Shown here one piece after another: positions 1 through 64,000 of a stretch of DNA of 64,000 nt. Within the stretch, counting starts at the first letter, position 1. Every line of letters begins with the position of its first letter. The DNA is from Pseudonocardia sp. (GTDB lineage Bacteria; Actinomycetota; Actinomycetes; Mycobacteriales; Pseudonocardiaceae), in NCBI RefSeq assembly GCF_029263155.1, contig NZ_JAJCYB010000016.1, positions 1 through 64,000 on the forward strand, read 5' to 3'. The notes below the pieces were generated by a model, which saw only the letters and a list, made by a program, of their open reading frames with translations, was not told the origin of the DNA and did no database searches. The position numbers and the translations under genes are program-made.

Positions 1-1
1 C

Positions 2-367
2 GCCCACAACGGCTGCCTGATGATCATGCCCGGGTCGCACAAGGAGTTCGTCGCCTGCGTCGGACAGACCCCCGCCGACCACTACAAGCAATCCCTGCGC
101 GAGCAGGAGATCGGCACCCCCGACCAGGACAGCCTCACCGCGCTGGCCGACCGCCACGGCATCGCCATGCTCACCGGCGCCGCCGGCTCGGCCACCCTGT
201 TCGACTCCAACTGCATGCACGGCTCGGGCGGCAACATCACCCCCTACCCGCGCTCGAACATCTTCGTGGTGTTCAACAGCGTGCACAACGCGCTGGAGGA
301 GCCGTTCGCCGCGCCGGCGCCGCGACCGGCCCACGTCGCGGCCCGCACCGTCACACCCGTGTCCTGA
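2..367 (+). CDS. ectD: Ectoine hydroxylase, 3' part (partial)
   Basis: This is the C-terminal end of a Fe(II)/2-oxoglutarate-dependent ectoine hydroxylase, which converts ectoine to 5-hydroxyectoine in the cytoplasm. The reading frame enters from the left edge, so the start and upstream ect genes lie outside the window. Family hallmarks visible are NGCLMIMPGSHK near the start, the segment LREQEIGTPDQ, and CMHGSGGNITPYPRSN followed by VFNSVHNAL, which carries the distal iron-binding His and the oxoglutarate-binding Arg region. About 121 residues of a roughly 300-residue family are present. The assignment rests on these conserved blocks. The gene is probably the end of an ectABCD-type osmolyte operon, which cannot be checked here. 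Confidence 0.9.
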   Translation, partial: AHNGCLMIMPGSHKEFVACVGQTPADHYKQSLREQEIGTPDQDSLTALADRHGIAMLTGAAGSATLFDSNCMHGSGGNITPYPRSNIFVVFNSVHNALEEPFAAPAPRPAHVAARTVTPVS

Positions 368-673
368 GCCGGAGGCGGCGGCCGGGCAGCGGGCGCCGAC
401 CGGGGCCGCGGCGGACATCCTGAGCTGCGCCGGTCCGGGAACCCGCTGTTCCGGGCCGGTCCGAGCGGCCGGCGGACCGAGGGACTTCCCGCCGGGACAC
501 CGATGCTGTGCCACCGATCCGCGAGTGAGCTCCCCAGTCCGCCTCGCACATGTCGGTCATCCGCACCCCGGGTCCTCGTCCCCGGCCCGCCGGCCGCCCG
601 TCAAGTTGTAGCGGAGCGACGGTGCCGTGCCCAGCGGAGGCGGGACATCGTCAGCCGTTCGTCAGGAGCGCGG
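368..673. other. Intergenic region after ectD
   Basis: This 306-base stretch lies between two convergent genes. Apart from the hairpin at 430-459 I see no coding frame with a ribosome binding site and no other structured element. Confidence 0.5.
430..459 (+). terminator. Hairpin downstream of ectD
   Basis: The left arm CCGGTCCGGGAAC (430-442) pairs with GTTCCGGGCCGG (448-459) across a 5-base loop, with one bulged base. No U-tract follows, as is usual in high-GC actinobacteria. Its place 60 bases after the ectD stop supports a terminator role. Confidence 0.45.
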
Positions 674-991
674 TCAGGAGGCGAGCGCGGCGTCCAGGCC
701 GCAGATCGCCAGGGAGCGGTACAGTGCCGGGTGCGCGCCGCACACCGTCATCCGCCTGCCGGACGCGCGCAGGGCGTCGTGACAGCCGACCAGCAGGCCG
801 GCGGCCCGGCAGCTGAGAAACTCCGCTTCCGACAGGTCGACGACGACGTCGCGGGAGCTGTCCACGGCATCGTCGAGTGCGAGTCCCAGGTGCGGGGAGC
901 CCATCAGATCGACGTCACCGTGGACCTCGATCCGGTGTTCCTCGGCGACCGTCACGACCAGTTCGACGTCCGCCGTGCAGATCACGTGCAA
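674..991 (-). CDS. STAS-domain protein (anti-sigma factor antagonist-like)
   Basis: A 105-residue single STAS domain of the SpoIIAA/RsbV type. The pattern is typical: a beta-strand start VELVVTVAEEHRIEVHGDVDLMGSPHL, then VVVDLSEAEFLSCRAAGLLVGCHDAL, where the Ser of EFLSCRA sits at the usual phospho-acceptor position. Such proteins sequester anti-sigma kinases or act in stress signalling. The TTG start at 991 is preceded by GGAGGGG at a spacing of about 5 bases; a GTG two codons later is an alternative. No partner kinase or sigma factor is adjacent, so the target is unknown. The domain call is firm and the pathway is not. Confidence 0.7.
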   Translation of the reverse strand: MHVICTADVELVVTVAEEHRIEVHGDVDLMGSPHLGLALDDAVDSSRDVVVDLSEAEFLSCRAAGLLVGCHDALRASGRRMTVCGAHPALYRSLAICGLDAALAS

Positions 992-1154
992 CGTGCCCCT
1001 CCGTCAGCTCGACTCACGCGATGCCGGCCGATCCTCGCGCGGAACGGGTCGACGCCGGCACCCCGATGCCGATCCGTCAGGAGAAAGTCAGGTGGATGCG
1101 CGCCGGGACGGTCCACCCTGGGAACCGTCGACCGGATCGGGCCGGGGGAGGATC

Positions 1155-1382
1155 GTGCGCAACGGTTTCCGCGAGCGTCGCCTGCTCGCCCGGACAGCGA
1201 AGCAGCTGGCTGCGGACGACCCGCAGCTCGCGGAGGCGTTCCGGCTCTGGAACGCGCGGTGCTGCGGTGTCGAGCCCACCGACGACACCCGGGTGGTGTC
1301 CGACCGGCTGCTGCGGATGGTGTTCTGCGCGGCGGTGGCCGCCTGCGTGCTGCTGGCCGTCACCGGTTGCGGACCGTTCTGA
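1155..1382 (+). CDS. Small DUF3040-like membrane protein
   Basis: A 75-residue protein with a soluble N-terminal half (RRLLARTAKQLAADDPQLAEAF), resembling the short DUF3040 family of actinobacterial membrane proteins, followed by one hydrophobic segment, LLRMVFCAAVAACVLLAVTG. I chose the GTG at 1155 because GGGGGAGG lies just upstream. A longer frame from 975 exists, but its extra N-terminus is arginine- and proline-rich and has no ribosome binding site. The function of the family is unknown. A second DUF3040-like gene lies at 34837. Confidence 0.5.
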   Translation: MRNGFRERRLLARTAKQLAADDPQLAEAFRLWNARCCGVEPTDDTRVVSDRLLRMVFCAAVAACVLLAVTGCGPF

Positions 1383-1397
1383 GCGTCCGCGCCGCGT

Positions 1398-1706
1398 TCA
1401 CCGGGGTCGGCGGGACCGGCCGGCGGGCGGCGGTGCCTGGTCCGCCGCGGTGACCATGAGCCACACCGCTGCGGCGGCGCAGACGGACAGGACGACGACG
1501 GTGACCGATCCGCTCAGCGCGGCCAGGCCCAGCAGGATCGCCGCGGCCTCCCAGCCCGTGACGACCGTCGTGTCCTCGTCGAACGGCGTCGGCACCGCGC
1601 CGTCGGGTCGCCCGGGCCCGGGCGGACCCGGCTCCTCGGCCGGGGCGCCGGCGGCCTCCTCGTGGCGCATCCAGGCCCACCGGCCCGTTCCGTAGGGAAA
1701 CCACAT
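1398..1706 (-). CDS. Small two-helix membrane protein of unknown function
   Basis: A 102-residue protein beginning MWFPYGTGRWAW, with an acidic and proline-rich linker and then two hydrophobic stretches (GWEAAAILLGLAALSGSV and VTVVVLSVCAAAAVWLMV). The start at 1706 has GGGGAGG about 7 bases upstream, clearly better than the longer frame. It is convergent with the DUF3040-like gene at 1155, with only 15 bases between the stops. I do not recognise a family. The translated context gives no functional clue beyond a probable inner-membrane location. Confidence 0.45.
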   Translation of the reverse strand: MWFPYGTGRWAWMRHEEAAGAPAEEPGPPGPGRPDGAVPTPFDEDTTVVTGWEAAAILLGLAALSGSVTVVVLSVCAAAAVWLMVTAADQAPPPAGRSRRPR

Positions 1707-1934
1707 CTGCGTCCACCTCCCCGCCGAGCATCCCCGCCGACGCGGTCGCGGACACCCGGCCGGGCGCACCGTCAGGTGATCGCAAGGACCCGACCGCGGC
1801 ATCCGGCGGTTCCGATGACGCGAACGGCAGGCCGCTGAGCTGACGATCTGCTTGCATACGGTGTGACAGCCTGCCCTCGACGCCCCGGCATCCGGCCGAT
1901 GCGCGACCATCAGTGACGACGGAGGGAGTGGCGG

Positions 1935-2012
1935 ATGCCCACGGGTCTCGAGGTGCTGCACCGGACGGCCGTGCAGCGGTCGCGGCGGCGCCGCACCGTT
2001 CCGCGACCGTGA
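1935..2012 (+). CDS. Possible leader peptide upstream of response regulator
   Basis: A 25-codon frame starting MPTGLEVLHRTAVQRSR follows a very good Shine-Dalgarno sequence (GGAGGGAG, then GTGGCGG, then ATG). Its TGA at 2010-2012 overlaps a GTG at 2009 that is in frame with the response regulator. The arrangement looks like a translationally coupled leader, rich in arginine at its end. It is too short for family assignment, and it may simply mark where ribosomes load for the regulator. Confidence 0.35.
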   Translation: MPTGLEVLHRTAVQRSRRRRTVPRP

Positions 2013-2746
2013 CGGCCGCGGACGACCACGGCGCCCCGCCGGCCACGGCGGTCGGCGCGATGGACGCGCGGCTGCTCCTGGTCGAGGACGACGAGCGCAT
2101 CCGCCAGGCGCTCGGGCTGGCGCTGGCCGACGAGGGCTGCGAGGTCGTGGAGGCGGAGTCGGGCGAGGCGGCGCTGCGGCTGATCGGGTCGACGCCGGTG
2201 GACGTCGTGCTGCTGGATCTCATGCTGCCCGGCGTCGACGGGCTCGCGGTCTGCCGCACGCTGCGGGCCGGGGGCGACCTGCCGATCATCATCGTCTCCG
2301 CGCGGACGGACACCGCCGACGTCATCGCCGGGCTGGAGGCGGGCGCCGACGACTACGTGACGAAGCCGCTCGTGGCCAGCGAGCTGGCCGCCCGCATCCG
2401 TTCGCTGCTGCGGCGCCGGCAGCCCGGGCCGGGCGGGCCGCGGACGCTGCGCATCGGCGATGTCGAGGTCTCCCCGGACGAGGAGCTCGTGCGCCGCGAC
2501 GGCGAGGAGATCCACCTGACGCGCACGGAGTTCGGCGTGCTGCTCGAGCTCGCCGAGGCCGGGGGCCGGGTCGTCACCCGCGAGGAGCTGCTGCGCCGCG
2601 TGTGGGGCTACGACTACTTCGGCGACACGCGGCTGCTCGACGTCCACGTCCGGCGCCTGCGGCGCAAGGTCGAGCGCGACCCGGACGCGCCCGAGTGCGT
2701 GCTGACGGTCCGGGGGCGGGGCTACAAGGCCGGTCGGGCCGGGTGA
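2009..2746 (+). CDS. OmpR/PhoB-family response regulator (CseB-like)
   Basis: A two-component response regulator with an N-terminal receiver domain (LLLVEDDERIRQALGLALADE; phospho-acceptor Asp in VVLLDLMLPG at residue 70 from this start; Lys in DDYVTKPL) and a C-terminal winged helix (LTRTEFGVLLELAEA ... DVHVRRLRRKVERD ... VRGRGYKAG). The receiver resembles CseB, which with CseC senses cell-envelope stress in streptomycetes. The start is uncertain: GTG 2009 is coupled to the short upstream frame, ATG 2060 sits immediately before the receiver domain, and GTG 1913 gives a longer frame. The stop overlaps the kinase start by 4 bases, so the two form an operon. DNA targets cannot be read here. Confidence 0.85.
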   Translation: MTAADDHGAPPATAVGAMDARLLLVEDDERIRQALGLALADEGCEVVEAESGEAALRLIGSTPVDVVLLDLMLPGVDGLAVCRTLRAGGDLPIIIVSARTDTADVIAGLEAGADDYVTKPLVASELAARIRSLLRRRQPGPGGPRTLRIGDVEVSPDEELVRRDGEEIHLTRTEFGVLLELAEAGGRVVTREELLRRVWGYDYFGDTRLLDVHVRRLRRKVERDPDAPECVLTVRGRGYKAGRAG

Positions 2747-4113
2747 CGCGGCCCGCGGTGCCCGTGCACCTGTCCCTGCGCTGGCGGGTCGCGCTGGCGT
2801 TCGGCGGCGGGGCGCTGTTGTTCACCGGGTTGTTCGCCACGGTGACGTGGAACCTCGCGTCGGACTACATGCTGCGCCAGCGGGAGACCAGCGCGATCCT
2901 GCAGGCCGAGCTCAACGTCCGGCTGGTGGACGCGTCGCTGAGGGAAGGATCGGAGGGCCTCGACGACCTGTTGACCGGGCTGAGCACCGACTCCGAGTCG
3001 ACGGTGCTGGTCCGCCGTCCGGAGGGCTGGCTCACCAGCGGGCGCCAGGTGGTCCCCGACCAGCTTCCCGCGTCGCTGCGGGCCCTCGCGATGGAGGGCG
3101 TGGCGGCACGGCAACGGCTGATGGTCGACCGCGTCCCGGTGCTCGCCGTCACCCACCCGGTCGCACTGGCCGACACGGTCTACGTCGAGCTGTTCCCGCT
3201 CTCCCAGCTCGACCGGACCTTCCGGTTCCTCAGCACGGTCCTCGGCGCCGGTGTCGCGCTGTGCGCGTTGCTCGGGGTCGCGCTCGGGTCGTGGGCGAGC
3301 CGGCGGGCCCTGCGGCCGCTCACGGAGCTGACCGGTGCGGCGTCGCGGGTGGCCGGGGGAGACCTGACGGCGCGGCTGCCCGAGCAGGGCGATCCCGACC
3401 TGGCGCCGCTGGCGGTGACGTTCAACCGCACCGCCGAGGCGCTGGAGAACCGGGTGCGCCGGGACGCGCGGTTCGCCGGCGACGTCAGCCACGAGCTGCG
3501 CTCCCCGCTGACGACGATGGCGAACGCCGCCGAGGTGCTCGTACGGCGCCGCGGGGAGATCTCCGGCACCGCGGGTCGCGCCCTGGACCTGCTGCTCGGT
3601 GAGACCGGCCGCTTCCAGCGCATGGTCGTCGACCTGCTCGAGATCTCCCACGACGAGCGCGACGGACCCACCGAGCCGGTCGACCTCGCCGATCTCGTGG
3701 ACAACGTGCTCAGGTCCCGGACCAGATGCCCCGGTCTCGTCGTGGAGTACGCCGAGCCCGCGCCGGTCGTGCAGGGGGACCGGCGACGGCTCGACCGCGT
3801 GGTGGCCAACCTGCTCGACAACGCGGACAAGTACGGCGGCGGCCCGGTGCGCGTGGCGGTGACGCGCAGCGGGGGCAAGGCGCGCGTCGAGGTCGACGAC
3901 GCCGGGCCGGGCGTCCCCGAGGAGTACCGGGACGTGGTGTTCGAGCGGTTCGCCCGCGGTGCCCAGGCCGGGCGGCGCGGCGGGAGCGGCGGCAGCGGTC
4001 TGGGCCTGGCGCTCGTCGCCCAGCACGTCCGGCACCATCGCGGGGCGGCATGGGTGGAGCAGCGGCCCGGTGGCGGTGCCCGGTTCGTGGTCGAGCTGCC
4101 GGAGTCGACGTGA
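2743..4113 (+). CDS. Sensor histidine kinase (CseC-like)
   Basis: A 456-residue membrane histidine kinase that should phosphorylate the regulator encoded just upstream. Near residues 12-32 is a first membrane helix (WRVALAFGGGALLFTGLFATV), then an extracytoplasmic loop of about 130 residues, and a second helix around FRFLSTVLGAGVALCALLGVALG. A HAMP linker (RRALRPLTELTGAASRVAGGDL) follows. The dimerisation helix carries the phospho-accepting His in GDVSHELRSPL (about residue 250). The ATP-binding domain has an N box (NLLDNADKYGG), a G1 box (VDDAGPGV) and a G2 box (GGSGLGLALV). It starts with a GTG overlapping the regulator stop and ends overlapping the lipoprotein start. The ligand is unknown; by analogy with CseC it may monitor envelope integrity. 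Confidence 0.88.
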   Translation: MTRPAVPVHLSLRWRVALAFGGGALLFTGLFATVTWNLASDYMLRQRETSAILQAELNVRLVDASLREGSEGLDDLLTGLSTDSESTVLVRRPEGWLTSGRQVVPDQLPASLRALAMEGVAARQRLMVDRVPVLAVTHPVALADTVYVELFPLSQLDRTFRFLSTVLGAGVALCALLGVALGSWASRRALRPLTELTGAASRVAGGDLTARLPEQGDPDLAPLAVTFNRTAEALENRVRRDARFAGDVSHELRSPLTTMANAAEVLVRRRGEISGTAGRALDLLLGETGRFQRMVVDLLEISHDERDGPTEPVDLADLVDNVLRSRTRCPGLVVEYAEPAPVVQGDRRRLDRVVANLLDNADKYGGGPVRVAVTRSGGKARVEVDDAGPGVPEEYRDVVFERFARGAQAGRRGGSGGSGLGLALVAQHVRHHRGAAWVEQRPGGGARFVVELPEST

Positions 4114-4388
4114 GGCGGCGCGCGCTCGTACTGGTCATGGCCGCGGCCCTCGCCACCGGGTGCGGTGTCGCCGTCGACGCCGCGCCCCGCCCGCTGGAGC
4201 CCGTCACCCTGGCCCCGCCCCGGCCGACGCCGACCGTCGTCCAGCGTTCCGACGACGGCACCGTCGAGTGCCCGACCGGCACACCCGAGCCCGCCGCGAC
4301 GGCCGTGGCCGGGGCGACGGCTGGGGCGACGGCTGGGGCGACGGCCGGGCAGCCGACGACGCCCGCCTCGGTGGCCCCGGCGTGCTGA
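4110..4388 (+). CDS. Small lipoprotein downstream of the two-component pair
   Basis: A 92-residue protein starting at a GTG that overlaps the kinase stop by 4 bases. The N-terminus (RRRALVLVMAAALATGC) is a lipoprotein signal peptide with an ATGC lipobox, so the mature protein should be anchored outside the membrane. The remainder is proline- and threonine-rich and low in complexity, with a GATA-type tandem run (see repeat at 4311). It has no recognised domain. A lipoprotein (CseA) also accompanies CseB/CseC in streptomycetes, where it precedes them and modulates the sensor; here the order is reversed and no sigma factor gene is adjacent. The comparison is by context only. Confidence 0.6.
   Translation: MRRRALVLVMAAALATGCGVAVDAAPRPLEPVTLAPPRPTPTVVQRSDDGTVECPTGTPEPAATAVAGATAGATAGATAGQPTTPASVAPAC
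4311..4346 (+). repeat. 12-bp tandem repeat, three copies
   Basis: GGGGCGACGGCT occurs twice and GGGGCGACGGCC once in direct tandem inside the lipoprotein gene, encoding the Gly-Ala-Thr-Ala run. The unit length keeps the frame, so copy number could vary by slippage without loss of the protein. Confidence 0.8.
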
Positions 4389-4445
4389 TCCCGCCGCGAC
4401 GGGAGGCCTCCGGATGGGCCGGGGTGCCGGGTGCCGGGGCGCCCG

Positions 4446-4712
4446 TCAGGCCAGGGAGAGGAAGAGCTTCTCCAGGGCGGACTCGTCGAGCCGGCGGGCG
4501 GCCGGGTCGTCCTGTTCGAGGCACTGCTTCATCCCCGTAGCAATGATCTTGAATCCGGCCCGGTCGAGGGCCCGCGAGGCCGCGGCGAGCTGGGTGACCA
4601 CGTCGGCGCAGTCCCGGCCCTCCTCGATCATCCGCACCACGCCGCCCAGCTGGCCCTGCACCCGGTTGAGCCGTTTGACGACCTCGCCGAGCTGATCGCG
4701 TTCCACGTTCAT
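4446..4712 (-). CDS. cstR: CstR/CsoR-family transcriptional repressor, probable persulfide sensor
   Basis: An 88-residue all-helical DUF156 protein (RLNRVQGQLGGVVRMIEEGRDCADVV). Repressors of this family bind G-tract palindromes and release them when two cysteines are modified or bind metal. Cys35 and Cys64 are present 29 residues apart, the spacing in CstR. The His that forms the Cys-His-Cys copper site of CsoR is replaced (the tetrapeptide before Cys64 is GMKQ), which favours a persulfide-sensing CstR over a copper-sensing CsoR. ATG 4712 follows GGGGAGG. It is the last gene after sulP on the same strand, 13 bases away, and a matching operator lies directly upstream. Four more operators in the window precede sulfur-related genes or a divergent pair. 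The ligand is inferred, not shown. Confidence 0.82.
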   Translation of the reverse strand: MNVERDQLGEVVKRLNRVQGQLGGVVRMIEEGRDCADVVTQLAAASRALDRAGFKIIATGMKQCLEQDDPAARRLDESALEKLFLSLA

Positions 4713-4725
4713 CCGAACCTCCCCG

Positions 4726-6477
4726 TCATGTACCCCCGAGGGTATCGCGTGCGGGCCCCGCTGTCCCCGGGCCGTCCGGTCGCAGCGGGGAGCCGGGATC
4801 GAGGTCGAGGGCGCGGACGGCCGCGGCGACGTCGGCATGCATCCGGCCCTCGGTCAGCAGGGCGGCGCTGTCCGCGGAGCGGGCGAGCACGTCGCTCACG
4901 GGGCCCCGGGTCGCGGCGAGGTGCAGGGCGACCCCGGCGGCGCGCAGCGCGTCGTCGAGCTCGGCGAGCACCTCCGTGCCGGTGTAGTCGATCCACGCCA
5001 GCGAGCTCGCGTCGAGGACCACCGCCCGCAGCTGCGGGCGCAGCGCGACGGCGTCACCGATCCGGTCGGCCACGGCGCGGGAGTTGGCGAAGTACAGCGG
5101 CGCGTCGAGCCGGAACAGGGCGACCGACGGGTCCGTGCCCGCGTCGTCGTGCCGGGCGAGGTTGCGGTAGCGGGCCGTACCGGGCACCCGGCCCAGTTCG
5201 GGCAGGTGCGGTCGGGCGGACTGGCGCAGGAACACCACGATGCTGACGGCGGCGCCGACCCCCAGCCCGGTGGCGGGGCCCAGCACCAGGGTGGCCAGGA
5301 ACGTCGCGACGAGGGCGACCAGGTCGCTGCGGCGGACCCGCGCGATGGACCGCGCCCCCCGCACGTCGACGAGCGAGGCGACGGCCACCATGATGATCGC
5401 CGCGAGGGCGACCTTGGGCATCAGCGCGAGCAGCGGGGTGATGGTCACCAGCGCGACCGCGACGACCACGGCGGCCAGCACCCCGGACATCGGCGTGCGG
5501 GCCCCGGCCCCGAAGTTCACCGCCCCCCGGGAGAATCCGGCCGCCACGGTGAAGCCACGGAAGAAGCCCACCGCGACGTTGGCGGCGCCGATCCCGATGA
5601 GCTCGCCGTTGGCGTCGACCCGGCGGCGGGTCCGCCGGGCGAAGGTCGTCGCCGTGCTGATCGACTCCAGGTAGGACACCAGGGCGAGCGCGGCGGCCGC
5701 GGGCAGCAGCGCGCCGACGTCGCCGGGGTCGAGCGAGGGCAGCGCGAACCCCGGCAGCCCGGCGGGCACCTCCCCGAGCACCGCGACCTCGCCGGAGAGT
5801 CCGGGCAGCAGCACGACCAGCGCGGCGGCGACCACCACGATCAGCGGCCCGGGGGCCCTCGGGACGACGCGGCGCAGCAGCAGCAGCGCGGCCACGGCGC
5901 CCACCCCGACCGCCAGGGTCGCGGGGGAGATGCCGCCCAGGCGCGGCACGAGCCCGGCGACGGTGTCCACCAGCGTCGTGGAGCCGCCGCCACCCGCGAC
6001 GCCGAAGAAGTCCTTGAGCTGCGACGCCGCGATCGTCAGCGCGGCGGCCGTGGTGAACCCGCTGATCACCGGCACCGAGATGAAGCTGACCAGCGTGCCG
6101 ACCCGCAGGACGCCCGCCCCGATCTGCAGCACGCCGGTGAGCACCGCGAGCAGCCCGGCCAGCGCGACGTAGCGCGCGGGGTCGCCGTCGGCGAGGGGGG
6201 CCACGGCCGCGGCCACCAGCAGCGAGTCGATGGCCACCGGGGCGACCGAGGAGTAGTTGCTGGTGCCGAGCAGCGCGTACACGAGCAGCGCGACGATTGC
6301 GGCGTAGAGCCCCGTGATCGGGGGCATCCCGGCCAGTGCCGCGTAGGCCATGCCCTGGGGGATCAGCAGCACGCCGACCGTGGCGCCGGCCCGGGCGTCC
6401 GCCCCGAACGTCGGCCGGTCGTAGCGGCGCAGCCACCGCAGCGGGGGCAGGAACCGCGCCGCGGTCACGTCGTTCAC
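4726..6477 (-). CDS. SulP-family anion transporter with STAS domain
   Basis: A 583-residue SulP/SLC26 permease. The membrane domain of 10-14 helices covers about residues 20-430 and begins with the family segment GVLLIPQGMAYAALAGMPPITGLYAA; ATTFARRTRRRVDANGELIGIGAANV follows in the middle. A C-terminal STAS domain occupies roughly residues 455-560 (LRAVVLDASSLAWIDYTGTEVLAELDDAL). Substrates in the family include sulfate, other oxyanions and bicarbonate. The neighbouring sulfur and Calvin cycle genes make sulfate export or bicarbonate uptake attractive, but sequence alone does not decide. The predicted start is GTG 6477 and lacks a clear ribosome binding site. It is followed on the same strand by cstR. 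Confidence 0.85.
   Translation of the reverse strand: MNDVTAARFLPPLRWLRRYDRPTFGADARAGATVGVLLIPQGMAYAALAGMPPITGLYAAIVALLVYALLGTSNYSSVAPVAIDSLLVAAAVAPLADGDPARYVALAGLLAVLTGVLQIGAGVLRVGTLVSFISVPVISGFTTAAALTIAASQLKDFFGVAGGGGSTTLVDTVAGLVPRLGGISPATLAVGVGAVAALLLLRRVVPRAPGPLIVVVAAALVVLLPGLSGEVAVLGEVPAGLPGFALPSLDPGDVGALLPAAAALALVSYLESISTATTFARRTRRRVDANGELIGIGAANVAVGFFRGFTVAAGFSRGAVNFGAGARTPMSGVLAAVVVAVALVTITPLLALMPKVALAAIIMVAVASLVDVRGARSIARVRRSDLVALVATFLATLVLGPATGLGVGAAVSIVVFLRQSARPHLPELGRVPGTARYRNLARHDDAGTDPSVALFRLDAPLYFANSRAVADRIGDAVALRPQLRAVVLDASSLAWIDYTGTEVLAELDDALRAAGVALHLAATRGPVSDVLARSADSAALLTEGRMHADVAAAVRALDLDPGSPLRPDGPGTAGPARDTLGGT
4731..4744. promoter_or_regulatory. CstR/CsoR-type operator upstream of cstR
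   Basis: TACCCCCGAGGGTA is an imperfect palindrome of the CsoR/CstR operator class. It lies 19 bases upstream of the cstR start and inside the last codons of sulP, and is consistent with autorepression. Confidence 0.7.
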
Positions 6478-6487
6478 CGCCCGAATA

Positions 6488-6497
6488 GTACGGACAT
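6488..6497. promoter_or_regulatory. Degenerate copy of the TGTCCG(G/T)ACA motif before sulP
   Basis: On the minus strand the site reads ATGTCCGTAC, matching 9 of 10 positions of the island-wide motif when aligned one base in. It lies about 11-20 bases upstream of the SulP start, in the 26-base gap after the transketolase stop. Confidence 0.4.
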
Positions 6498-6503
6498 TCG
6501 GGC

Positions 6504-8510
6504 TCAGGTGTCGATTGTCGGGTCGGTCACCCGGGTGACCCGCACGGCGGCGTCGACGAGGTGCCCGCTGGTGAACCCGAGCCGGGCGTACACCTCCGGG
6601 CCGGGGGCACTCGCGCCGAACCGCTCCAGCCCGATCACGGCGTCGCCCGGCCGGCTCACCGCCCGCCAGCCGACGGGTGATCCCGCCTCGACCCAGACCG
6701 CGGGCAGCTCGCCGAGCAGCTCGTGCAGCCTCCCGCTGCCGACCGCACGTTCCCGCCAGGGCACCGAGACCACGCGGGCGGCGGGCCCGTCGAGCTCGTC
6801 GAGGCGGTCGGCGGCGGACAGCGCGAGGCTCACCTCGGAGCCCGTGGCGACCAGTACCACCTGCGCGGGCCGGGCCGGCTCCCGCACGGTCCGCGCCCCG
6901 TGCTCGGCGACCACCGCCGCCGGCACGGGATCGAGCACCGGGAGGTCCTGGCGGGTCAGGACGAGCGCGGTGGGACCGTCGGTGCGGGCCAGCGCCGTCG
7001 CCCAGCAGGCCGCGGTCTCGTGGGCGTCGGCCGGGCGCAGCACGGCGAGACCGGGGATCAGGCGCAGGGCCTCGACGTGCTCGACCGGCTGGTGGGTCGG
7101 CCCGTCCTCACCGACCACGACCGAGTCGTGGGTGAACACGTGGACCACCGGCAGCCCCATCAGCGCGGACAGCCGCAGCGCGGGCCGCAGGTAGTCGGAG
7201 AACACCAGGAACGTGCTGCCGAACGGGCGCAGCCCGCCGTGCAGGGCGATCCCGTTGAGGACCGCGGCCATCCCGTGCTCGCGGATGCCGAATGCGACGG
7301 TGCGCCCGGAGAAGTCGTGGCGGGTCACGACGCCGTGGCCGGGGAGCGCGGTGCCGGTGGAGCCCTCGAGGTCGGCCGAGCCGCCGACCAGGCCGGGGCA
7401 CGCGTCGGCCGCGGCGCGCAGGGTCGCGCCCGACGCCACGCGGGTGGCGGTCGCGGCGTCGAAGTCCGGCGGGTCGAACGCGGTCCGGCCCGCGGCGTCG
7501 GACCACCGTCGCCAGCCGTCGGCGTGCGCGTCCGCCCAGTCCAGGCGCGTGCGCCGGCCCCTCCCGGCGATCTCGGCACAGTGGGCGGCGACGTCGGAGG
7601 GCACGTGGAACGGCTCGTCCGGCCACCCGTGGCGCGCCCTGAGCTCCGCCACCCCGGCCACGCCGAGCGGCGACCCGTGTGCCTTCGGCGTCCCGGCGAC
7701 GGGGGAGCCGAAGCCGATCACGGTGCGGACCGCGACCAGGCTCGGGCGGGCGGTCTCCTCGGCGGCGTCCTGCAGGGCCGCGCAGACGGCGTCGAGGTCG
7801 TTGCCGTCGCCCACCCGCGCGGTGTGCCAGCCGTAGGCCGCGAACCGGGCCAGCGGGTTGTCGCTGCACGACCGCGACGCCGCGCCGTCGATGGTGACGT
7901 CGTTGTCGTCGAACACCACGATCAGCCGACCCAGACCCAGGTGCCCGGCCAGCGACGCGGCCTCGTGGCTGATCCCCTCCATCAGGTCGCCGTCCCCGGC
8001 GAGCACCCAGGTGCGGTGGTCCACGACGGGCCCGTCGGCGTTGCAGCGGGCGGCCAGCATGCGCTCGGCCAGTGCCATGCCCACGGCGTTGGCCAGCCCC
8101 TGACCCAGCGGTCCGGTGGTCGTCTCCACCCCGGGGGTGTGGCCGTGCTCGGGATGGCCGGGCGTCCGCGAGCCCCACTGCCGGAACCGGGCCAGCTCCG
8201 CGGCGGGCAGGTCGTAGCCGGTCAGGTGCAGCAGCGCGTAGAGCAGTGCCGAGCCGTGCCCGGCGGAGAGCACGAACCGGTCGCGGTCGGGCCAGCCCGG
8301 GTCGCCCGGGTCGTGGCGCAGGAACCGGGAGAAGATCGCCCAGGCCGGCACGGCCGCGCCCAGCGGGAGGCCGGGGTGCCCGCTGTTCGCCGCCTGCACC
8401 GCGTCCGCCGCGAGCATGCGGATCGTCGCGACGGCCCGGCCGTCGACGTCGTCGGGGGCGGGGGCCAGGTCGGCGACTACCGCGGTGGGGGCGGTGGGGG
8501 TGGCGGTCAA
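6504..8510 (-). CDS. tkt: Transketolase
   Basis: A 668-residue thiamine-diphosphate enzyme that transfers two-carbon ketol units, here probably in the regeneration phase of the Calvin cycle. The thiamine site is seen as GDGDLMEG at residues 172-179 with downstream Asn/Asp residues. The conserved [10 protein letters not shown] and [17 protein letters not shown] blocks are present, and the pyrimidine-binding domain has [14 protein letters not shown] and [15 protein letters not shown]. Length is normal for the family. A TTG start at 8510 has AGGAGG seven bases upstream and is preferred over internal starts. The gene is divergent from a LuxR-type response regulator, and their shared 125-base gap contains a perfect TGTCCGGACA palindrome. 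Confidence 0.95.
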
Positions 8511-8611
8511 CGGATGGCCTCCTCGGGACGTTCCATGGGCACGGCCCCGACGCTAGGCAGCACCGGCACCCGGGCGGTTCCCCGCGCGGGGGGAGACGGC
8601 CGGGGACCGAT

Positions 8612-8621
8612 TGTCCGGACA
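8612..8621. promoter_or_regulatory. TGTCCGGACA palindrome between tkt and response regulator
   Basis: A perfect 10-base palindrome in the divergent promoter region. A TANNNT element, TACCAT (8624-8629), ends 6 bases before the ATG of the regulator gene, which has no Shine-Dalgarno sequence. The operator would therefore overlap the -35 to spacer region of a leaderless promoter. Confidence 0.6.
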
Positions 8622-8635
8622 GCTACCATCGACCG

Positions 8636-9289
8636 ATGGTCGCCCGCCCGCTGCGCCTCGTGCTCGTCGACGACCACGAGATGGTCCGGACCGGGCTCAA
8701 GGCGATGCTCGCGGGCCTGGACGTCCGGGTCGTGGGGGAGGCCGCCGACGCCGAGGGCGGCGTGCGGGCCGCGGTCGACCTCAACCCCGACATCGTCGTC
8801 ACCGACGTCCGGCTCGGCCGGCACAGCGGCCTGGACCTGTGTCGCACGCTGCTCGCCCGCGACGCGGCGCGACGGATCGTGATGCTCACCGTGTACGACG
8901 ACGAGCAGTACCTGTTCCAGGCCCTGCGCGCCGGGGCCCGTGGCTACCTGCTCAAGCAGATCGACGGCGAGGAGCTCGTCCGCCAGCTCCACCGGGTCCA
9001 GGACGGTGAGATCGCGGTGGACGCCACGCTGGCGGGCCGCGTGGCCGCGTCCGCCGCCCGCATCGACGCGGGCGAGTTCTGGCCCGGTGCCCGCCTCGGC
9101 CTCACCCAGCGCGAGAGCGAGGTGCTCGGACTGATCGTCGCCGGGCTGTCCAACGGGGCGATCGCCGGGCGCCTGATCGTGGGGGAGGAGACCGTCAAGA
9201 GCCACGTCCGCGCCGTCTACCGCAAGCTGGAGGTGCCCGACCGGGCCGGAGCGGTGGCGGTGGCGCTGCGGGAGGGCCTGTTCCGCTGA
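8636..9289 (+). CDS. NarL/LuxR-family response regulator
   Basis: A 217-residue two-component regulator. The receiver domain begins LVLVDDHEMVRTGLKAML, with the phospho-acceptor Asp57 in DIVVTDVRLG and the conserved Lys in YLLKQID. The LuxR-type helix-turn-helix (LTQRESEVLGLIVAGLSNGAIAGRLIVGEETVKSHVRAVYRKL) is at the C-terminus. No kinase is adjacent; the GAF-containing HisKA_3 kinase at 37812-39026 is the only one in the window from the class that pairs with NarL regulators. The gene probably has a leaderless transcript. Its position between tkt and the aldolase gene suggests control of the island, which is an inference. Confidence 0.87.
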   Translation: MVARPLRLVLVDDHEMVRTGLKAMLAGLDVRVVGEAADAEGGVRAAVDLNPDIVVTDVRLGRHSGLDLCRTLLARDAARRIVMLTVYDDEQYLFQALRAGARGYLLKQIDGEELVRQLHRVQDGEIAVDATLAGRVAASAARIDAGEFWPGARLGLTQRESEVLGLIVAGLSNGAIAGRLIVGEETVKSHVRAVYRKLEVPDRAGAVAVALREGLFR

Positions 9290-9300
9290 CCCCGCGGGAG

Positions 9301-10329
9301 CTACGCGGTCTGCAGCGGCGCTCCCGATCCGCGCAGCACCGCGGCGTTGCGCCGGACGAGGCGGGCCAGCGTCGCCTGGGCGGCGGCCACCCGGTCCGGG
9401 GCGCCCCGCCACTCCAGCAGCGCCGGGCTCACCAGTGCCCGGCCGAAGGAGAACGTCAGCGGCCACGGCGTGTCGATCTCCTGCATCGCGGCGAGGTGCG
9501 CGGTGGCCGTCTCCGGGGCCTGGCCGCCGGACAGGAACGCGACACCGGCGAGCCCGTCGGGCAGCACGGCGCCCAGCACGTCCACCGTCGCCCGGGCGAC
9601 CGCCGCCGGGGGGCACCGCTGCGGGGACCCGTCCCCGGGCACCACCATGTTCGGCTTGAGGACGGTGCCGCGCAGGTCGACGCGCGCGTCGCGCAGGGCG
9701 TCGAACAGGGCGGTCAGCGCGTCGGTCGTGGCGCTCGCGCACCGCGAGAGCGGGTGCGCGCCGTCCATGAGCACCTCCGGCTCGACCACCGGGACGATGC
9801 CCGCGGCCTGGCAGGCGCTCGCGTAGCGGGCGAGGGCGTGGGCGTTCGCCGCGAGCGCCCACGGGCTCGGGGTGGCCTCCCCGATCCGGATGACCGCGCG
9901 CCACTTGGCGAAGCGCGCCCCCAGCTCCGCGTACTCGGCGAGGCGGGCCGGCAGCCCGTCGAGCCCCTCGGTGACCAGCTCGCCCGCGGTACCGGGCAGG
10001 TGCGTCGTCCCGGTGTCCACCTTGATCCCCGGGAGCAGGCCCAGGTCGCGCAGCGCCCGCGGGAACGGCCGGCCGTCCGCGAGCCGCTGGCGCAGCGTCT
10101 CGTCGCACAGGATGACGCCGCTGACCCCCTCGTGCAGGTCCGGCGTGGTGACGAGCAGCTCGCGGTAGTCCCGGCGGCCGGTCCCGGTCGGCGTGACACC
10201 GGCCTTCTCCAGCCGGGCCGACATCGTGGCGATGCTCTCGTCCGCCGCGAGGATCCCGCGGCGGTCAGCGACCAGCTCGCGGGCGGTGGCGTGCAGCGCG
10301 GCGGTCGTGGCGTCGGGCGCGATCGGCAT
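9301..10329 (-). CDS. fba: Class I fructose-bisphosphate aldolase
   Basis: A 342-residue Schiff-base aldolase that interconverts fructose 1,6-bisphosphate (or sedoheptulose bisphosphate) and triose phosphates. The Schiff-base lysine is Lys225 in GTVLKPNMV. The family segments ILAADESIATM, GVILCDETL, PVVEPEVLMDG and FLSGGQ are intact. Class I aldolases are the less common type in actinobacteria, so its presence beside transketolase and the Calvin genes supports a dedicated role in carbon fixation. ATG 10329 has GGAGGG upstream. It is convergent with the response regulator gene, with 11 bases between stops. Confidence 0.93.
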   Translation of the reverse strand: MPIAPDATTAALHATARELVADRRGILAADESIATMSARLEKAGVTPTGTGRRDYRELLVTTPDLHEGVSGVILCDETLRQRLADGRPFPRALRDLGLLPGIKVDTGTTHLPGTAGELVTEGLDGLPARLAEYAELGARFAKWRAVIRIGEATPSPWALAANAHALARYASACQAAGIVPVVEPEVLMDGAHPLSRCASATTDALTALFDALRDARVDLRGTVLKPNMVVPGDGSPQRCPPAAVARATVDVLGAVLPDGLAGVAFLSGGQAPETATAHLAAMQEIDTPWPLTFSFGRALVSPALLEWRGAPDRVAAAQATLARLVRRNAAVLRGSGAPLQTA

Positions 10330-10456
10330 GCGGGTCCCTCCGGTGTCCCTCCCGGCCGGGTGCCGGGCTCGTCGGCGACGCTACGAACGCGCGGGCGCGC
10401 TGCCGTCCCCCCGGCGGAGGACGTGCACGGGGAGGCCGGCCCGTCGGGCGACGGGA

Positions 10457-10498
10457 GGGGCCCCGGGCCGGCCACGGGGGAGGCCGGGCCCGGGGCCC
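10457..10498 (-). terminator. Long GC-rich hairpin
   Basis: GGGGCCCCGGGCCGGCC (10457-10473) pairs with the segment 10481-10498 across a 7-base loop with one bulge. It lies 17 bases beyond the stop of the minus-strand MBL/rhodanese gene at 10515, the right place for its terminator. Confidence 0.6.
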
Positions 10499-10514
10499 CG
10501 GTCGGGTTGACGCG

Positions 10515-11860
10515 TCAGGCCGCGTCGGCCTCGGCGCGCGCAACGACGTCGGGCACGCCGACCTCGTCGAGCACCACGGCCCGGTATCCGGCGTCGGCCA
10601 GCACGCCGGCCGCGATGCTCGCGCGCCGTCCGGTGCGGCAGGCGACGAGCACGGGCCGGTCGCGGTCCAGCTCGGCGGGTATCCCGTCGGTGAGCAGGTC
10701 CGGGAGGAATCGGCGGACGGATCCGTCGATGCTCGCGTCCGCCCACTCCGACGGCATCCGCACGTCGAGCACCTGGGCGTCCGGCTCGGCCATCAGCTCG
10801 CGGAACCGGTCGATGCCCACCAGCTCGAACCCGACGCCGGCCCGGTCGGCCGGGAGGCCGCGGACGACCCCGACGACGGTGTCCACGCCGATCTGGGCGA
10901 GCTGGGTGAGCGGCTCGGTGACGTCCTGGTCGGCATCGGCGACGAACACGATCGGTGAGCTCCGCGGGACCAGCCAGCCGGCCCAGCTGCCGAAGTCGGT
11001 GGTGACCTCGATCGCCAGCGACCCGGCAGGATCCCGGCCGCCTGCTCGGCGCGCGGGCGGACGTCCACCACCTGCGTGCCCTCGGGCTGGGTGGCGATGT
11101 CGTCGACCGAGAGCTCCGGGAGGTCGCCGTCGGGCATCGCGGGCACACCCAGGACGTTGGCCGGGCCCATGAACCTGTAGAACGCGGGGATCGGCATCGC
11201 CGATCCGAGCAGCTGGTCGACGAACTGCTCGGCCGTCGGGATCGCCAGGAGCGGGTTCTCCCTGCGCTCCTGGCCGATCGTGGAGGTGAGGCGGCCCGCG
11301 CCGGACGCCGTGCAGAACGACCCCTGGCCGTGGGTGGGGTACAGCCCCAGGGAGTCGGGGAGCCCGGCGAGCCGGTGCAGCGACTGGTGCTGCAGCGTCG
11401 CCATCGTGCGGGCGCGCTCGGGACCCAGCAGGTCGGGCCGCCCGGCGGAGGCGACCAGCAGGCTGCCCCCGGAGAACAGTGCGGCCGGCTCGCCGTCGAC
11501 CAGCACCAGGTAGCTGGTGTGCTCCGGAGTGTGGCCGGGGGTGTGGATCGGCCGGATCGTCAGCGCGCCGCCAGGGATGTCCTCGAGGTGGAACGCGGGC
11601 GTGCTCGGGTACGCGGGCGCCGCCGCGGCGGGCAGGACCAGCTGTGCGCCGGTCGTGTTCGCGGCCTGCTCGGCGCCCGAGACGTAGTCGTTGTGCAGGT
11701 GGGTGTCCAGGACGAAGCGGAGCTGCACATCCTGCTCGGCCGCCGCGTCGAGGAAGCGGTCGATGTCGCGTTGCGGGTCGACGAGCACCCCCTGCCCCTC
11801 GTGCACGAGCAGGTAGGTCTGGTCACCGAGGCCGGCGGTGCGGAACGTGAGGACGTCCAT
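10515..11860 (-). pseudogene. MBL-fold/rhodanese protein (persulfide dioxygenase-like), frameshifted
   Basis: About 448 residues of a metallo-beta-lactamase domain followed by two rhodanese-like domains. The first frame starts at ATG 11860 (MDVLTFRTAGLGDQTYLLV) and runs through THLHNDYVSGA (His54, His56, Asp58), HTPGHT (His106, His110) and GRPDLLG. Near 11021-11026 the frame breaks, as if one G were missing from CTGCCGGG(G)TCG. The protein resumes in another frame (FVADADQDVTEPL) and ends with a rhodanese bearing Cys in VACRTGRRAS. The metal-binding Asp expected in a GDT motif is replaced by SGGS (residues 130-133), so the MBL site may lack a ligand even if the frame is intact. The gene is divergent from a rhodanese gene over a region containing a CstR-type operator. 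Confidence 0.8.
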
Positions 11861-12012
11861 GTCCTCTCCTCTCTGGTCCGTGACGATGCCCACGAGTGTG
11901 TACGGATGGCCGGACATTGACAAGCGACCGCGCAGACCTGCGCATCGAGGCCCGGACGCCGGGAAGGGGCCCCCGCGGGCCGGGAGACCCGGACGAGCCA
12001 GTCCTCGCTTGA

Positions 12013-12022
12013 TGTCCGTACA
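12013..12022. promoter_or_regulatory. TGTCCGTACA motif
   Basis: One of five near-identical 10-base sites found in intergenic DNA of the island. It lies between the divergent MBL/rhodanese and rhodanese genes, about 150 bases from each start. Confidence 0.5.
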
Positions 12023-12091
12023 ATTTCTCGTGGTTCCGTCGCGGCTGTCCGGTACGTCCCGCCCGCGCGGCGACCGGCGCCTCGCGTAGGA

Positions 12092-12105
12092 TACCCCTTG
12101 GGGTA
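12092..12105. promoter_or_regulatory. CstR/CsoR-type operator before rhodanese gene
   Basis: TACCCCTTGGGGTA, flanked by A and C, is the classic CsoR/CstR palindrome. It lies 62 bases upstream of the rhodanese start at 12167. Confidence 0.78.
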
Positions 12106-12166
12106 CCCACATCGGGCGATGTGCAGCCTGCGCATCCGCCCTCCGTGACCACGAATCGGAGCACGC

Positions 12167-12754
12167 ATGACCGTCAGCACGCCGACCGCGGCACCGGGCA
12201 CGATCGACGTCGCCACGCTGCAGGCCGAACTCTCCACCAACCCGGACACGCTGCTCGTCGACGTCCGCACGCCCGGCGAGTTCCAGGGGGCCTCGATCGA
12301 GGGCGCGGTGAACCTGCCGCTGTCCCAGGTCGACGCGCACCTGCGCCGGATCGTCCGCGACGCGGGCGGGCGGATGGTGCTCGTCTGCCAGTCCGGGACC
12401 CGTGCGGAGCAGGCCGCCACGACGCTCGCCGGGGCCGGGCTCTCCGACGTCGCCGTCCTCGACGGTGGGATGAACTCCTGGGTGGCCGCCGGTGCGCCGG
12501 TCCGCCGCGAGGAGCAGGCGAAGTGGGCGCTGGAGCGGCAGGTCCGGCTCGTCGCGGGCGGGATCGTCGCCTCGTCGATCGCGGGGAGCGTGTGGTTCCC
12601 GAAGCTGCGCTTCCTGGCCGGCGGCATCGGGGCCGGGCTGGTCTTCGCCGCGGTGAGCAACTCCTGCGCGATGGGCAGCATGTTGATGAAGCTGCCCTAC
12701 AACCAGGGGGCCGCCGCCGACGTCGAGAAGGCCATCGAGCGGCTGCGCGGCTGA
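12167..12754 (+). CDS. Rhodanese with C-terminal membrane segment (DUF2892-like)
   Basis: A 195-residue protein with one rhodanese domain (about residues 12-112) and a hydrophobic C-terminal region resembling DUF2892. The catalytic loop is VCQSGTRA with Cys74, which would carry a persulfide during sulfur transfer. The C-terminal half (LVAGGIVASSIAGSVW, FLAGGIGAGLVFAAVSNSC) should anchor the protein in the membrane with its active site in the cytoplasm. The downstream Cys in SNSCAMGSML is a second candidate sulfur carrier. The CstR-type operator upstream implies induction by reactive sulfur. ATG 12167 is preceded by GGAGCACGC. Confidence 0.85.
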   Translation: MTVSTPTAAPGTIDVATLQAELSTNPDTLLVDVRTPGEFQGASIEGAVNLPLSQVDAHLRRIVRDAGGRMVLVCQSGTRAEQAATTLAGAGLSDVAVLDGGMNSWVAAGAPVRREEQAKWALERQVRLVAGGIVASSIAGSVWFPKLRFLAGGIGAGLVFAAVSNSCAMGSMLMKLPYNQGAAADVEKAIERLRG

Positions 12755-12758
12755 GTCT

Positions 12759-12781
12759 CCCGCCGCGGCTACCTCGGCGGG
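12759..12781 (+). terminator. Hairpin after rhodanese gene
   Basis: CCCGCCG (12759-12765) pairs with CGGCGGG (12775-12781) over a 9-base loop, four bases after the rhodanese stop. The next gene, cbbY, appears to have its own promoter. Confidence 0.45.
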
Positions 12782-12821
12782 GGGATCCGGTCGCGGTACG
12801 ACCGGGCCTACCGTCGGGGCC

Positions 12822-13535
12822 GTGCTCACCGCGGTGCTGTTCGACGTCGACGGGACGCTGGCCGACACCGAGCGCGACGGGCACCGGCCCGCGTTCAACC
12901 GAGCCTTCGCCGAGCACGGGCTCGCCGACCGGTGGGACGTCGAGGACTACGGCCGCCTGCTGTCGGTGACCGGCGGGCAACGGCGCATCGAGAGGTTCCT
13001 CGCCGAGCGCGGCCACCCCGACCCGGCGGGTCTGGCCCGGGCGCTGCACCGGGCGAAGACCGAGCACTTCGTGGAGTGGGTCCGCTCGGGGCCGGTGCGG
13101 TGCCGGCCCGGGGTGGACGTCCTGCTCGCCGACCTCCGCGCGGCGGGCCTGCGGCTCGGCGTCGTCACCACCGGACGACGGGCGTGGGTGGCGCCGCTGC
13201 TGGACCGGTTGTTCGGGCCCGCCGCGTTCGAGACCGTCGTGACCGGCGACGACGTCGAGCGGCTCAAGCCCGCCCCCGACGCCTACCTGCTCGCCCTGCG
13301 ACGGCTCGGGCTCGACGCCGCGGCCGCCGTCGCCGTCGAGGACTCCCCGCCCGGCCTGGCCGCGGCCCGGGCCGCCGGCCTGCCCGGCGTGGTCGTCACG
13401 AACGGGTACACGGCCGGCGCCGGTTTCCCCGGGGCCGCGGCCGTCCTGGAGTCCTTCGACGGCCTCGACGCGGCGGGCCTGCGGCGAGCCGCGCACGCAC
13501 CGGCCACCCGCGCACGTCCCGACATGCGCGGATGA
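12822..13535 (+). CDS. cbbY: HAD-family phosphatase, CbbY type
   Basis: A 237-residue haloacid dehalogenase-like phosphatase. The nucleophile motif FDVDGTLADTE has Asp8 and Asp10, followed by the CbbY-like cap GHRPAFNRAFAEHGL. Motif II is VVTTGRR, motif III includes RLKPAPDAYLLAL, and motif IV is VEDSPPGLAAARAAG. CbbY proteins remove misfire products of RuBisCO such as xylulose 1,5-bisphosphate, which fits the RuBisCO operon in the same island. The GTG start has no Shine-Dalgarno sequence, but TACCGT (12809-12814) ends 7 bases upstream, so a leaderless transcript is likely. A phosphoglycolate phosphatase or beta-phosphoglucomutase role is the main alternative. Confidence 0.82.
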   Translation: MLTAVLFDVDGTLADTERDGHRPAFNRAFAEHGLADRWDVEDYGRLLSVTGGQRRIERFLAERGHPDPAGLARALHRAKTEHFVEWVRSGPVRCRPGVDVLLADLRAAGLRLGVVTTGRRAWVAPLLDRLFGPAAFETVVTGDDVERLKPAPDAYLLALRRLGLDAAAAVAVEDSPPGLAAARAAGLPGVVVTNGYTAGAGFPGAAAVLESFDGLDAAGLRRAAHAPATRARPDMRG

Positions 13536-13567
13536 CCCGAAGGTGCGCGGATCGGGCGCGGCGTGGC

Positions 13568-14971
13568 TCAGGCGGGGGCGACCCGCACGACCGGTCGGGA
13601 GCCGTCGTCCCACGCCCCGAACCCGCCGATCAGGTCGGACACGTCGGCGAACCCGCGCGCCCGCAGCGCGGACGCCGCGATCGAGGACCGGTAGCCGCCC
13701 GCGCAGAACACGATCGTGGGCTTCGCCGGGTCGAACTGCGACACCCGCGCGACGAGCTCGGGCAGCGGGACGAGGTCCGCGCCCGGGACGGTGCCGCTGA
13801 CCCGCACCTCGCCCGGGCCGCGCACGTCGATGACCTGCACGTCGGTGGGGGCGGCGGTGACCTGCGCGGCGGTCAGCCGGCTGCCTGGGGTGAGGTGTTC
13901 CGCGGCGACGCCGGCCGCGCCACCCGCGAGGTGTCCCACGACGCGGTCGAACCCGATGCGGGCCAGCCGGTTGCGCGCCTCGGTCTCCGTGCCCGGGTCG
14001 GCGACCAGCACGATGTCGTCGCCCGCGCCCAGTACCTGTCCGGTCATCTCCGCGAACCGCCCGCCGAGGCCGACGTTGACCGAGCCGCGCAGGTGCCCGG
14101 TCGCGAAGTCCTGGGGGTCGCGGGTGTCGAGCAGCACGGCTCCGGCGGCCTGGGCGGCGAGCGCCTCGGCGGCCGACAGCGCGGGCACCGGCTGCGTCTC
14201 GTCGAGGGTGGGGCGTTGCTGGCGGTTGCGGACCGAGGCGTACGCGAAGTAGGCGGGCGCGGTGCTCTGGCCCTCGCAGACCGCGGCGACGAAGTCGTCC
14301 TCGGCCATCGGGGCCAGCGCGTAGTTGGTGCGGCGCTGCTCGCCGACGGTGCTGGTGGTCTCGGTCGAGAGGTTCTTTCCGCACGCCGACCCCGCGCCGT
14401 GCGCCGGGTAGACCCCGGTGGCGTCGGGCAGGGTGAGCAGCTGCTCGCGGGTGGAGCGGAACAGCGCCCGGGCCAGCTCCTCGGACGACCAGCCGTTCGC
14501 GCCGAGCAGGTCGGGCCGGCCCACGTCGCCGATGAACAGGGTGTCCCCGGTCAGCACCCCGAACGGGACCTCGTCGCCCGCCGCCGCCCGCACCACGATG
14601 CAGATCGACTCCGGGGTGTGGCCGGGCGTGTGCCGGATCTCCAGCTCGACCTCGCCGAGCGAGATGCGCTCGCCGTCGCCGAGCCGGTCGATCTCGAACT
14701 CGACCTGTGCCCCGGACCCGTAGGCGATCCGCGCCCCGGTGGCCGCGGCCAGCTCCAGGTGGCCGGACAGGAAGTCGGCGTGCACGTGGGTCTCCAGGAC
14801 CTGCTCGATGCGCAGGCCCTCGGTCTGCGCGTCGGCCAGGTACTCGCTGACGTCGCGTTGCGGGTCGACCACGACGGCCCGGCCGCTGCTCCGGTCGCCG
14901 ATCAGGTAGGAGGCCTGTGAGAGGCAGCCGAGGTAGTACTGCTTGAAGGCCAGTGCGCCCGTGCCGTCCAT
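13568..14971 (-). CDS. MBL-fold/double rhodanese protein, probable persulfide dioxygenase
   Basis: A 467-residue protein with an N-terminal metallo-beta-lactamase domain and two rhodanese domains. The iron-type site is complete: ETHVHADFLSGH (His62, His64, Asp66), HTPGHT (His114, His118) and TGDTLFIGDVGRPDLLG (Asp143). The second rhodanese carries the active Cys423 in FCAGGYRSS, while the first (about residues 275-345) lacks an obvious active Cys. The architecture is that of CstB and related enzymes, which oxidise glutathione-, CoA- or low-molecular-weight persulfide to sulfite and thiosulfate. ATG 14971 has GGAGG upstream; an upstream GTG/ATG frame to 15016 is possible but less well supported. 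A one-mismatch TGTCCGTACA-like site lies upstream. Confidence 0.87.
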   Translation of the reverse strand: MDGTGALAFKQYYLGCLSQASYLIGDRSSGRAVVVDPQRDVSEYLADAQTEGLRIEQVLETHVHADFLSGHLELAAATGARIAYGSGAQVEFEIDRLGDGERISLGEVELEIRHTPGHTPESICIVVRAAAGDEVPFGVLTGDTLFIGDVGRPDLLGANGWSSEELARALFRSTREQLLTLPDATGVYPAHGAGSACGKNLSTETTSTVGEQRRTNYALAPMAEDDFVAAVCEGQSTAPAYFAYASVRNRQQRPTLDETQPVPALSAAEALAAQAAGAVLLDTRDPQDFATGHLRGSVNVGLGGRFAEMTGQVLGAGDDIVLVADPGTETEARNRLARIGFDRVVGHLAGGAAGVAAEHLTPGSRLTAAQVTAAPTDVQVIDVRGPGEVRVSGTVPGADLVPLPELVARVSQFDPAKPTIVFCAGGYRSSIAASALRARGFADVSDLIGGFGAWDDGSRPVVRVAPA

Positions 14972-15005
14972 GTGGGTCCTCCATGCTGCGGCAGTCTGCT
15001 CACTT

Positions 15006-15015
15006 TGACCGTACA
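15006..15015. promoter_or_regulatory. TGACCGTACA, variant of the island motif
   Basis: It differs at one base from TGTCCGTACA and sits about 35-44 bases upstream of the MBL/rhodanese start at 14971, a normal position for a promoter-overlapping operator. Confidence 0.4.
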
Positions 15016-15156
15016 TCTGCGCCGCGGCCCGGTCGAGGGCTGACGCGGCCGGACCGACCGATGAGTTCGGTCGGACGCGCGGGTCGGTACCCGTGACGGC
15101 ACATCGCCGTCACGGGGTCGCCGCCGCGTGCGGCTCCGGGGGACAGGGGGTGAGCC

Positions 15157-15258
15157 GTGGTGGAGCAGATGGTGGCGGTGGGCGGGGTCGAGCTGTGCGT
15201 CGAGACGTTCGGGCGACCGGCCGATCCGGCGGTGCTGCTGATCGCGGGCGCACCGACG
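15157..15258 (+). pseudogene. Truncated 5' end of an alpha/beta hydrolase
   Basis: A GTG start preceded by GGGGGTGAG-like sequence opens a frame MVEQMVAVGGVELCVETFG followed by RPADPAVLLIAGAP. This is the typical N-terminus of an alpha/beta hydrolase: first strands and the start of the oxyanion region. After about 34 residues the similarity stops at the very end of the moeA gene on the opposite strand, and the rest of the hydrolase is missing. The fragment looks like a scar of a deletion or insertion joining two originally separate segments. It is too short for certainty. Confidence 0.55.
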
Positions 15259-15267
15259 TGGCTCCGC

Positions 15268-16530
15268 TCAGCCGGTCCCCACCCGGTCCGCGGCGGGAGC
15301 GCCGGGCAGCCGCTCGACGGTCACCGTGGCCCCGGCCGGGTGTCCGGTCGCACCGGCGGGGACCCGCAGGACGCCGTCGGCGCGGGCCAGCCTGCTCAGC
15401 GCCCCGGCCCCGCGCCCGCTCGGCACGGCGGTGAGCGTGCCGTCGCGGTCCTCCAGGCGGACCAGTACGCTCTCCTCGACGTGCCCGGGGGAGTCGACCG
15501 CGGTGCCGAGCACCGCGGTGACCCGGTCCACCGGGCGCGGCGCGCCTCCGGTGAGCGCAGCGATCATCGGGGCGGCGAAGGTGTCGAACACGTGCGCCGC
15601 CGAGACCGGGTAGCCCGGCACGCCGACGACCGGCACCGGGACGGTGTCCTCGAGCACCCCCAGCACGACGGGGTGGCCCGGCCGCATCGCGACCCCGTGC
15701 ACCGCCACCTTGCCCAGGGTGGCGAGGACACCCGCGGTGTGGTCGTCGCGCCCGGCGCTCGATCCGGCGATGACCAGCACCAGGTCGGCCCCGTCGGCCG
15801 CCGCACCGACCGCGGTGGCCAGCAGCGCGGGGTCGTCGGGGACGACGGGCAGCACCCGGGTCGCGCAGCCCGCCTCCTGGGCCATCCCGGCGAGCATCAG
15901 GGAGTTCGTGTCGACGATGCCGCCGGGCCCCAGACCACCGGGTTCCAGCGCGCTGCCCACCGGCCGGATCTCGTCGCCGGTGGGCAGGACCGCCACGACC
16001 GGGCGTCGCACCACCGGCAGGTCACGGTGTCCGGCGGCGGCGACCATCGCCGCGTCGACCGGGCGGACGCGGTGCCCGGCAGGGAGCAGCCGCTCCCCGG
16101 CGACGACGTCCTCGCCGATCGGGCGCACGTGCCGCCCCGGCGGCGCGGGCGCGACGATCTCCACCGTGCCGTCCGGGACCCGGCGGACGTGCTCGCGCAT
16201 GATGACCGCGTCACGGCCGGCCGGCAGCGGGTCACCGGTGTCGACGACGTCCCAGGAGCCGGGGGGCAACCGAACCGGGCGGTCCTGCGAGGCGTCCACG
16301 GTGTCCGCGGAGCGCACCGCGACGCCGTCCATCGCCGCGCGCTCCTGTGCGGGGGAGGACCACAGGGCGTGCACGTCCGCTGCCGTGGTGCGCCCGGCGG
16401 CGGCGTCGAGCGGGACCCGCTCGACCGGCCGTCGCGGAGCCCACCCGGCCTCGGCACAGCACGCGAGCCAGGTGCGGTGGGCCTCGCCGACCGGGCCGGC
16501 CGGGGTCGGCGCGAACCGGGCGGTGGACAC
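15268..16530 (-). CDS. moeA: MoeA-family molybdopterin molybdenumtransferase
   Basis: A 420-residue MoeA-like protein that would insert molybdenum into molybdopterin-AMP in the cytoplasm. Recognisable blocks are AMDGVAVRSADT, VVDTGDPLPAGRDAVI, PTGDEIRPVG, DTNSLMLAGM and the loop GSSAGRDDHTAGVLATLG, followed by MRPGHPVVLGVLED and GVPGYPVSA. It follows mrp on the same strand with a 5-base gap, and the GTG start at 16530 is probably translationally coupled. Its position in the SoeA operon suggests that it matures the molybdoenzyme. It is shorter in the catalytic GGxSxG loop than housekeeping MoeA, so a specialised paralogue is likely. Confidence 0.85.
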   Translation of the reverse strand: MSTARFAPTPAGPVGEAHRTWLACCAEAGWAPRRPVERVPLDAAAGRTTAADVHALWSSPAQERAAMDGVAVRSADTVDASQDRPVRLPPGSWDVVDTGDPLPAGRDAVIMREHVRRVPDGTVEIVAPAPPGRHVRPIGEDVVAGERLLPAGHRVRPVDAAMVAAAGHRDLPVVRRPVVAVLPTGDEIRPVGSALEPGGLGPGGIVDTNSLMLAGMAQEAGCATRVLPVVPDDPALLATAVGAAADGADLVLVIAGSSAGRDDHTAGVLATLGKVAVHGVAMRPGHPVVLGVLEDTVPVPVVGVPGYPVSAAHVFDTFAAPMIAALTGGAPRPVDRVTAVLGTAVDSPGHVEESVLVRLEDRDGTLTAVPSGRGAGALSRLARADGVLRVPAGATGHPAGATVTVERLPGAPAADRVGTG

Positions 16531-16535
16531 GTCGC

Positions 16536-17663
16536 CTACCGGGACACCACGGACAGCGGCAGCGCGCGACCGGCCAGCTTGCGCTGCGGGGCGGGCAGGA
16601 CCGTGGCGATCCGGGCCAGCTCGCGCGCCGAGGCCGACCCGGGCGCGTCGACCACGACGGGCACCCCGCGGTCACCTGCCTCCCGCAGCTCGATGTCGAG
16701 CGGTACCTGCCCCAGCAGCGGCGCCCCGGCCTCCTCGGCCAGCAGCGCCCCGCCCCCGGTGCCGAACACCGACGTGTGCTCGCCGCAGCTCCCGCACACC
16801 GACGCCGTCATGTTCTCGATCACCCCGGCCAGCGGCACCCCGGTCTCGGCCGCCATCCGGGCGACGCGGGCGGCGACGACCGTGGCCGTGCGCTGCGGGG
16901 TGGTCACCGCGAGCAGCGTGGTGTCGGGCAGGAACTCCAGCAAGGACAGCGTCGCGTCGCCGGTGCCCGGCGGCAGGTCGACCAGCAGCGCGTCGAGGCT
17001 GCCCCAGTAGGTGTCGGTGACGAACTGCTGCAGCGCCTTGTGCAGCATCGGACCACGCCACACGACCGGCTGCTCCTCGTTGACGAAGAAGCCGATCGAC
17101 ATGAGCCCGACACCGTGCGCCGGCACCGGCATCATCAGCTCGCCGAGCACCACGGGGTTGCGCCGCACCCCGAACAGCTGCGGCATCGAGTACCCCCAGA
17201 CGTCGGCGTCCAGGACCCCGACGCGCTTGCCCTGTGCCGCGAGGGCCACCGCGAGGTTGGCGGTGACGGTGCTCTTGCCGACCCCGCCCTTGCCGCTGGC
17301 GATCGCGTACACGCGGGTGCCACCGACACCCAGCGTGCCGTTGAGCGGCGGGGCGGCCAGCTTGAGCCGGTCGGCGAACTCGGCCCGCTCGCGCGGCGCC
17401 ATGGTGCTGAACGCGACCTCGACCTCGCGGACGCCCGCCTCGCCGGAGACGACGGTGGTGACCGCGTGGCGCAGCTCGTCGACCAGTGGGCAGGACTCCG
17501 TGGTCAGCCGCACCTCGACGCGGACGTGCCCGCGCCGGGCGGTGATCTCCCCGAGCATGCCCAGCTCGGCGAGCGGCCGGCCGATCTCCGGGTCGTGCAC
17601 CGCGGCCAGGGCGTCGCGGACGGTGTCGGTGTCGACCCCGGCGGGACGGGTCAGCAGGCCCAT
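16536..17663 (-). CDS. mrp: Mrp/NBP35-type Fe-S cluster carrier ATPase
   Basis: A 375-residue P-loop ATPase. An N-terminal MIP18-like domain (DUF59; DTDTVRDALAAVHDPEIGRPL) is followed by the ParA/Mrp domain with a deviant Walker A, ASGKGGVGKST (residues 122-132), and the switch segment LLVDLPPGTGDATLSLL. A CGSCGEH pair of cysteines forms the usual bridging cluster site in dimers. Mrp proteins deliver [4Fe-4S] clusters to apo-enzymes. Its ATG overlaps the SoeA stop by 3 bases, so the gene is dedicated to this operon, and it probably supplies the five clusters predicted in SoeA and SoeBC. The start at 17663 is fixed by that overlap. Confidence 0.9.
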   Translation of the reverse strand: MGLLTRPAGVDTDTVRDALAAVHDPEIGRPLAELGMLGEITARRGHVRVEVRLTTESCPLVDELRHAVTTVVSGEAGVREVEVAFSTMAPRERAEFADRLKLAAPPLNGTLGVGGTRVYAIASGKGGVGKSTVTANLAVALAAQGKRVGVLDADVWGYSMPQLFGVRRNPVVLGELMMPVPAHGVGLMSIGFFVNEEQPVVWRGPMLHKALQQFVTDTYWGSLDALLVDLPPGTGDATLSLLEFLPDTTLLAVTTPQRTATVVAARVARMAAETGVPLAGVIENMTASVCGSCGEHTSVFGTGGGALLAEEAGAPLLGQVPLDIELREAGDRGVPVVVDAPGSASARELARIATVLPAPQRKLAGRALPLSVVSR

Positions 17664-20632
17664 CAGGACGTCCCGCCCTCGGCCGGGGCGGTGCCGGGGG
17701 AGTGGAACGGCGGCTGCCCGTCCCCGTCGACCCGGAACGCGCGGCGGCGCGGCTTCACCGGGCGCATCAGGAACTCCGGGCGGCGCTGGCCACCGGGGCC
17801 GAGCATCGGCCGGGTCTTGGCCAGCCACTCCCGGTAGACCTCCATCGACCGGGCGGTGTCGACGTAGACGTCGCCGTACTGGTCGCCCGCGTGCGCCTTC
17901 TCCAGCCGCACCTTCTGCAGCCAGCACTGCATCCCCGACCACGGGTCGGGCTGCACGGCGAACGCGAGGTTCTGGTGCACGCCCGGGTCCTTCCACCAGA
18001 TCCGCTCCGAGTCCGGGTCGTCGGAGGAGAAGGGCTCGATGCCGCCCTTGTAGCGCAGCAGATGCGAGTCCGGGCCGTCCGGGTGGGTGATGTCCACCAG
18101 GCCCTGCGACCAGCGGCTGCCCTCGGTGTCGTGCAGCCGCCAGCGGCCCATGTGGTGGGAGAGCGCGCAGACGCCGGGCCGGATGCCCTCGGTGACCCAG
18201 ACCCGGGCCACCAGGTAGCCGATGGAGGTGTTGAGCCGGACCAGGTCGCCGGTGGCCACCCCGTGCCGGGCGGCGTCGACGGAGTTGAGCCACATCGGGT
18301 GGGAGTTGGAGATCTCGTTGAGGTACTTCGCGTTGCCCGAGCGGGTGTGGATCAGCGTGGGCAGCCGGAAGGTGGGGACCAGCACCAGGTCGCCCGCCGC
18401 CAGGTCGATCTCCGAGGCCGCCACGTGGGAGCGGATGTAGCCCGGGGTGGCGTGCTCCTCCCAGCCCCAGTCGCGCATCGTGGGGGAGTAGACCTCCAGC
18501 TTGCGCGACGGGGTCAGCCAGCCCGCGGTGACGGTGCCGTCGTCGTGGCGCACGCCGACCGCGCCCGCCTCACCGATCAGCGGCGGCACCGAGTCGAGGT
18601 CGGTGGGCTTGCGCAGCACGCCGGGGGTCGCCGAGTCCGGGCCGTCCGGGACCGCCCCGTCGAGCTCGGTGTCGGTGAGCGCGCGCTCGTCCTGCCGGTA
18701 GAGCTTCTCGGCCACCTCGACCACGCCGTAGCGACGCATGTACTCCAGCGGCGTGAGGCCCTCGGCGTCGGCCTTCTCCTTCAGCCCGGGCACCCGGTTC
18801 TCGAAGATCCACCGGTAGTACTCGTCGACGGTGATCTTCTCGCCGGGCCGGTAGGGCGACTCGAAGTGCTTCCGGATCCCCATCGACCCGTCCGGGTCGA
18901 TCCGCCAGGACAGCTCGAACCAGAGCTCGTTCTCCTCCCACACCTCGCCGGGGTTGGCGTCGCGGGTGTCGCCGACCGGCATCCCCATCTTCTCCATCGC
19001 CACCCGGCGCACCGGCTGGCGGAAACCCAGCCACTTGGCCGCGTGGGTCTCGTAGGACTGGGTGTCGTGGCGCTCGGTGGAGTGGCCCATCGGCAGCACG
19101 TAGTCGGCGAACTCGGCGGTCTCCGACCAGGTCGGGGTCAGGGCGACGTGCAGGCCGACCTTCTCGGGGTCGGTCAGCGCCTTCATCCAGGTGAAGCCGT
19201 CGGGGTAGGTCCAGATCGGGTTGAACACCCGGGAGAAGTAGACGTCCATCCTCCCGCGGCCCTCCTGCAGGAAGTGCGGCAGCAGGATCGACATCTCGTT
19301 GCAGGACATCGGGTACTCGGCCGGCCAGGCCAGCTCGTTCCAGTTCGCGTGCGCGGGCACGTCGGGGCCGTGCGGGATGAACTTGTTCCAGCCGTTGGGC
19401 TGGGTGCCGCCCACGCCGCCGATCGAGCCGGTCAGCGCCAGCACGAACCACATGCTCCGCGCCACCTGCCAGCCGCCGTAGTTGCCGGCCGCGGCGGAGC
19501 GCCAGATGTGCGCGGCGAGCTTCCCGTCGCAGCCGGCGACCAGGCGCGCCACCTCCTCGATCCGCTCCACCGGGACCTGGGTCTCGGCGGCGGCGAACTC
19601 GAAGGTGTAGCCGGCGTAGTCGGCCTCGATGCAGTCGAGGAAGGACTCGAAGGTGGGCTCGGCGGACGGGTGGCGCTCGCGCAGGTAGACGTCCCAGTTG
19701 AACCAGCGCCGCAGGTAGGGCTCGTCGATCTGGCGGGTGCGCAGCAGGTAGGACGCGATCGCCAGCAGCATCGCGGCCTCGCTGCCCGGCCACGGCGCGA
19801 GCCACACGTCGGCGTGCGAGGCCGTGTTCGACATCCGCGGGTCGACGACGACCAGCTTCGCGCCGGCCTGCTTGCCCTCCATGATCCGCTGGGCGTGCGG
19901 GTTGAAGTAGTGCCCGGTCTCCAGGTGGCTGGAGAACAGCAGGATCACCTTGGCGTGGGCGTGGTCGGGGGAGGGCCGGTCGAACCCGCCCCACAGGGTC
20001 TGCCCGAACCGCGCTCCCGACGAGCAGACCTGGGTGTGGCTGTTGTGCCCGTCGACGCCCCACGCCTGCAGCACCCGCTCGGCGAAGCCGTCCTCGCCGG
20101 GGCGCCCGACGTGGTAGGCGACCTCCTCGTTGCGGCCCTCGGTGATCGCCGCCCGGATCCGGGCGGCGATGTCGTCGAGGGCGTCGTCCCAGCTGACCCG
20201 CTCCCACTGCCCGCCGCCGCGCTCGCCGGTGCGGCGCAGCGGGTGCAGGATCCGCTCGGGGTCGTCGATCTGGTTGATCGTGGCCGGGCCCTTGGCGCAG
20301 TTGCGCCCGCGTGACCCGGGGTGCGCCGGGTTCCCCTCGACCTTCTTGACCGACAGGTCGTCCTTGTCGACGTAGGCGAGCAGCCCGCAGGCCGACTCGC
20401 AGTTGAAGCAGGTGGTGGGCACCAGCATGTAGCTGTGCGGCACCTTGCGCGGGTGTGCCTTGGCGTCGTAGGCGACGTGGTGGTCCCACTCGGAGACCGG
20501 CGGGTAGTTGCGCAGGTGCTCGTGGGTGCGGGCGCCGGGCAGCGGGTGGCCCACGGCGGGGGTTGCCGGTGTGGTGGGCGCCGGGGCGGTGGGGGCGGCG
20601 CCGGTGGTGTCGTGGCGGGCGGTCTCGGTCAT
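17663..20632 (-). CDS. soeA: Molybdopterin oxidoreductase, SoeA-like sulfite dehydrogenase catalytic subunit
   Basis: A 989-residue DMSO-reductase-family enzyme. The [4Fe-4S] site is Cys75-x2-Cys78-x3-Cys82-x29-Cys112 (CFNCESAC and NCAKG), and Cys203 in HTQVCSSGARFG is the likely molybdenum ligand. The C-terminal molydopterin-binding domain is present (VPTFRLPTLIHTRSGNAKYLNE). There is no twin-arginine signal, so the protein should stay in the cytoplasm, as SoeABC does and as PhsA/TtrA reductases do not. In this setting oxidation of sulfite to sulfate with electrons passed to quinone is the best guess. Other members of the superfamily (polysulfide, thiosulfate or arsenate enzymes) are not excluded by sequence alone. 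It is preceded by the fused electron-transfer subunit and followed by mrp and moeA. Confidence 0.72.
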   Translation of the reverse strand: MTETARHDTTGAAPTAPAPTTPATPAVGHPLPGARTHEHLRNYPPVSEWDHHVAYDAKAHPRKVPHSYMLVPTTCFNCESACGLLAYVDKDDLSVKKVEGNPAHPGSRGRNCAKGPATINQIDDPERILHPLRRTGERGGGQWERVSWDDALDDIAARIRAAITEGRNEEVAYHVGRPGEDGFAERVLQAWGVDGHNSHTQVCSSGARFGQTLWGGFDRPSPDHAHAKVILLFSSHLETGHYFNPHAQRIMEGKQAGAKLVVVDPRMSNTASHADVWLAPWPGSEAAMLLAIASYLLRTRQIDEPYLRRWFNWDVYLRERHPSAEPTFESFLDCIEADYAGYTFEFAAAETQVPVERIEEVARLVAGCDGKLAAHIWRSAAAGNYGGWQVARSMWFVLALTGSIGGVGGTQPNGWNKFIPHGPDVPAHANWNELAWPAEYPMSCNEMSILLPHFLQEGRGRMDVYFSRVFNPIWTYPDGFTWMKALTDPEKVGLHVALTPTWSETAEFADYVLPMGHSTERHDTQSYETHAAKWLGFRQPVRRVAMEKMGMPVGDTRDANPGEVWEENELWFELSWRIDPDGSMGIRKHFESPYRPGEKITVDEYYRWIFENRVPGLKEKADAEGLTPLEYMRRYGVVEVAEKLYRQDERALTDTELDGAVPDGPDSATPGVLRKPTDLDSVPPLIGEAGAVGVRHDDGTVTAGWLTPSRKLEVYSPTMRDWGWEEHATPGYIRSHVAASEIDLAAGDLVLVPTFRLPTLIHTRSGNAKYLNEISNSHPMWLNSVDAARHGVATGDLVRLNTSIGYLVARVWVTEGIRPGVCALSHHMGRWRLHDTEGSRWSQGLVDITHPDGPDSHLLRYKGGIEPFSSDDPDSERIWWKDPGVHQNLAFAVQPDPWSGMQCWLQKVRLEKAHAGDQYGDVYVDTARSMEVYREWLAKTRPMLGPGGQRRPEFLMRPVKPRRRAFRVDGDGQPPFHSPGTAPAEGGTS

Positions 20633-20708
20633 CGGGATTCCTCGCAGAGGGGGCGCGGTGTGGTGGGCGCGGTCCGGGAAGGCGCGGTGGCGCGGGCGAC
20701 GCCGCGGG

Positions 20709-22247
20709 TCAGGAGAGCGGCACGTCCTGGCCGGCTCGGACGAACACGGACTCGTAGGCGAGCAGCGCCACCTGCACGGCGAGACCGGCGACGGCGACGA
20801 GGACGACGGCCCCGCCGCCCCAGGCCGGGACCGTCAGCACCGCGGCGACGGCCGCGAGTGCCACGGCGCCGAACCAGAACAGCCGGGCGTAGCGGCCGTG
20901 GGTGATCATGTGGGCTCCCGTCGCGGCGCCCTTGCTCGAGTGCTTCCCGCCGTACTCGATCAGCAGCATGAGCACGTGCAGCACGGTGGCGACGAGGAAG
21001 ACCCGCGAGATCAGCGCGAACTCCGGCGCCGGGGTGCCGGCGAGCGCGGCCGCCACGGCCAGCGCGCCGCCGCCGACCATCACGGCCTGCACGATCAGGT
21101 GCCAGAACAGCAGCGGCGACTGCCACAGGTCGCGGCCCTCGGCCTGGCCGAACAGGAACCCGGTGTACCCGGCCAGCATGGCCCCGGTGGGGATGCCGAG
21201 CACCGCGAGCACGGTGAACGCGGTGTCGGCCGAGGCGATCAGCCCGGTCTCCACCCCGATGCCCAGCAGTAGCCAGATCCCCGCCACCGCGGCGAACAGG
21301 GCCAGCGCGTAGGACCCCAGCACGAGCCAGGACCCGAAGTTGGACTTGAGGAAGATGTAGAGGAAGCGCTCGGGGCGCTTGAGGTCCCAGATCAGCAGGG
21401 CGCCGGTGATGCTCACCCCGGCGACCCCGAGCGCGGGGGCGACGACGGTCGACAGCACCCCGAGGTCGATCCCCAGCAGCAGCGCCAGCGCGGCGATGAG
21501 CACCGCCCCGCCGCCGACGGCCTTGGTCCACAGGTAGGTCGTGACCCGCCAGCCCCACGGCCGCGTGTGCTCGGTGTTGAGCGTGGTGCGGGCGCCCGTC
21601 ACCGGGTCGACCGGCAGGTCCTTGCCGACGTCGACGCGGTGCGCGTCGGGGGAGGAGAAGATGTAGCTGCTGTCCACCGGGGCTCCCAGCGGGTCGAGCA
21701 CGGCGCGGTCGGCGCCCAGGTAGAACACGTTCGGGCCGGTGTTCTGCTCCGGTGCTCGCACCGTGACCGGGTTCGAGTTGACCAGCTTCGAGATCCCGCT
21801 GTGCGGGTCGTCGAGGTCACCGACCCAGATCGAGTGCGTGGGGCAGACGACGACACACGCCGGTTCCATGTCCTCGTCGATGCGGTGCGCGCAGAAGTTG
21901 CACTTGGCCGCGGTGTGGGTGTCCTCGTCGATGTAGATCGCGTCGTACGGACAGCCCTGCATGCAGCTCTTGCAGCCGATGCACCGGTCCTTGTCGAAGT
22001 CGACGATCCCGTCCTTGCGCTTGTACAGCGCCTTGGTCGGGCAGATCTTCACGCACGGCGCGTCCGTGCAGTGGTTGCAGCGCATGACGCCGAAGTCGCG
22101 GGTGTTGTTCGGGAAGGCGCCCTGGTCCACGTACTTGACCCAGGTCCGGAACTGTCCCACCGGGATCTCGTGCTCGGTCTTGCACGCCACGGTGCAGGCG
22201 TGGCAGCCGATGCAGGTCCGCTGGTCGATGGCGAAGCCGTACCGCAC
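20709..22247 (-). CDS. Fused Fe-S and NrfD-type membrane subunit (SoeB-SoeC fusion)
   Basis: A 512-residue protein joining two subunits that are normally separate. Residues 1-170 are a four-cluster ferredoxin domain: TCIGCHACTVAC (Cys12, 15, 18, 22), RCNHCTDAPCVKIC, RCIGCKSCMQGC and KCNFC plus ACVVVC. After a linker of about 65 residues comes an NrfD/PsrC-like membrane domain of about eight helices (residues 235-505), with LLIWDLKRPERFLYIFLKSNFGSW as the family hallmark near the quinone side. It should carry electrons from SoeA to membrane quinone. The GTG start at 22247 follows GGAGAGG. A 76-base gap separates it from soeA. A TGTACGGACA site lies upstream. Confidence 0.83.
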   Translation of the reverse strand: MRYGFAIDQRTCIGCHACTVACKTEHEIPVGQFRTWVKYVDQGAFPNNTRDFGVMRCNHCTDAPCVKICPTKALYKRKDGIVDFDKDRCIGCKSCMQGCPYDAIYIDEDTHTAAKCNFCAHRIDEDMEPACVVVCPTHSIWVGDLDDPHSGISKLVNSNPVTVRAPEQNTGPNVFYLGADRAVLDPLGAPVDSSYIFSSPDAHRVDVGKDLPVDPVTGARTTLNTEHTRPWGWRVTTYLWTKAVGGGAVLIAALALLLGIDLGVLSTVVAPALGVAGVSITGALLIWDLKRPERFLYIFLKSNFGSWLVLGSYALALFAAVAGIWLLLGIGVETGLIASADTAFTVLAVLGIPTGAMLAGYTGFLFGQAEGRDLWQSPLLFWHLIVQAVMVGGGALAVAAALAGTPAPEFALISRVFLVATVLHVLMLLIEYGGKHSSKGAATGAHMITHGRYARLFWFGAVALAAVAAVLTVPAWGGGAVVLVAVAGLAVQVALLAYESVFVRAGQDVPLS

Positions 22248-22333
22248 TCGACACCTCTCCTCTTCGAGGGCTCACCGAGGACGGTGACCCGCCCGCCGAG
22301 TGATCTGGCGTGTGAGTCTGCCATGAGTCCGGA

Positions 22334-22343
22334 TGTACGGACA
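22334..22343. promoter_or_regulatory. TGTACGGACA motif upstream of the soe operon
   Basis: This is the reverse complement of TGTCCGTACA and lies 87-96 bases upstream of the SoeBC start, in the gap before glpX. It is the same motif as at 12013 and 24570. Confidence 0.55.
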
Positions 22344-22372
22344 AGCCACTCGGTCCGGCGGTATCGGCGGTG

Positions 22373-23385
22373 TCAGTGCCGGTAGTCCACCGCGCTGTAG
22401 CGCTCGAGCCGGTCGAGGCGGTGGTCGCTCTGCATCCGGCGGACCGTCCCGCTGCGCGCGCGCATGACCAGCGAGTCGGTGGTGGCGGTGTCGGGGCCGT
22501 AGCGGACCCCGGCGACCAGGTCGCCGTCGGTGACCCCGGTGAGCACGAGGAACGCGTCCTCACCGCGCACGAGGTCGTCGCACTCCAGCACGGCGTCGAG
22601 GTCGACACCCGCGGTCTGCAGGTGGACCTCCTCGGCGGCGTCGCGAGGTGCGAGCCTGCCCTGCAGGGTGCCACCGAGGCACTTCACGGCGCAGGCGGCG
22701 ATCACGGCCTCGGCCGTGCCGCCCAGTCCGATCAGCATGTCGATCCCGGTCCGCGGGCTCGCCGCCATGATCGCCGCGGACACGTCGCCGCCGGTGAGGA
22801 AGCGGATGCGGGCACCGGCGTCGCGCACCTCGCGCGCCAACCCCTCGTGGTGGGTGCGCGCCAGCATGCCGACGGTGACGTCCTCGACGTGGCGGCCGGT
22901 GACCTTGGCCAGCCGGTGCACGTTCTCCGCGACCGACGCGCGGATGTCGAGCTGGTCACGGGCCTCCCGCCCGGCCACGAGCTTGTCGATGCGCAGGCAC
23001 ACCGACGGGTCGAACATCGCTCCGCTCGGGGCGACGGCCAGTACGGAGACCGCGTGGGACAGGCCCTTCGCGGTGAACGTGATCCCGTCGACCGGGTCGA
23101 CGGCCACGTCGTAGCGGCCGCCGCTGCCGTCACCCACCCGGTCGCCGCGCTCGAGCCGCACCTCGTCGTCGTCGGTGCCCTCGCCGATGACGATCGTGCC
23201 GGCCATCTCGACGCTCCCGATCATCGCCCGGACGGCGTTGACGGCGGCGGCGAGCGCGCCGCCCGCGTCGTTGCCCCGACCCACCTGCCGGTCGCCATCG
23301 CCGCCGCCTCGGTCACCCGGACCAGTTCCAGGGCGAGGTTCCGGTCGGGCACGGGCCCGCCCCGCGCCGTCGCAGCATCGGTCAC
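22373..23385 (-). pseudogene. glpX: Class II fructose-1,6-bisphosphatase (GlpX), frameshifted
   Basis: A class II FBPase that would hydrolyse fructose (and perhaps sedoheptulose) bisphosphate in the Calvin cycle. The N-terminus starts at GTG 23385 ([20 protein letters not shown]), with GGGAGG upstream, and runs to TGRWVG. The frame then breaks near 23278-23284 and continues as [17 protein letters not shown]. The expected sequence GTGGGTGGGTCGG appears as GTGGGTCGG, consistent with loss of one 4-base unit or a single-base error. Beyond the break the metal and substrate motifs are intact: GEGTDDDEV, AVDPVDGITF, and GLGGTAEAVIAACAVKCLGG. A class I FBPase is encoded at 29200, so loss of this gene would be tolerable. 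Confidence 0.82.
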
Positions 23386-23544
23386 ATCGCCACATCCTCC
23401 CGGCCGCAGGGGCGGCTCGCCCGCCCCGTCGTCGACGACCGCGGCGCGCACCTGGGTGCCCGCGGCCGTCTCCGGTCCAGCTCACAGGCGCCGGGGCCGG
23501 GGCGCATCACCGTCAGGGGGGAGGGCGGCGGGGGTCCTGGGGGT

Positions 23545-23982
23545 TCAGCTCACCCCCTGCACCGACTCGGCACCGGCGGCGGCGACCGTGCGGTCCTGGT
23601 CGGGCATCCCGCCGCTGACCCCGATCGCGCCGACGATCTGGCCGTCGACCGAGATCGGCAGTCCGCCGGCGAAGACGACGACGTTGCTCTTGCCGCCCTG
23701 CAGCGTCTGGATCCCGTACGCGGGCCCGCCGGGCTGGGCGATCTCGCCGAGCTTCTCGGTGGGCATGTCGAAGGCGCGGGCGGTGCTGGCCTTGTCCAGC
23801 GCGATGTCGATGCTGCCCAGCCACGCCCCGTCCATCCGGGCGAACGCGGTGAGGTTGTTGCCGGCGTCCACGACGGCGACGTTCATCCGGAGGCCCTCGG
23901 CGGCCGCCGCCTTCTCGGCGGCCTCGACCACCGTGCGTGCCTGCTCGAGGGTGATGCCGCTCTGACTCGTCAGGTGTGTCAT
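23545..23982 (-). CDS. HbpS/GlcG-family (DUF336) protein
   Basis: A 145-residue single-domain DUF336 protein. The pattern ITLEQARTVVEAAEKAAAAEGLRMNVAVVDAGNNLTAFARMDGA and the glycine-rich end VFAGGLPISVDGQIVGAIGVSGG are typical. Family members include haem-binding HbpS and the GlcG protein of unknown function; several bind small ligands or cobalamin. ATG 23982 follows GGAAGGAC and overlaps the stop of the upstream membrane protein gene by 4 bases, so the two are co-transcribed. There is no signal peptide. Its role in the island is unknown. Confidence 0.75.
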   Translation of the reverse strand: MTHLTSQSGITLEQARTVVEAAEKAAAAEGLRMNVAVVDAGNNLTAFARMDGAWLGSIDIALDKASTARAFDMPTEKLGEIAQPGGPAYGIQTLQGGKSNVVVFAGGLPISVDGQIVGAIGVSGGMPDQDRTVAAAGAESVQGVS

Positions 23983-24473
23983 GTCCCGTCCTTCCTGGTG
24001 TCGTGACGTCCACCCGGTGGCTGCCCCGGCCGGGGCCGGGCGAAACCGGCCCTCGCCTGTGCGCGGGCGATCACGATGGCGGCGGCCAGTCCGAAGACGA
24101 CATGGACGAGCAGGCTCGGCCACACCGCCGCGGCGCCCTCGGTCCACGGGGCGGGGCGGCGGTACAGCAGCGGCAGGGCCAGCGCGTTGACCACCAGCCA
24201 GTAGGTCGCGCCGTAGACGACTCCGCCGGCGACCGCGATGCCGGGGCGGGGACGCAGCGCGGCAGCGGCGACGGCGAGCGGGACGGCGCTGACGACACCG
24301 ATCACCAGGTGCAGGGCGAGCAGCACCACGGGACGCCGGGTCCCGGTGAGCTGCTCGGCCAGCAGCTCGCCGTAGCGGTTCACCTCGAAGCCCGCCACGG
24401 ACAGCGCCAGGCCGACCGGCACCATCGCGAGCGCACCCACGACCCCGGCGACGACCACGTCCCGAGCCCTCAC
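23979..24473 (-). CDS. Four-helix membrane protein of unknown function
   Basis: A 164-residue protein with about four hydrophobic segments (VVVAGVVGALAMVPVGLALSV, PVVLLALHLVIGVVSAVPLAVAAAA, GIAVAGGVVYGATYWLVVNALALPL and LLVHVVFGLAAAIVIA). A GTG at 24473 starts it. It shares a 4-base overlap with the HbpS/GlcG-like gene downstream. I do not recognise the family with confidence. It resembles small integral proteins of the DUF1440/DUF6789 kind, which is a weak impression. The divergent neighbour is the CstB-like gene at 24688. Confidence 0.55.
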   Translation of the reverse strand: MRARDVVVAGVVGALAMVPVGLALSVAGFEVNRYGELLAEQLTGTRRPVVLLALHLVIGVVSAVPLAVAAAALRPRPGIAVAGGVVYGATYWLVVNALALPLLYRRPAPWTEGAAAVWPSLLVHVVFGLAAAIVIARAQARAGFARPRPGQPPGGRHDTRKDGT

Positions 24474-24569
24474 CGGGCGGCCTCACGTGATCGGGCCGAG
24501 CGCCGTGGCCTGCTCCCGGCCCCGGGGCGGCGCCGCGCCGGTCGCGGGTGGTTCACCATGGCTCCCAAA

Positions 24570-24579
24570 TGTCCGTACA
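24570..24579. promoter_or_regulatory. TGTCCGTACA motif
   Basis: An exact copy of the motif at 12013, in the divergent gap between the membrane-protein operon and the CstB-like gene. It is 62 bases to the left of a CstR-type operator, repeating the arrangement seen at 12013/12092. Confidence 0.55.
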
Positions 24580-24640
24580 CTATGTCTGGTTATTCGGCTA
24601 CAGAGGGAATAGTCCCGAGTGTGGTGCGGTTCGATCATAG

Positions 24641-24654
24641 TACCCCCCGGGGTA
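24641..24654. promoter_or_regulatory. CstR/CsoR-type operator before the CstB-like gene
   Basis: TACCCCCCGGGGTA lies 34-47 bases upstream of the start of the persulfide dioxygenase/rhodanese gene, where a bound repressor would cover its promoter. In staphylococci the CstR target operon also includes cstB, the homologue of this gene. Confidence 0.8.
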
Positions 24655-24687
24655 TGCCGAGCCCGGACACGGAGAAACGGAGACGAG

Positions 24688-26094
24688 ATGCTGCTCGAAC
24701 GGATCTACGACAACGACCTCGCCCAGGCCGGCTACCTGATCGGCTGCCAGGCCAGCGGAGAGGCCGCGGTGGTCGACGCCCGCCGCGACATCGGCGTCTA
24801 CCTCGATCTGGCGCAGCAGCACGGGATGCGGATCGTCGCGGTCACCGAGACCCACATCCACGCCGACTACCTGTCCGGCACCCGCGAGCTGGCCGCCGCG
24901 ACCGGCGCCGAGATGTACGTCTCCGGCGCAGGCGGGGAGGACTGGCAGTACGGCTTCGAGGCCACCCGGCTGCACGACCGCGAGGCGATCAGCATCGGCC
25001 GGCTGCGGATCGAGGCCCGGCACACCCCGGGGCACACCCCGGAGCACCTGGCGTTCCTGGTCACCGACGGCGCGTTCGCCGAGGAGCCCGGCTACATGCT
25101 CTCCGGTGACTTCGTCTTCGCGGGCGACCTCGGCCGGCCGGACCTGCTCGACGAGGCCGCCGGCGGTGTCGACACCCGCTACGAAGGGGCGCGACAGCTC
25201 TTCGCGAGCCTGCGTGACACGCTGCTGGCCCTGCCCGACCACGTGCAGATCTTCCCGGGCCACGGCTCGGGGAGCGCGTGCGGCAAGGCGCTGGGCGCGC
25301 TGCCGTCGACCACGGTCGGCTACGAGCGGCGCAACGCCTGGTGGGGCCCCTACCTGAGCACGGGTGACGAGCAGGGGTTCATCGACGAGCTGCTCGACGG
25401 GCAGCCCGACGCGCACGCCTACTTCGCCCGGATGAAGCGGCAGAACACGCAGGGCCCGCAGATCCTGGGCGACCGCGGGGAGCTGCCCGAGCTCGCCCCG
25501 GCCGACGTGGCGGCCTCGCTGGCCGACGACTCGGCCATCCTCGTCGACTCGCGCCCGGCGACCGAGGTCCGCGAGGGCACCGTGCGCGGGGCGCTCGCCG
25601 TGCCGGCCGGCGGCAAGGCGGCCAGCTACGGCGCCTGGGTGTACGACCCGGAGACCGAGACCCGCCCGCTGGTGCTGTTCGTCCCCGACCGGGCCACCGC
25701 GCAGGACATGCGCGACCACATGATCCGGGTCGGGATCGACGAGTTCGCCGGCTTCGTCACGAGCATCGACGGGCTGCCGACCGAGGTCCCCGCGCAGGTC
25801 GCGCCGGCCGACCTGGACACCGCCGGTGCCGCGCTCGTCCTGGACGTGCGCAACCGCACCGAGCACGCCGCAGGCCACGTCCCCGGATCGCAGCAGCTCA
25901 GCGCCGGCCGCCTGCTGTGGAACCTGGACACCCTGCCCAAGGACGGGCTGATCGTGACCTACTGCCAGTCCGGTGTGCGCAACTCCGTCGCGGCGAGCGT
26001 GCTGCGCCGGGCGGGCTACCAGGTCGCCGAGCTGGAGGGCAGCTACGCGGGCTGGAGCGCCTGGCACGACCGCGAGCGCATCTCGGTGGCCTGA
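24688..26094 (+). CDS. CstB-like persulfide dioxygenase/rhodanese fusion
   Basis: A 468-residue multidomain sulfurtransferase-dioxygenase. The metallo-beta-lactamase domain has a complete non-haem iron site: TETHIHADYLSG (His56, His58, Asp60), HTPGHT (His112, His116) and SGDFVFAGDLGRPDLL (Asp141). A pseudo-rhodanese follows (about residues 270-350), and then a C-terminal rhodanese with the active Cys426 in TYCQSGVRNS. CstB oxidises persulfides to thiosulfate and sulfite with O2. Regulation by the CstR-like protein is strongly suggested by the operator just upstream. ATG 24688 is preceded by GGAGACGAG. It is one of three paralogues in the window, this one and that at 13568 having intact metal sites. 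Confidence 0.9.
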   Translation: MLLERIYDNDLAQAGYLIGCQASGEAAVVDARRDIGVYLDLAQQHGMRIVAVTETHIHADYLSGTRELAAATGAEMYVSGAGGEDWQYGFEATRLHDREAISIGRLRIEARHTPGHTPEHLAFLVTDGAFAEEPGYMLSGDFVFAGDLGRPDLLDEAAGGVDTRYEGARQLFASLRDTLLALPDHVQIFPGHGSGSACGKALGALPSTTVGYERRNAWWGPYLSTGDEQGFIDELLDGQPDAHAYFARMKRQNTQGPQILGDRGELPELAPADVAASLADDSAILVDSRPATEVREGTVRGALAVPAGGKAASYGAWVYDPETETRPLVLFVPDRATAQDMRDHMIRVGIDEFAGFVTSIDGLPTEVPAQVAPADLDTAGAALVLDVRNRTEHAAGHVPGSQQLSAGRLLWNLDTLPKDGLIVTYCQSGVRNSVAASVLRRAGYQVAELEGSYAGWSAWHDRERISVA

Positions 26095-26115
26095 TCACCG
26101 CGCCGTCGGCCGCCC

Positions 26116-26183
26116 GAGCTGCGCATCCTGTGGTCAGCAGCGCACGTCCCGACGTGCGCAGGAGGCCGGAGGATGCGCAGCTC
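26116..26183. repeat. Nested palindrome downstream of the CstB-like gene
   Basis: An outer perfect inverted repeat of 14 bases (GAGCTGCGCATCCT at 26116-26129, AGGATGCGCAGCTC at 26170-26183) encloses an inner palindrome, GCGCACGTC-CC-GACGTGCGC (26140-26159). The inner sequence recurs with one change at 13510-13529. It may be a REP-like element doubling as a terminator. Confidence 0.65.
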
Positions 26184-26199
26184 GCCCCGGATTTGACGA

Positions 26200-26219
26200 T
26201 CTAGAACGTTCGCTCTAGA
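26200..26219. promoter_or_regulatory. Inverted-repeat operator over the promoter of the GDSL lipase
   Basis: TCTAGAACGTTCGCTCTAGA is an inverted repeat of TetR-operator style. TAGATT (26217-26222) could be the -10 element, 5 bases from the GTG start. A closely related site precedes the hydrolase gene at 39336. Confidence 0.6.
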
Positions 26220-26227
26220 TTGCTCGC

Positions 26228-27142
26228 GTGTCCCTTCGTCTCGGGCGAGCGCGTCTGCGGGTGTGGACGACCCTCGCGGCGTCGTTCGCCCTCGTGGCAG
26301 TCACCGTGGGTACGGGGACGGGGGTCGCCGCGGCGGCACCGCCCGAACCGGGTCCCGGCGTCGAGTACGTCGCGCTCGGGGATTCCTTCGCAGCGGGCCC
26401 GCTGATCCTCCCCCAGGAGACGGGTGGCCCCTGCTTCCGCTCCTCGGTCAACTACCCGCACCTGCTGGCGCGTGCCCTGGACGCGCAGGTCTTCCGCGAC
26501 GTCACCTGCAGCGGAGCGACGACGGCCAACGTCCTCACGACACCGCAGCCCTCGGGGTTCCCGGGCGTCGCGCCCGTGCCCGTCCAGCTGGACGCGGTGA
26601 CGTCGACCACCACGCTCGTCACGCTGTCGATCGGTGCCAACGACGCCGACCTGGTCGACATCGTGAGCGGTTGCCTGAGCCTGCTCCCGCTGGGCCCGTC
26701 CTGCAGGACGACCCTGACCGCCGGCGGGGTCGACCGCGGGGCCGAGGCCGTCGATGCCGTCGCGCCGCGCATCGCGGCCACGCTCGACGCGGTGCGGGCA
26801 CGGGCACCGCAGGCCCGCGTCCTGATCACCAGCTACGCCAACTACATCCGTCCCGGCGGCTGCTACCCGGTGCAGCCGATCCGGGGCGAGGACGCCGACT
26901 ACGTCCAGGGCCTGGTGGGCCGTCTCGGGGCGCTCACCCGTGCGGTCGCCGCCGACCACGGCGCGGAGTACGTCGACCTCATCGGTCCCGGTGCGGGGCA
27001 CGACGGATGCGCGCTGCTGCGGAACTGGGTCACCTTCGTCACCCCGGGGGTCACGCTGGGACTGGTGCCGCTGCACCCCACCGCCCTGGGCGAACGGAAC
27101 TTCGCCCGGATCATCGAGGGGCACCTGACCGGCAGCGGGTGA
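26228..27142 (+). CDS. Secreted SGNH/GDSL-family lipase or esterase
   Basis: A 304-residue protein with a signal peptide (positive LRLGRARLRVW, hydrophobic TLAASFALVAVTVGTGTGV, then AAAA cleavage region). The mature enzyme shows the SGNH blocks: the catalytic Ser in VALGDSFAAG, a Gly in CSGATT, Asn in IGANDADLVD and His near LHPTALGERNF, where the block usually reads HPN. It resembles extracellular esterases of streptomycetes and mycobacteria. Cysteines (GPCFRSS, VTCSG, SGCLS, PSCRTT, GGCYP, DGCAL) fit the three disulfides typical of the group. The GTG start lacks a Shine-Dalgarno sequence and is probably leaderless. It is not obviously part of the sulfur island and may be a neighbour by chance. 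Confidence 0.85.
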   Translation: MSLRLGRARLRVWTTLAASFALVAVTVGTGTGVAAAAPPEPGPGVEYVALGDSFAAGPLILPQETGGPCFRSSVNYPHLLARALDAQVFRDVTCSGATTANVLTTPQPSGFPGVAPVPVQLDAVTSTTTLVTLSIGANDADLVDIVSGCLSLLPLGPSCRTTLTAGGVDRGAEAVDAVAPRIAATLDAVRARAPQARVLITSYANYIRPGGCYPVQPIRGEDADYVQGLVGRLGALTRAVAADHGAEYVDLIGPGAGHDGCALLRNWVTFVTPGVTLGLVPLHPTALGERNFARIIEGHLTGSG

Positions 27143-27187
27143 CGCGGCCGGACGTGGGTGCGCGGTGGTCCGGACCGACATGCGGGT

Positions 27188-27784
27188 TCAGCGCCGCAGC
27201 GCGCGGACCAGCGTGTCGATCGCCGAGCGCTCCTCGCCGTCGACCTGCACCGGGCGGCGGATCCGCTCGGCCCGCACGACGTCGAGCCCGGCCAGCGCCG
27301 CGGTGACCTCCTCGACGGTGTGCAGGACCGCCGGGTCCTGCGGACCGCCGACGCCGTCGGTCAGGTTGGCACGGTCGTGCCCGACCAGCAGCAGCGTGCC
27401 GCCCGGGGCCAGTGCTTCTGCGGCGGCGGCGAGGACCGGGGTGAGCACCTCGGCGGGCAGCTGCAGGTAGGCGACGACGACGAGGTCGTGGTGCCCCGAC
27501 TCGGGTCGGTAGGTGGTGACGTCGGCCTGCACCGTCTCCACGGCGACGCCGTGCTGCTCGGCGAGCCTGCGGGCCTTGTCCAGCCCGGCCGCGGAGAAGT
27601 CGACCGCGGTCACGGTCCAGCCCTGCTGCGCCAGCCACACCGCGTTGCGCCCCTCCCCGGCGGCGAGGTCCAGCGCCCGGCCGGCGGGCAGCCCGGTCAC
27701 CTCGGCCGCGACGGTCCGGTTCGGCTCGCCGCTCCACACCAGCTCGGTGCCCGCGTACCGCTGGTCCCAGGCCGTCGCGTCCAT
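27188..27784 (-). CDS. Class I SAM-dependent methyltransferase
   Basis: A 198-residue methyltransferase of the TehB/thiopurine-like type. The family start WDQRYAGTELVWSGEPNRTV is followed by motif I ALDLAAGEGRNAVWLAQQGW, an acidic residue at the end of the second strand (VTAVDFSAAGLDKA), and the post-motif HHDLVVVAYLQLP. Such enzymes methylate thiols, tellurite or selenium compounds. ATG 27784 has a divergent partner at 27917, and a CstR-type operator lies between them, so the enzyme may belong to a reactive-sulfur response, for example thiol methylation. That role is an inference from position. Confidence 0.75.
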   Translation of the reverse strand: MDATAWDQRYAGTELVWSGEPNRTVAAEVTGLPAGRALDLAAGEGRNAVWLAQQGWTVTAVDFSAAGLDKARRLAEQHGVAVETVQADVTTYRPESGHHDLVVVAYLQLPAEVLTPVLAAAAEALAPGGTLLLVGHDRANLTDGVGGPQDPAVLHTVEEVTAALAGLDVVRAERIRRPVQVDGEERSAIDTLVRALRR

Positions 27785-27826
27785 CGTCGTCTCCTCTCGT
27801 CGGTCGGGAGCAGTCCAGGATCACCG

Positions 27827-27840
27827 TACCCCCGGGGGTG
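27827..27840. promoter_or_regulatory. CstR/CsoR-type operator between methyltransferase and AI-2E-family genes
   Basis: TACCCCCGGGGGTG, extended by TA on the right, matches the operator class. It is 43 bases upstream of the methyltransferase start and could serve both divergent genes. Confidence 0.65.
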
Positions 27841-27916
27841 TATGGCGGGATCGGCGATGCGCGGGCCCGGCGGAACTCCGGTGGTGGGCGGGGCGTGGGC
27901 GGGGTACCCGCGCCGC

Positions 27917-29056
27917 ATGCGCACTCCACGGGGGACCCCCACGGCAGGCCCCGGCGGGCCGCAGGCGCCGGACACCGCAGCGCTGGTGCCACGGTGGTTC
28001 CTGCGCACCGTCGCCTACGCCGGCGGGCTGCTCGTGCTGGGCGCCGCGGTGTGGGCGGTGGTGTGGATGCTGCTGCAGGTCGCCCTCGTCGCGTTCGCGC
28101 TGCTGGTCGCGCTCCTGCTGGCCGCCCTGCTCGCCCCGCTCGCCCGGGTACTGCGCCGCTGGCTGCCCGCCTGGGTGGCGGCGCTGCTCACCGTGGTGGC
28201 CCTGCTCGCCGTGGTGGTGGGCATCGGCTTCCTGCTCGTGCAGCGGGTCATGGGGCAGCTCGGCAACCTCACCGGCTCGCTCACCACGGGCATCGACCAG
28301 GTCCGCGGCTGGCTGATCGACGGGCCGCTCGCGCTGCAACCTCGGCAGATCAACCAGGTGGCCGACCGGATCGTCTCCGGGGTCGAGTCGGCGGCCCCGG
28401 ACGGCTTCACCGCGGCCAGTATGGTCATCTCGGCGCTCAGCGGCGTGGCGATCGTGCTGTTCGTGCTGTACTTCCTGTTCAAGGACGGTCCCAGGCTGTG
28501 GGGCTGGGTCGTCGAGACGGTTCCTGCGCAGCACCGGGACCGGGTCGGGGAGGCCGGACGGCGGGCCTGGGAGACGATGAGTCAGTACACGGTGGGCGTC
28601 GTCGTCATCGCGCTGACCGATGCGGTCCTCATCGGCGCCGGGCTCTTCGCGCTCGGCGTACCGCTCGCGCTCTCGCTCGCGGCCCTGGTGTTCCTCGGCG
28701 GGTTCGTCCCGTTCCTGGGCGCCTTCCTGAGCGGGGCGGTGGCGGCGCTGGTCACCCTGGTGACCAACGACCTGGTGGCCGCGTTGATCGTCGTGGGGAT
28801 CGTGCTCGTGGTGCAGAACCTGGAGGGCAACCTGCTCCAACCCCTCGTGCAGGGCCATCAGGTCCGGCTGCACCCGGTGGTGATCCTCGCCGCCGTCAGC
28901 GTCGGCTTCCTGGTGTACGGGATCGGGGGCGCGGTCGTCGCCGTGCCGGTCGTCGCCGTCGCCTACCGGGTGGGCAGCTACCTGCGCAACGGTGACGAGC
29001 CCGGCGGCGCCGCGGGCGGTAGTGGGTCCGACCCCGGTGGTGCGGTGACGGGGTAG
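27917..29056 (+). CDS. AI-2E-family (PerM/TqsA-like) membrane transporter
   Basis: A 379-residue polytopic protein of the AI-2E exporter superfamily. Helices cluster at residues 40-115 (VAYAGGLLVLGAAVWAVVW and onward) and 215-355, separated by a soluble segment. The hallmark DLVAALIVVGIVLVVQNLEGNLLQPLVQGHQVRLHP is present. Family members include TqsA and Na+/H+ antiporters, and the substrate cannot be told from sequence. ATG 27917 is chosen because the protein from there matches usual family lengths; ATG 27842, directly after the operator, is an alternative. If CstR controls it, export of a sulfur compound is conceivable, but this is speculation. Confidence 0.75.
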   Translation: MRTPRGTPTAGPGGPQAPDTAALVPRWFLRTVAYAGGLLVLGAAVWAVVWMLLQVALVAFALLVALLLAALLAPLARVLRRWLPAWVAALLTVVALLAVVVGIGFLLVQRVMGQLGNLTGSLTTGIDQVRGWLIDGPLALQPRQINQVADRIVSGVESAAPDGFTAASMVISALSGVAIVLFVLYFLFKDGPRLWGWVVETVPAQHRDRVGEAGRRAWETMSQYTVGVVVIALTDAVLIGAGLFALGVPLALSLAALVFLGGFVPFLGAFLSGAVAALVTLVTNDLVAALIVVGIVLVVQNLEGNLLQPLVQGHQVRLHPVVILAAVSVGFLVYGIGGAVVAVPVVAVAYRVGSYLRNGDEPGGAAGGSGSDPGGAVTG

Positions 29057-29199
29057 CGGTCCCGGTGCCCGCCCTCACCCCCTCCGCTCCACCGTGAGGG
29101 GGATGGCGCTGATCGAGATCGTACCTAGGTTCGGCGCAGCAGGCCTGGACCGGCCGTCCCTGCCCGGACGGTGCGGAGGCCACATAGCGAGGAGGAACC

Positions 29200-30273
29200 A
29201 TGGTCGCCGACCGGACGACGCTCGCTCGGTTCCTGATCGAGCAGCGCAGCCACCACCCGTCGGCGAGCGGGGAGCTCAACGGGTTGATCCTCGACGTCGC
29301 ACTGGCGTGCAAGGCCATCTCGAAGCGGGTGGCCTACGGCGCGCTCGGCGGGGTCCTGGGCGCCGAGACGACCACCAACGTGCAGGGCGAGCGGCAGCGG
29401 AAGCTCGACGTGATCGCCAACGAGCTGTTCCTGCGGGTCAACGAGTGGGGCGGGCTGGTGGCCGGGATGGTGTCCGAGGAGCTCGACGACCCGCACCCGA
29501 TTCCGCCGCAGTACCCGCGCGGCAAGTACCTGCTGGTGTTCGACCCGCTCGACGGCTCGTCCAACATCGACGTCAACGTCTCGGTCGGCAGCATCTTCTC
29601 CGTTCTACGGGCTCCGCATCCCGGGGTCGACGCCACGGCGCCGGACTTCCTGCAGCCCGGGTCGGAGCAGGTGTGCGCGGGCTACGCGATCTACGGCCCG
29701 TCGACCGTGCTGGTGCTCACCGTCGGCACCGGCGTGCACGGCTTCACCCTGGACCCGGAGCTCGGGGAGTTCCTGCTCACCCACCGTGACCTGCGGATCC
29801 CGGAGTCCGCCTCGGAGTTCGCGATCAACGCGTCCAACCGGCGGTTCTGGGAGCCGCCGGTGCGCCGTTACGTCGACGAGTGCCTCGCCGGCCGGTCCGG
29901 GCCCCGGGGCAAGGACTACAACATGCGCTGGGTGGCCTCGGCGGTGGCCGAGCTGCACCGGATCCTCACCCGGGGCGGGGTGTTCCTGTACCCGCGCGAC
30001 ACCAAGGAGCCCGCGCGGGCGGGCCGGCTGCGGCTGCTCTACGAGGCGTCGCCGGTGGCGTTGCTGGTGGAGCAGGCGGGCGGGCGGGCGAGCACCGGGC
30101 ACCGGCGGGTGCTCGACGTCGTCCCCGAGCACCTGCACCAGCGGATCCCGCTGGTGTTCGGGGCGCGCGACGAGGTCGAGCGCATCGAGGACCACTACGC
30201 GGGCGGCCTCGACCCGCTACCGCAGCAACCCCTGTTCGGGAGCCGTGGCCTGTTCCGGGTGCGCGGCCAGTGA
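29200..30273 (+). CDS. fbp: Class I fructose-1,6-bisphosphatase
   Basis: A 357-residue class I FBPase that removes the 1-phosphate of fructose 1,6-bisphosphate. The metal site is in MVSEELDDP and [23 protein letters not shown], and the substrate site includes YIMG-like [17 protein letters not shown] and the [19 protein letters not shown] block near the end. An AGGAGG Shine-Dalgarno precedes ATG 29200. It is the first gene of a compact cbb operon (fbp-cbbP-cbbL-cbbS-cbbX) with a 9-base gap to cbbP. It is intact, unlike the GlpX-type enzyme at 22373, and is likely the working FBPase of the pathway. Regulation by the CbbR-like protein at 36946 is probable. Confidence 0.95.
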
Positions 30274-30282
30274 GGAGCGGAC

Positions 30283-31155
30283 ATGTCCCAGCAGCATCCC
30301 GTCATCGCCGTCACGGGCGCCTCAGGCGCCGGAACCACCTCGGTGATGCGCACCTTCGGGCAGATCTTCCGCCGGGAGCAGATCGAGGCGGCCTACGTCG
30401 AGGGTGACAGCTTCCATCGCTTCGACCGTGCCGAGATGAGGGCCCGGATGGCGGCCGCGCTGGAGAACGGTGATCACACCTTCAGCCACTTCGGGCCGGA
30501 GTCGAACCTGTTCACCGAGCTGGAGGACCTGTTCCGGGTCTTCGGCGAGACCGGTAGCGGCCGGGTGCGCCGCTACCTCCACGACGACGCCGAGGCGGCG
30601 CCGTACCGGCAGCCGCCCGGGACCTTCACCCCGTGGGAGGACCTGCCACCGGGTGCGGACCTGCTGTTCTACGAGGGCCTGCACGGTGCGGTCGCCACCG
30701 ACAAGGTGGACGTCGCCCAGCACGTCGACCTGCTCATCGGGGTCGTCCCGGTGATCAACCTGGAGTGGATCCAGAAGGTGCAGCGCGACAAGGCCGAGCG
30801 CGGCTACTCCACCGAGGCGGTGATGGACACGATCCTGCGCCGGATGCCGGACTACGTGCACTACATCGCACCGCAGTTCTCCCGCACCCACGTCAACTTC
30901 CAGCGGGTGCCGGTGGTGGACACCTCCAACCCGTTCATCGCGCGGACGATCCCGACCGCCGACGAGTCGATGCTGGTGATCCGGTTCGCCCGCCCGCAGG
31001 GCATCGACTTCCCGTACCTGCTCTCGATGCTGCACGACTCGTTCATGTCGCGGCCGAACACGATCGTCTGCCCCGGCGGGAAGATGGACCTGGCCATGCA
31101 GCTGATCTTCACGCCGATGATCTGGCGGTTGATGGAGCGACGCCGGCATTCTTAG
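30283..31155 (+). CDS. cbbP: Phosphoribulokinase
   Basis: A 290-residue class I (proteobacterial-type) phosphoribulokinase that phosphorylates ribulose 5-phosphate to the RuBisCO substrate. The P-loop is GASGAGTTS (residues 12-20). YVEGDSFHRFDR, PPGADLLFYEGLHGAV with the catalytic acidic region, and LEWIQKVQRDKAERGYSTEAV are typical. Length matches the octameric bacterial enzyme, not the longer plant type. The gene lies 9 bases after fbp and 68 bases before cbbL. No redox-regulatory cysteine pair of the plant kind is visible. Confidence 0.97.
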   Translation: MSQQHPVIAVTGASGAGTTSVMRTFGQIFRREQIEAAYVEGDSFHRFDRAEMRARMAAALENGDHTFSHFGPESNLFTELEDLFRVFGETGSGRVRRYLHDDAEAAPYRQPPGTFTPWEDLPPGADLLFYEGLHGAVATDKVDVAQHVDLLIGVVPVINLEWIQKVQRDKAERGYSTEAVMDTILRRMPDYVHYIAPQFSRTHVNFQRVPVVDTSNPFIARTIPTADESMLVIRFARPQGIDFPYLLSMLHDSFMSRPNTIVCPGGKMDLAMQLIFTPMIWRLMERRRHS

Positions 31156-31171
31156 CCGTTCAACGAAGGGT

Positions 31172-32654
<1,483 letters not shown>

Positions 32655-32670
32655 GGACCAGGGACACGAC

Positions 32671-33096
32671 ATGCGCATCACCCAGGGAACGTTCTCCCAT
32701 CTCCCGGACTTCACCGACGAGGAGATCCTCGCCCAGATCACCTACTGCCTGGACAACGACTGGCCGCTGTCGGTGGAGTTCACCGACGACCCGCACCCGC
32801 GCAACTCCTACTGGGAGATGTGGGGCCTGCCGATGTTCGACATCACCGACGCCGCCGGCGTCATGATGGAGGTCACCGCCTGCCGGCGGGCCTACCCGGA
32901 CCACTACGTCAAGCTCAACGCCTACGACGCGAGCCTGGGCCGGCAGACCACGGCGCTGTCGTTCATCGTGCAGCGGCCCGCCGAGGAGCCCGGTTTCCGC
33001 CTGGAACGCCAGGAGGTCGGGGACCGGCAGATCCGCTACACCACCCACGCCTACGCGGCCGACCGTCCGGTCGGCGAGCGCTATGGCCGGTCCTGA
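32671..33096 (+). CDS. cbbS: RuBisCO small subunit
   Basis: A 141-residue small subunit with the red-type start [19 protein letters not shown] and the long C-terminal extension ([34 protein letters not shown]) that forms the beta-hairpin of form IC/ID enzymes. The segment [11 protein letters not shown] is invariant in the family. It starts 16 bases after the cbbL stop and its end overlaps the cbbX start by 14 bases. It is required for assembly of the L8S8 enzyme. Confidence 0.96.
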
Positions 33097-34138
33097 CCGG
33101 CCGGGCGCGGTGAACGGCGGTCCGTCGCGGTCGGGCTTCGGCATGCCGACCGCGGCGGACCTCCGCCGTGAGGCGGAGCAGGAGGCCGAGGCCGCGCAGG
33201 TCCTGCCCGCCGACGCCGTGGTGGACCTGGCCGAGCTGCGGGCCTCCACCGGGACCGACGAGGTGCTGGCCTCGCTGGACCGGGAGCTGGTCGGGCTCGC
33301 GAGCGTCAAGGAGCGGGTCTCCGAGCTCGCCGCCCTGCTGCTCGTGGACCGGGCCCGCGAGAAGTTCGGGATCACCGCACCGCGCCCCAACCTGCACATG
33401 TCGTTCACCGGCAGCCCGGGCACCGGCAAGACCACCGTCGCGCTGAGGATGGCCGAGCTGCTCCACCGGCTGGGCTATCTGCGCAAGGGCCACCTGGTCA
33501 CCGCGAGCCGCGACGACCTCGTGGGGCAGTACGTCGGGCACACCGCGCCGAAGACCAAGGAGGTGGTCAAGCGGGCGATGGGCGGGATGCTGTTCATCGA
33601 CGAGGCCTACTACCTGTACAAGGCCGACAACGAGCGCGACTACGGGCAGGAGTCGATCGAGATCCTGCTCCAGGTGATGGAGAACCACCGCGACGACCTC
33701 GTGGTGGTGCTGGCCGGCTACGCCGACCGCATGGACGTGTTCTTCCGGGCCAACCCCGGGATGAGCTCGCGCATCGCCCACCACATCACGTTCCCCGACT
33801 ACACCGTCGACGAGCTCGCGTCGATCGCCGACCTGATGACCCGCGAGATCGGTTACGGGTTCTCCGACGGTGCGGGTGAGGTGTTCCGGGCCTACCTGGA
33901 GCGGCGGATCTCCCAGCCGTGGTTCGCCAACGCCCGCAGCGTGCGCAACGCGCTGGAGCGGGCCCGTCTCCGGCACGCCCGGCGGCTGCTCGACGGCGCG
34001 GGAGGGGCCGTGGGTCGCGAGGCGCTGACGACCTTCGAGCGGGCCGACTTCGCCGGCAGCCGGGTCTTCGCGGGTGGGGCGGCCGCGGTGGCGCGGGACA
34101 CCGCGGCCGCCGGCGCACCGGCGGCGGACGACCGGTAG
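33083..34138 (+). CDS. cbbX: Red-type RuBisCO activase
   Basis: A 351-residue AAA+ ATPase that remodels inhibited red-type RuBisCO. Walker A is [11 protein letters not shown] (residues 110-120), Walker B is [12 protein letters not shown], and the pore loop and sensor regions ([36 protein letters not shown]) are conserved. The C-terminus ends in an Ala/Asp-rich tail without recognised motif. It overlaps cbbS by 14 bases, so translation is coupled. Activation by ribulose bisphosphate is expected from the family. The extended N-terminus of about 20 residues before [11 protein letters not shown] may be partly mis-started; an ATG at MPTAADL is possible. Confidence 0.96.
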
Positions 34139-34151
34139 GGTCGGGCCCGAC

Positions 34152-34167
34152 ATACCCCATGGGGTAT
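34152..34167. promoter_or_regulatory. Perfect CstR/CsoR-type operator before rhodanese
   Basis: ATACCCCATGGGGTAT is a perfect 16-base palindrome located 23 bases upstream of the small rhodanese gene, between it and cbbX. It is the best match to the operator class in the window. Confidence 0.85.
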
Positions 34168-34189
34168 CTGACCAACGGAGAGGAACAGC

Positions 34190-34513
34190 ATGCAGGCCAC
34201 CGAGATCACCCAGGACGCCTTCGTCGCCGCCCACGCCTCCGGCGCGCCGGTCGTGGACGTGCGCTCGCCGGAGGAGTACGCCGCCGGACACGTCCCCGGC
34301 GCGGTGAACATCCCGCTGGAGCAGGTCGCGGCCCGGCGGGAGGAGTTCGCGTCCGACTCGCCGATGCACGTCATCTGCCAGTCCGGTGGCCGCAGCATGC
34401 AGGCCTCCGAGGCGCTCGCCGCCACGGGCGTCCCGGCGCTGTCGGTCGCTGGCGGCACGAAGGGCTGGATCGACGCCGGGCGCCCGGTCGTGACGGGCTC
34501 CTCGCCGCGGTAG
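34190..34513 (+). CDS. Single-domain rhodanese
   Basis: A 107-residue rhodanese with active-site loop ICQSGGRSM (Cys63) and the conserved VVDVRSPEEYAAGHVPGAVNIPL. It should carry or transfer sulfane sulfur in the cytoplasm. GGAGAGGAACAGC precedes ATG 34190. The operator directly upstream makes it a likely member of the CstR-type regulon, although it sits immediately after the cbb operon. It is similar in architecture to CstA-type and GlpE-type proteins but lacks TusA-like additions. Confidence 0.9.
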   Translation: MQATEITQDAFVAAHASGAPVVDVRSPEEYAAGHVPGAVNIPLEQVAARREEFASDSPMHVICQSGGRSMQASEALAATGVPALSVAGGTKGWIDAGRPVVTGSSPR

Positions 34514-34536
34514 GACGGCCGGGCCCTCGCGGGCCG

Positions 34537-34561
34537 CCGGCCGGAGATCGGCTCCGGTCGG
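34537..34561 (+). terminator. Hairpin after rhodanese gene
   Basis: CCGGCCGGAG (34537-34546) pairs with CTCCGGTCGG (34552-34561) across ATCGG, with one G-T pair. It lies 24 bases after the stop. Confidence 0.5.
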
Positions 34562-34618
34562 TCGTCCGTACCCATCCGTGGCCGACAGCCGAGCGCCGTT
34601 TCCGGGCCCCCGCCCCGG

Positions 34619-34634
34619 GTACGGACATCCGTAC
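34619..34634. promoter_or_regulatory. GTACGGA-CA-TCCGTAC palindrome
   Basis: A 16-base near-perfect palindrome built from two TCCGTAC half-sites, related to the TGTCCGTACA motif. It lies 42 bases upstream of the small gene at 34676. Confidence 0.5.
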
Positions 34635-34675
34635 GCGAGGTCGTCAGGTCCCGCCCCGGTCGAAGGGAACCAGGA

Positions 34676-34840
34676 ATGACCGCTGTCAGCCCGCGCCCCA
34701 ACGACGGGGGCCCTCGGCGGCCACCCCGGCCGTCGCGGGGTTCGCGCCTGGCGCACGTGCTGCGCGCGCTGCTGCGGTTCGCGACGCCGCTGAGCTTCGG
34801 GTTCGCCGACCACCCGTTCCGCGGAACTCGGTGGAGGTGA
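34676..34840 (+). CDS. Small basic protein of unknown function
   Basis: A 54-residue frame (MTAVSPRPNDGGPRRPPRPS, then a hydrophobic middle LAHVLRALLRFATPLSFGF). A purine-rich GAAGGGAACCAGG precedes the ATG. Its TGA overlaps the GTG of the DUF3040-like gene at 34837, suggesting coupling. The arginine- and proline-rich start and short amphipathic segment are all that can be seen. I do not recognise a family. Confidence 0.4.
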   Translation: MTAVSPRPNDGGPRRPPRPSRGSRLAHVLRALLRFATPLSFGFADHPFRGTRWR

Positions 34841-35187
34841 CCGCTGTGGCGCACGACGACGACGGGCCGGTCGTGCTCAGCGAGCGCGAGCACGTCGTGC
34901 TGCACCGGCTCGAGCAGGATCTGGGGGCGCCCGCTCCTCGGCCCGGACCCGGGTGCGACACCGACGTCGAGCCTCGACCCCCGGGGGGTGACGTCGCGCT
35001 CGCGCTCCTGGCCACCGTGTCGGCCATCTGGATCGCGGCGTTCGTCGCCGGTGAGCTCGCCGGGCTGGCGGCGGGGCTCGTGGCGGGTCCGGCCGCGGTC
35101 CTCACCCTGCTCCTCCGACGACGCGGTCGTCGCGGTGTACCCGCGCACGGACACCTCACGGTGCGATCACGACCCGGGGACAGCTGA
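34837..35187 (+). CDS. DUF3040-like small membrane protein
   Basis: A 116-residue protein with the DUF3040-type N-terminus (LSEREHVVLHRLEQDLGAP) and two hydrophobic segments (VALALLATVSAIWIAAFVAGEL and LAAGLVAGPAAVLTLLL). The GTG overlaps the preceding stop. DUF3040 proteins are common small membrane proteins in actinobacteria without a known function. The gene is convergent with the second SulP transporter. Confidence 0.55.
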   Translation: MTAVAHDDDGPVVLSEREHVVLHRLEQDLGAPAPRPGPGCDTDVEPRPPGGDVALALLATVSAIWIAAFVAGELAGLAAGLVAGPAAVLTLLLRRRGRRGVPAHGHLTVRSRPGDS

Positions 35188-35228
35188 CCCGCCGGGGGGA
35201 TGCTCGACCGCACCGAGCCGTCCACCGA

Positions 35229-36806
35229 TCAGCCGAGCGGGTCCTGCTCGGCGTTCAGCACCCGCTCGGTCAGCTTCTGCGACTGCGGCGGGATGCCCAC
35301 GGCCTCGGCTCGCAGGCCGGCGACTCGCGCCTGGTCGAGCACCGAACGCAGCACCAGCGCGCCGGTGGTGTCGATCCGGCCGAGCCGGACCAGGTCGACG
35401 ACCAGCCGGTCGGCGTCGGGGTGTGCGGCGAGCGCGTCGAGCAGTGCGGTGTCCAGCCGCTGCGCGGTGCCGAACCACAGCACGCCCCGCGGGGTGAACA
35501 CGACGGTCGTGCCGTCGAGTTCCACGTCGATGTCGAGGCGCAGGGACCGCCAGAGGAACACCGCGACGGACAGGCCGATCCCGATCAGCACGGCGATGTC
35601 GAGCCGGGGGGCGAGCAGGACGGTGGCCAGGAACGTGCCCCAGGCGATCACGGCCTGGGGCACCGACACCCGCCAGATCCGCAGCAGCGGACCGAACCGC
35701 ATCAGGTTGATCACGGCCACGATCACGATCGCGCCGAGCACGGCGAGCGGCAGCGGTTCGAGGACCGCGGCGAAGGGCAGGAAGGCGAGCACGGCCACGC
35801 CGGTGACACCGCCGGAGAGCCGGGTCACCGCGCCGGACATGCGGTTGACCGAGCTGCGCGAGAACGAGCCTCCGCACGGCATCCCGCCGAAGGCCGCGGC
35901 CGCCAGGTTGGCCGCGCCCTGGCTGACGAACTCGCGGTCCGCGCTCCAGCGCGTGCGGTCCTCCGAGGCGAACCGGCGCGAGATCGACGCCGCCTCGGTG
36001 AACCCGATCAGCGAGATGAGCACACCCGCGACCAGGAGTTCGGGGATGCGGTCCCACGGGATCGCGAGCAGCGTGAAGGGCGGGAAGCCGGCCGGGATCG
36101 TGTCGACGACCGGCCCCGGGTAGAAGCCGAGTGCGGAGATCACGATGCCGAGCACCGCGGCGACCAGAACGCCCGGGAACAGCGCGTGCAGGCGCCGCCC
36201 GCCCAGGATCACCGCCGCGGTCATCACGGTCATCGCGACAGCGGGCAGGCTCCACAGGTTCGGGTGCACCAGTGACCACGCGCCGTCGACGATCTCGTTC
36301 TCGAACGGCGGCGGGGGTACCCCGAGCGCCTTGGAGGTCTGCGAACCGGCGATGAGCACGGCCGCGGCCGGCACGAAGCCCAGCAGCATCGGCTGGGACA
36401 TGAGGTAGGCCAGCCAGCCGGCGCGCACGACGCCGAGCAGCACCCGGACCACGCCGACGACCAGGGCCAGTGCGAGTCCCAGGCCCAGGTACTCGGGGCT
36501 GCCGGGGGTCGCCATGGTGCTCAGTGCCCCGTAGGTCAGCAGGGCCGTGATCGCCACCGGGCCGGTCTGCAGGTAGGGCGAGGAGGCGAACAGCGCGGCG
36601 AGGATCGGCGGGACGGCGCCCGCGTACAGCCCGACGATCGGGTCCATCCCGGCGAGGTCGGCGTAGGCCAGCGACTGCGGCACCCCGACCATCGCCACGC
36701 TGAGGCCCGCCACGACGTCCCGGGACACCGACCGCACGCGGGAACGGCGCACCGCTCCCGCCGGAACCTCACGCACCGCCCGCACCCTCGCCGCCTGTCC
36801 GATCAC
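35229..36806 (-). CDS. Second SulP-family anion transporter with STAS domain
   Basis: A 525-residue SulP permease. Helices begin near residue 30 with VVAGLSVAMVGVPQSLAYADLAGMDPIVGLYAGAVPPI. The mid-protein block ASISRRFASEDRTRWSADREFVSQGAANLAAAAFGGMPCGGSFSRSSVN is characteristic, and the C-terminal STAS domain covers about residues 415-510 (DRLVVDLVRLGRIDTTGALVL). It differs clearly from the paralogue at 4726. The gene is divergent from the cbbR-like gene, an arrangement often seen for bicarbonate or sulfate transporters in autotrophs. The GTG at 36806 is chosen; an upstream frame reaches 36863. Substrate is undecided between bicarbonate and sulfate. Confidence 0.85.
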   Translation of the reverse strand: MIGQAARVRAVREVPAGAVRRSRVRSVSRDVVAGLSVAMVGVPQSLAYADLAGMDPIVGLYAGAVPPILAALFASSPYLQTGPVAITALLTYGALSTMATPGSPEYLGLGLALALVVGVVRVLLGVVRAGWLAYLMSQPMLLGFVPAAAVLIAGSQTSKALGVPPPPFENEIVDGAWSLVHPNLWSLPAVAMTVMTAAVILGGRRLHALFPGVLVAAVLGIVISALGFYPGPVVDTIPAGFPPFTLLAIPWDRIPELLVAGVLISLIGFTEAASISRRFASEDRTRWSADREFVSQGAANLAAAAFGGMPCGGSFSRSSVNRMSGAVTRLSGGVTGVAVLAFLPFAAVLEPLPLAVLGAIVIVAVINLMRFGPLLRIWRVSVPQAVIAWGTFLATVLLAPRLDIAVLIGIGLSVAVFLWRSLRLDIDVELDGTTVVFTPRGVLWFGTAQRLDTALLDALAAHPDADRLVVDLVRLGRIDTTGALVLRSVLDQARVAGLRAEAVGIPPQSQKLTERVLNAEQDPLG

Positions 36807-36807
36807 A

Positions 36808-36833
36808 TTGTCCGGATGATTGTCGTGCGGACA
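36808..36833. promoter_or_regulatory. Paired TGTCCG-like half-sites between sulP and cbbR
   Basis: TTGTCCGGAT (36808-36817) and TGTCG-TGC-GGACA (36821-36833) lie immediately upstream of the SulP start, facing the LysR-type gene. They are degenerate relatives of the island motif. Confidence 0.35.
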
Positions 36834-36945
36834 GTGTGCCGTGCCCGGGCCCTGCGAGGCCACGCGCGGTGGGCGCTCATGCGCCGAGCGGGCCGGTCGT
36901 CACGGGGGAGTGCCCGCCGCCGGCCCGTGGTGCATCATCCGCACA

Positions 36946-37815
36946 GTGACCACCAACGCGCGCCTGCGCGCCTTCGTCGTACTGGCCGAGTGCGGCTCGG
37001 TGCGGGCGACGGCGCAGGCGCTGCACGTCACCGAGCCGTCGGTCTCGGCCGCGGTCGGCGCGCTGGCCCGCGACGTCGGGGTCCCCCTGATCGAGAAGGA
37101 CGGCCGGGGCGTCCGGCTGACCGTGGCGGGCGAGCGCTACGCGGGTTACGCCCGTCGCATCCTCGGCCTGCACGCCGAGGCGGTCGCCGCGGCGCGCAGC
37201 GAGGCCGATCCGGAGCACGGGCTCGTCCGGCTGGCCGCGGTGACGACGGCGGGCGAGCACGTGCTGCCCGACCTGCTCGTGTCGTTCCGTGCTGCCCACC
37301 CGGACGTCGACCTGCACCTCGAGGTGCGGGCCCGGGACGGCGTGTGGCCGATGCTCGCCCACCACGAGGTCGATCTGGTCGTGGCCGGGCGACCGCCCGC
37401 CGAGCACCCCGGACGGGTCCGCGCCGGCCGGGCGAACACGCTGGTGGCCGTCGGCGCGCCCGGTGCGGTGGCGGGCTTCGCGCCCGACCGCACGCCGTGG
37501 CTGCTGCGCGAGCCCGGCTCGGGAACCCGCGCGACCTGCCTGTCCGTGCTCGCCGGGCTGGACACCGACCCGCCGTGCCTCACCCTCGGCTCGCACGGGG
37601 CGGTGGTGGCGGCCGCGGTCGCCGGGCTGGGCGTCACGCTGGTGTCGGAGCAGGCGGTCCTGCCGTTGCTGGCGGCGGGACGCCTGGTGGTGCTGCCGGT
37701 ACCGGGCACCCCGTTGGCGCGGCCGTGGCACCTCGTGTCGGCCCCGCGGTCGACGGCGTCGGCCGAGCTGTTCGTCCGGCACGTGTTGGAGCGCCCGGAG
37801 TGGTCGGCGTCCTAG
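36946..37815 (+). CDS. cbbR: LysR-family regulator, CbbR-like
   Basis: A 289-residue LysR-type regulator. The winged helix (residues 4-62: LRAFVVLAECGSVRATAQALHVTEPSVSAAVGALARDVGVPLIEKDGRGVRLT) is followed by the effector-binding domain, with LLREPGSGTR, a CbbR-like effector signature, and AGLGVTLVSEQAVLPLLAAGRLVVLPV. CbbR proteins activate cbb operons in response to metabolites such as RuBP or NADPH. Its position next to a SulP gene and within the RuBisCO island supports this role, but CysB- or other RuBisCO-type homologues are possible. The GTG at 36946 lacks a Shine-Dalgarno sequence. Its TAG overlaps that of the convergent kinase gene. Confidence 0.75.
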   Translation: MTTNARLRAFVVLAECGSVRATAQALHVTEPSVSAAVGALARDVGVPLIEKDGRGVRLTVAGERYAGYARRILGLHAEAVAAARSEADPEHGLVRLAAVTTAGEHVLPDLLVSFRAAHPDVDLHLEVRARDGVWPMLAHHEVDLVVAGRPPAEHPGRVRAGRANTLVAVGAPGAVAGFAPDRTPWLLREPGSGTRATCLSVLAGLDTDPPCLTLGSHGAVVAAAVAGLGVTLVSEQAVLPLLAAGRLVVLPVPGTPLARPWHLVSAPRSTASAELFVRHVLERPEWSAS

Positions 37816-39026
37816 TGGGCCTCGCTCCCGGCGGCCGGCAGCGGGAGGGTCACGCGGACCGAGGTGCCGCCCCCGGGCCGGGACCGCACGGTGACGGCGC
37901 CGCCGACGAGCTCGGCGCGCTCGGTCATGCTGTGCATGCCGTAGCCGTCGGACTTCTCGTCGGGGTGGAAGCCGCAGCCGTCGTCGACGATCTCCAGGCG
38001 GGCCGTGGCGCCGTCCACGGCGAAGCTCAGCCGCGCGTGGGCGGCACCGGAGTGCTTGACGACGTTCTGCAGCGCCTCCTGGGCGATCCGGTAGAGGGCC
38101 AGCTCCCGCGCCTCGGGCAGGCGGACCTCGGCGACGTCGACGGTGACCGGCAGCTGCGGCAGCGAGCGGGCCAGGCTGGTCAGCCCGCCGGAGAGGCCCA
38201 GGTCGTCCAGTACCGGGGGGCGCAGGCCGCCGATCGCGGACCGGGCCTCGTCCATGCTCAGGTCGGCGAGCCCGCGCGCGAGCCGGACCTGCTCCGCGGC
38301 GTCTCCCGGCCGGTCGGGCAGGGCCCGCTGGGCGGCGTCGAGGTGGTAGGCCAGGCTCACCAGCCGCTGGGAGATCCCGTCGTGGATGTCGCCGGCCAGC
38401 CTGCGCCGCTCGGTCTCCTGTGCGGTGATCACCTGCTCGGTGAACCGTTCCTGGGCGTGTTCGCGGGCGACGAGCCTGCGGTGCAGCCGGGCGGAGTGCA
38501 TCGCCCCGGCGACCAGGCTGCCGATGACGGTGAGCAGCCGGATGTCGGCCTCGGTGAACTCGCGGCGCACGACGGTGTGCACGTTGAGCACACCCACCAG
38601 CCCGGCGGCGTCGGCCGCCATCGGCACGCTCGCCATCGAGGTGAACTCCGAGCCGCGCAGGGCGGGGATCCGGACGTAGCGCGGGTCGCGCTCCTTGTGG
38701 TCGACGATCACCGCAGGCCGCCGGTGCTGCGCCACCCAGCCGGTCACGCCCTCGCCGATGCGCAGCTGCACCTGGCCGACGGCGGTGTCGAACGGTGGTG
38801 TCGCCCCGGCCAGGCTCAGGGAGCGGTCGGCGTCGTCGAGAACGTGCACGAAGCAGACGTCGGTGGTGGTGGCCCCGGTGATCAGGCCGGCCACCGCGGC
38901 CGCCAGCGGCTCGACGTCGGGCCCTGCTGATACGGCGTCGATGATGGCGTGCAGCAGGGCGACCTCGTTCTGGGCCGTGCCGGGAACGAACGCCGGGTCG
39001 GTGGCATCCGACCCGCTGCGGGTCAC
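37812..39026 (-). CDS. GAF-domain sensor histidine kinase (NarX/DevS-like)
   Basis: A 404-residue soluble histidine kinase. A GAF domain spans about residues 25-175 (LGDADR-like VHVLDDADRSLSLAGATPP, GEGVTGWVAQHRRPAVIVD). A HisKA_3 dimerisation domain (ERRRLAGDIHDGISQRLVSLAYHLDAAQ) carries the phospho-accepting His, and an HATPase domain ends with DDGCGF and GYGMHSMTERAELVGG. Such kinases pair with NarL-type regulators; the one at 8636 is a candidate partner 28 kb away. The ligand, possibly haem, FAD or a small molecule in the GAF pocket, cannot be told. It starts with a GTG and is convergent with the cbbR-like gene. Confidence 0.85.
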   Translation of the reverse strand: MTRSGSDATDPAFVPGTAQNEVALLHAIIDAVSAGPDVEPLAAAVAGLITGATTTDVCFVHVLDDADRSLSLAGATPPFDTAVGQVQLRIGEGVTGWVAQHRRPAVIVDHKERDPRYVRIPALRGSEFTSMASVPMAADAAGLVGVLNVHTVVRREFTEADIRLLTVIGSLVAGAMHSARLHRRLVAREHAQERFTEQVITAQETERRRLAGDIHDGISQRLVSLAYHLDAAQRALPDRPGDAAEQVRLARGLADLSMDEARSAIGGLRPPVLDDLGLSGGLTSLARSLPQLPVTVDVAEVRLPEARELALYRIAQEALQNVVKHSGAAHARLSFAVDGATARLEIVDDGCGFHPDEKSDGYGMHSMTERAELVGGAVTVRSRPGGGTSVRVTLPLPAAGSEAH

Positions 39027-39335
39027 GCGAGGCCCGATCCGGCTACCGCCGGCGGCAGGCCGGACCGGGGTGGCGCGACGACGGGCCCGGCGGGCTGGGC
39101 CCGGTCGCGCGCTGCGCGTCGGCCCACTGTGGACACCTCCGGGTCGAGCGGCGGTCCGGTGCTCCGTCTCGCGGTCCGGGCCGGTCGCGGGGGTGAGTGC
39201 GGCGCAGTACTGCGCGTGCCGCGCCGGGATGGTAGCGGAGGGTACAGGTGAGTGCGGTGGTGTCGGAGCCCGCTCGGGCGGTGCGGGCGGCCCGGCGCGA
39301 CCGATCTAGGTCGCTCCCTCTAGAGTGCCCGTTCC
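39027..39335. other. Intergenic region with a 14-base palindrome
   Basis: This 309-base gap lies between divergent genes. It contains a perfect palindrome, GCGCAGTACTGCGC, at 39202-39215 and the TCTAG-type operator at 39305-39324. No coding frame stands out. Confidence 0.5.
39305..39324. promoter_or_regulatory. Inverted-repeat operator shared with the GDSL lipase gene
   Basis: TCTAGGTCGCTCCCTCTAGA matches the site at 26200-26219 at 15 of 20 positions, including both TCTAG ends. TAGAGT (39321-39326) is a possible -10 element 9 bases before the ATG at 39336. Confidence 0.6.
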
Positions 39336-40742
39336 ATGAGCAGTCGCACCGAGGCCCGCTCCCCACGCCGGGTCGCCGCGGCGGTGGTCACCGGCCTGGC
39401 TCTGGTGGCCGCCGCCGCGGCGCTCGCCCCGGCCGCGGTCGCCCAACCGGCCGCCCCGGCGAGCGGCGGGACCGTCGGGCTCCCCGCGCCGCACCGACCC
39501 ACCTCCACTGCCGAACCGCTGGCCCGTCCACTGGCGGAGCCGGTCTGGCTGTGCCGACCCGGGCTGCCCGACAACCCGTGCAACCAGGACGTCGACGGGA
39601 GCCCGCAGGACGCGCGCCCGCCGTTCCGGGTGGCCTACCCGCGCAGCGGCGGGCGTACGACGCTCGACACCGCGACCGTGCCTCGCAACGGTCCGGTCAC
39701 CGTCGAGCCCTTCGCGCCGCCGGACGAGCCGTCGGTCGACTGCTTCTACGTGTACCCCACGGTCGACCTGCTGCCGAACCCGCCGCTGCGGATCGGGTCC
39801 CGTCCGCCCCGGCCGACCGACACCGAGATGGCTGTGCTGCTCGCGCAGGTCGGGCCGATGCTGAACCAGTGCCGGATGTTCGTCCCGACCTACCGGCAGA
39901 CCACGCTGCTGCAGCTCGCGGGGGCCGGGCTGGCCGGCCGGGAGCCGGACTTCACGCTCGGTCGCGCTGATGTCGACCAGGCGTTCGCCGAGTACTGGTC
40001 GCGGTACAACCTCGACCGCCGGACCGGCGAGCGGCGCGGAGTGGTGCTGCTCGGGCACTCGCAGGGCTCCTCGGCCCTGGCCGAACTGCTCGCGCGCGAG
40101 TTCGACGGCACCCCGGCGCAGGCTCAGCTCGTGTCGGCCGTGCTGCTGGGGACCGACATCATCGTGCCCGCCGACGGCCCCGGGGACGGCGCCGGCGACG
40201 ACACGGTCACCACCTTCCGGGAGGTGCCCGCCTGCGAGCGAGCGTCGGCGGCGGCGCCGATCCCGGTCGGGTGCGTGATCGGGCAGGTGTCCTACAACGT
40301 GCCCGAGGGTCGGACTCCGCCCGAGGACTCGGTCTTCGGGCGGTCGGACGCCGCCCACCGGGTGCTGTGCAGCAACCCGGCCGCGCTGCTCGCCGGGACG
40401 GACCCGGACGATCCGGCGGCCGCGGAGGCCCGCCTGCCCTCGCGGCGGCTGCTGGAGGGCGGTGTGCTGAACCCCGGCGGCCATCTCGGACTGCTGTCGG
40501 CTCGGTTCGTCCAGGACGTCCCCGCCGGGTACGCGCGTCTGCCCGGTCTCGTCACCGGTCAGTGCCGCAGCGAGGTCTCCGGGGCTGGTCGCGTGAGCTG
40601 GTTCGAGGTGGACGGCCCGCCCGGCATCATCGGGGAGCCCGACCGCTCCCGGGCCGGCCTGCACGTGCAGGACTACAGCCTGGTCCTGGGTGACCTCGCC
40701 GCGCTGATCGACGCCCAGATCGAGGCCTGGTCGAGCAGGTAG
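39336..40742 (+). CDS. Secreted DUF3089 alpha/beta-hydrolase-like protein
   Basis: A 468-residue exported protein. Its signal peptide is RRVAAAVVTGLALVAAAAALAPAAVA followed by an AQPAAP cleavage region. The DUF3089 core has the start VDCFYVYPTV, the nucleophile elbow VLLGHSQGSSALAELLAREF, and FRFVPTYRQ-like CRMFVPTYRQ. The family includes mycobacterial lipases and esterases. Paired cysteines (LCRPGLPDNPCNQ) are consistent with an extracytoplasmic fold. No Shine-Dalgarno is visible at ATG 39336, so a leaderless message is likely. The operator upstream is shared with the lipase at 26228, suggesting one regulator for both. Confidence 0.8.
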   Translation: MSSRTEARSPRRVAAAVVTGLALVAAAAALAPAAVAQPAAPASGGTVGLPAPHRPTSTAEPLARPLAEPVWLCRPGLPDNPCNQDVDGSPQDARPPFRVAYPRSGGRTTLDTATVPRNGPVTVEPFAPPDEPSVDCFYVYPTVDLLPNPPLRIGSRPPRPTDTEMAVLLAQVGPMLNQCRMFVPTYRQTTLLQLAGAGLAGREPDFTLGRADVDQAFAEYWSRYNLDRRTGERRGVVLLGHSQGSSALAELLAREFDGTPAQAQLVSAVLLGTDIIVPADGPGDGAGDDTVTTFREVPACERASAAAPIPVGCVIGQVSYNVPEGRTPPEDSVFGRSDAAHRVLCSNPAALLAGTDPDDPAAAEARLPSRRLLEGGVLNPGGHLGLLSARFVQDVPAGYARLPGLVTGQCRSEVSGAGRVSWFEVDGPPGIIGEPDRSRAGLHVQDYSLVLGDLAALIDAQIEAWSSR

Positions 40743-40770
40743 CGGCCGCACCGGGGTGGGGCCCGGGCCG

Positions 40771-40791
40771 CCCGGACCAGGAGGGTCCGGG
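40771..40791. terminator. Bidirectional hairpin terminator
   Basis: CCCGGACC (40771-40778) pairs perfectly with GGTCCGGG (40784-40791) across AGGAG. It lies between the convergent stops at 40742 and 40824. Confidence 0.65.
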
Positions 40792-40823
40792 TCGGTGCCG
40801 GGGGGATGGATCACGCGGCCGGG

Positions 40824-41150
40824 TCACGCGAGGACGACGGCGGCGATCCCGACCACGGTCGTCAGTACGAGCAGCGCGACTCCGGGTACCGCCGCGCTCG
40901 ACAGCGGACCGTTCCCGGCCCGGGTGGCCCGCTCGACGTGCAGGTACCGGATCGGGGCGACGACCGCGGCCAGCATCCCGCCGGTCGCGAGCAGGAGCAG
41001 GCCGGGCCACGGTGGGACCGGGTGGCCGGCCGGATGGGCGTGCACGGCGAGCAGGCCGACGGCGGCTGCGGACAACCCGGTCCGCTGCCACGCCAGGGCG
41101 GTGCGCTCGGACTGCGCGCCCCGGTCGTGGACCGGTTCCGACCGGCTCAC
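40824..41150 (-). CDS. DUF202 membrane protein, second of a pair
   Basis: A 108-residue protein with the DUF202 signature ERTALAWQRTGLSAAAVGLLAVHAHPAGH and three hydrophobic segments. Its GTG start overlaps the stop of the upstream DUF202 gene by 4 bases. Pairs of DUF202 genes (YidG/YidH-type) are common in bacteria, with no established function. It is convergent with the DUF3089 gene. Confidence 0.75.
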   Translation of the reverse strand: MSRSEPVHDRGAQSERTALAWQRTGLSAAAVGLLAVHAHPAGHPVPPWPGLLLLATGGMLAAVVAPIRYLHVERATRAGNGPLSSAAVPGVALLVLTTVVGIAAVVLA

Positions 41151-41518
41151 GGGCGGGTCGTCGCGAGCACGACGAGCACGGCCACCGCGACGACCACGAT
41201 CAGCAGCCCCGCGACGAGCAACCGGGGAAGCGGGTCGACCGGCAGCGACCGGCCCTCGCGCAGCGCCCGCTCGGTCCGGTCCCAGCGCAGGTAGGCGCCG
41301 ACGGTCACGGCGAACGCGAGGACCAGGAGCATCGCGGTCAGGGCGTTGCGCACCGGCGCCGGTCCCAGGTCCGGCACCAGGCCCGCCAGGGCCACGGCCC
41401 CGGCCACCAGGGCCAGTGCGGTGCGGACCCAGGCGAGGAAGGTGCGTTCGTTGGCCAGGGTGAACCGGTAGTCCGGGTCCGTGCCGACCGAGCGCAGTGG
41501 TGGGCGTCGGCCTCTCAT
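41147..41518 (-). CDS. DUF202 membrane protein, first of a pair
   Basis: A 123-residue membrane protein with the YidH/DUF202 hallmark RFTLANERTFLAWVRTALALVAGAVALAGL, and two further helices around ALTAMLLVLAFAVTVGAY and LLVAGLLIVVVAVAVLVVL. ATG 41518 begins the pair. It is divergent from the GntR gene, with TGTCCGGACA at 41569-41578 in the gap. Function is unknown. Confidence 0.78.
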   Translation of the reverse strand: MRGRRPPLRSVGTDPDYRFTLANERTFLAWVRTALALVAGAVALAGLVPDLGPAPVRNALTAMLLVLAFAVTVGAYLRWDRTERALREGRSLPVDPLPRLLVAGLLIVVVAVAVLVVLATTRP

Positions 41519-41568
41519 CGATCACCTCCGGGCGCCTCGATCCCGAACCTACCCGGTGCCGTGTCGTT

Positions 41569-41578
41569 TGTCCGGACA
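41569..41578. promoter_or_regulatory. TGTCCGGACA palindrome upstream of the GntR gene
   Basis: A perfect 10-base palindrome 120-129 bases upstream of the GntR start. A TTTGTCCGGTAAAG variant (41637-41650) lies closer. The T-GT-N4-AC-A layout fits the GTxTAxAC arrangement of HutC-type GntR operators, apart from the central bases. Confidence 0.55.
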
Positions 41579-41697
41579 CGCGGGCGTGCTTCCTGTCCCG
41601 TGGAACGATGATCGGTTCGCTCGCCATCGACGCGACTTTGTCCGGTAAAGTCGTCCGGGCAACATCACATTCGGCGAGTTTGTCCAGCGAGGTGCAC

Positions 41698-42528
41698 ATG
41701 GCAAGGGGTGTCAAGGCGCGGCCGCTGGACCGTACGAACCCGCTACCCCTGTGGGCCCAGATCGAGGCGGATCTGCGCCGGCGCATGCGGTCGGGTGCGT
41801 TCGAGGACCGCTTCCCCGGCGAGCATGAGCTCGTCGCCGAGTACGAGGTCAGCAGGCACACGGTCCGCGACGCCCTCCGGCGGCTGCGCGACGAGGGCAT
41901 CCTGGACTCGGGGCGGGGCCGGGGCACGTGGCTGCGCAAGCCCCGGATCGAGCAACCGCTCGGCGCGCTGTACTCGCTGTTCAAGTCGGTCGAGGCGATG
42001 GGGCTGGAGCAGCGCAGCGTGGTCCGGGCGCTCGAGGTGGTGGTGGACGAGGCGGTCGCCGGTCGCCTGCAGCGCCCCCCGTCGACCGAGCTCGTGTACC
42101 TGGAGCGCCTGCGCCTGGCCGACTCCGAGCCGCTGGCCATCGACCGGACCTGGCTCCCGCGTTCCATCGCGGGCCCGCTGCTCGATGCCGACTTCTCGCA
42201 CTCCGGCCTGTACGACGAGCTCGCCGGCCTCACCGGGACCCGGCTCACCGGGGGCAACGAGGTGATCACGGCCGCCGTGCCGTCGGCGGCCACCCGCAAG
42301 CTGCTCAAGATCCCGGCCGGCACGGCGGTGATGGAGGTGCAGCGGATCGGCTGCCTGCGGGACCAGCCCGTCGAGTGGCGCGAGACGCTCATCCGCGGCG
42401 ACCGCTTCAGCGTGGCGGCGCAGTGGTCGGCGCAGGACGGCTACCGGATGGGGGTGGCCGGCGACGAGGTGCGGGCGGGGGGATCGGAACGGGACCGGTC
42501 CGGGGCGAGTGCGAAGCGCCGTCGCTGA
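41698..42528 (+). CDS. GntR-family (HutC subfamily) regulator with UTRA domain
   Basis: A 276-residue regulator. The N-terminal winged helix (about residues 12-78) has PLPLWAQIEADLRRRMRSGAF and FPGEHELVAEYEVSRHTVRDALRRLRDEGILDSGRGRGTWL. The UTRA ligand-binding domain (residues 95-245) contains LVYLERLRLADSEPLAIDRTWLPRS. Such proteins usually repress adjacent genes until a small molecule binds. It is next to the sulfide:quinone oxidoreductase gene, in the same direction, with a TGTTCGGACA site between, and palindromic sites upstream of itself. It is the best candidate to bind the recurring TGTCCG(G/T)ACA motif. The effector is unknown. Confidence 0.85.
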   Translation: MARGVKARPLDRTNPLPLWAQIEADLRRRMRSGAFEDRFPGEHELVAEYEVSRHTVRDALRRLRDEGILDSGRGRGTWLRKPRIEQPLGALYSLFKSVEAMGLEQRSVVRALEVVVDEAVAGRLQRPPSTELVYLERLRLADSEPLAIDRTWLPRSIAGPLLDADFSHSGLYDELAGLTGTRLTGGNEVITAAVPSAATRKLLKIPAGTAVMEVQRIGCLRDQPVEWRETLIRGDRFSVAAQWSAQDGYRMGVAGDEVRAGGSERDRSGASAKRRR

Positions 42529-42577
42529 GAATCCCGCGCCCCGACTTGTGTGGCGGTGCCCACACCCTTACGGTAGA

Positions 42578-42587
42578 TGTTCGGACA
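42578..42587. promoter_or_regulatory. TGTTCGGACA site before sqr
   Basis: One mismatch from the TGTCCGGACA palindrome and followed by AATTGTCCC, giving an extended region of dyad symmetry. It is 31-40 bases upstream of the sqr start, a position expected for an operator. Confidence 0.5.
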
Positions 42588-42617
42588 AATTGTCCCGCAT
42601 CTGAGGAGGTGTGTCGC

Positions 42618-43820
42618 ATGGCGACGCGAACCCACCACAAGGTCGCGATCGTGGGAGGCGGTAGCGCGGGTGTCTCGGTCGCCGCGCGGCTGCGCGCGGC
42701 GGGCCAGCAGGACGTGGCGGTGATCGACCCGGCGACCACCCACTACTACCAGCCGCTGTGGACGCTCGTCGGCGGCGGCCGGGCCCCGGTCGAGGAGAGC
42801 GCCCGCCCCCAGGAGTCGGTCATGCCCAAGGGCGTGGTCTGGATCCGGCACGCGGCGGCCGAGATCGACCCGGACAGCCGGGAGATCACCCTCGACAACG
42901 GTGGGACCGTCAGCTACGACTACCTCGTCGTCTGCCCGGGCATCCAGCTCGACTGGGACAAGATCACCGGCCTGTCCTCCACGCTGGGCAAGGACGGCGT
43001 GTCGAGCAACTACCTCTACGAGCTCGCCCCCGCCACGTGGAACTTCATCCGCAACACCCGGTCCGGGACCGCGGTGTTCGGCATGCCGGCGGGCCCGATC
43101 AAGTGCGCGGGTGCGCCGCAGAAGATCGCGTACCTGGCCGCGGACCACTGGCGCCAGCAGGGCGTCCTCAACGACATCGACATCCACCTGGTCCTGCCCA
43201 CCCCGGCCATGTTCGGGGTGAAGGAGTTCTCCGACGTCCTCGTCGACGTCGCGCGCCGCTACGGCATCACCGTGCACTTCGAGAGCGAGGTGACCGAGGT
43301 CCGCCCGGACACCCGCGAGGCCGTGGTCACCGACAAGAAGAACGACACGACCCTCACGCTGCCCTACGACGTCATGCACCTGGTGCCACCGCAGAGCGCC
43401 CCGGACTGGATCAAGAAGGGCCCGCTGGCCGACCCGAACAACCCGGCCGGGTACGTCGAGATCGACAAGCACACCATGCAGCACACCCGCTACCCGAACG
43501 TGTTCTCCCTCGGTGACGCCGGGTCCTCGCCGAACTCGAAGACCGGGGCCGCGATCCGCAAGCAGGCGCCCGTGGTGGCGAAGAACCTGGTCAGCGTGAT
43601 GAACGGCCAGGCGCCGACCGATCAGTACGGCGGCTACGCCTCCTGCCCGCTGACGACGGCCCGGAACAAGATGCTGCTCGCCGAGTTCGACTACACGATG
43701 AAGCCGACCCCGTCGATCCCGCTGATCGACACGATCAGGGAGCGCACCGACATGTGGTACCTGAAGCGGTACGGCCTGCCCTTCATGTACTGGAACCTGA
43801 TGCTCCGCGGCCGGGCCTGA
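42618..43820 (+). CDS. sqr: Sulfide:quinone oxidoreductase
   Basis: A 400-residue flavoprotein of the SQR superfamily, type II (SQOR-like). It should oxidise sulfide on the membrane surface, pass electrons to quinone and release persulfide on a thiol acceptor. The FAD-binding GGGSAGVSVAARLR is at residues 13-25. The two redox cysteines of type II enzymes are in IKCAGAPQK (Cys163) and ASCPLTTARN (Cys343), and the second FAD motif NVFSLGDAGSSPNSKTGAA is near residue 295. GAGGAGGTG precedes ATG 42618. It is directly downstream of the GntR gene. In the island it feeds the persulfide dioxygenases. Confidence 0.9.
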   Translation: MATRTHHKVAIVGGGSAGVSVAARLRAAGQQDVAVIDPATTHYYQPLWTLVGGGRAPVEESARPQESVMPKGVVWIRHAAAEIDPDSREITLDNGGTVSYDYLVVCPGIQLDWDKITGLSSTLGKDGVSSNYLYELAPATWNFIRNTRSGTAVFGMPAGPIKCAGAPQKIAYLAADHWRQQGVLNDIDIHLVLPTPAMFGVKEFSDVLVDVARRYGITVHFESEVTEVRPDTREAVVTDKKNDTTLTLPYDVMHLVPPQSAPDWIKKGPLADPNNPAGYVEIDKHTMQHTRYPNVFSLGDAGSSPNSKTGAAIRKQAPVVAKNLVSVMNGQAPTDQYGGYASCPLTTARNKMLLAEFDYTMKPTPSIPLIDTIRERTDMWYLKRYGLPFMYWNLMLRGRA

Positions 43821-43856
43821 GCCGGCCGGTACCCGCGCGCACCCCGGCTTGCCCGA

Positions 43857-44693
43857 GTGACGACGAGGGGGCGCGCCGTGGACGGAGACGGCCCGGATCC
43901 GCACGGGAGCGCCGCGATCAGCCGGGCGGCCCGGGTGCTGCAGCTGCTGCACGACCATCCGCAGGGGCTGAGCCAGACCGAGATCGGTGAGCGGCTCGAG
44001 CTGGCCCGTTCCACCATCGGCCGCACGATCGCGGCGCTGCGCGACGAGGGGTTCATCGCACCGATGGCCGCGCGCGGTCCCTACCGTCTCGGACCGGCGA
44101 TCACGGCGATGGCGCACTCGATCCGGCGCAGCGCGGCCATCGAGCTGCACGCCGCGCTCGAACAGCTCGCCCGGGCCGCCGGGGAGACGGTGCAGCTGTT
44201 CGCGTCCGAGCCCGGCGGGGTCACGCTGCTCGACCAGGTGGTCGCGCCGCGGCGGCTGCGCGTGGTGGGGCAGGTCGGCGAGTCCGCCGCCCTGCACTGC
44301 ACCGCGCCCGGCAAGGTCGTGCTGGCCGCGGCCACACCGGCGCAGCGCGCCCGCCTCCTCCCGCGCACCCTCCCGGCCCGGACCGCGTCCACCATCACCG
44401 ACCGGAACGCGCTGTTCGCACAGCTCGCGACGGTGCGCGGCTCGGGGGTCGCGTTCGACCACCAGGAGGACTGCGACGACGTGTGCGCGGCCGCCGTCGC
44501 CGCCGGCCCGCCTGGCGCGGGGCAGCTGGTCGTCGCCGTCGCCGCGCCGGCCTCGCGGTTCGCGGGGCGGGAGGACGAGTTCGGGACGCTGCTCTGCGGA
44601 TGGGCGGCGGCGGTGCGCGACGACGGCCGTCCTCAGCGGGCCGCGACGCCCCCCACGTGGTCCACGTGGTCGGCGGGAACGACGGCGGAGTAG
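43857..44693 (+). CDS. IclR-family transcriptional regulator
   Basis: A 278-residue IclR-type regulator. The N-terminal helix-turn-helix (AARVLQLLHDHPQGLSQTEIGERLELARSTIGRTIAALRDEGFI) is followed by the effector-binding domain (LHCTAPGKVVLAAATPAQRARLL, and VRGSGVAFDHQEDCDDVCAAAVAAG). The GTG at 43857 is preceded by little ribosome-binding sequence. IclR proteins usually control aromatic or acetate catabolism; here the neighbour is the HyuB/HyuA pair, so it may govern that cluster. The last 61 bases overlap the convergent hyuB-like gene, so its C-terminus may be overextended in evolution. Confidence 0.85.
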   Translation: MTTRGRAVDGDGPDPHGSAAISRAARVLQLLHDHPQGLSQTEIGERLELARSTIGRTIAALRDEGFIAPMAARGPYRLGPAITAMAHSIRRSAAIELHAALEQLARAAGETVQLFASEPGGVTLLDQVVAPRRLRVVGQVGESAALHCTAPGKVVLAAATPAQRARLLPRTLPARTASTITDRNALFAQLATVRGSGVAFDHQEDCDDVCAAAVAAGPPGAGQLVVAVAAPASRFAGREDEFGTLLCGWAAAVRDDGRPQRAATPPTWSTWSAGTTAE

Positions 44694-46926
44694 ACCGCCG
44701 TCCAGCAGCCGGGGCAGGAGTACTGGCGGAACACCACCGGCGCGTCGACGTAGTCGGCCGGGTCGGCGAGCATCTGGGGTCCCGCGTCGGTCGAGGGGCC
44801 CTCGTGCACGCCGAGCCGCAGGGCGGCGGGCTCGCCGAGCCGCTCGCCGCAGTGCCGGCAGGCGATCACGGTGCGGCCGTCCTCGCTCACCTCGACGAGG
44901 TTGTCGTCGAGCCGGCGCCCGGTCGCGGCGTCGACCTTCGTCCCGGGCTCGCCGGTGACCGACGAGCGTGCCCGCCGTGCCGCGCGCCCGTGGTCCCGCT
45001 CGGCCGCCGTCGCCGCGGCGTCGATCTCGCCGCCGTCGAGGACGACACCGTAGACGTCGCGGGCGGCCGCGGCGGTGATCTTCTCCTCGCGCAGGTCCGC
45101 GGCCACGGCGGCCGGGTCGCGGTACAGCGGGTCACCGTAGCCGCCCCCGCCCTGCCAGGTCATGGCGAAGACCTCGCCGGGCGCGAGGTAGCTCGACGCG
45201 TAGTTCTGGCCGATCTCGCAGGTGTCGCTGACCTCGGCGAGCGTGGAGGGCACGGTCCCGGCGGCGAGCAGTTCCGCCACCCGGCTGCGCCGCGCGACGA
45301 CGTCGAGACCGCTGTTGCCGGGGTGCCCGCCCGACAGTCCCGCGTTCTGCGCGACGGCCTTGCCCGCCGACGCGAGCACCAGGCCCATCGGCAGCGACGT
45401 GCCGTGCGGGGTGATCGCCACCGACGCCCCGACGCCGCCGCGGTGCCGTCCCGGCCCGCCGGAGTCGGGTTCCTCGCGCCGCCACAGCGTGAGCACCGGG
45501 TAGAGGAACTCGGTCATCTCGACGTCGGGGATGCGGCCCATCGGGATGCAGAACAGGCCACCGGTGTCGATGCCGTCGGCGTGCGGGCGGGCGCCGTAGC
45601 CGCCGGCCATCGGCTCCATGATGATGTTGAGGAACGGGACGGGTTGCTCGCCGCGCTGGTCGAGGCCGGCGATGACCGCGGTGTCCCAGGTCCCGCAGCA
45701 GGTGGCCTGCACGTTGCGCCCCAGCTCCAGGTCGCGGTCGAGCATCTGCGACAGGCACTCCGCGACCAGGCTGCCGGTGAGCCACGCCGGGCCGATCGGG
45801 CCGCGCCCGACGGCGGCGGGGTAGGTCGCGTTGTTGAGCGTGCCCTCCTCGGTGACGAGGTCGAAGCAGCGCATCAGCCCCCGGCCGACCAGGGGATGTC
45901 CCCGGCGAGGATCGGCAGCAGCGCGAGCATGACGCCGCCGCGCATCCCGGCGTAGGTGCAGTTGATGACGCCGGCCTGCGGGTCGGTGCCGGTGAAGTCG
46001 AACGTCAGGTGCCCGCCGGTCTTGGTCGTGGTCACCGTGATGCGGTGCAGCCCGCGGTCGCCCTCGTGCGACTGGTCCTGGTAGCCCGTGGCGCTCCAGG
46101 AGCCGTCGGGCAGGCTCGTGAGCTTGTCGCGCAGGCGCGACTCGGCGTCGCTCATCATCCGCTTCATCACGGCCTTGACCGTGTCGGCCCCGTACTGCGC
46201 GATCAGCGCGAGGATGCGCTCCCGGCCGACGTTGTTCGCGCCGACCTTGGCCCGCAGGTCCAGCCCCACCAGCATCGGGACGCGCGAGCGGCGCACCCAC
46301 AGGTCGGCGACGTCGCGTTGCAGGGTGAACCCGCGCACCACCTTGACCGGAGGCGTGGGCAGCGACTCGGAGAACACGTCCTGGGCGGCGGGGGAGAAGG
46401 AGCCCAGCCCGACGCCACCGAGGTCGGGCTCGTGGCAGATGGCGCTGGTCCAGGCGAACAGCTTCCCCTCGTGGAAGACCGGCTGGTAGACCATCGTGTC
46501 GTTCTGGTGGAGCCCGCCGCCGACCCACGGGTCGTTGGTGAGGAACATGTCGCCCTCGGTGATGCCCGGGTTGACCGCGCGGTGCCGCAGCGTCCAGTAG
46601 ATCGCCAGGTCCACGGCGCCGACGAGCATCGTGTTGTACAGCCCGACCTGTACCTCCTGGCCGAGCTCGTCGGAGATGGCGAAGTCGAAGTCGTTCGCGT
46701 CGGTGACGATCGGCGAGCCGGACATGCGCTTGAGCGCCTCGCCCATCTCGTCGGTCACCGACCACAGGCGGTGCCGGACGACCTCGTAGGTGAGCGGGTC
46801 GAGGCCGTCGATCTGGTCCTGGGTGACGGTGTGCGTGGCCAGCGTCGACGGGAGCGAGGCCTGCAGCTCGGCCGGGTCCACGGGGCGGCTCGAGAAGACC
46901 TCGGAGCCGGGGATGGGCATGGTCAT
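44633..46926 (-). pseudogene. Hydantoinase B/acetone-carboxylase-type subunit with zinc-ribbon tail, frameshifted
   Basis: About 764 residues of an HyuB (ATP-dependent hydantoinase/acetone carboxylase alpha) family protein. The first frame starts at ATG 46926 (MPIPGSEVFSSRPVD) and runs to GDIPWSAGG. A stop follows because one base appears to be missing near 45880 (GGGGGCTGATG where GGGGGCCTGATG would keep frame). The second frame continues LMRCFDLVTEEGTLNNATYPA. The C-terminal 90 residues carry ACRHCGERLG and YSCPGCWTAVYS, cysteine pairs like those of acetone carboxylase gamma subunits, so the two subunits are fused. The gene starts overlapping the HyuA stop by 4 bases. The substrate, perhaps a ketone or hydantoin, is unknown. 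Confidence 0.78.
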
Positions 46927-49055
46927 GACGCGCTCCCGACGCTCGGGTGGAGAGGACTGGTGCGGATGGCGAGGTTGCCCAGGCGATCGACCGTGCCGCT
47001 GGTGCCGCCCGGGACGACGACGGTCGTGGTGGGCACCTCGACGACGGCGGGCCCGGTGAGCACGTGGCCCGCGCGCAGGCGCCGGTAGTCGTAGATCGGG
47101 GTGTCGACGAAACCGGTGGCGGCGTCGAGGCAGACCGGCCGGTCCCCGGTCCACGCCTGCGCGGGATCGGGCGACTCCGCGGCCGGGATCTCCGGGAACT
47201 CCGGGGAGAACGGCAGGGCCCCGACGCCGCGGACGCGGAACGTGATGGCCTGGATGCCGGCCTCCCGGAACCCGGCCTCCGCGCCGTACAGGGCCGCGTA
47301 GCGGGCCTCGAAGGCCGCGGCCGCGCCCTCGATCGCGGCCGTGTCGAGCGGCCCGCCCGGCACCGGCGCGGTGACCTCGGCGAGCTGCATCGTGTAGCGC
47401 ATGTCGATCTCGCGGAACAGCTCCACCGAGGAGAAGTCGACGCCCTGACGGCCCAGGCCGTCGCGCACGCGCTGCTCCAGCTCGGCGAAGTTGCGCTCCG
47501 CCCGCGCCGGGTCGAACGGGACGAACGTGGGGTCCGACAGCTCGGCGGCGAGCACGATGTCCGACGCCGCGAGCCCGAACGCGGAGAACGCCGAGGCCAC
47601 CGGCCCGAGCGGCACGACCACCTCGGCGACGCCCACCTCGGCGGCGTAGCGCGCGCAGTGCGCGGGCCCGGCGCCACCGAACGCGTAGAGCACGAACTCG
47701 CGCGGGTCGTGCCCGGCCTCGACGACGGACTTGCGCAGCAGGTCGCCGGTCTGCGCGTTCTGGACGGTGTGGATCGCGACCGCGGCCTCCTCGACGGACA
47801 GGCCGAGCGGCTTGGCGATCCGGATGTCGATGGCCTGCCGGGCCAGCTCCAGCGAGAGCGGCTTGCGGCCGCCGAGCAGGCCGCGCTCGGGCAGGATGCC
47901 CAGCACCAGGTTCGCGTCGGTGTTGGTCGGCTCGGTGCCGCCCTGGCCGTAGCAGGCCGGGCCGGGCACGGCCTGCGCGCTGCGCGGCCCGACCCGCAGG
48001 TTCCCGCCCGCGTCGAGCCAGGCGACGGCGCCACCGCCGGACCCGATCGCGTCCACCCGCAGCGTGGGCACGTTGATCGGGTGGTGGTTGATCACGGTGG
48101 TGGTGTCGCGCACCGGCTCCCCGTCGACGATCAGCCCGGCGAGGAACGTGGTGCCGCCGACGTCGGTGGAGATGATGTTGCGGTGGCCGAGCTGGCGCCC
48201 GAGCTGCACCGCGCCGACGACGCCGCCGGTGAGCACCGAGCCCACGGTGCTGATCGCGGCGGCCGGTGCCTCCGCGGCGGCCACGGCACCGCCGTTGCTC
48301 TGCATCACCAGCAGCGGCCCGGCGAGGCGCCGGGCCCGCAGCGCGTCCTCCAGCGTCGCGAGGTAGTCGCGCAGGCCGGGCCCGACCTGGGTGCTCATGA
48401 TCGTCGTCGCGTTGCGGGAGAACTCCCGGATGCGCGGGCTGACCTCGCTGGACAGCGCCACGAACACCTCCGGGTCCTGCTCGGCGACGAGCTCGCGCAG
48501 GCGCCGCTCGTGCGCGGGGTTGCGGAACGACCAGAGCAGCGACACCGCGATCGCGCGGACGCCGTCGTCGAGCAGGGCGCGGATCGAGGCCCGCGCCGCG
48601 TCCTCGTCGAGCGCGACGATGATGGTGCCGTCACGGTCGATGCGCTCGGTGACCTCCAGCGCGTGCCGCTTGGGCAGCAGGTGGTGGTTCTTGTCCTGCG
48701 CGAGGACGTGCTGCAGCTCGTGCGGCGAGCGGCCGAGGTAGCGGCCCTCGACGTTCATGATGAAGATCGAGTCGCGGTGGCCCTTCGTGGTCAGGAAGCC
48801 GACCGGTGGCACGTTGCCCGTCACCAGCGCGTTGAGCGAGGACGTCGTGCCGTGCGCGACGTGGTGGGTCCCGGCGAGGAGCTCGGGGAGGGGCCTGCCG
48901 ACCTGCTCGGCGAGCAGCTCCAGCGCGTCGAGCACGCCGCGGGAGTAGTCCGGTGGGGTCGACGGCGACTTCGCGGCGACCACCGTGCCGGCGTCGTCGT
49001 CGAGGACGGCATCGGTGAACGTGCCGCCCACGTCCACGCCGATGACATAGGTCAT
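46923..49055 (-). CDS. Hydantoinase A/acetone-carboxylase beta-type subunit
   Basis: A 710-residue HyuA-family protein of the actin-like ATPase fold. The N-terminal phosphate loop is IGVDVGGTFTDAVL, and STDVGGTTFLAGLIVDG is the second phosphate motif. Conserved blocks GTTSSLNALVTG and VGPRSAQAVPGPACYG are present. These subunits activate a carbonyl or amide substrate by phosphorylation together with the HyuB subunit. The gene is divergent from the flavin monooxygenase at 49159 with a 103-base promoter gap that contains an inverted repeat. Acetophenone or acetone carboxylation, hydantoin hydrolysis and N-methylhydantoinase activity are all possible; the fused zinc-ribbon tail of its partner leans toward a carboxylase. 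Confidence 0.82.
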   Translation of the reverse strand: MTYVIGVDVGGTFTDAVLDDDAGTVVAAKSPSTPPDYSRGVLDALELLAEQVGRPLPELLAGTHHVAHGTTSSLNALVTGNVPPVGFLTTKGHRDSIFIMNVEGRYLGRSPHELQHVLAQDKNHHLLPKRHALEVTERIDRDGTIIVALDEDAARASIRALLDDGVRAIAVSLLWSFRNPAHERRLRELVAEQDPEVFVALSSEVSPRIREFSRNATTIMSTQVGPGLRDYLATLEDALRARRLAGPLLVMQSNGGAVAAAEAPAAAISTVGSVLTGGVVGAVQLGRQLGHRNIISTDVGGTTFLAGLIVDGEPVRDTTTVINHHPINVPTLRVDAIGSGGGAVAWLDAGGNLRVGPRSAQAVPGPACYGQGGTEPTNTDANLVLGILPERGLLGGRKPLSLELARQAIDIRIAKPLGLSVEEAAVAIHTVQNAQTGDLLRKSVVEAGHDPREFVLYAFGGAGPAHCARYAAEVGVAEVVVPLGPVASAFSAFGLAASDIVLAAELSDPTFVPFDPARAERNFAELEQRVRDGLGRQGVDFSSVELFREIDMRYTMQLAEVTAPVPGGPLDTAAIEGAAAAFEARYAALYGAEAGFREAGIQAITFRVRGVGALPFSPEFPEIPAAESPDPAQAWTGDRPVCLDAATGFVDTPIYDYRRLRAGHVLTGPAVVEVPTTTVVVPGGTSGTVDRLGNLAIRTSPLHPSVGSAS

Positions 49056-49105
49056 GACTCACGCTCCTTCGCGGAGGCGGCCGCAGTGAGCTGCGGTCCT
49101 GACGG

Positions 49106-49132
49106 TTGCGTAGACTATTTAACGTCTGCGAA
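49106..49132. promoter_or_regulatory. Inverted repeat in the divergent hyuA/monooxygenase promoter
   Basis: TTGCGTAGAC (49106-49115) and GTCTGCGAA (49124-49132) form an inverted repeat with an AT-rich centre. The IclR at 43857 or the TetR at 52357 could bind it. Confidence 0.5.
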
Positions 49133-49158
49133 GGTAGTCAAGGACGAGGGGAGGGCCG

Positions 49159-50649
49159 ATGCGGCTTCGGCGGGTCGAGGTGCTCGGAGGCGGGCCCGGT
49201 GGCCTCTACGTCGCGCGCCTGCTCGCGCTGGCCCGCCCGGGCTGCGAGGTCGTCGTGCACGAGCAGGGCGAGCGCGGCACCACGTTCGGCTTCGGGGTCG
49301 GGCTCGCCGCGGGCACGCAGCGCAAGCTGGAGGCCGCCGACGCCGACACCCTGCGCGACATCCGGGCGGCCGGGCGTCGGCACGACATGACGATGGACGT
49401 CGGCGGCGCGGTCGCGCGGGTCCACAACGACAACCTGATCGGCATCGCGCGCACCGAGCTCCTCGAGGTGCTGGGGCGGCACGCGGAGAAGGCGGGCGTC
49501 CGGCTGGAGTACGGCGAGCGCCGGGCGGTCGCCGACGTCGACGCCGCCGACCTCGACGCCGACGTCGTGATCGCCGCGGACGGGGTCGGCAGTGCCACCC
49601 GCGAGGCCGGCGACTTCGGCGCGGGCGTGGAGCCGGGTCGCGGGCTGTTCCTGTGGTGCGGCGCCGCGTTCGCGCTCGACGACGCGGTGTTCGCGCCGGT
49701 CGACACGGAGTTCGGCACGTTCGTCACCCACGCCTACCCCTACGCCGAGGACCGCAGCACCTTCCTCGTCGAGACCGACGAGGCCACCTGGCGGGCCGCC
49801 GGCCTCGACGGCGCCGCCTCCGACGGGGGCACCTCGGACACCGCCTCGCTGGCCTACCTGTCCGAGGTGTTCGCCGGGCACCTGCGCGGCCATCCGCTGA
49901 TCGGCAACGGCACGCGCTGGCAGCGCTTCCGCACCGTCACCTGCGAACGCTGGTCCGACGGCCGCGTCGTGCTCCTCGGTGACGCCGCCCACACCGCCCA
50001 CTACTCCATCGGCTCGGGCACCAAGCTCGCCATGGAGGACGCGATCGCGCTGGTGGAGGCGCTGGGGGCGGAGCCGGACCGGGCCGCGGCGTTCGCGCGC
50101 TACGAGGCCGCGCGGCGTCCCTCCGTCGAGCGGCTGCAGGAACTGGCCCGGCGCAGCAGGCTGTGGTGGGAGTCCTTCGGTTCCCGGACGCACCTGCCGG
50201 TGGAGCGGCTGATGGTCTCCTACATGACCCGCGCCGGGAACGTGCCGCTCGACCGGTTCGCCGCCACGAGCCCGGACGTCGTCGGCGCGGCGCTGGGCCA
50301 GTACGCGGGCGTCGACCCGCAGGTCCCGGACGACCTGACCGGCTGGGTGCTCGACCGGTCGCGCCGCGACGCCCCGCCGGACGCGCTGGTCGTCGACGCC
50401 GTCGTGGACGATCCCTGGGGGCCGGAGGCCGACGCCGCGGTCGCCGCCGCCCGGGACACCGGGGCAGGCGCGTTCCGCGTCGTCGGACCGCCCGAGCGGC
50501 CCGCGGTACTGACCCGCCTCGACCTCGCCGAGCGCCTGCGCACCGAGGTGGGCGGGGTGGTCACCGTCGTGGGCCCGCCGGAGCTGCGCGACGACCTGGC
50601 CGCGGGGCTGGTCAGCGGGCGCGCCGACGTGGTCGGGTTCAGCTCGTGA
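49159..50649 (+). CDS. FAD-dependent monooxygenase, anthraniloyl/salicylyl-CoA monooxygenase-like
   Basis: A 496-residue flavoprotein hydroxylase. The Rossmann motif VLGGGPGGLYVARLLALA is at the start, the second FAD motif is RVVLLGDAAHTAHYSIGSGTKLAMEDAIAL, and the spacing resembles the N-terminal half of anthraniloyl-CoA monooxygenase and salicylyl-CoA 5-hydroxylase. Only about 130 residues follow the flavoprotein domain, ending TEVGGVVTVVGPPELRDDLA, LVSGRADVVGF. This looks like the end of an Old Yellow Enzyme-type barrel, while the middle of that barrel is missing. The ATG has GGGGAGG upstream. The acyl-CoA ligase gene starts within its stop, so a CoA-thioester substrate is likely. Confidence 0.72.
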   Translation: MRLRRVEVLGGGPGGLYVARLLALARPGCEVVVHEQGERGTTFGFGVGLAAGTQRKLEAADADTLRDIRAAGRRHDMTMDVGGAVARVHNDNLIGIARTELLEVLGRHAEKAGVRLEYGERRAVADVDAADLDADVVIAADGVGSATREAGDFGAGVEPGRGLFLWCGAAFALDDAVFAPVDTEFGTFVTHAYPYAEDRSTFLVETDEATWRAAGLDGAASDGGTSDTASLAYLSEVFAGHLRGHPLIGNGTRWQRFRTVTCERWSDGRVVLLGDAAHTAHYSIGSGTKLAMEDAIALVEALGAEPDRAAAFARYEAARRPSVERLQELARRSRLWWESFGSRTHLPVERLMVSYMTRAGNVPLDRFAATSPDVVGAALGQYAGVDPQVPDDLTGWVLDRSRRDAPPDALVVDAVVDDPWGPEADAAVAAARDTGAGAFRVVGPPERPAVLTRLDLAERLRTEVGGVVTVVGPPELRDDLAAGLVSGRADVVGFSS

Positions 50650-52360
50650 GGGCCGACGACCCGCGGCTCGTGCCGTACCCGCCGGAGGTCGCGCGCCGCT
50701 ACCGCGAGGCCGGGCTGTGGGGTACGCGGACCATCGCCGAGGAGTTCCACGCCGTCGCCGCCGCGCACCCGGACCGGCTCGCGGTGATCGGCTTCGCGGG
50801 CCGGCCGGCCCCGTCGCAGCCGGCCCCGTCACGGCCCGCCGGATTGCAGCATGGCCACCTTCACGCCACCACGTTGCATGAAGGTGGCCTTCCTGCAATC
50901 GCGCGGCTGACCTACCGCGAGCTGGACGCGGCCTCCGACCTGCTCGCCGCCGCCCTCGCCGGGCGCGGCCTGCGGCCCGGCGACCCGGTGCTGTTCCAGG
51001 TGACCAACCGGGTCGGGTCGGTCGTGGCCTGGTACGGGGTGCTCAAGGCGGGGCTGGTGCCGGTGTGCACGCTCGCCGCGCACCGCGGCCACGAGATCGG
51101 GGAGATCAGCCGCCGCGTCGGGGCGGTCGCCCATCTCGTGGAGGCGGGCACCCGCGGGTTCGACCTGGTGGCCTTCGCCGCGCAGCAGCAGTCCGGGCAC
51201 CCGACGCTGCGGCACGTGCTGGTGCTCGACGAGCCCGTACCCGACGCCGACCCGACGTCCGCGCGGACGGTCGTCGAGGAGATCCAGCGCGACGTCGGCG
51301 TCGACGACGTCGCGGTGTTCCAGCTCTCCGGCGGCACGACCGGGGTGCCCAAGGTGATCCCCCGGCGGCACGCCGAGTACTGGTACAACGCGGCCGAGTA
51401 CGCGCGGTCGTGGGGATGGACGCCCGGCACCCGGGTCGCGCACCTCATCCCGGTGATCCACAACGCCGGCATCGTCTGCGCGGTGCACGCCCCGCACAGC
51501 GTCGGCGCAGCCCTGGTGCTCGGCCCGGCCGACCTCGACGAGTCGCTGCCGCTGCTCGCCGCGGCCGGGGCCACGCACGTGCTGCTCGGGCACGGCCACT
51601 TCGGCGCGCCCGACCATCCCGCGTTCGACGCCGTGGCCCGCACGTTGGAGCAGGTCGTGCTGTCCGGTGCGAAGGTCCCGCCGGCGCTGTTCGACGGGCT
51701 GGAACGCCGGGGCCTGTGGTCGGCGCAGCTGTTCGGGATGGGCGAGGGCCTGTTCCTCACCACCCGTCCCGGCGCGCCCCGCCCGGCCCGCGCGACCACC
51801 GTGGGTACCCCGCTCTCCCCGCTGGACGAGGTGCGCGTCCTGGAGCCGGGCACCGAGGACGAGGTGCCCGACGGGGAGGTCGGGGAGCTGTGCTGCCGCG
51901 GGCCGTACACCCTGCGCGGCTACCTCGACGCACCCGAGCACAACGCCCGCGCGTTCACCGCCGACGGCTTCTACCGCACCGGGGACCTCGCCGCGATCCG
52001 GTGCATCGACGGCGAGCGGTACGTCGTGATCGAGGGCCGGATCAAGGACCTCTCAACCGGGGCGGCGAGAAGATCAGCGCCGAGGAGGTCGAGCTGCTGC
52101 TGCGGCGCCATCCGCGCGTGCGCGACGCGGCCGTCGTCGCGGTGCCGGACCCGCGGCTGGGCGAGCGGGCCTGCGCGTTCCTCGTCCTCGACGGGCCGCC
52201 GCTCACGCTCGCGGACGTGCAGGGCCACTTCGCGGCGCTGCAGGTGGCGAAGTTCAAGTGGCCCGAACGCGTCGAGCACCTCGCCGAGATCCCCCGCACG
52301 CTCGTCGGGAAGGTCGACAAGAAGCGCCTGCAGACGGCCGCACTACGATCCCCGGTATGA
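50646..52360 (+). pseudogene. Acyl-CoA (aryl-CoA) ligase, frameshifted near its C-terminus
   Basis: About 570 residues of an AMP-forming acyl-CoA synthetase resembling EntE/salicylate-CoA ligases (YPPEVARRYREAGLWGTRTIAEEF, then VFQLSGGTTGVPKVIPRRHAEY as the P-loop motif, and RTGDLAAIRCIDGERYVVIEGRIKDL). Near 52050-52053 one base is missing from the sequence expected for DLINRGGEKI, so the frame changes; the C-terminal domain with NRGGEKISAEEVELLLRR and GKVDKKRLQ is intact in the other frame. A palindromic element of about 59 bases interrupts the N-terminal region in frame. GTG 50646 overlaps the monooxygenase stop and the end overlaps the TetR start. An aromatic acid such as salicylate or anthranilate is a guess. 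Confidence 0.75.
50842..50900. repeat. Palindromic element inserted in the ligase gene
   Basis: GATTGCAG (50842-50849) is the inverse of CTGCAATC at 50893-50900, and GGCCACCTTCA pairs with TGAAGGTGGCC between them. The arms match over about 25 of 29 positions. It encodes in frame the low-complexity residues LQHGHLHATTLHEGGLPAI, absent from the family consensus between VIGF and LTYRELD. Confidence 0.75.
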
Positions 52361-53052
52361 CCGGCGCGGGACGCAACGGCCGGGGCACCCGCCGCGAGCT
52401 CGTCGAGAACGAGATGTACGACCACGCCGTCCGGCTGTTCGCCGAACGCGGCTTCGCCGGCACCAGCCTGCAGGACATCGCCGACGCCATGGGCGTCACC
52501 CGGCCCGCCCTCTACTACTACGTCAGGAGCAAGGACGAGCTGCTGGCCAAGCTCGCCGCCGACGTCGCGGGCGGATCGGCGGCCGAGATGGCCGAGCTCG
52601 CCGCCCGCACCGACCTCGACGCCGTCGGCAAGCTGCGCGGCATCGCGCGGCTGACGGTGTCGCGGCTGGCGCACCAGCCCGACCGGTTCCGGCTGCTGAT
52701 CCGGTCGGAGGCCGAGCTGCCTCCCGAGCTCGCCGAGTCCTACGACGCGAACCGGCGTGCGGTGCTGCGCACCGTCGTCGAGGTCGTGGAGGAGGGCGTG
52801 GTGGCCGGTCAGCTGCGTCCGGTGGACGCCCGCGTGGCCGCGCTCGCGGTGATCGGGATGTGCAACTGGGTGGCGTGGTGGTTCCGGCCCGGCCGCGACG
52901 ACGTCGACGCCGTCGCCGACCAGATCGCCGACATGGCGCTCGCCGCGCTGCAGCGGGCCGAGCACCGCGTCCCCGACGGCGAGGGACCCGCCGCGGCGCT
53001 GGCGATGCTCCGCCAGGACCTCGACCACCTCGAACGCATCCTCGACGTGTGA
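52357..53052 (+). CDS. TetR-family transcriptional regulator
   Basis: A 231-residue TetR-type repressor with the helix-turn-helix in residues 15-60 (MYDHAVRLFAERGFAGTSLQDIADAMGVTRPALYYYVRSKDELLAKL). The C-terminal helical domain binds an unknown ligand (MCNWVAWWFRPG). Its ATG overlaps the stop of the acyl-CoA ligase, so it is co-transcribed with the ligase and monooxygenase and probably autoregulates the cluster. CoA thioesters are common ligands for such ligase-linked TetR proteins (FadR/PaaR-like), which is an inference here. Confidence 0.85.
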   Translation: MTGAGRNGRGTRRELVENEMYDHAVRLFAERGFAGTSLQDIADAMGVTRPALYYYVRSKDELLAKLAADVAGGSAAEMAELAARTDLDAVGKLRGIARLTVSRLAHQPDRFRLLIRSEAELPPELAESYDANRRAVLRTVVEVVEEGVVAGQLRPVDARVAALAVIGMCNWVAWWFRPGRDDVDAVADQIADMALAALQRAEHRVPDGEGPAAALAMLRQDLDHLERILDV

Positions 53053-53078
53053 TGCCCGACCGGCCACGGGCTCGCAGG

Positions 53079-53885
53079 TCAGGGGTCCTGCAGGAAGGCC
53101 AGCACCCGGGCCACGAACAGTTCCGGCGCGGTGAGCATCGCCACGTGACCCTGTCCCGCCATCCGTACGACCTGGGCGCCGGGCAGCGCCGCGGCGAGCG
53201 TCGCGGTCGAGGCGAGCAGATCGGGCGGGCTGTCGTCGCCGGCGAGCAGCAGGGTCGGCACGGTGAACGTGGCGAACCGCAGCGGGTCGAACCGGTAGGC
53301 CTCCTCCTCCCGGGTCTCGCGACCGATCGTGTGCGCGGCGGCCACCCGCCCCGTCCACGACGGCTGCGACTCGGCGAGCCCCACCTGCTCCGGGGACATC
53401 CCGATCAGCGCGAACACCGTCCGGACGGCGTCCTCGGGGCGGCCCTGCTCGACCAGCGCGTCGACGCGGTCGGCGAATCCCGGTGGCGTCACCGACCCGA
53501 TCGGGGGATCGTAGAGCACCAGCCTGCGCACGGCGGTGGTCGATGCCGTCGCCTCGAGCGCGCACAGCGCGCCGTAGGAGTGGGCGAGCACGTCGACCGG
53601 TCGACCGGTGGCGGCCGCGATGGCGTCCACCACGGTGGCGACGTCGGCGGCCTCGGCCGCGAGCGAGTAGCCGGGCGCGTCACCGCTCGCCCCGCGTCCC
53701 CGCCGGTCCATGGCGTGGACGGTGACGTGCGGGTCCAGCAGCGGCCGCACGGTCTCCCAGCGGGACGCGTCGGCGGTGGTGCCGTGCACCAGCAGCAGCG
53801 CCGGGCCCCGACCGCTGCGCCGGTAGCCGATCGGGGTCCCGTCCGGCGAGACGGCGTGCTCCAGGACGGGGGTCGAATCGGTCAT
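53079..53885 (-). CDS. Alpha/beta hydrolase
   Basis: A 268-residue alpha/beta hydrolase. The oxyanion region is LLLVHGTTADASRW, the nucleophile elbow DVLAHSYGALCALEA has Ser in HSYG, and the catalytic His is in GQGHVAMLTAPELF. Such enzymes hydrolyse esters or C-C bonds of ring-cleavage products. ATG 53885 follows AAGGAG. It is divergent from the VOC-family gene at 54032, and a short palindrome lies between. It probably belongs to the surrounding catabolic cluster, but the substrate is unknown. Confidence 0.82.
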   Translation of the reverse strand: MTDSTPVLEHAVSPDGTPIGYRRSGRGPALLLVHGTTADASRWETVRPLLDPHVTVHAMDRRGRGASGDAPGYSLAAEAADVATVVDAIAAATGRPVDVLAHSYGALCALEATASTTAVRRLVLYDPPIGSVTPPGFADRVDALVEQGRPEDAVRTVFALIGMSPEQVGLAESQPSWTGRVAAAHTIGRETREEEAYRFDPLRFATFTVPTLLLAGDDSPPDLLASTATLAAALPGAQVVRMAGQGHVAMLTAPELFVARVLAFLQDP

Positions 53886-53985
53886 CGCGCACTCCTTCGG
53901 GCTCGGGAGCGCCCAGCCTGCACCCGCGGGTGGAGTCCTACATCGGGCGAAAACCCTATGCGCGGGCGAGCCATTTTTCGCTGTC

Positions 53986-53999
53986 GTCAAACTGTTGAC
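53986..53999. promoter_or_regulatory. GTCAA-ACTG-TTGAC palindrome
   Basis: A perfect 5-base inverted repeat with a 4-base centre in the divergent gap between the hydrolase and VOC genes, followed by further repeats of CGTCGA. It has the look of an operator. Confidence 0.45.
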
Positions 54000-54031
54000 G
54001 CAAACGTCGAAGCTGGCGTAGCGTCGAGGCC

Positions 54032-54697
54032 ATGACGGAGTTCGACCACCCCGTGCCCGACCACCCCGTGCTCGACCATCGTGTCCAGGGCGTCGACCAC
54101 GCGGCGTTCCCGACCTTCGACCCGGCAGGCACCGTCCGCTTCTACCGCGACGTGCTCGGCTTCCCGGTGGTGCACTCGATCTGCGCCGCCGGATGGGGGC
54201 CCGAGGACCACCCCGACTTCGTGCACTTCTTCTTCGACATCGGCCGCGGCGACCGGATCGCGTTCTTCTACTACTTCGGCCTCGACGCGGTGCACCCCCG
54301 GCACGGTCGCGGTGACGTCTACGCCGGGTTCGGTCCGGACGTTCCGGAGTTCTTCGTCCGGTCCCGGCACCTGGCCATCCACGTGGCGAACGAGGACGAC
54401 CTGCTGGAGTACCGACGCCGGCTCGACGCCAGCGCGTGGCCGGTGGAGATGCAGATCACGCACGAGACGATCGAGTCGATCTACACCCACGACCCGAACG
54501 GCTACATGGTCGAGCTCACGCGCGCGCTGCGCCCGGTCACGCCGCAGGAGGACCTGGACGCGAACCTGACCATCGACGCGCTGCTCGACGTCGTCGGCGG
54601 GGCGGACCCGACGTTCCAGAAGTTGCTGGCGCGCAAGGCCGAGCTGATCGTGGAGCGGGCCGCGGCCTGGGAGCTCGCGGCGGCGGGTGGGCGATGA
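54032..54697 (+). CDS. VOC-superfamily protein (glyoxalase/dioxygenase-like)
   Basis: A 221-residue vicinal-oxygen-chelate protein. The first betaalphabetabetabeta unit starts VQGVDHAAFPTFDPAGTVRFYRDVLGFPVV with His in GVDHAAF as a metal ligand. Later, HLAIHVANEDDLLEYRRRL and HDPNGYMVELTRAL provide the other His/Glu ligands. It could be a ring-cleavage dioxygenase, isomerase or lyase acting on a catabolic intermediate. The TGA overlaps the ATG of the next small gene by the ATGA arrangement. The N-terminus has a His/Pro/Asp-rich repeat (DHPVPDHPVLDHRV) that may extend beyond the true domain. Confidence 0.78.
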   Translation: MTEFDHPVPDHPVLDHRVQGVDHAAFPTFDPAGTVRFYRDVLGFPVVHSICAAGWGPEDHPDFVHFFFDIGRGDRIAFFYYFGLDAVHPRHGRGDVYAGFGPDVPEFFVRSRHLAIHVANEDDLLEYRRRLDASAWPVEMQITHETIESIYTHDPNGYMVELTRALRPVTPQEDLDANLTIDALLDVVGGADPTFQKLLARKAELIVERAAAWELAAAGGR

Positions 54698-54945
54698 CCG
54701 CGCTCTACGTCCTCGACGTCCCGGAGAACACGCCGGTGGCGAAGGTGGCGGCGCAGGACCCGGCGGTCACGGTCGGGCGGATCGGGCCGTACTTCGAGAT
54801 CACCGCCGACGGGCCGATCGCCGTCGACCGCCGGGCCACCGGCTGCCGGCACGCGGTCTGGTACAGCTGCGTCGCCGGGGTGGCGCGGGACAGCCGGATC
54901 GTCCAGCACGACAAGGACGCGCTGCGGGTGGAGCCTGCGGAGTGA
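54694..54945 (+). CDS. Small conserved-looking protein of unknown function
   Basis: An 83-residue protein (MTALYVLDVPENTPVAKVAA and onward) with two cysteines, in GCRHAVWYSCVAG. It starts inside the stop of the VOC gene and is followed by two copies of a 38-base repeat and an alpha/beta hydrolase gene in the same direction. I do not recognise a domain. The spacing indicates a translationally coupled cluster member, perhaps a small accessory or binding protein. Confidence 0.6.
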   Translation: MTALYVLDVPENTPVAKVAAQDPAVTVGRIGPYFEITADGPIAVDRRATGCRHAVWYSCVAGVARDSRIVQHDKDALRVEPAE

Positions 54946-55018
54946 GCACCGCCGACGTGCTCGGTCCCGCGGAGGCGCGATGAGCACCGCCGACGTGCTC
55001 GGTCCCGCGGAGGCGCGA
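54943..55018 (+). repeat. Tandem 38-bp duplication carrying ribosome binding site and start codon
   Basis: Two consecutive identical 38-base units (54943-54980 and 54981-55018) run from the stop of the small gene to the start of the hydrolase. Each unit encodes a 13-residue frame (MSTADVLGPAEAR) that ends in an ATGA junction to the next. The third, partial repeat (TGAGTACCGCC) is the true start of the hydrolase gene. Confidence 0.85.
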
Positions 55019-56265
55019 TGAGTACCGCCGAGCGGTTGGGTGCGGGGCGGTACCTCGCGGCCGGTGCCCGCCCGGAGGCGGCCGTGACGTCGGTGCACGA
55101 GCTCACCGCGGCCGACGGGGCGACGGTCCGGGGGGTGCTCGCCACGGTGCCCGGCGCGACCGCCGTCGTCTGCCTGATGCATCCGCGTCAGGACCTGACC
55201 CACCACCCGCTGGTGCCGGTGCTGCTCGGCGCCGGCGCCGCGGTGTGGACCCAGCACACCCGCTCGGTCAACAACGACCTCTCGCTGGTGCACGAGCGGG
55301 CCCTGCTCGACGTCGCGGCGGGGATGGTGTTCGTGCGCGAGCGGGGTTTCGCCTCGGTCGTGACGCTGGGGCACTCCGGGGGCGGGCCGCTCTATGCGTT
55401 CTACCTCGAGCAGGCGGCGCTGGGCCCCGCCGACCGGATCGCGACCACCCCGGGCGGGCGGCCCACCGGTCTCGCCGAGGCGGAGCTGCCCGTGGCGGAC
55501 GGCGCGGTGTTCCTCGCCCCGCACCCGGGGCAGGGGCGGCTGCTGCTGGGCTGCATCGACCCGTCGGTCGCCGACGAATCCGACCCGCTGTCGGTGGTGC
55601 CCGACCTCGACCCGTTCGACCCGGGGAACGGGTTCGCCGAGGCGCCGCAGAGCTCGTCCTACGCGGCCGACTTCCTCGCGCGCTACCGGGCCGCCCAGCA
55701 CGATCGGGTCGCCCGGATCGACGCCGTCGCCCGCGAGCACCTGGCCCGCGCGGCCGAGGCCAGGGCCGCGTACCGGCGGACGGGTGCCGCGGCCGACCGC
55801 CGCCGCGCGATCGCCCCGCGGATCCTCACGGTGTTCCGCACCGACGCGGACCCGCGCACCGTCGACCTCTCGATCGACCCGAGCGAGCGGCCCTACGGTT
55901 CCCTGTTCGGCCGCCGCCCCGATCTGATCGACTACGGCCAGGTCGGGTTCGGGCGGCTCACCACCCCGGAGGCGTGGCTCTCGACGTGGTCGGGCCTGAG
56001 CTCGAACGCCGACTTCGTCCGCTGTGCCCCGGGCGTGGCCGTGCCGACCCTGTTCCTGGAACTCACCGGCGACCAGGCCGCCTTCCCCGCCGACACGGCA
56101 CGGATGGTCGGGGCGCTGGGCGCGGCCGACCTGACGCACCGGGCCATCCGCGGCCTGCACTTCGGTGGCGCCGTCGCGCAGGGGGAGCCGACCGGCAACG
56201 ACCTCGCCGGCGCCGAGATCGTCGGCTGGTTGGGGGAGCGGCACGAGCTGGCGCCGCCTGCCTGA
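55018..56265 (+). CDS. Alpha/beta-hydrolase-fold protein
   Basis: A 415-residue protein with an alpha/beta-hydrolase core. The nucleophile elbow is VTLGHSGGGPLYAFYLEQAAL, and PTLFLELTGDQAAFP with GLHFGG near the end provides the acid and His region. A long helical insertion (about residues 195-290) forms a cap. GGAGGCGCG lies before the ATG at 55018. It is the last gene of the VOC cluster. Its substrate is unknown; related proteins in actinobacterial catabolic clusters are annotated simply as alpha/beta hydrolases. Confidence 0.72.
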   Translation: MSTAERLGAGRYLAAGARPEAAVTSVHELTAADGATVRGVLATVPGATAVVCLMHPRQDLTHHPLVPVLLGAGAAVWTQHTRSVNNDLSLVHERALLDVAAGMVFVRERGFASVVTLGHSGGGPLYAFYLEQAALGPADRIATTPGGRPTGLAEAELPVADGAVFLAPHPGQGRLLLGCIDPSVADESDPLSVVPDLDPFDPGNGFAEAPQSSSYAADFLARYRAAQHDRVARIDAVAREHLARAAEARAAYRRTGAAADRRRAIAPRILTVFRTDADPRTVDLSIDPSERPYGSLFGRRPDLIDYGQVGFGRLTTPEAWLSTWSGLSSNADFVRCAPGVAVPTLFLELTGDQAAFPADTARMVGALGAADLTHRAIRGLHFGGAVAQGEPTGNDLAGAEIVGWLGERHELAPPA

Positions 56266-56310
56266 GCGTCCCGCGCCGACGGGCCCTGGGTGGAGGGATC
56301 GACCGCAGCC

Positions 56311-57183
56311 CTACCCGCGGGTCGCCAGCACCCGGTCCAGCCAGGTCAGCAGGTCGGCCTCGACCTCGTCGCGGTTGGTCTCGTTGAAGACCTCGTGGCG
56401 TGCCTCGGGGTAGGCGCGCAGCTCGACGTCGGTGATCCCGGCGCTGCGGTAGCGGTCGACGAGGGCGTGGACGAGCGCGAGCTGTCCGTTGACCGGGTCG
56501 GCGTCGCCGACGGTGACGAGGATCGGCAGGTCGGAGCGGATGCCGGCGACGCGCGCGGGATCGGCCGCGTCGCGGGCTCCGGCGAACACCGCCTTGAGGC
56601 CCTCGACGTCGTAGCCGAAGCCGCAGAGCGGGTCCGCGACGTAGCGGTCGACCTGGGCCTCGTCGCGGGAGAGCCATTCGTAGCCGGTGCGGCCGGGTTC
56701 GTACGGTGCGTTGAACGACGAGAGGTCGAGGCCGGCGTCGAGGTCGAGGGCGGGTTCGAGCAGGTCGATCGCGGCGGTACCGGACAGCGCGACCGCGTCG
56801 ATCCGGTCGCTGTGGTCGAGCAGGAACTGCTGGGTGGCGAACGACCCCATGCTGTGGCCGAGCAGGGCCAGCGACAGCCCGGGGAACTCCTCCCGGGCGT
56901 GGGCGCCCAGCACGCCGAGGTCCTCGACGGTGCGGCGCCAGCCGTCGGCGCCGATGACGCCGGGCGTCGCGCCGGGTGCGATGGTCGCGCCGTGGCCGCG
57001 GCTGTCGTGGCCGAGGACGACGTACCCGGCCGCGGTGAGGGTCTGCGCGAGGTGGTCGTAGCGGCGCAGGTGCTCGCCCACACCGTGGGTCAGCTGCACG
57101 ACGCCGCGTGGCGCGCCGCCGGGCTCCCACCGGTACCCCGCGACCGACTCGCCGTCACGACCGTCGAACCGGAACTCCCGCAT
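56311..57183 (-). CDS. Monoacylglycerol lipase-type alpha/beta hydrolase
   Basis: A 290-residue hydrolase close to bacterial monoacylglycerol lipases. QLTHGVGEHLRRYDHLAQTL and GHDSRGHG match the family, the nucleophile elbow is LALLGHSMGSFATQQF, and the catalytic Asp and His are in TVGDADPVNG and EARHEVFNET. It should hydrolyse monoacylglycerols or similar esters. ATG 57183 is used; a slightly longer upstream frame exists. It is convergent with the hydrolase at 55018 and followed at its 5' side by a small membrane protein gene on the same strand. Confidence 0.85.
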   Translation of the reverse strand: MREFRFDGRDGESVAGYRWEPGGAPRGVVQLTHGVGEHLRRYDHLAQTLTAAGYVVLGHDSRGHGATIAPGATPGVIGADGWRRTVEDLGVLGAHAREEFPGLSLALLGHSMGSFATQQFLLDHSDRIDAVALSGTAAIDLLEPALDLDAGLDLSSFNAPYEPGRTGYEWLSRDEAQVDRYVADPLCGFGYDVEGLKAVFAGARDAADPARVAGIRSDLPILVTVGDADPVNGQLALVHALVDRYRSAGITDVELRAYPEARHEVFNETNRDEVEADLLTWLDRVLATRG

Positions 57184-57197
57184 CGCGCTCACGCATC

Positions 57198-57608
57198 TCA
57201 GGTCGGGGCCGGGGAAGCGCGATACAGGGTGAGGGCGACGCTGCCGGCGAGGACGCCGCCGCCGACGGTCATGACGAGGCCGGGGCCGGGGACCCAGCCC
57301 GCGAAACCGACCAGGCCGACGAGGTGCACGACCTGCCAGAGCGGGAGGGCGAGCGCGACGACGGCCAGCACCGCCGCGTGGAGCGCAGCGAGGCGGGGGG
57401 ACCGGACGGCGGCCCCGGCCAGGCCGAGCACCGCCGCGTACATCGTCCACAGTCCCGCTCCGCGCACACCCGACACGTTGCCCGCACCCGTGGCCAGCCA
57501 CGGCAGGAACGCCCCGACGAGGATCAGCAGCGCCGCGAGGAGCAGGCGCCGGCTCGCGGGGTGGCGGCGGGCTCTCCCGCCTGCCTGCTGGGGGCTCGCC
57601 TGGACCAT
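57198..57608 (-). CDS. Four-helix membrane protein of unknown function
   Basis: A 136-residue protein with four hydrophobic segments (LLLAALLILVGAFLPWLATG, LWTMYAAVLGLAGAAV, LHAAVLAVVALALPLWQVVHLVGL, GLVMTVGGGVLAGSVALTLY). It starts at a GTG or ATG near 57608 and precedes the monoacylglycerol lipase-type gene by 14 bases. The family is not recognised. The pattern is common among small actinobacterial membrane proteins. Confidence 0.55.
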   Translation of the reverse strand: MVQASPQQAGGRARRHPASRRLLLAALLILVGAFLPWLATGAGNVSGVRGAGLWTMYAAVLGLAGAAVRSPRLAALHAAVLAVVALALPLWQVVHLVGLVGFAGWVPGPGLVMTVGGGVLAGSVALTLYRASPAPT

Positions 57609-57775
57609 TCGGCCAACGTAGATGGCGGATGGGCGCGCCGTCCATGGTCCGTCCGTCCGTGTCCGGATTGTTGCCCGGCGTCCTCTTGATCGTCTTGACG
57701 CTGATCACGCCATCTGTTTGCCTCTTGCCGTCGTGTGAACTTGGTCATCCTGCCGGTGGACCTCTGGAGGAGAGT

Positions 57776-58054
57776 GTGGACACAGCACAACGAAGTGAGT
57801 ATTGGCGCCGCAATCTGCGCCTGATGGGCATTCTCCTCGTGATCTGGGCGCTCGTGTCGTTCGGCGCGGGCATCGTGTTCGTCGAGCCGCTCAACCAGAT
57901 CGTGATCCTCGGGTTCCCGCTCGGCTTCTGGTTCGCCCAGCAGGGCTCCATCCTGGTCTTCCTGGCCCTCATCGCCGTCTACGTCTGGCGCATGGACAAG
58001 CTCGACGCCGAGTACGGGATCGACGAGTACGAGGAGGAGGTCCACCACTCATGA
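57776..58054 (+). CDS. DUF4212 small subunit of a sodium:solute symporter
   Basis: A 92-residue protein with two helices (LMGILLVIWALVSFGAGIVF and IVILGFPLGFWFAQQGSILVFLALIAVYVWRM), matching the small subunit (DUF4212) that partners VC_2705-type symporters. The GTG at 57776 has GGAGGAG upstream and is preferred over the longer frame from 57629, which has a poor N-terminus. The stop overlaps the symporter start by the ATGA pattern. The protein is presumably needed for assembly or stability of the transporter. Confidence 0.85.
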   Translation: MDTAQRSEYWRRNLRLMGILLVIWALVSFGAGIVFVEPLNQIVILGFPLGFWFAQQGSILVFLALIAVYVWRMDKLDAEYGIDEYEEEVHHS

Positions 58055-59784
58055 GCCAGATCCAGCTCTGGACCCTCGTCTTCGTCGTCCTCACCTTCGG
58101 CGTCTACATCTACATCGCCTACGCGAGCCGGGTGTCGAGCACCGCCGGGTTCTACGTCGCCAGCGGCGGCATCCCCGCGCCGGCCAACGGGGCGGCGATC
58201 GCGGCCGACTGGATGAGCGCCGCCTCGTTCATCTCCCTGGCCGGCATCGTCGCCTTCTCCAGCAACGGCTACGCCGGATCGGTCTACCTCATGGGCTGGA
58301 CCGGCGGCTATGTGCTGCTGGCCCTGCTGCTGGCGCCCTACCTGCGCAAGTTCGGCAAGTACACGATCCCCGACTTCGTCGGCGACCGGTACTCCGAGTC
58401 GGCCCGGCTGGTCGCGGTCGTCGCGGCCATCGTCGTCTCGTTCGTCTACGTCGCCGGACAGATGGCCGGTGTCGGCCTGGTGTTCCAGCGTTTCCTCGGG
58501 GTCGGCACGGTCACGGGCGTGATCATCGGAATGGTCATCGTGTTCTTCTACGCCGTGCTCGGCGGCATGAAGGGCATCACCTGGACCCAGGTGGCGCAGT
58601 ACAGCGTGCTGATCGTCGCCTACCTCATCCCCGCCGTCGCGATCTCCGTCCAGCTCTCCGGGCTCCCGGTGCCGCAGATCGGGTTCGGTCAGATCCTCGC
58701 CGAGCTCGACGGGCTGCAGCGCGACCTCGGGTTCGAGGCGTACACCGAGGCGTTCACCCAGACCAGCATGCTCAACATGGTCCTGATCACCGCGGCCCTG
58801 ATGTTCGGCACGGCCGGGCTCCCGCACGTGATCGTGCGCTTCTACACCGCCAAGAGCGTGCGCGCCGCCCGCTACTCGGCGCTGTGGGCGCTGTTCTTCA
58901 TCGCGCTGCTCTACACCTCGGCCCCGGCCATCGGCGCGTTCAGCAAGTTCAACTTCATCAACCAGATCGCCGGAACCGGGACCGACGCCACCCCGGACTG
59001 GTTCAACTCCTGGCGCGACGTCGGTCTCATCACGGTCGACGACGCGAACGGCAACGGGGTCATCGACTACGGCCCCGACACCGGCGAGCTGGTCGTCAAC
59101 AACGACATCATGGTGCTCGCGGCGCCGGAGATCGCCGGGCTCCCGGCCCCGGTGATCGGTCTGGTCGCCGCCGGTGGCCTGGCCGCGGCGCTCTCCACGG
59201 CCTCCGGTCTGCTGCTGGTCATCTCCTCCTCGGTGGCCAACGACCTGTACTACAAGCGCATCAACCCGCGGGCCACGGAGGCGCGCCAGCTGCTCGTCGG
59301 GCGGATCGCGATGGCCGCGGCGATCTTCGTGGCCGGCTACCTCGGCATCAACCCGCCCGGGTTCGTCGCCCAGGTGGTGGCTCTGGCCTTCGGCCTGGCG
59401 TGCGCGAGCTTCTTCCCGATCCTGGTACTGGGGATCTTCTGGAAGAAGACGACGGCGATGGGGGCCACGGCCGGCCTGGTGGCCGGCCTGGGCACCACGA
59501 TGGCCTACATGGTGTGGACCATCGACATCTACGGCGACGGCGACGGGATCTTCGGCATCCCGGAGACCGGCTTCGGCACGGTGGGCATGCTGATCAACTT
59601 CGTGGTCACGATCGTGGTCTCGCAGTTCACCCCCAAGCCGTCCGTGGCGATGCAGGAGCTGGTCGAGGAGGTCCGCTACCCCGGCCGGAGCAAGCTCGTC
59701 GCGGCGCACGCCGAGGGGCACCTCGAGGAGGCCGCCGCCGAGGAGGGGATCGTCGACGAGCCCCCGTCGGACCGGCGCGACTGA
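58051..59784 (+). CDS. Sodium:solute symporter (VC_2705/ActP-like)
   Basis: A 577-residue transporter of the SSS family, of the subgroup that occurs with DUF4212. About thirteen helices are visible. Conserved segments are YVASGGIPAPANGAAIAADWMSAASFISLAGIVAF near the Na+ site, and GLPHVIVRFYTAKSVRAARYSALWALFFIALLY. Relatives carry acetate, other short-chain monocarboxylates or pyruvate. A soluble insert near residues 310-345 contains DANGNGVIDYGPDTG, an EF-hand-like calcium-binding loop. The gene follows the small subunit directly. A strong hairpin ends the unit. Confidence 0.9.
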   Translation: MSQIQLWTLVFVVLTFGVYIYIAYASRVSSTAGFYVASGGIPAPANGAAIAADWMSAASFISLAGIVAFSSNGYAGSVYLMGWTGGYVLLALLLAPYLRKFGKYTIPDFVGDRYSESARLVAVVAAIVVSFVYVAGQMAGVGLVFQRFLGVGTVTGVIIGMVIVFFYAVLGGMKGITWTQVAQYSVLIVAYLIPAVAISVQLSGLPVPQIGFGQILAELDGLQRDLGFEAYTEAFTQTSMLNMVLITAALMFGTAGLPHVIVRFYTAKSVRAARYSALWALFFIALLYTSAPAIGAFSKFNFINQIAGTGTDATPDWFNSWRDVGLITVDDANGNGVIDYGPDTGELVVNNDIMVLAAPEIAGLPAPVIGLVAAGGLAAALSTASGLLLVISSSVANDLYYKRINPRATEARQLLVGRIAMAAAIFVAGYLGINPPGFVAQVVALAFGLACASFFPILVLGIFWKKTTAMGATAGLVAGLGTTMAYMVWTIDIYGDGDGIFGIPETGFGTVGMLINFVVTIVVSQFTPKPSVAMQELVEEVRYPGRSKLVAAHAEGHLEEAAAEEGIVDEPPSDRRD

Positions 59785-59801
59785 CCGCTTCGGGACAGCG
59801 A

Positions 59802-59837
59802 ACTCACCGGCCGCCCGGCCTCGGGCGGCCGGTGAGT
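59802..59837 (+). terminator. Perfect 16-bp stem-loop terminator
   Basis: ACTCACCGGCCGCCCG (59802-59817) and its exact complement (59822-59837) enclose the loop GCCT. It begins 18 bases after the symporter stop. The rest of the 301-base gap to 60085 contains no other feature I can support. Confidence 0.85.
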
Positions 59838-60085
59838 CGTGTGTGCGGAGCCGGGTGTCGGCCCCATCACGGAGCCGGCGCCCGGCGCCCGAACGAGGTC
59901 CACCTGGCCCAGGCGCAGGACGCGCAGGTCGGTGTGTCGACGGGGCCGATCCCGCCGCCGGATGATGCATCATCGATTGACGTCAGGCATTTAAAGCCGT
60001 AACGTGCATTGCCGTTGTGGTACCGCTCACCTCTCGCGGCGGCGCCCTGTCCTCGGCAACCTCCTGACGCGATCGGCGGCCCTCG

Positions 60086-61267
60086 ATGACGACGACCCTG
60101 CACCCCGATCCGGACGTGTCCACGCGACCGACCCGGACCCTGCCCTGGTACGCCTTCGGCCTGGCCAACCTCGCGGTGGTCGTCGTGCTGAGCCTGGCGA
60201 CCTGGTACCTGTTCCTCGACCCGCAGTGGAGCGCGCTGAGCACCTACCCCCAGCCGCTCACGGCGTGGATGTTCTGGACGATCATCGCGTTCGTCTGGGC
60301 CGGGTTCACCCTGGAGCTCTCACCGTTCGCCAGGCTCGCCCAGCCGTGGCGTGGCCTGGCCGTCGCCGTCGCGACCGGCGGGCTCGCGGCCCTCATCACC
60401 TGGCTGCTCGCCGCCGGGTGGGGTGCGGTGGACGCCAACTTCGCGGGCTCGCGCCCCGACGGCCTGGGATACGTGCTGGGCTCGCTGATCGTGCTCTACA
60501 GCTTCGTGCTGTACACGATGTCGGCGGTGAACTGGGGTCACTGGCCCTGGCCGGCCCGCGGGCTGACCCAGCCGTGGTTGGGCATCGCGTCGCTGGCCGG
60601 TCTCGCGGTGCCCGTCCTGGTCCTCTACGCGATCTTCGCGATGCCGCCCCTGGTCGACTGGGCCACGCCCGGCACCACGGTCCTCGGCGTGTTCACCCAG
60701 ATCGGCTTCTTCTACTGCTTCGTGGTCTCCTCGATCCTCACCGGCGCCCTGCTGGGCAACTGGCCGTGGCGCCTGGCCGGTAGCCCCGGTCGCGTCGTGC
60801 TCGCCTCGGTCGTCGGGAACCTGGCGCTGGGCACGGTCTTCTACTTCGGGCTGGGCGGCATCGCCGCGCTGATCCTCGGCCCGGCGAACGTGGCCGCGAT
60901 CGGCGAGCAGTTGCCGATCTTCGCCGCGCAGGTCGGGGTCTGCTGGGTGTTCTGGCTGGTCATGTGGCCCAACGCGTTCGGCAACAAGCCCGACGGTCCC
61001 GGCCTCGGCGCGATGGCCGCCCGCACCGCGATCACGCTCGTCCTCGCCGTCGCCACGTTCGCGCTGTACTACTGGGTGCTCGCCGGCGCGGTCTTCCACG
61101 AGCCGGCCGCCGCGCCCGGCGCCACCGTCAACGGCAGCGCGCTCATCGCGATCGACTGGCTGATCATCATCGGCCTCTGGTACGTCGTCGCGGGCGAGTC
61201 GTGGGGGCTGCCCCGGATGCGCACCACCGAGACCCCCACCACCGCGTCCGCCGCCCCCGCCGCCTGA
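60086..61267 (+). CDS. Polytopic membrane protein of unknown function
   Basis: A 393-residue membrane protein with about ten predicted helices, starting LPWYAFGLANLAVVVVLSLATWYLFL. Several segments are rich in Trp and Gly (HWPWPARGLTQPWLGIA, GNWPWRLAG). It is followed 11 bases later by a truncated GMC oxidoreductase gene, with which it may have formed an operon. I do not recognise a family; no transporter signature is obvious. The ATG at 60086 has only weak ribosome-binding sequence. Confidence 0.6.
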   Translation: MTTTLHPDPDVSTRPTRTLPWYAFGLANLAVVVVLSLATWYLFLDPQWSALSTYPQPLTAWMFWTIIAFVWAGFTLELSPFARLAQPWRGLAVAVATGGLAALITWLLAAGWGAVDANFAGSRPDGLGYVLGSLIVLYSFVLYTMSAVNWGHWPWPARGLTQPWLGIASLAGLAVPVLVLYAIFAMPPLVDWATPGTTVLGVFTQIGFFYCFVVSSILTGALLGNWPWRLAGSPGRVVLASVVGNLALGTVFYFGLGGIAALILGPANVAAIGEQLPIFAAQVGVCWVFWLVMWPNAFGNKPDGPGLGAMAARTAITLVLAVATFALYYWVLAGAVFHEPAAAPGATVNGSALIAIDWLIIIGLWYVVAGESWGLPRMRTTETPTTASAAPAA

Positions 61268-61278
61268 TCGGAGCAACC

Positions 61279-61518
61279 ATGACCACCCCCGACTTCATCG
61301 TCGTCGGCTCCGGCTCGGCCGGCAGCGTGCTCGCCCGTCGCCTGCACGACGCAGGCGCCGGCACCGTGCTGGTGCTGGAGGCAGGCGGCGCGCACGAGGA
61401 GATCCACGCCGTGCACGACCCCACCCTGTGGCCGACGCTGTGGGGCACCGACGTGGACTACGGCTACCGCACCGTGCCGCAGCCGCACACCGCGGGACGG
61501 GTGCACGACTGGCAGTGA
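61279..61518 (+). pseudogene. GMC oxidoreductase, truncated by IS110 insertion
   Basis: The first 78 residues of a glucose-methanol-choline oxidoreductase: the FAD-binding start FIVVGSGSAGSVLARRLHDAG and VLVLEAGGAHEE are exact family motifs, and the sequence reaches RTVPQPHTAGRVHDW. The next expected block (PRGRVLGGSS) is absent, and the reading frame ends in the left end of an IS110-family element. The remainder of the gene is not found on the other side, so the interruption is not a simple insertion within this window. The GGAGCAACC Shine-Dalgarno is intact. Confidence 0.85.
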
Positions 61519-61528
61519 GTATGTAGGG

Positions 61529-61740
61529 GAGCCCCGCAGCGGTCGTCCTGACCCAACGTCTGACTGGCTGCGTGCCTTTAACGGGATCTGTCGGTCGGTC
61601 CGCTGCGGGGCTCGTTCTGCACTCACCAGACGCGCGGTGTGACCTCATAGGAGCCTGTGCCACCAGGCACCCATCACTGTCTTGTCCGCTCGCCCGGCTG
61701 GTGCGTGCTGCCCTGCCCGGTCGAAGGAAACAGGACAGCC
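61529..61740 (+). ncRNA. Candidate bridge RNA region of the IS110 element
   Basis: The left non-coding end has a 14-base inverted repeat, GAGCCCCGCAGCGG (61529-61542) and CCGCTGCGGGGCTC (61600-61613), enclosing an internal loop of 57 bases, and a second small stem GTGCC-ACCA-GGCAC near 61656-61669. IS110-group elements make a bridge RNA with internal target- and donor-binding loops from this position. No transcript is shown here, so this is an inference from structure and location. Confidence 0.45.
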
Positions 61741-62841
61741 ATGCCCACGATGACACAGCCCGAACCCGTCCCACAGTCGACCGTCGAAGTGACCGGCGGG
61801 GTGGATACGCACAAGGACACCCACACCGCCGCCGCGCTCGACGCCGCCGGACGAACGCTGGGGACCGCGCAGTTCCCGACCACCCCGGCCGGCTACGCCG
61901 CGTTGCTGGCCTGGTTGCGCGGCTTCGGCTCGCTGGTGCTGGTCGGGATCGAGGGCACCGGCGTCTACGGTGCCGGGCTCGCGCTGCACCTGCATCTGGC
62001 CGGGGTGGTGATGGTGGAGATCGACCGCCCGGACCGCAAAGCGCGGCGCTGGCAGGGCAAGTCCGACCCGGTCGACGCCGAGGCCGCCGCCCGCGCCGCG
62101 CTGGCCGGGCGGCGCACCGGTGTCCCGAAGCACCGCGGCGGCCAGGTCGAGGCGCTGCGCGCGCTGCGGGTGGCGCGGCGCAGCGCGATCGCCGGGCGCG
62201 CGGATGCCCAGCGGCGGATGAAAGCGCTGGTCGTGACCGCCCCGGACACCCTGCGCAGCGCGCTGCGCGAGCTCAGCAACCGCCAACTCATCGCGGTCTG
62301 CGCCGCCCGCCGACCCGACCGGGACATCGCCGGTGACCCGGGCATCGCCACGGTGATCGCGTTGCGGTCCCTCGCCCGGCGCCACCAGCAGCTCACCGTC
62401 GAGATCGACGAGCTCGACGCCCTGATCGCCCCGCTCACCGAGGCGATCAACCCCACCCTGTGCGCGCTGCTCGGCGTCGGCCCCGACGTCGCCGGGCAGC
62501 TGCTGGTCACCGCGGGCGAGAACCCGCAACGGCTGCGCTCGGATGCCGCGTTCGCGATGCTCTGCGGAGCCGCCCCGCTACCGGCGTCCTCCGGGCGCAC
62601 CCACCGCCACCGGCTCAACCGCGGCGGGGACCGCCACGCCAACTGCGCACTGCACCGGATCGTGCTGTGCCGGCTGCGCTGGGACCCCCGCACCCGCGCC
62701 TACGCCGAGAAACGCACCGCCGAGGGCATGAGCAAGAAAGAGATCATCCGCTGCCTCAAACGCTACATCGCCCGCGAGGTCTACACCGCCCTGCTCAGCC
62801 CCCGCCCTTCCTCCACCCCGGCCGTACCTTCCGCCGCGTAG
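61741..62841 (+). CDS. IS110-family transposase (recombinase)
   Basis: A 366-residue DEDD/serine-type transposase of the IS110 family. The RuvC-like N-terminus contains GGVDTHKDTHTAAALDAAG with catalytic Asp residues, LVLVGIEGTGVYGAGLA with Glu, and the segment KSDPVDAEAAARAAL. The C-terminal Transposase_20 domain holds the catalytic Ser in APLPASSGRTHRHRLNRGGDRHANCALHRIVL. The full length is typical and no frameshift is visible, so the enzyme may be active. The ATG at 61741 has GAAGGAAACAGG upstream; an earlier frame to 61657 has no ribosome binding site. Confidence 0.93.
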   Translation: MPTMTQPEPVPQSTVEVTGGVDTHKDTHTAAALDAAGRTLGTAQFPTTPAGYAALLAWLRGFGSLVLVGIEGTGVYGAGLALHLHLAGVVMVEIDRPDRKARRWQGKSDPVDAEAAARAALAGRRTGVPKHRGGQVEALRALRVARRSAIAGRADAQRRMKALVVTAPDTLRSALRELSNRQLIAVCAARRPDRDIAGDPGIATVIALRSLARRHQQLTVEIDELDALIAPLTEAINPTLCALLGVGPDVAGQLLVTAGENPQRLRSDAAFAMLCGAAPLPASSGRTHRHRLNRGGDRHANCALHRIVLCRLRWDPRTRAYAEKRTAEGMSKKEIIRCLKRYIAREVYTALLSPRPSSTPAVPSAA

Positions 62842-63192
62842 GAGGAGTCCACGTGGAGCGCCCGCAGCGCAGCGAGGACGAACGACGTTGACACCGACCA
62901 GCGGCGGAAGACGATCTACCCGGGAGGGAGGCAGAACACCCGTCGCTCAACAGGAACGACCTTCATCCGCAGCTTGACATCCATAGGAGCATCCCAGCCG
63001 GACTGAAATCGACACGATCGCTCGTGCCGCGCACCGACGCGTCGACACGGCGCAGGCGGCACCCCCGGGCAATAGTTCGTGGATCGAGATCGACAGCCGT
63101 GGTCGCGCGGCGTGGTCGGTTCCTCGCCGTGGCCTTCTCGGGCAAGGTGGCCCTGTCGGGAAGGGATCGGATCGGCGGGAGTCAGCGAGCGT
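62842..63192. other. Intergenic region with the right end of the IS110 element
   Basis: These 351 bases follow the transposase stop. They include the right end of the element, whose exact boundary I cannot place, and the upstream region of the GIY-YIG gene. No tRNA or convincing open frame was seen. Confidence 0.4.
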
Positions 63193-64000
63193 ATGAGCGG
63201 CAAGCAGATCAAGCTGTTCCTCGTCGACGGCACACCCGGCGGCCTGACCACCGCCGAGATCCCGAACTGGACCGGGCACGTCGTGACCGCGTCGCGCTCC
63301 GACCTCGGCAAGCTGCTGTCGAGGGATGAAGCGGAGCGTACGGGCGTCTACTTCCTGCTCGGCGACGACGAGCTGAGCGAGACCCGCTGCTACATCGGCG
63401 AAGCCGATGTCGTCGGCACCCGCCTCAAGCAGCATCTGGCGGGCAAGGACTTCTGGGACAAGGTCGTCGTCGTCACCTCGAAGGACGCGAACATCACGAA
63501 GGCGCACGGCCGCTACCTGGAGTCGAGGTTGATCGCCTTGGCGAAGCAGGCCGGGCGCGTGCACCTCGAGAACGGCACGGCACCCGAGGTGCCCAAGCTG
63601 CCCGAGGCCGACGTCTCCGACATGGACGAGTTCGTGATCCAGCTGCAGATCGTGCTGCCGGTGCTCGGGATCAACGCGATCCGCGTCAAGCCGTCGCCGA
63701 AAGTGCCCGCCGAGTCCCAGGAGTCGCCGATCTTCCGGCTGGTCAACATCAAGTCCGGAGTCGACGCCCGTGCCCAGCAGATCGACGGCGAGTTCACTGT
63801 GCTGGCGGGCTCGGCGGTCGTCGCGGGGTTCCCGCCGGCCAACCCGAAGCATTCGCCCAGTACGGCGAAGCAGCACGCGGCCCGGCTCGCCGAGTATCAA
63901 CGCCTGCTCGCCGATGGGGCGATCGTCATCACCGACCACGTCGGCCACGTCGCCCGGGACATCGTCTTCACCTCGCCTTCGGCGGCCGGCTCGGTCATCC
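63193..64000 (+). CDS. GIY-YIG nuclease-domain protein with DUF4357 (partial)
   Basis: At least 269 residues from ATG 63193, continuing past the right edge. A GIY-YIG domain lies at residues 55-120: YFLLGDDELSETRCYIGEADVVGTRLKQHL with the two YFL/YIG tyrosines, and KAHGRYLESRLI, where Glu is the usual metal ligand. A long linker leads to a C-terminal part of DUF4357 type (GFPPANPKHSPSTAKQHAARL and FTSPSAAGSVI). This combination occurs near restriction and defence genes and mobile DNA. The codon usage is a little less G/C-ended (AAA, TAT, ACT, GAT appear) than in the neighbouring island genes, which hints at transfer. No function beyond DNA-nuclease-like is known. Confidence 0.75.
   Translation, partial: MSGKQIKLFLVDGTPGGLTTAEIPNWTGHVVTASRSDLGKLLSRDEAERTGVYFLLGDDELSETRCYIGEADVVGTRLKQHLAGKDFWDKVVVVTSKDANITKAHGRYLESRLIALAKQAGRVHLENGTAPEVPKLPEADVSDMDEFVIQLQIVLPVLGINAIRVKPSPKVPAESQESPIFRLVNIKSGVDARAQQIDGEFTVLAGSAVVAGFPPANPKHSPSTAKQHAARLAEYQRLLADGAIVITDHVGHVARDIVFTSPSAAGSVI

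Follow-up and report, generated by a model that had tools for sequence, protein, structure and literature searches.

Short palindromic repeats are described in bacterial genomes. REPINs are doublets of REP sequences that form hairpins, and they are thought to be moved by RAYTs (PMC3116915). REPs with GTAG or CGTC tags are reported to lie for the most part no further than 20 bp from a gene 3′ end, where the neighbouring genes are convergent or unidirectional; more than half of those inside ORFs are said to be dimers or groups encoding 20-30 residues, many of them in genes of DNA synthesis or repair (PMC3733652). The phyla named as carrying REPs in the relevant part of that report are Proteobacteria, Cyanobacteria, Chloroflexi, the PVC group, Chlorobi, Bacteroidetes, Spirochaetes and Thermotogae, and the word Actinobacteria is absent from its text. 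A REP survey of 2025 tabulates three Actinomycetota genomes, and the word Pseudonocardia does not occur in it (PMC12306157). Protein-coding palindromes are described in Rickettsia and Wolbachia, according to titles cited in PMC2229807, which reports in-frame Rickettsia elements and an enzymatically active guanylate kinase carrying such an insert; RPEs are treated also in PMC10969869. Among the top-ranked titles and abstracts of open-access papers, we found no description of the Pseudonocardia repeat family treated here.

Here we analyze a palindrome in a stretch of 64,000 nucleotides from Pseudonocardia sp. (positions 1 to 64,000 of contig NZ_JAJCYB010000016.1, hereafter the window). An initial annotation had regarded it as a mobile element that entered an acyl-CoA ligase gene without breaking the reading frame.

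A palindromic doublet in a ligase gene

The inverted repeat GATTGCAG...CTGCAATC is present at 50842-50900, as had been annotated, and forms a near-perfect palindrome of 59 bp including an outer G-C pair. It is assigned to neither strand, and is defined by the sequence, the fold z score and an alignment of 41 copies; its core is the 57 bp at 50843-50899. On the + strand, a left 25-bp palindromic unit with the centre CCA (50844-50868; alignment columns 2-26, pairing i+j=28) is followed by a 5-bp spacer (50869-50873, from the family alignment) and by a right, inverted 25-bp unit with the centre TGG (50874-50898; columns 32-56, pairing i+j=88). The spacer region contains CTCG in 31 and CGAG in 7 of the 88 copies analyzed below. 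The fold energy of the element is -32.7 kcal/mol on the + strand and -38.3 kcal/mol on the - strand (z = -7.3 and -7.6, respectively), and neither value was reached by any of 200 shuffles. The arm motif GAAGGTGGCCNTNNTGCA has two exact matches in the window, one per arm, and nine matches with up to 3 mismatches, compared with 1.35 expected; nine were reached in none of 100 shuffles. Rfam gave no family match to the element (E up to 1, window 50300-51500).

The first part of the host gene, an AMP-binding ligase (PF00501) whose GTG start overlaps the upstream stop, was located at 50646-52055 (+ strand) from the ORF and Pfam, and its C-terminal part, in another frame after a one-base frameshift, at 52056-52360 (+ strand) from the ORF and the homologue alignment. 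The element corresponds to ligase codons 67-85, and the reading frame is open through it, yielding LQHGHLHATTLHEGGLPAI. The frame is unbroken at the palindrome itself; further on, the gene as sequenced is interrupted, and compared with the homologues IKDL is followed by NRGGEK in another frame near 52055 (window 52040-52080). This frameshift is separate from the palindrome and may be either a real pseudogene mutation or a base error of the draft contig; because it affects the C-terminal part, this ligase protein may be dead, unless the base call is wrong.

The extra sequence is not confined to the 59 bases. The ligase is 34 residues (102 bp) longer than its homologues; 39 other places with a homologous ligase were listed, and none of the 29 that were aligned carries the insertion. 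The 34-codon stretch that these loci lack lies at 50802-50903 (+ strand; from the protein alignment, with borders ambiguous by one residue). The palindrome contributes 19 of the extra residues, and the rest consists of about 45 bp of G+C-rich DNA with two tandem 15-bp repeats, GCCGGCCCCGTCGCA / GCCGGCCCCGTCACG, read from the sequence at 50804-50833 (+ strand) and encoding PAPSQ PAPSR. These repeats are located directly upstream of the palindrome and inside the stretch missing from the homologues; thus, the insertion is larger than the element. With these additional 45 bp or so and the separate downstream frameshift, the ligase is a poor exemplar of the family described below.

By sequence, the nearest solved structure to the ligase is the salicylate-AMP ligase 5wm2, on whose chain the insert maps between residues 69 and 71, immediately ahead of the part that aligns with RLTYRELD. 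The best NCBIfam model is TIGR02275, with a score far under its cut-off, and the substrate is presumably an aryl acid. The neighbourhood (window 46923-50649) suggests aromatic-acid breakdown: the flavin monooxygenase overlapping the ligase start resembles salicylyl-CoA 5-hydroxylase, and a caprolactamase/acetophenone-carboxylase-like subunit is encoded nearby on the opposite strand, both below the cut-off.

A dispersed family of inverted doublets

The genome (G000) is a draft of 5.85 Mb in 133 contigs, with an estimated completeness of 99% and contamination of 6%. The search for other copies that had been proposed as a check gave at least 40 places, counted among the best 40 of 62 candidates scored, and one more copy in one of the retrieved stretches, after removal of the duplicates L001, L004 and L005 (identical to the window, L009 and L010). 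The genome therefore holds at least 41 copies, at least 40 of them in addition to that of the ligase. The 41 copies give a gap-free alignment with a mean column identity of 89%, and their flanks differ. The two findings that would have refuted the initial annotation, an insertion present in every homologue or an absence of other copies, were both looked for and not obtained. Four more copies were detected by pattern search. Two of them have both units in the same orientation (L071, about 1470-1520, and L072, about 1465-1515, with the centres CCA..CCA and TGG..TGG), and the two others (L070 and L073, near the ends of contigs C21 and C30) are degenerate and have similar flanks, being possibly one repeated locus split by the assembly.

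Each copy follows the plan TTGC-NNN-AAGG-CCA-CCTT-NNN-GCAA plus its inverse, 25 bp each with 5 bp between, and both units together fold into one 57-nt hairpin. A genome-wide search for the arm motif with up to 2 mismatches gave 100 matches, compared with 15 for the reversed control. Among the matches with up to 1 mismatch, inspection of five odd ones left only C28:58936 outside any doublet. Because almost every arm match is within a doublet, the doublet is considered to be the unit; doublets predominate over single units across the whole genome, as in the definition of REPINs.

The hairpin formed between the two arms is supported by covariation. In 88 full-length copies from ten genomes (the incomplete L089 and L106 were excluded), 73 doubly changed cells retained Watson-Crick pairing, compared with 43.8 (sd 3.9) in shuffles that leave the relatedness among copies in place, and this number was reached in none of 300 shuffles. 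The pair 8-50 is G-C in 41 copies and C-G in 24, and the pair 11-47 is G-C in 70 and A-T in 12; reciprocal types such as those at 8-50 are hard to obtain otherwise, that is, by relatedness. A small hairpin of each unit was also considered as the conserved structure and rejected, as double changes within the units (5 versus 3.5, reached by 65 of 300 shuffles, and 4 versus 2.3, reached by 48 of 300) were not clearly above the shuffles.

Distribution across genomes

A covariance model of the repeat, with at most the best 70 candidates scored per genome and both strands counted, matched 30 of 80 genomes: G000 itself and 29 of the 47 further genomes from its genus. The remaining 32, which represent different families of the same order, had none. 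Among 150 genomes drawn from the Pseudonocardiaceae, 23 had matches at E <= 1e-4; three of them are Pseudonocardia, and the matching genomes span 14 of 46 genera. Twenty of the weaker matches were inspected, which came from 8 genomes in 6 genera other than Pseudonocardia; they keep the plan with changed letters, for example ACTGCAGTGAAGGCCACCTTCACTGCGTTCAACGCAGTGAAGGTGGCCTTCACTGCAGT, or copies with the centres CCC/GGG and GGGAACC/GGTTCCC, and these look-alikes presumably share descent with the Pseudonocardia repeat. The exact core pattern was found in 44 stretches in a collection of 84,980 species represented by one genome each; these stretches belong to five assemblies, whose titles read Pseudonocardia or Pseudonocardiales. 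The collections of plasmids, phages and viral contigs gave no match to the element, and sources of these kinds were set aside.

Copies inside genes share one phase

Internal copies of G000 are located in five genes, encoding the ligase, a biotin carboxylase alpha subunit (L016), L-aspartate oxidase NadB (L020), a lipoyl-dependent E2 acyltransferase (L036) and RecF (L037). Three more were found in other genomes, in genes for RecF (L093), HypF (L102) and an AbrB-like membrane protein (L112). All eight, in seven different host genes, are read in one phase and add a recurrent 19-residue peptide, LQxxHLHAxxLxEGGxxA with small variations. Thus, what had been noticed in one gene extends to six other host genes, and in-frame insertion of a recurrent peptide into unrelated conserved genes, a feature of RPEs, is observed here for seven hosts.

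Per strand, two phases are open in 82-85 of the 88 copies and the third, which usually holds a stop, in 3-8. The other open phase reads CSKATFTQ..CVKVALLQ, which is more hydrophobic and contains cysteine; it was not found internally, and is used once, as the 20-residue C-terminal tail of an aminotransferase-like ORF (L009:4379-4435). If both open phases were equally acceptable, simple arithmetic gives a probability of 1/128 for the bias in seven host genes. The uniform phase of the coding copies suggests that selection removes copies that contain stops or use the other open phase.

The location within the protein varies among the hosts, and some of the inserts occupy linkers. According to Pfam boundaries, the E2 insert (209-228) lies between the E3-binding domain, which ends at 202, and the catalytic domain, which starts at 233, and the biotin carboxylase insert lies between the C-terminal and BT domains (437 / 442-461 / 469). 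The NadB insert follows the FAD domain, and the inserts of RecF and HypF are inside the family matches, not in linkers between domains.

Homologues free of the insert were observed for four hosts: the ligase, RecF, NadB and the biotin carboxylase. For the latter three, the best 30 places each, G000 included, were compared (loci L129-L188 for RecF and NadB). The RecF insert is present in 3 of 30 genus homologues (G000, G006 and G023) and absent from 27, and that of NadB is present in 7 of 30 (G000, G005, G047, G008, G091, G088 and G023), some being strongly diverged yet still open; the biotin carboxylase and ligase sites are each filled in 1 of 30. The insertions are not clean, as indicated by the 45 bp beyond the element in the ligase and by a net gain in RecF of G000 of 14 residues, not 19.

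In a tree of gap-free RecF and NadB columns from 23 genomes, one clade (support 0.945) unites G006 and G000 with five others, and G023 is weakly adjoined to it (0.483). G000 is closer to the five than G006 is with a support of only 0.24, and the tree of NadB only places G023 elsewhere. RecF inserts occur in G023, G006 and G000, and NadB inserts in G023, G000 and the five, not in G006. This distribution is not what one simple gain on the tree would leave. Single-site losses or repeated insertion at the same places may have produced the pattern, and G023 hints at the latter.

Proposed origin

Taken as a whole, the data make it probable, though well short of certain, that the element is a non-autonomous, REPIN-like hairpin repeat of Pseudonocardia, moved by something other than a Y1/RAYT transposase and tolerated within genes at permissive places in one phase. 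Its mobility, which the initial annotation had proposed, is inferred from the dispersal of the copies, from their differing flanks and from presence and absence at orthologous sites. The doublet of two inverted 25-bp units would multiply within genomes as a non-autonomous unit, perhaps with the hairpin as its mobile form, by machinery other than the Y1 tyrosine transposase (RAYT) on which known REPINs rely. Most of the copies that persist would be those just past stop codons, where the hairpin is expected to do little harm and may serve as a bidirectional 3′ end, whereas a coding copy would persist only if the protein tolerates 19 more codons at that place and the copy is read in the LQxxHLHAxxLxEGGxxA phase.

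A more specific version is tentative and has perhaps a minority chance of being correct. It regards the repeats as actinobacterial coding palindromes, that is, AAGG-NNN-CCTT hairpin doublets of several Pseudonocardiaceae genera, which spread without a known transposase class and leave untidy junctions and no target duplication, perhaps because hairpin single strands are captured at repaired breaks. Different lineages would have gained them repeatedly at identical permissive sites in core genes such as RecF and NadB.

Most copies lie behind genes

Genes were called with a home-made finder based on codon usage, which missed the frameshifted ligase itself. In G000, 35 of 41 copies are intergenic, in line with the extragenic, high-copy character of REPINs; 10 lie between convergent, 21 between tandem and 4 between divergent genes. 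Nine other Pseudonocardia genomes contributed 49 copies (L075-L078, L080 and L081 were left out as duplicates, by coordinates, of G000 or named loci), of which 41 are intergenic with both neighbours, 3 are inside genes and 5 are at contig edges; the last five, with a missing neighbour, were left out of the placement counts. The 41 intergenic copies comprise 21 convergent, 20 tandem and 0 divergent cases.

In the window and 44 loci, gene pairs without the element were 48 convergent, 192 tandem and 67 divergent, and 41% of the intergenic bases were divergent. Evaluated by length, the depletion of divergent positions is significant in this genome (p = 1.5e-4) and in the others (p = 4.6e-10). When gene pairs are counted instead, the others still show it (p = 4e-5), but for this genome alone it is not significant (p = 0.09). 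A gene 3′ end adjoins 72 of the intergenic copies, and in 54 of these cases the distance is no more than 20 bp; the median distance to the nearest 3′ end is 12 bp in this genome and its sister genomes alike. The look-alikes of other genera (L224-L243) also mostly adjoin gene 3′ ends.

Some copies contribute to the adjacent gene. At L010:4845-4901 and L017:1500-1556, the predicted ATG start of the neighbour is formed at the element border (..GCAATG), and at L008:1500-1556 the element supplies a stop codon.

The strong placement behind genes could result from selection against damage elsewhere or from a function at the 3′ end. The latter would make the element a functional family, a bidirectional 3′-end hairpin (terminator or mRNA stabiliser) that is under selection and copied by gene conversion or recombination, with coding copies being accidental. 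This explanation deserves attention but is unlikely, about one chance in a few at best. The median of 12 bp from gene 3′ ends, the 21 convergent and 0 divergent copies of 41 in the sister genomes and the arm-to-arm covariation speak for it, and the look-alikes of other genera are placed alike (of 20, 9 are convergent, 10 tandem and 1 divergent). However, no T-run site was found after the hairpin in a scan of window 50400-51400, and the outward flanks of the 41 copies are G-rich, not T-rich; without a T-run behind it, the hairpin is not a canonical intrinsic terminator. Moreover, genus genomes vary from zero matches to the limit set on scoring, which is unexpected for a needed terminator, and a strong terminator in frame in RecF and NadB would be expected to hinder transcription.

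We also considered a hairpin target, since many copies seemed to be enclosed as the loop by longer hairpins rich in G+C, and dropped it as unproven. The duplex energy of a flank with its own partner was -17.9, versus -17.5 (sd 0.58) with swapped partners, and local complement scores were reached by 46-248 of 500 swaps at five flank lengths. One of seven complement offsets was reached by 28 of 500 swaps, and letters shuffled inside the flanks reached the complement value in 12 of 200. The flanks have a weak outward preference for G at +3, +4 and +7 to +9.

Candidates for the mover

The Y1/RAYT transposase family PF01797 has no match in G000, whereas 5 of 14 control genomes do match. Five of 60 genus genomes have it: G003, G007, G014 and G021, which have element matches, and G019, which has none. 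Of the 30 element-bearing genomes, 26, including G000, are without a PF01797 match; G005, G006, G008, G018, G023 and G047, all rich in element matches, are among the genomes without one. None of 88 copies has a GTAG or CGTC tag at either end; CGTC is present in the central region of five. No target-site duplication was recognized at 41 copies, abutting exact direct repeats being 0-4 bp in a scan at offset 0 of the 57-bp ends only. The search with the arm motif detected no obvious parent IS with the same ends in this one draft genome. No mobilising enzyme was found, and no transposition event was observed in these sequence comparisons.

These results bear on two other origins. The element could be a MITE, derived by deletion from a DDE insertion sequence whose terminal inverted repeats it shares; it is short, palindromic, dispersed and present in several host genes, and MITEs fused in frame are described (PMC10969869, PMC2229807). 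We regard this as improbable, because no target-site duplication was recognized at the 41 copies, and because nearly all matches of the arm search fell in doublets, which leaves no obvious parent IS in this draft genome.

That the element is a canonical REPIN moved by RAYT, a Y1/HUH transposase, is more improbable still and largely refuted. An extragenic inverted doublet that forms a hairpin and has a high copy number corresponds to the definition as given in PMC3116915, and four of the five genus genomes with PF01797 also have element matches. Nevertheless, only 4 of the 30 element-bearing genomes have the transposase, G019 has it with no element match, the six match-rich genomes have none, and neither GTAG nor CGTC is found at the ends of the 88 copies. 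As PF01797 has no match in 26 of the 30 element-bearing genomes, this one included, we reject RAYT as the mobiliser.

Ordinary coding variation or a chance palindrome in the ligase is refuted: although the extra 45 bp with tandem 15-mers look like slippage, there are 40 further aligned copies, the fold z is below -7, and the insertion is absent from the 29 homologous loci.

Comparison with known systems

The family belongs to free-living, G+C-rich actinobacteria and lacks a matching RAYT, and therefore allows two questions to be addressed in an independent case, namely by what means small palindromic repeats spread in the absence of the tyrosine transposase, and how often conserved enzymes gain foreign peptide segments. 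Because the inserts are partly common to sister species and empty sites exist, both the movement and the effect of the 19 residues in RecF and NadB are testable in these harmless soil bacteria.

The element works like a REPIN and behaves like an RPE, and has neither the tag nor the transposase expected of these families. As in REPINs and BIMEs of Pseudomonas and E. coli, a pair of inverted units forms a hairpin, and the doublet is the unit that multiplies (as described in PMC3116915). Like REPs, it adjoins gene 3′ ends in convergent and tandem arrangements, with some copies in frame, including in repair genes (compare the REPs treated in PMC3733652). Unlike REPINs, it has no GTAG tag and no Y1/RAYT match in the genome, and its host is an actinobacterium.

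Similar to RPEs, as far as they are portrayed in PMC2229807, PMC10969869 and PMC3733652, a palindrome is found in frame in many unrelated conserved genes, encodes a recurrent peptide and has homologues in other species of the genus. In length it differs from the RPE families as described, with 57 bp here versus 105-146 bp; in addition, RPE-4/6 are placed in the CGTC class, to which the Pseudonocardia element does not belong. Furthermore, 35 of 41 copies here are intergenic, unlike RPEs, and the host is free-living and G+C-rich, not obligately intracellular.

With MITEs such as ERIC and Correia, the element shares the properties described in PMC2229807 and PMC10969869 of short non-autonomous repeats with hairpin transcripts and open frames fused to genes. 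Unlike in MITEs, no TA or other target duplication was recognized, and the palindrome fills the whole element, whereas that of a MITE flanks a body.

PARCELs are also dyad-symmetric DNA coding for a recurrent motif, of about 25 residues, and are characterized in PMC2996958 as arranged in tandem within ORFs to which no function is assigned, many having membrane-targeting sequences. In contrast, the Pseudonocardia element occurs as single copies, and the coding ones reside mostly in conserved metabolic and repair genes.
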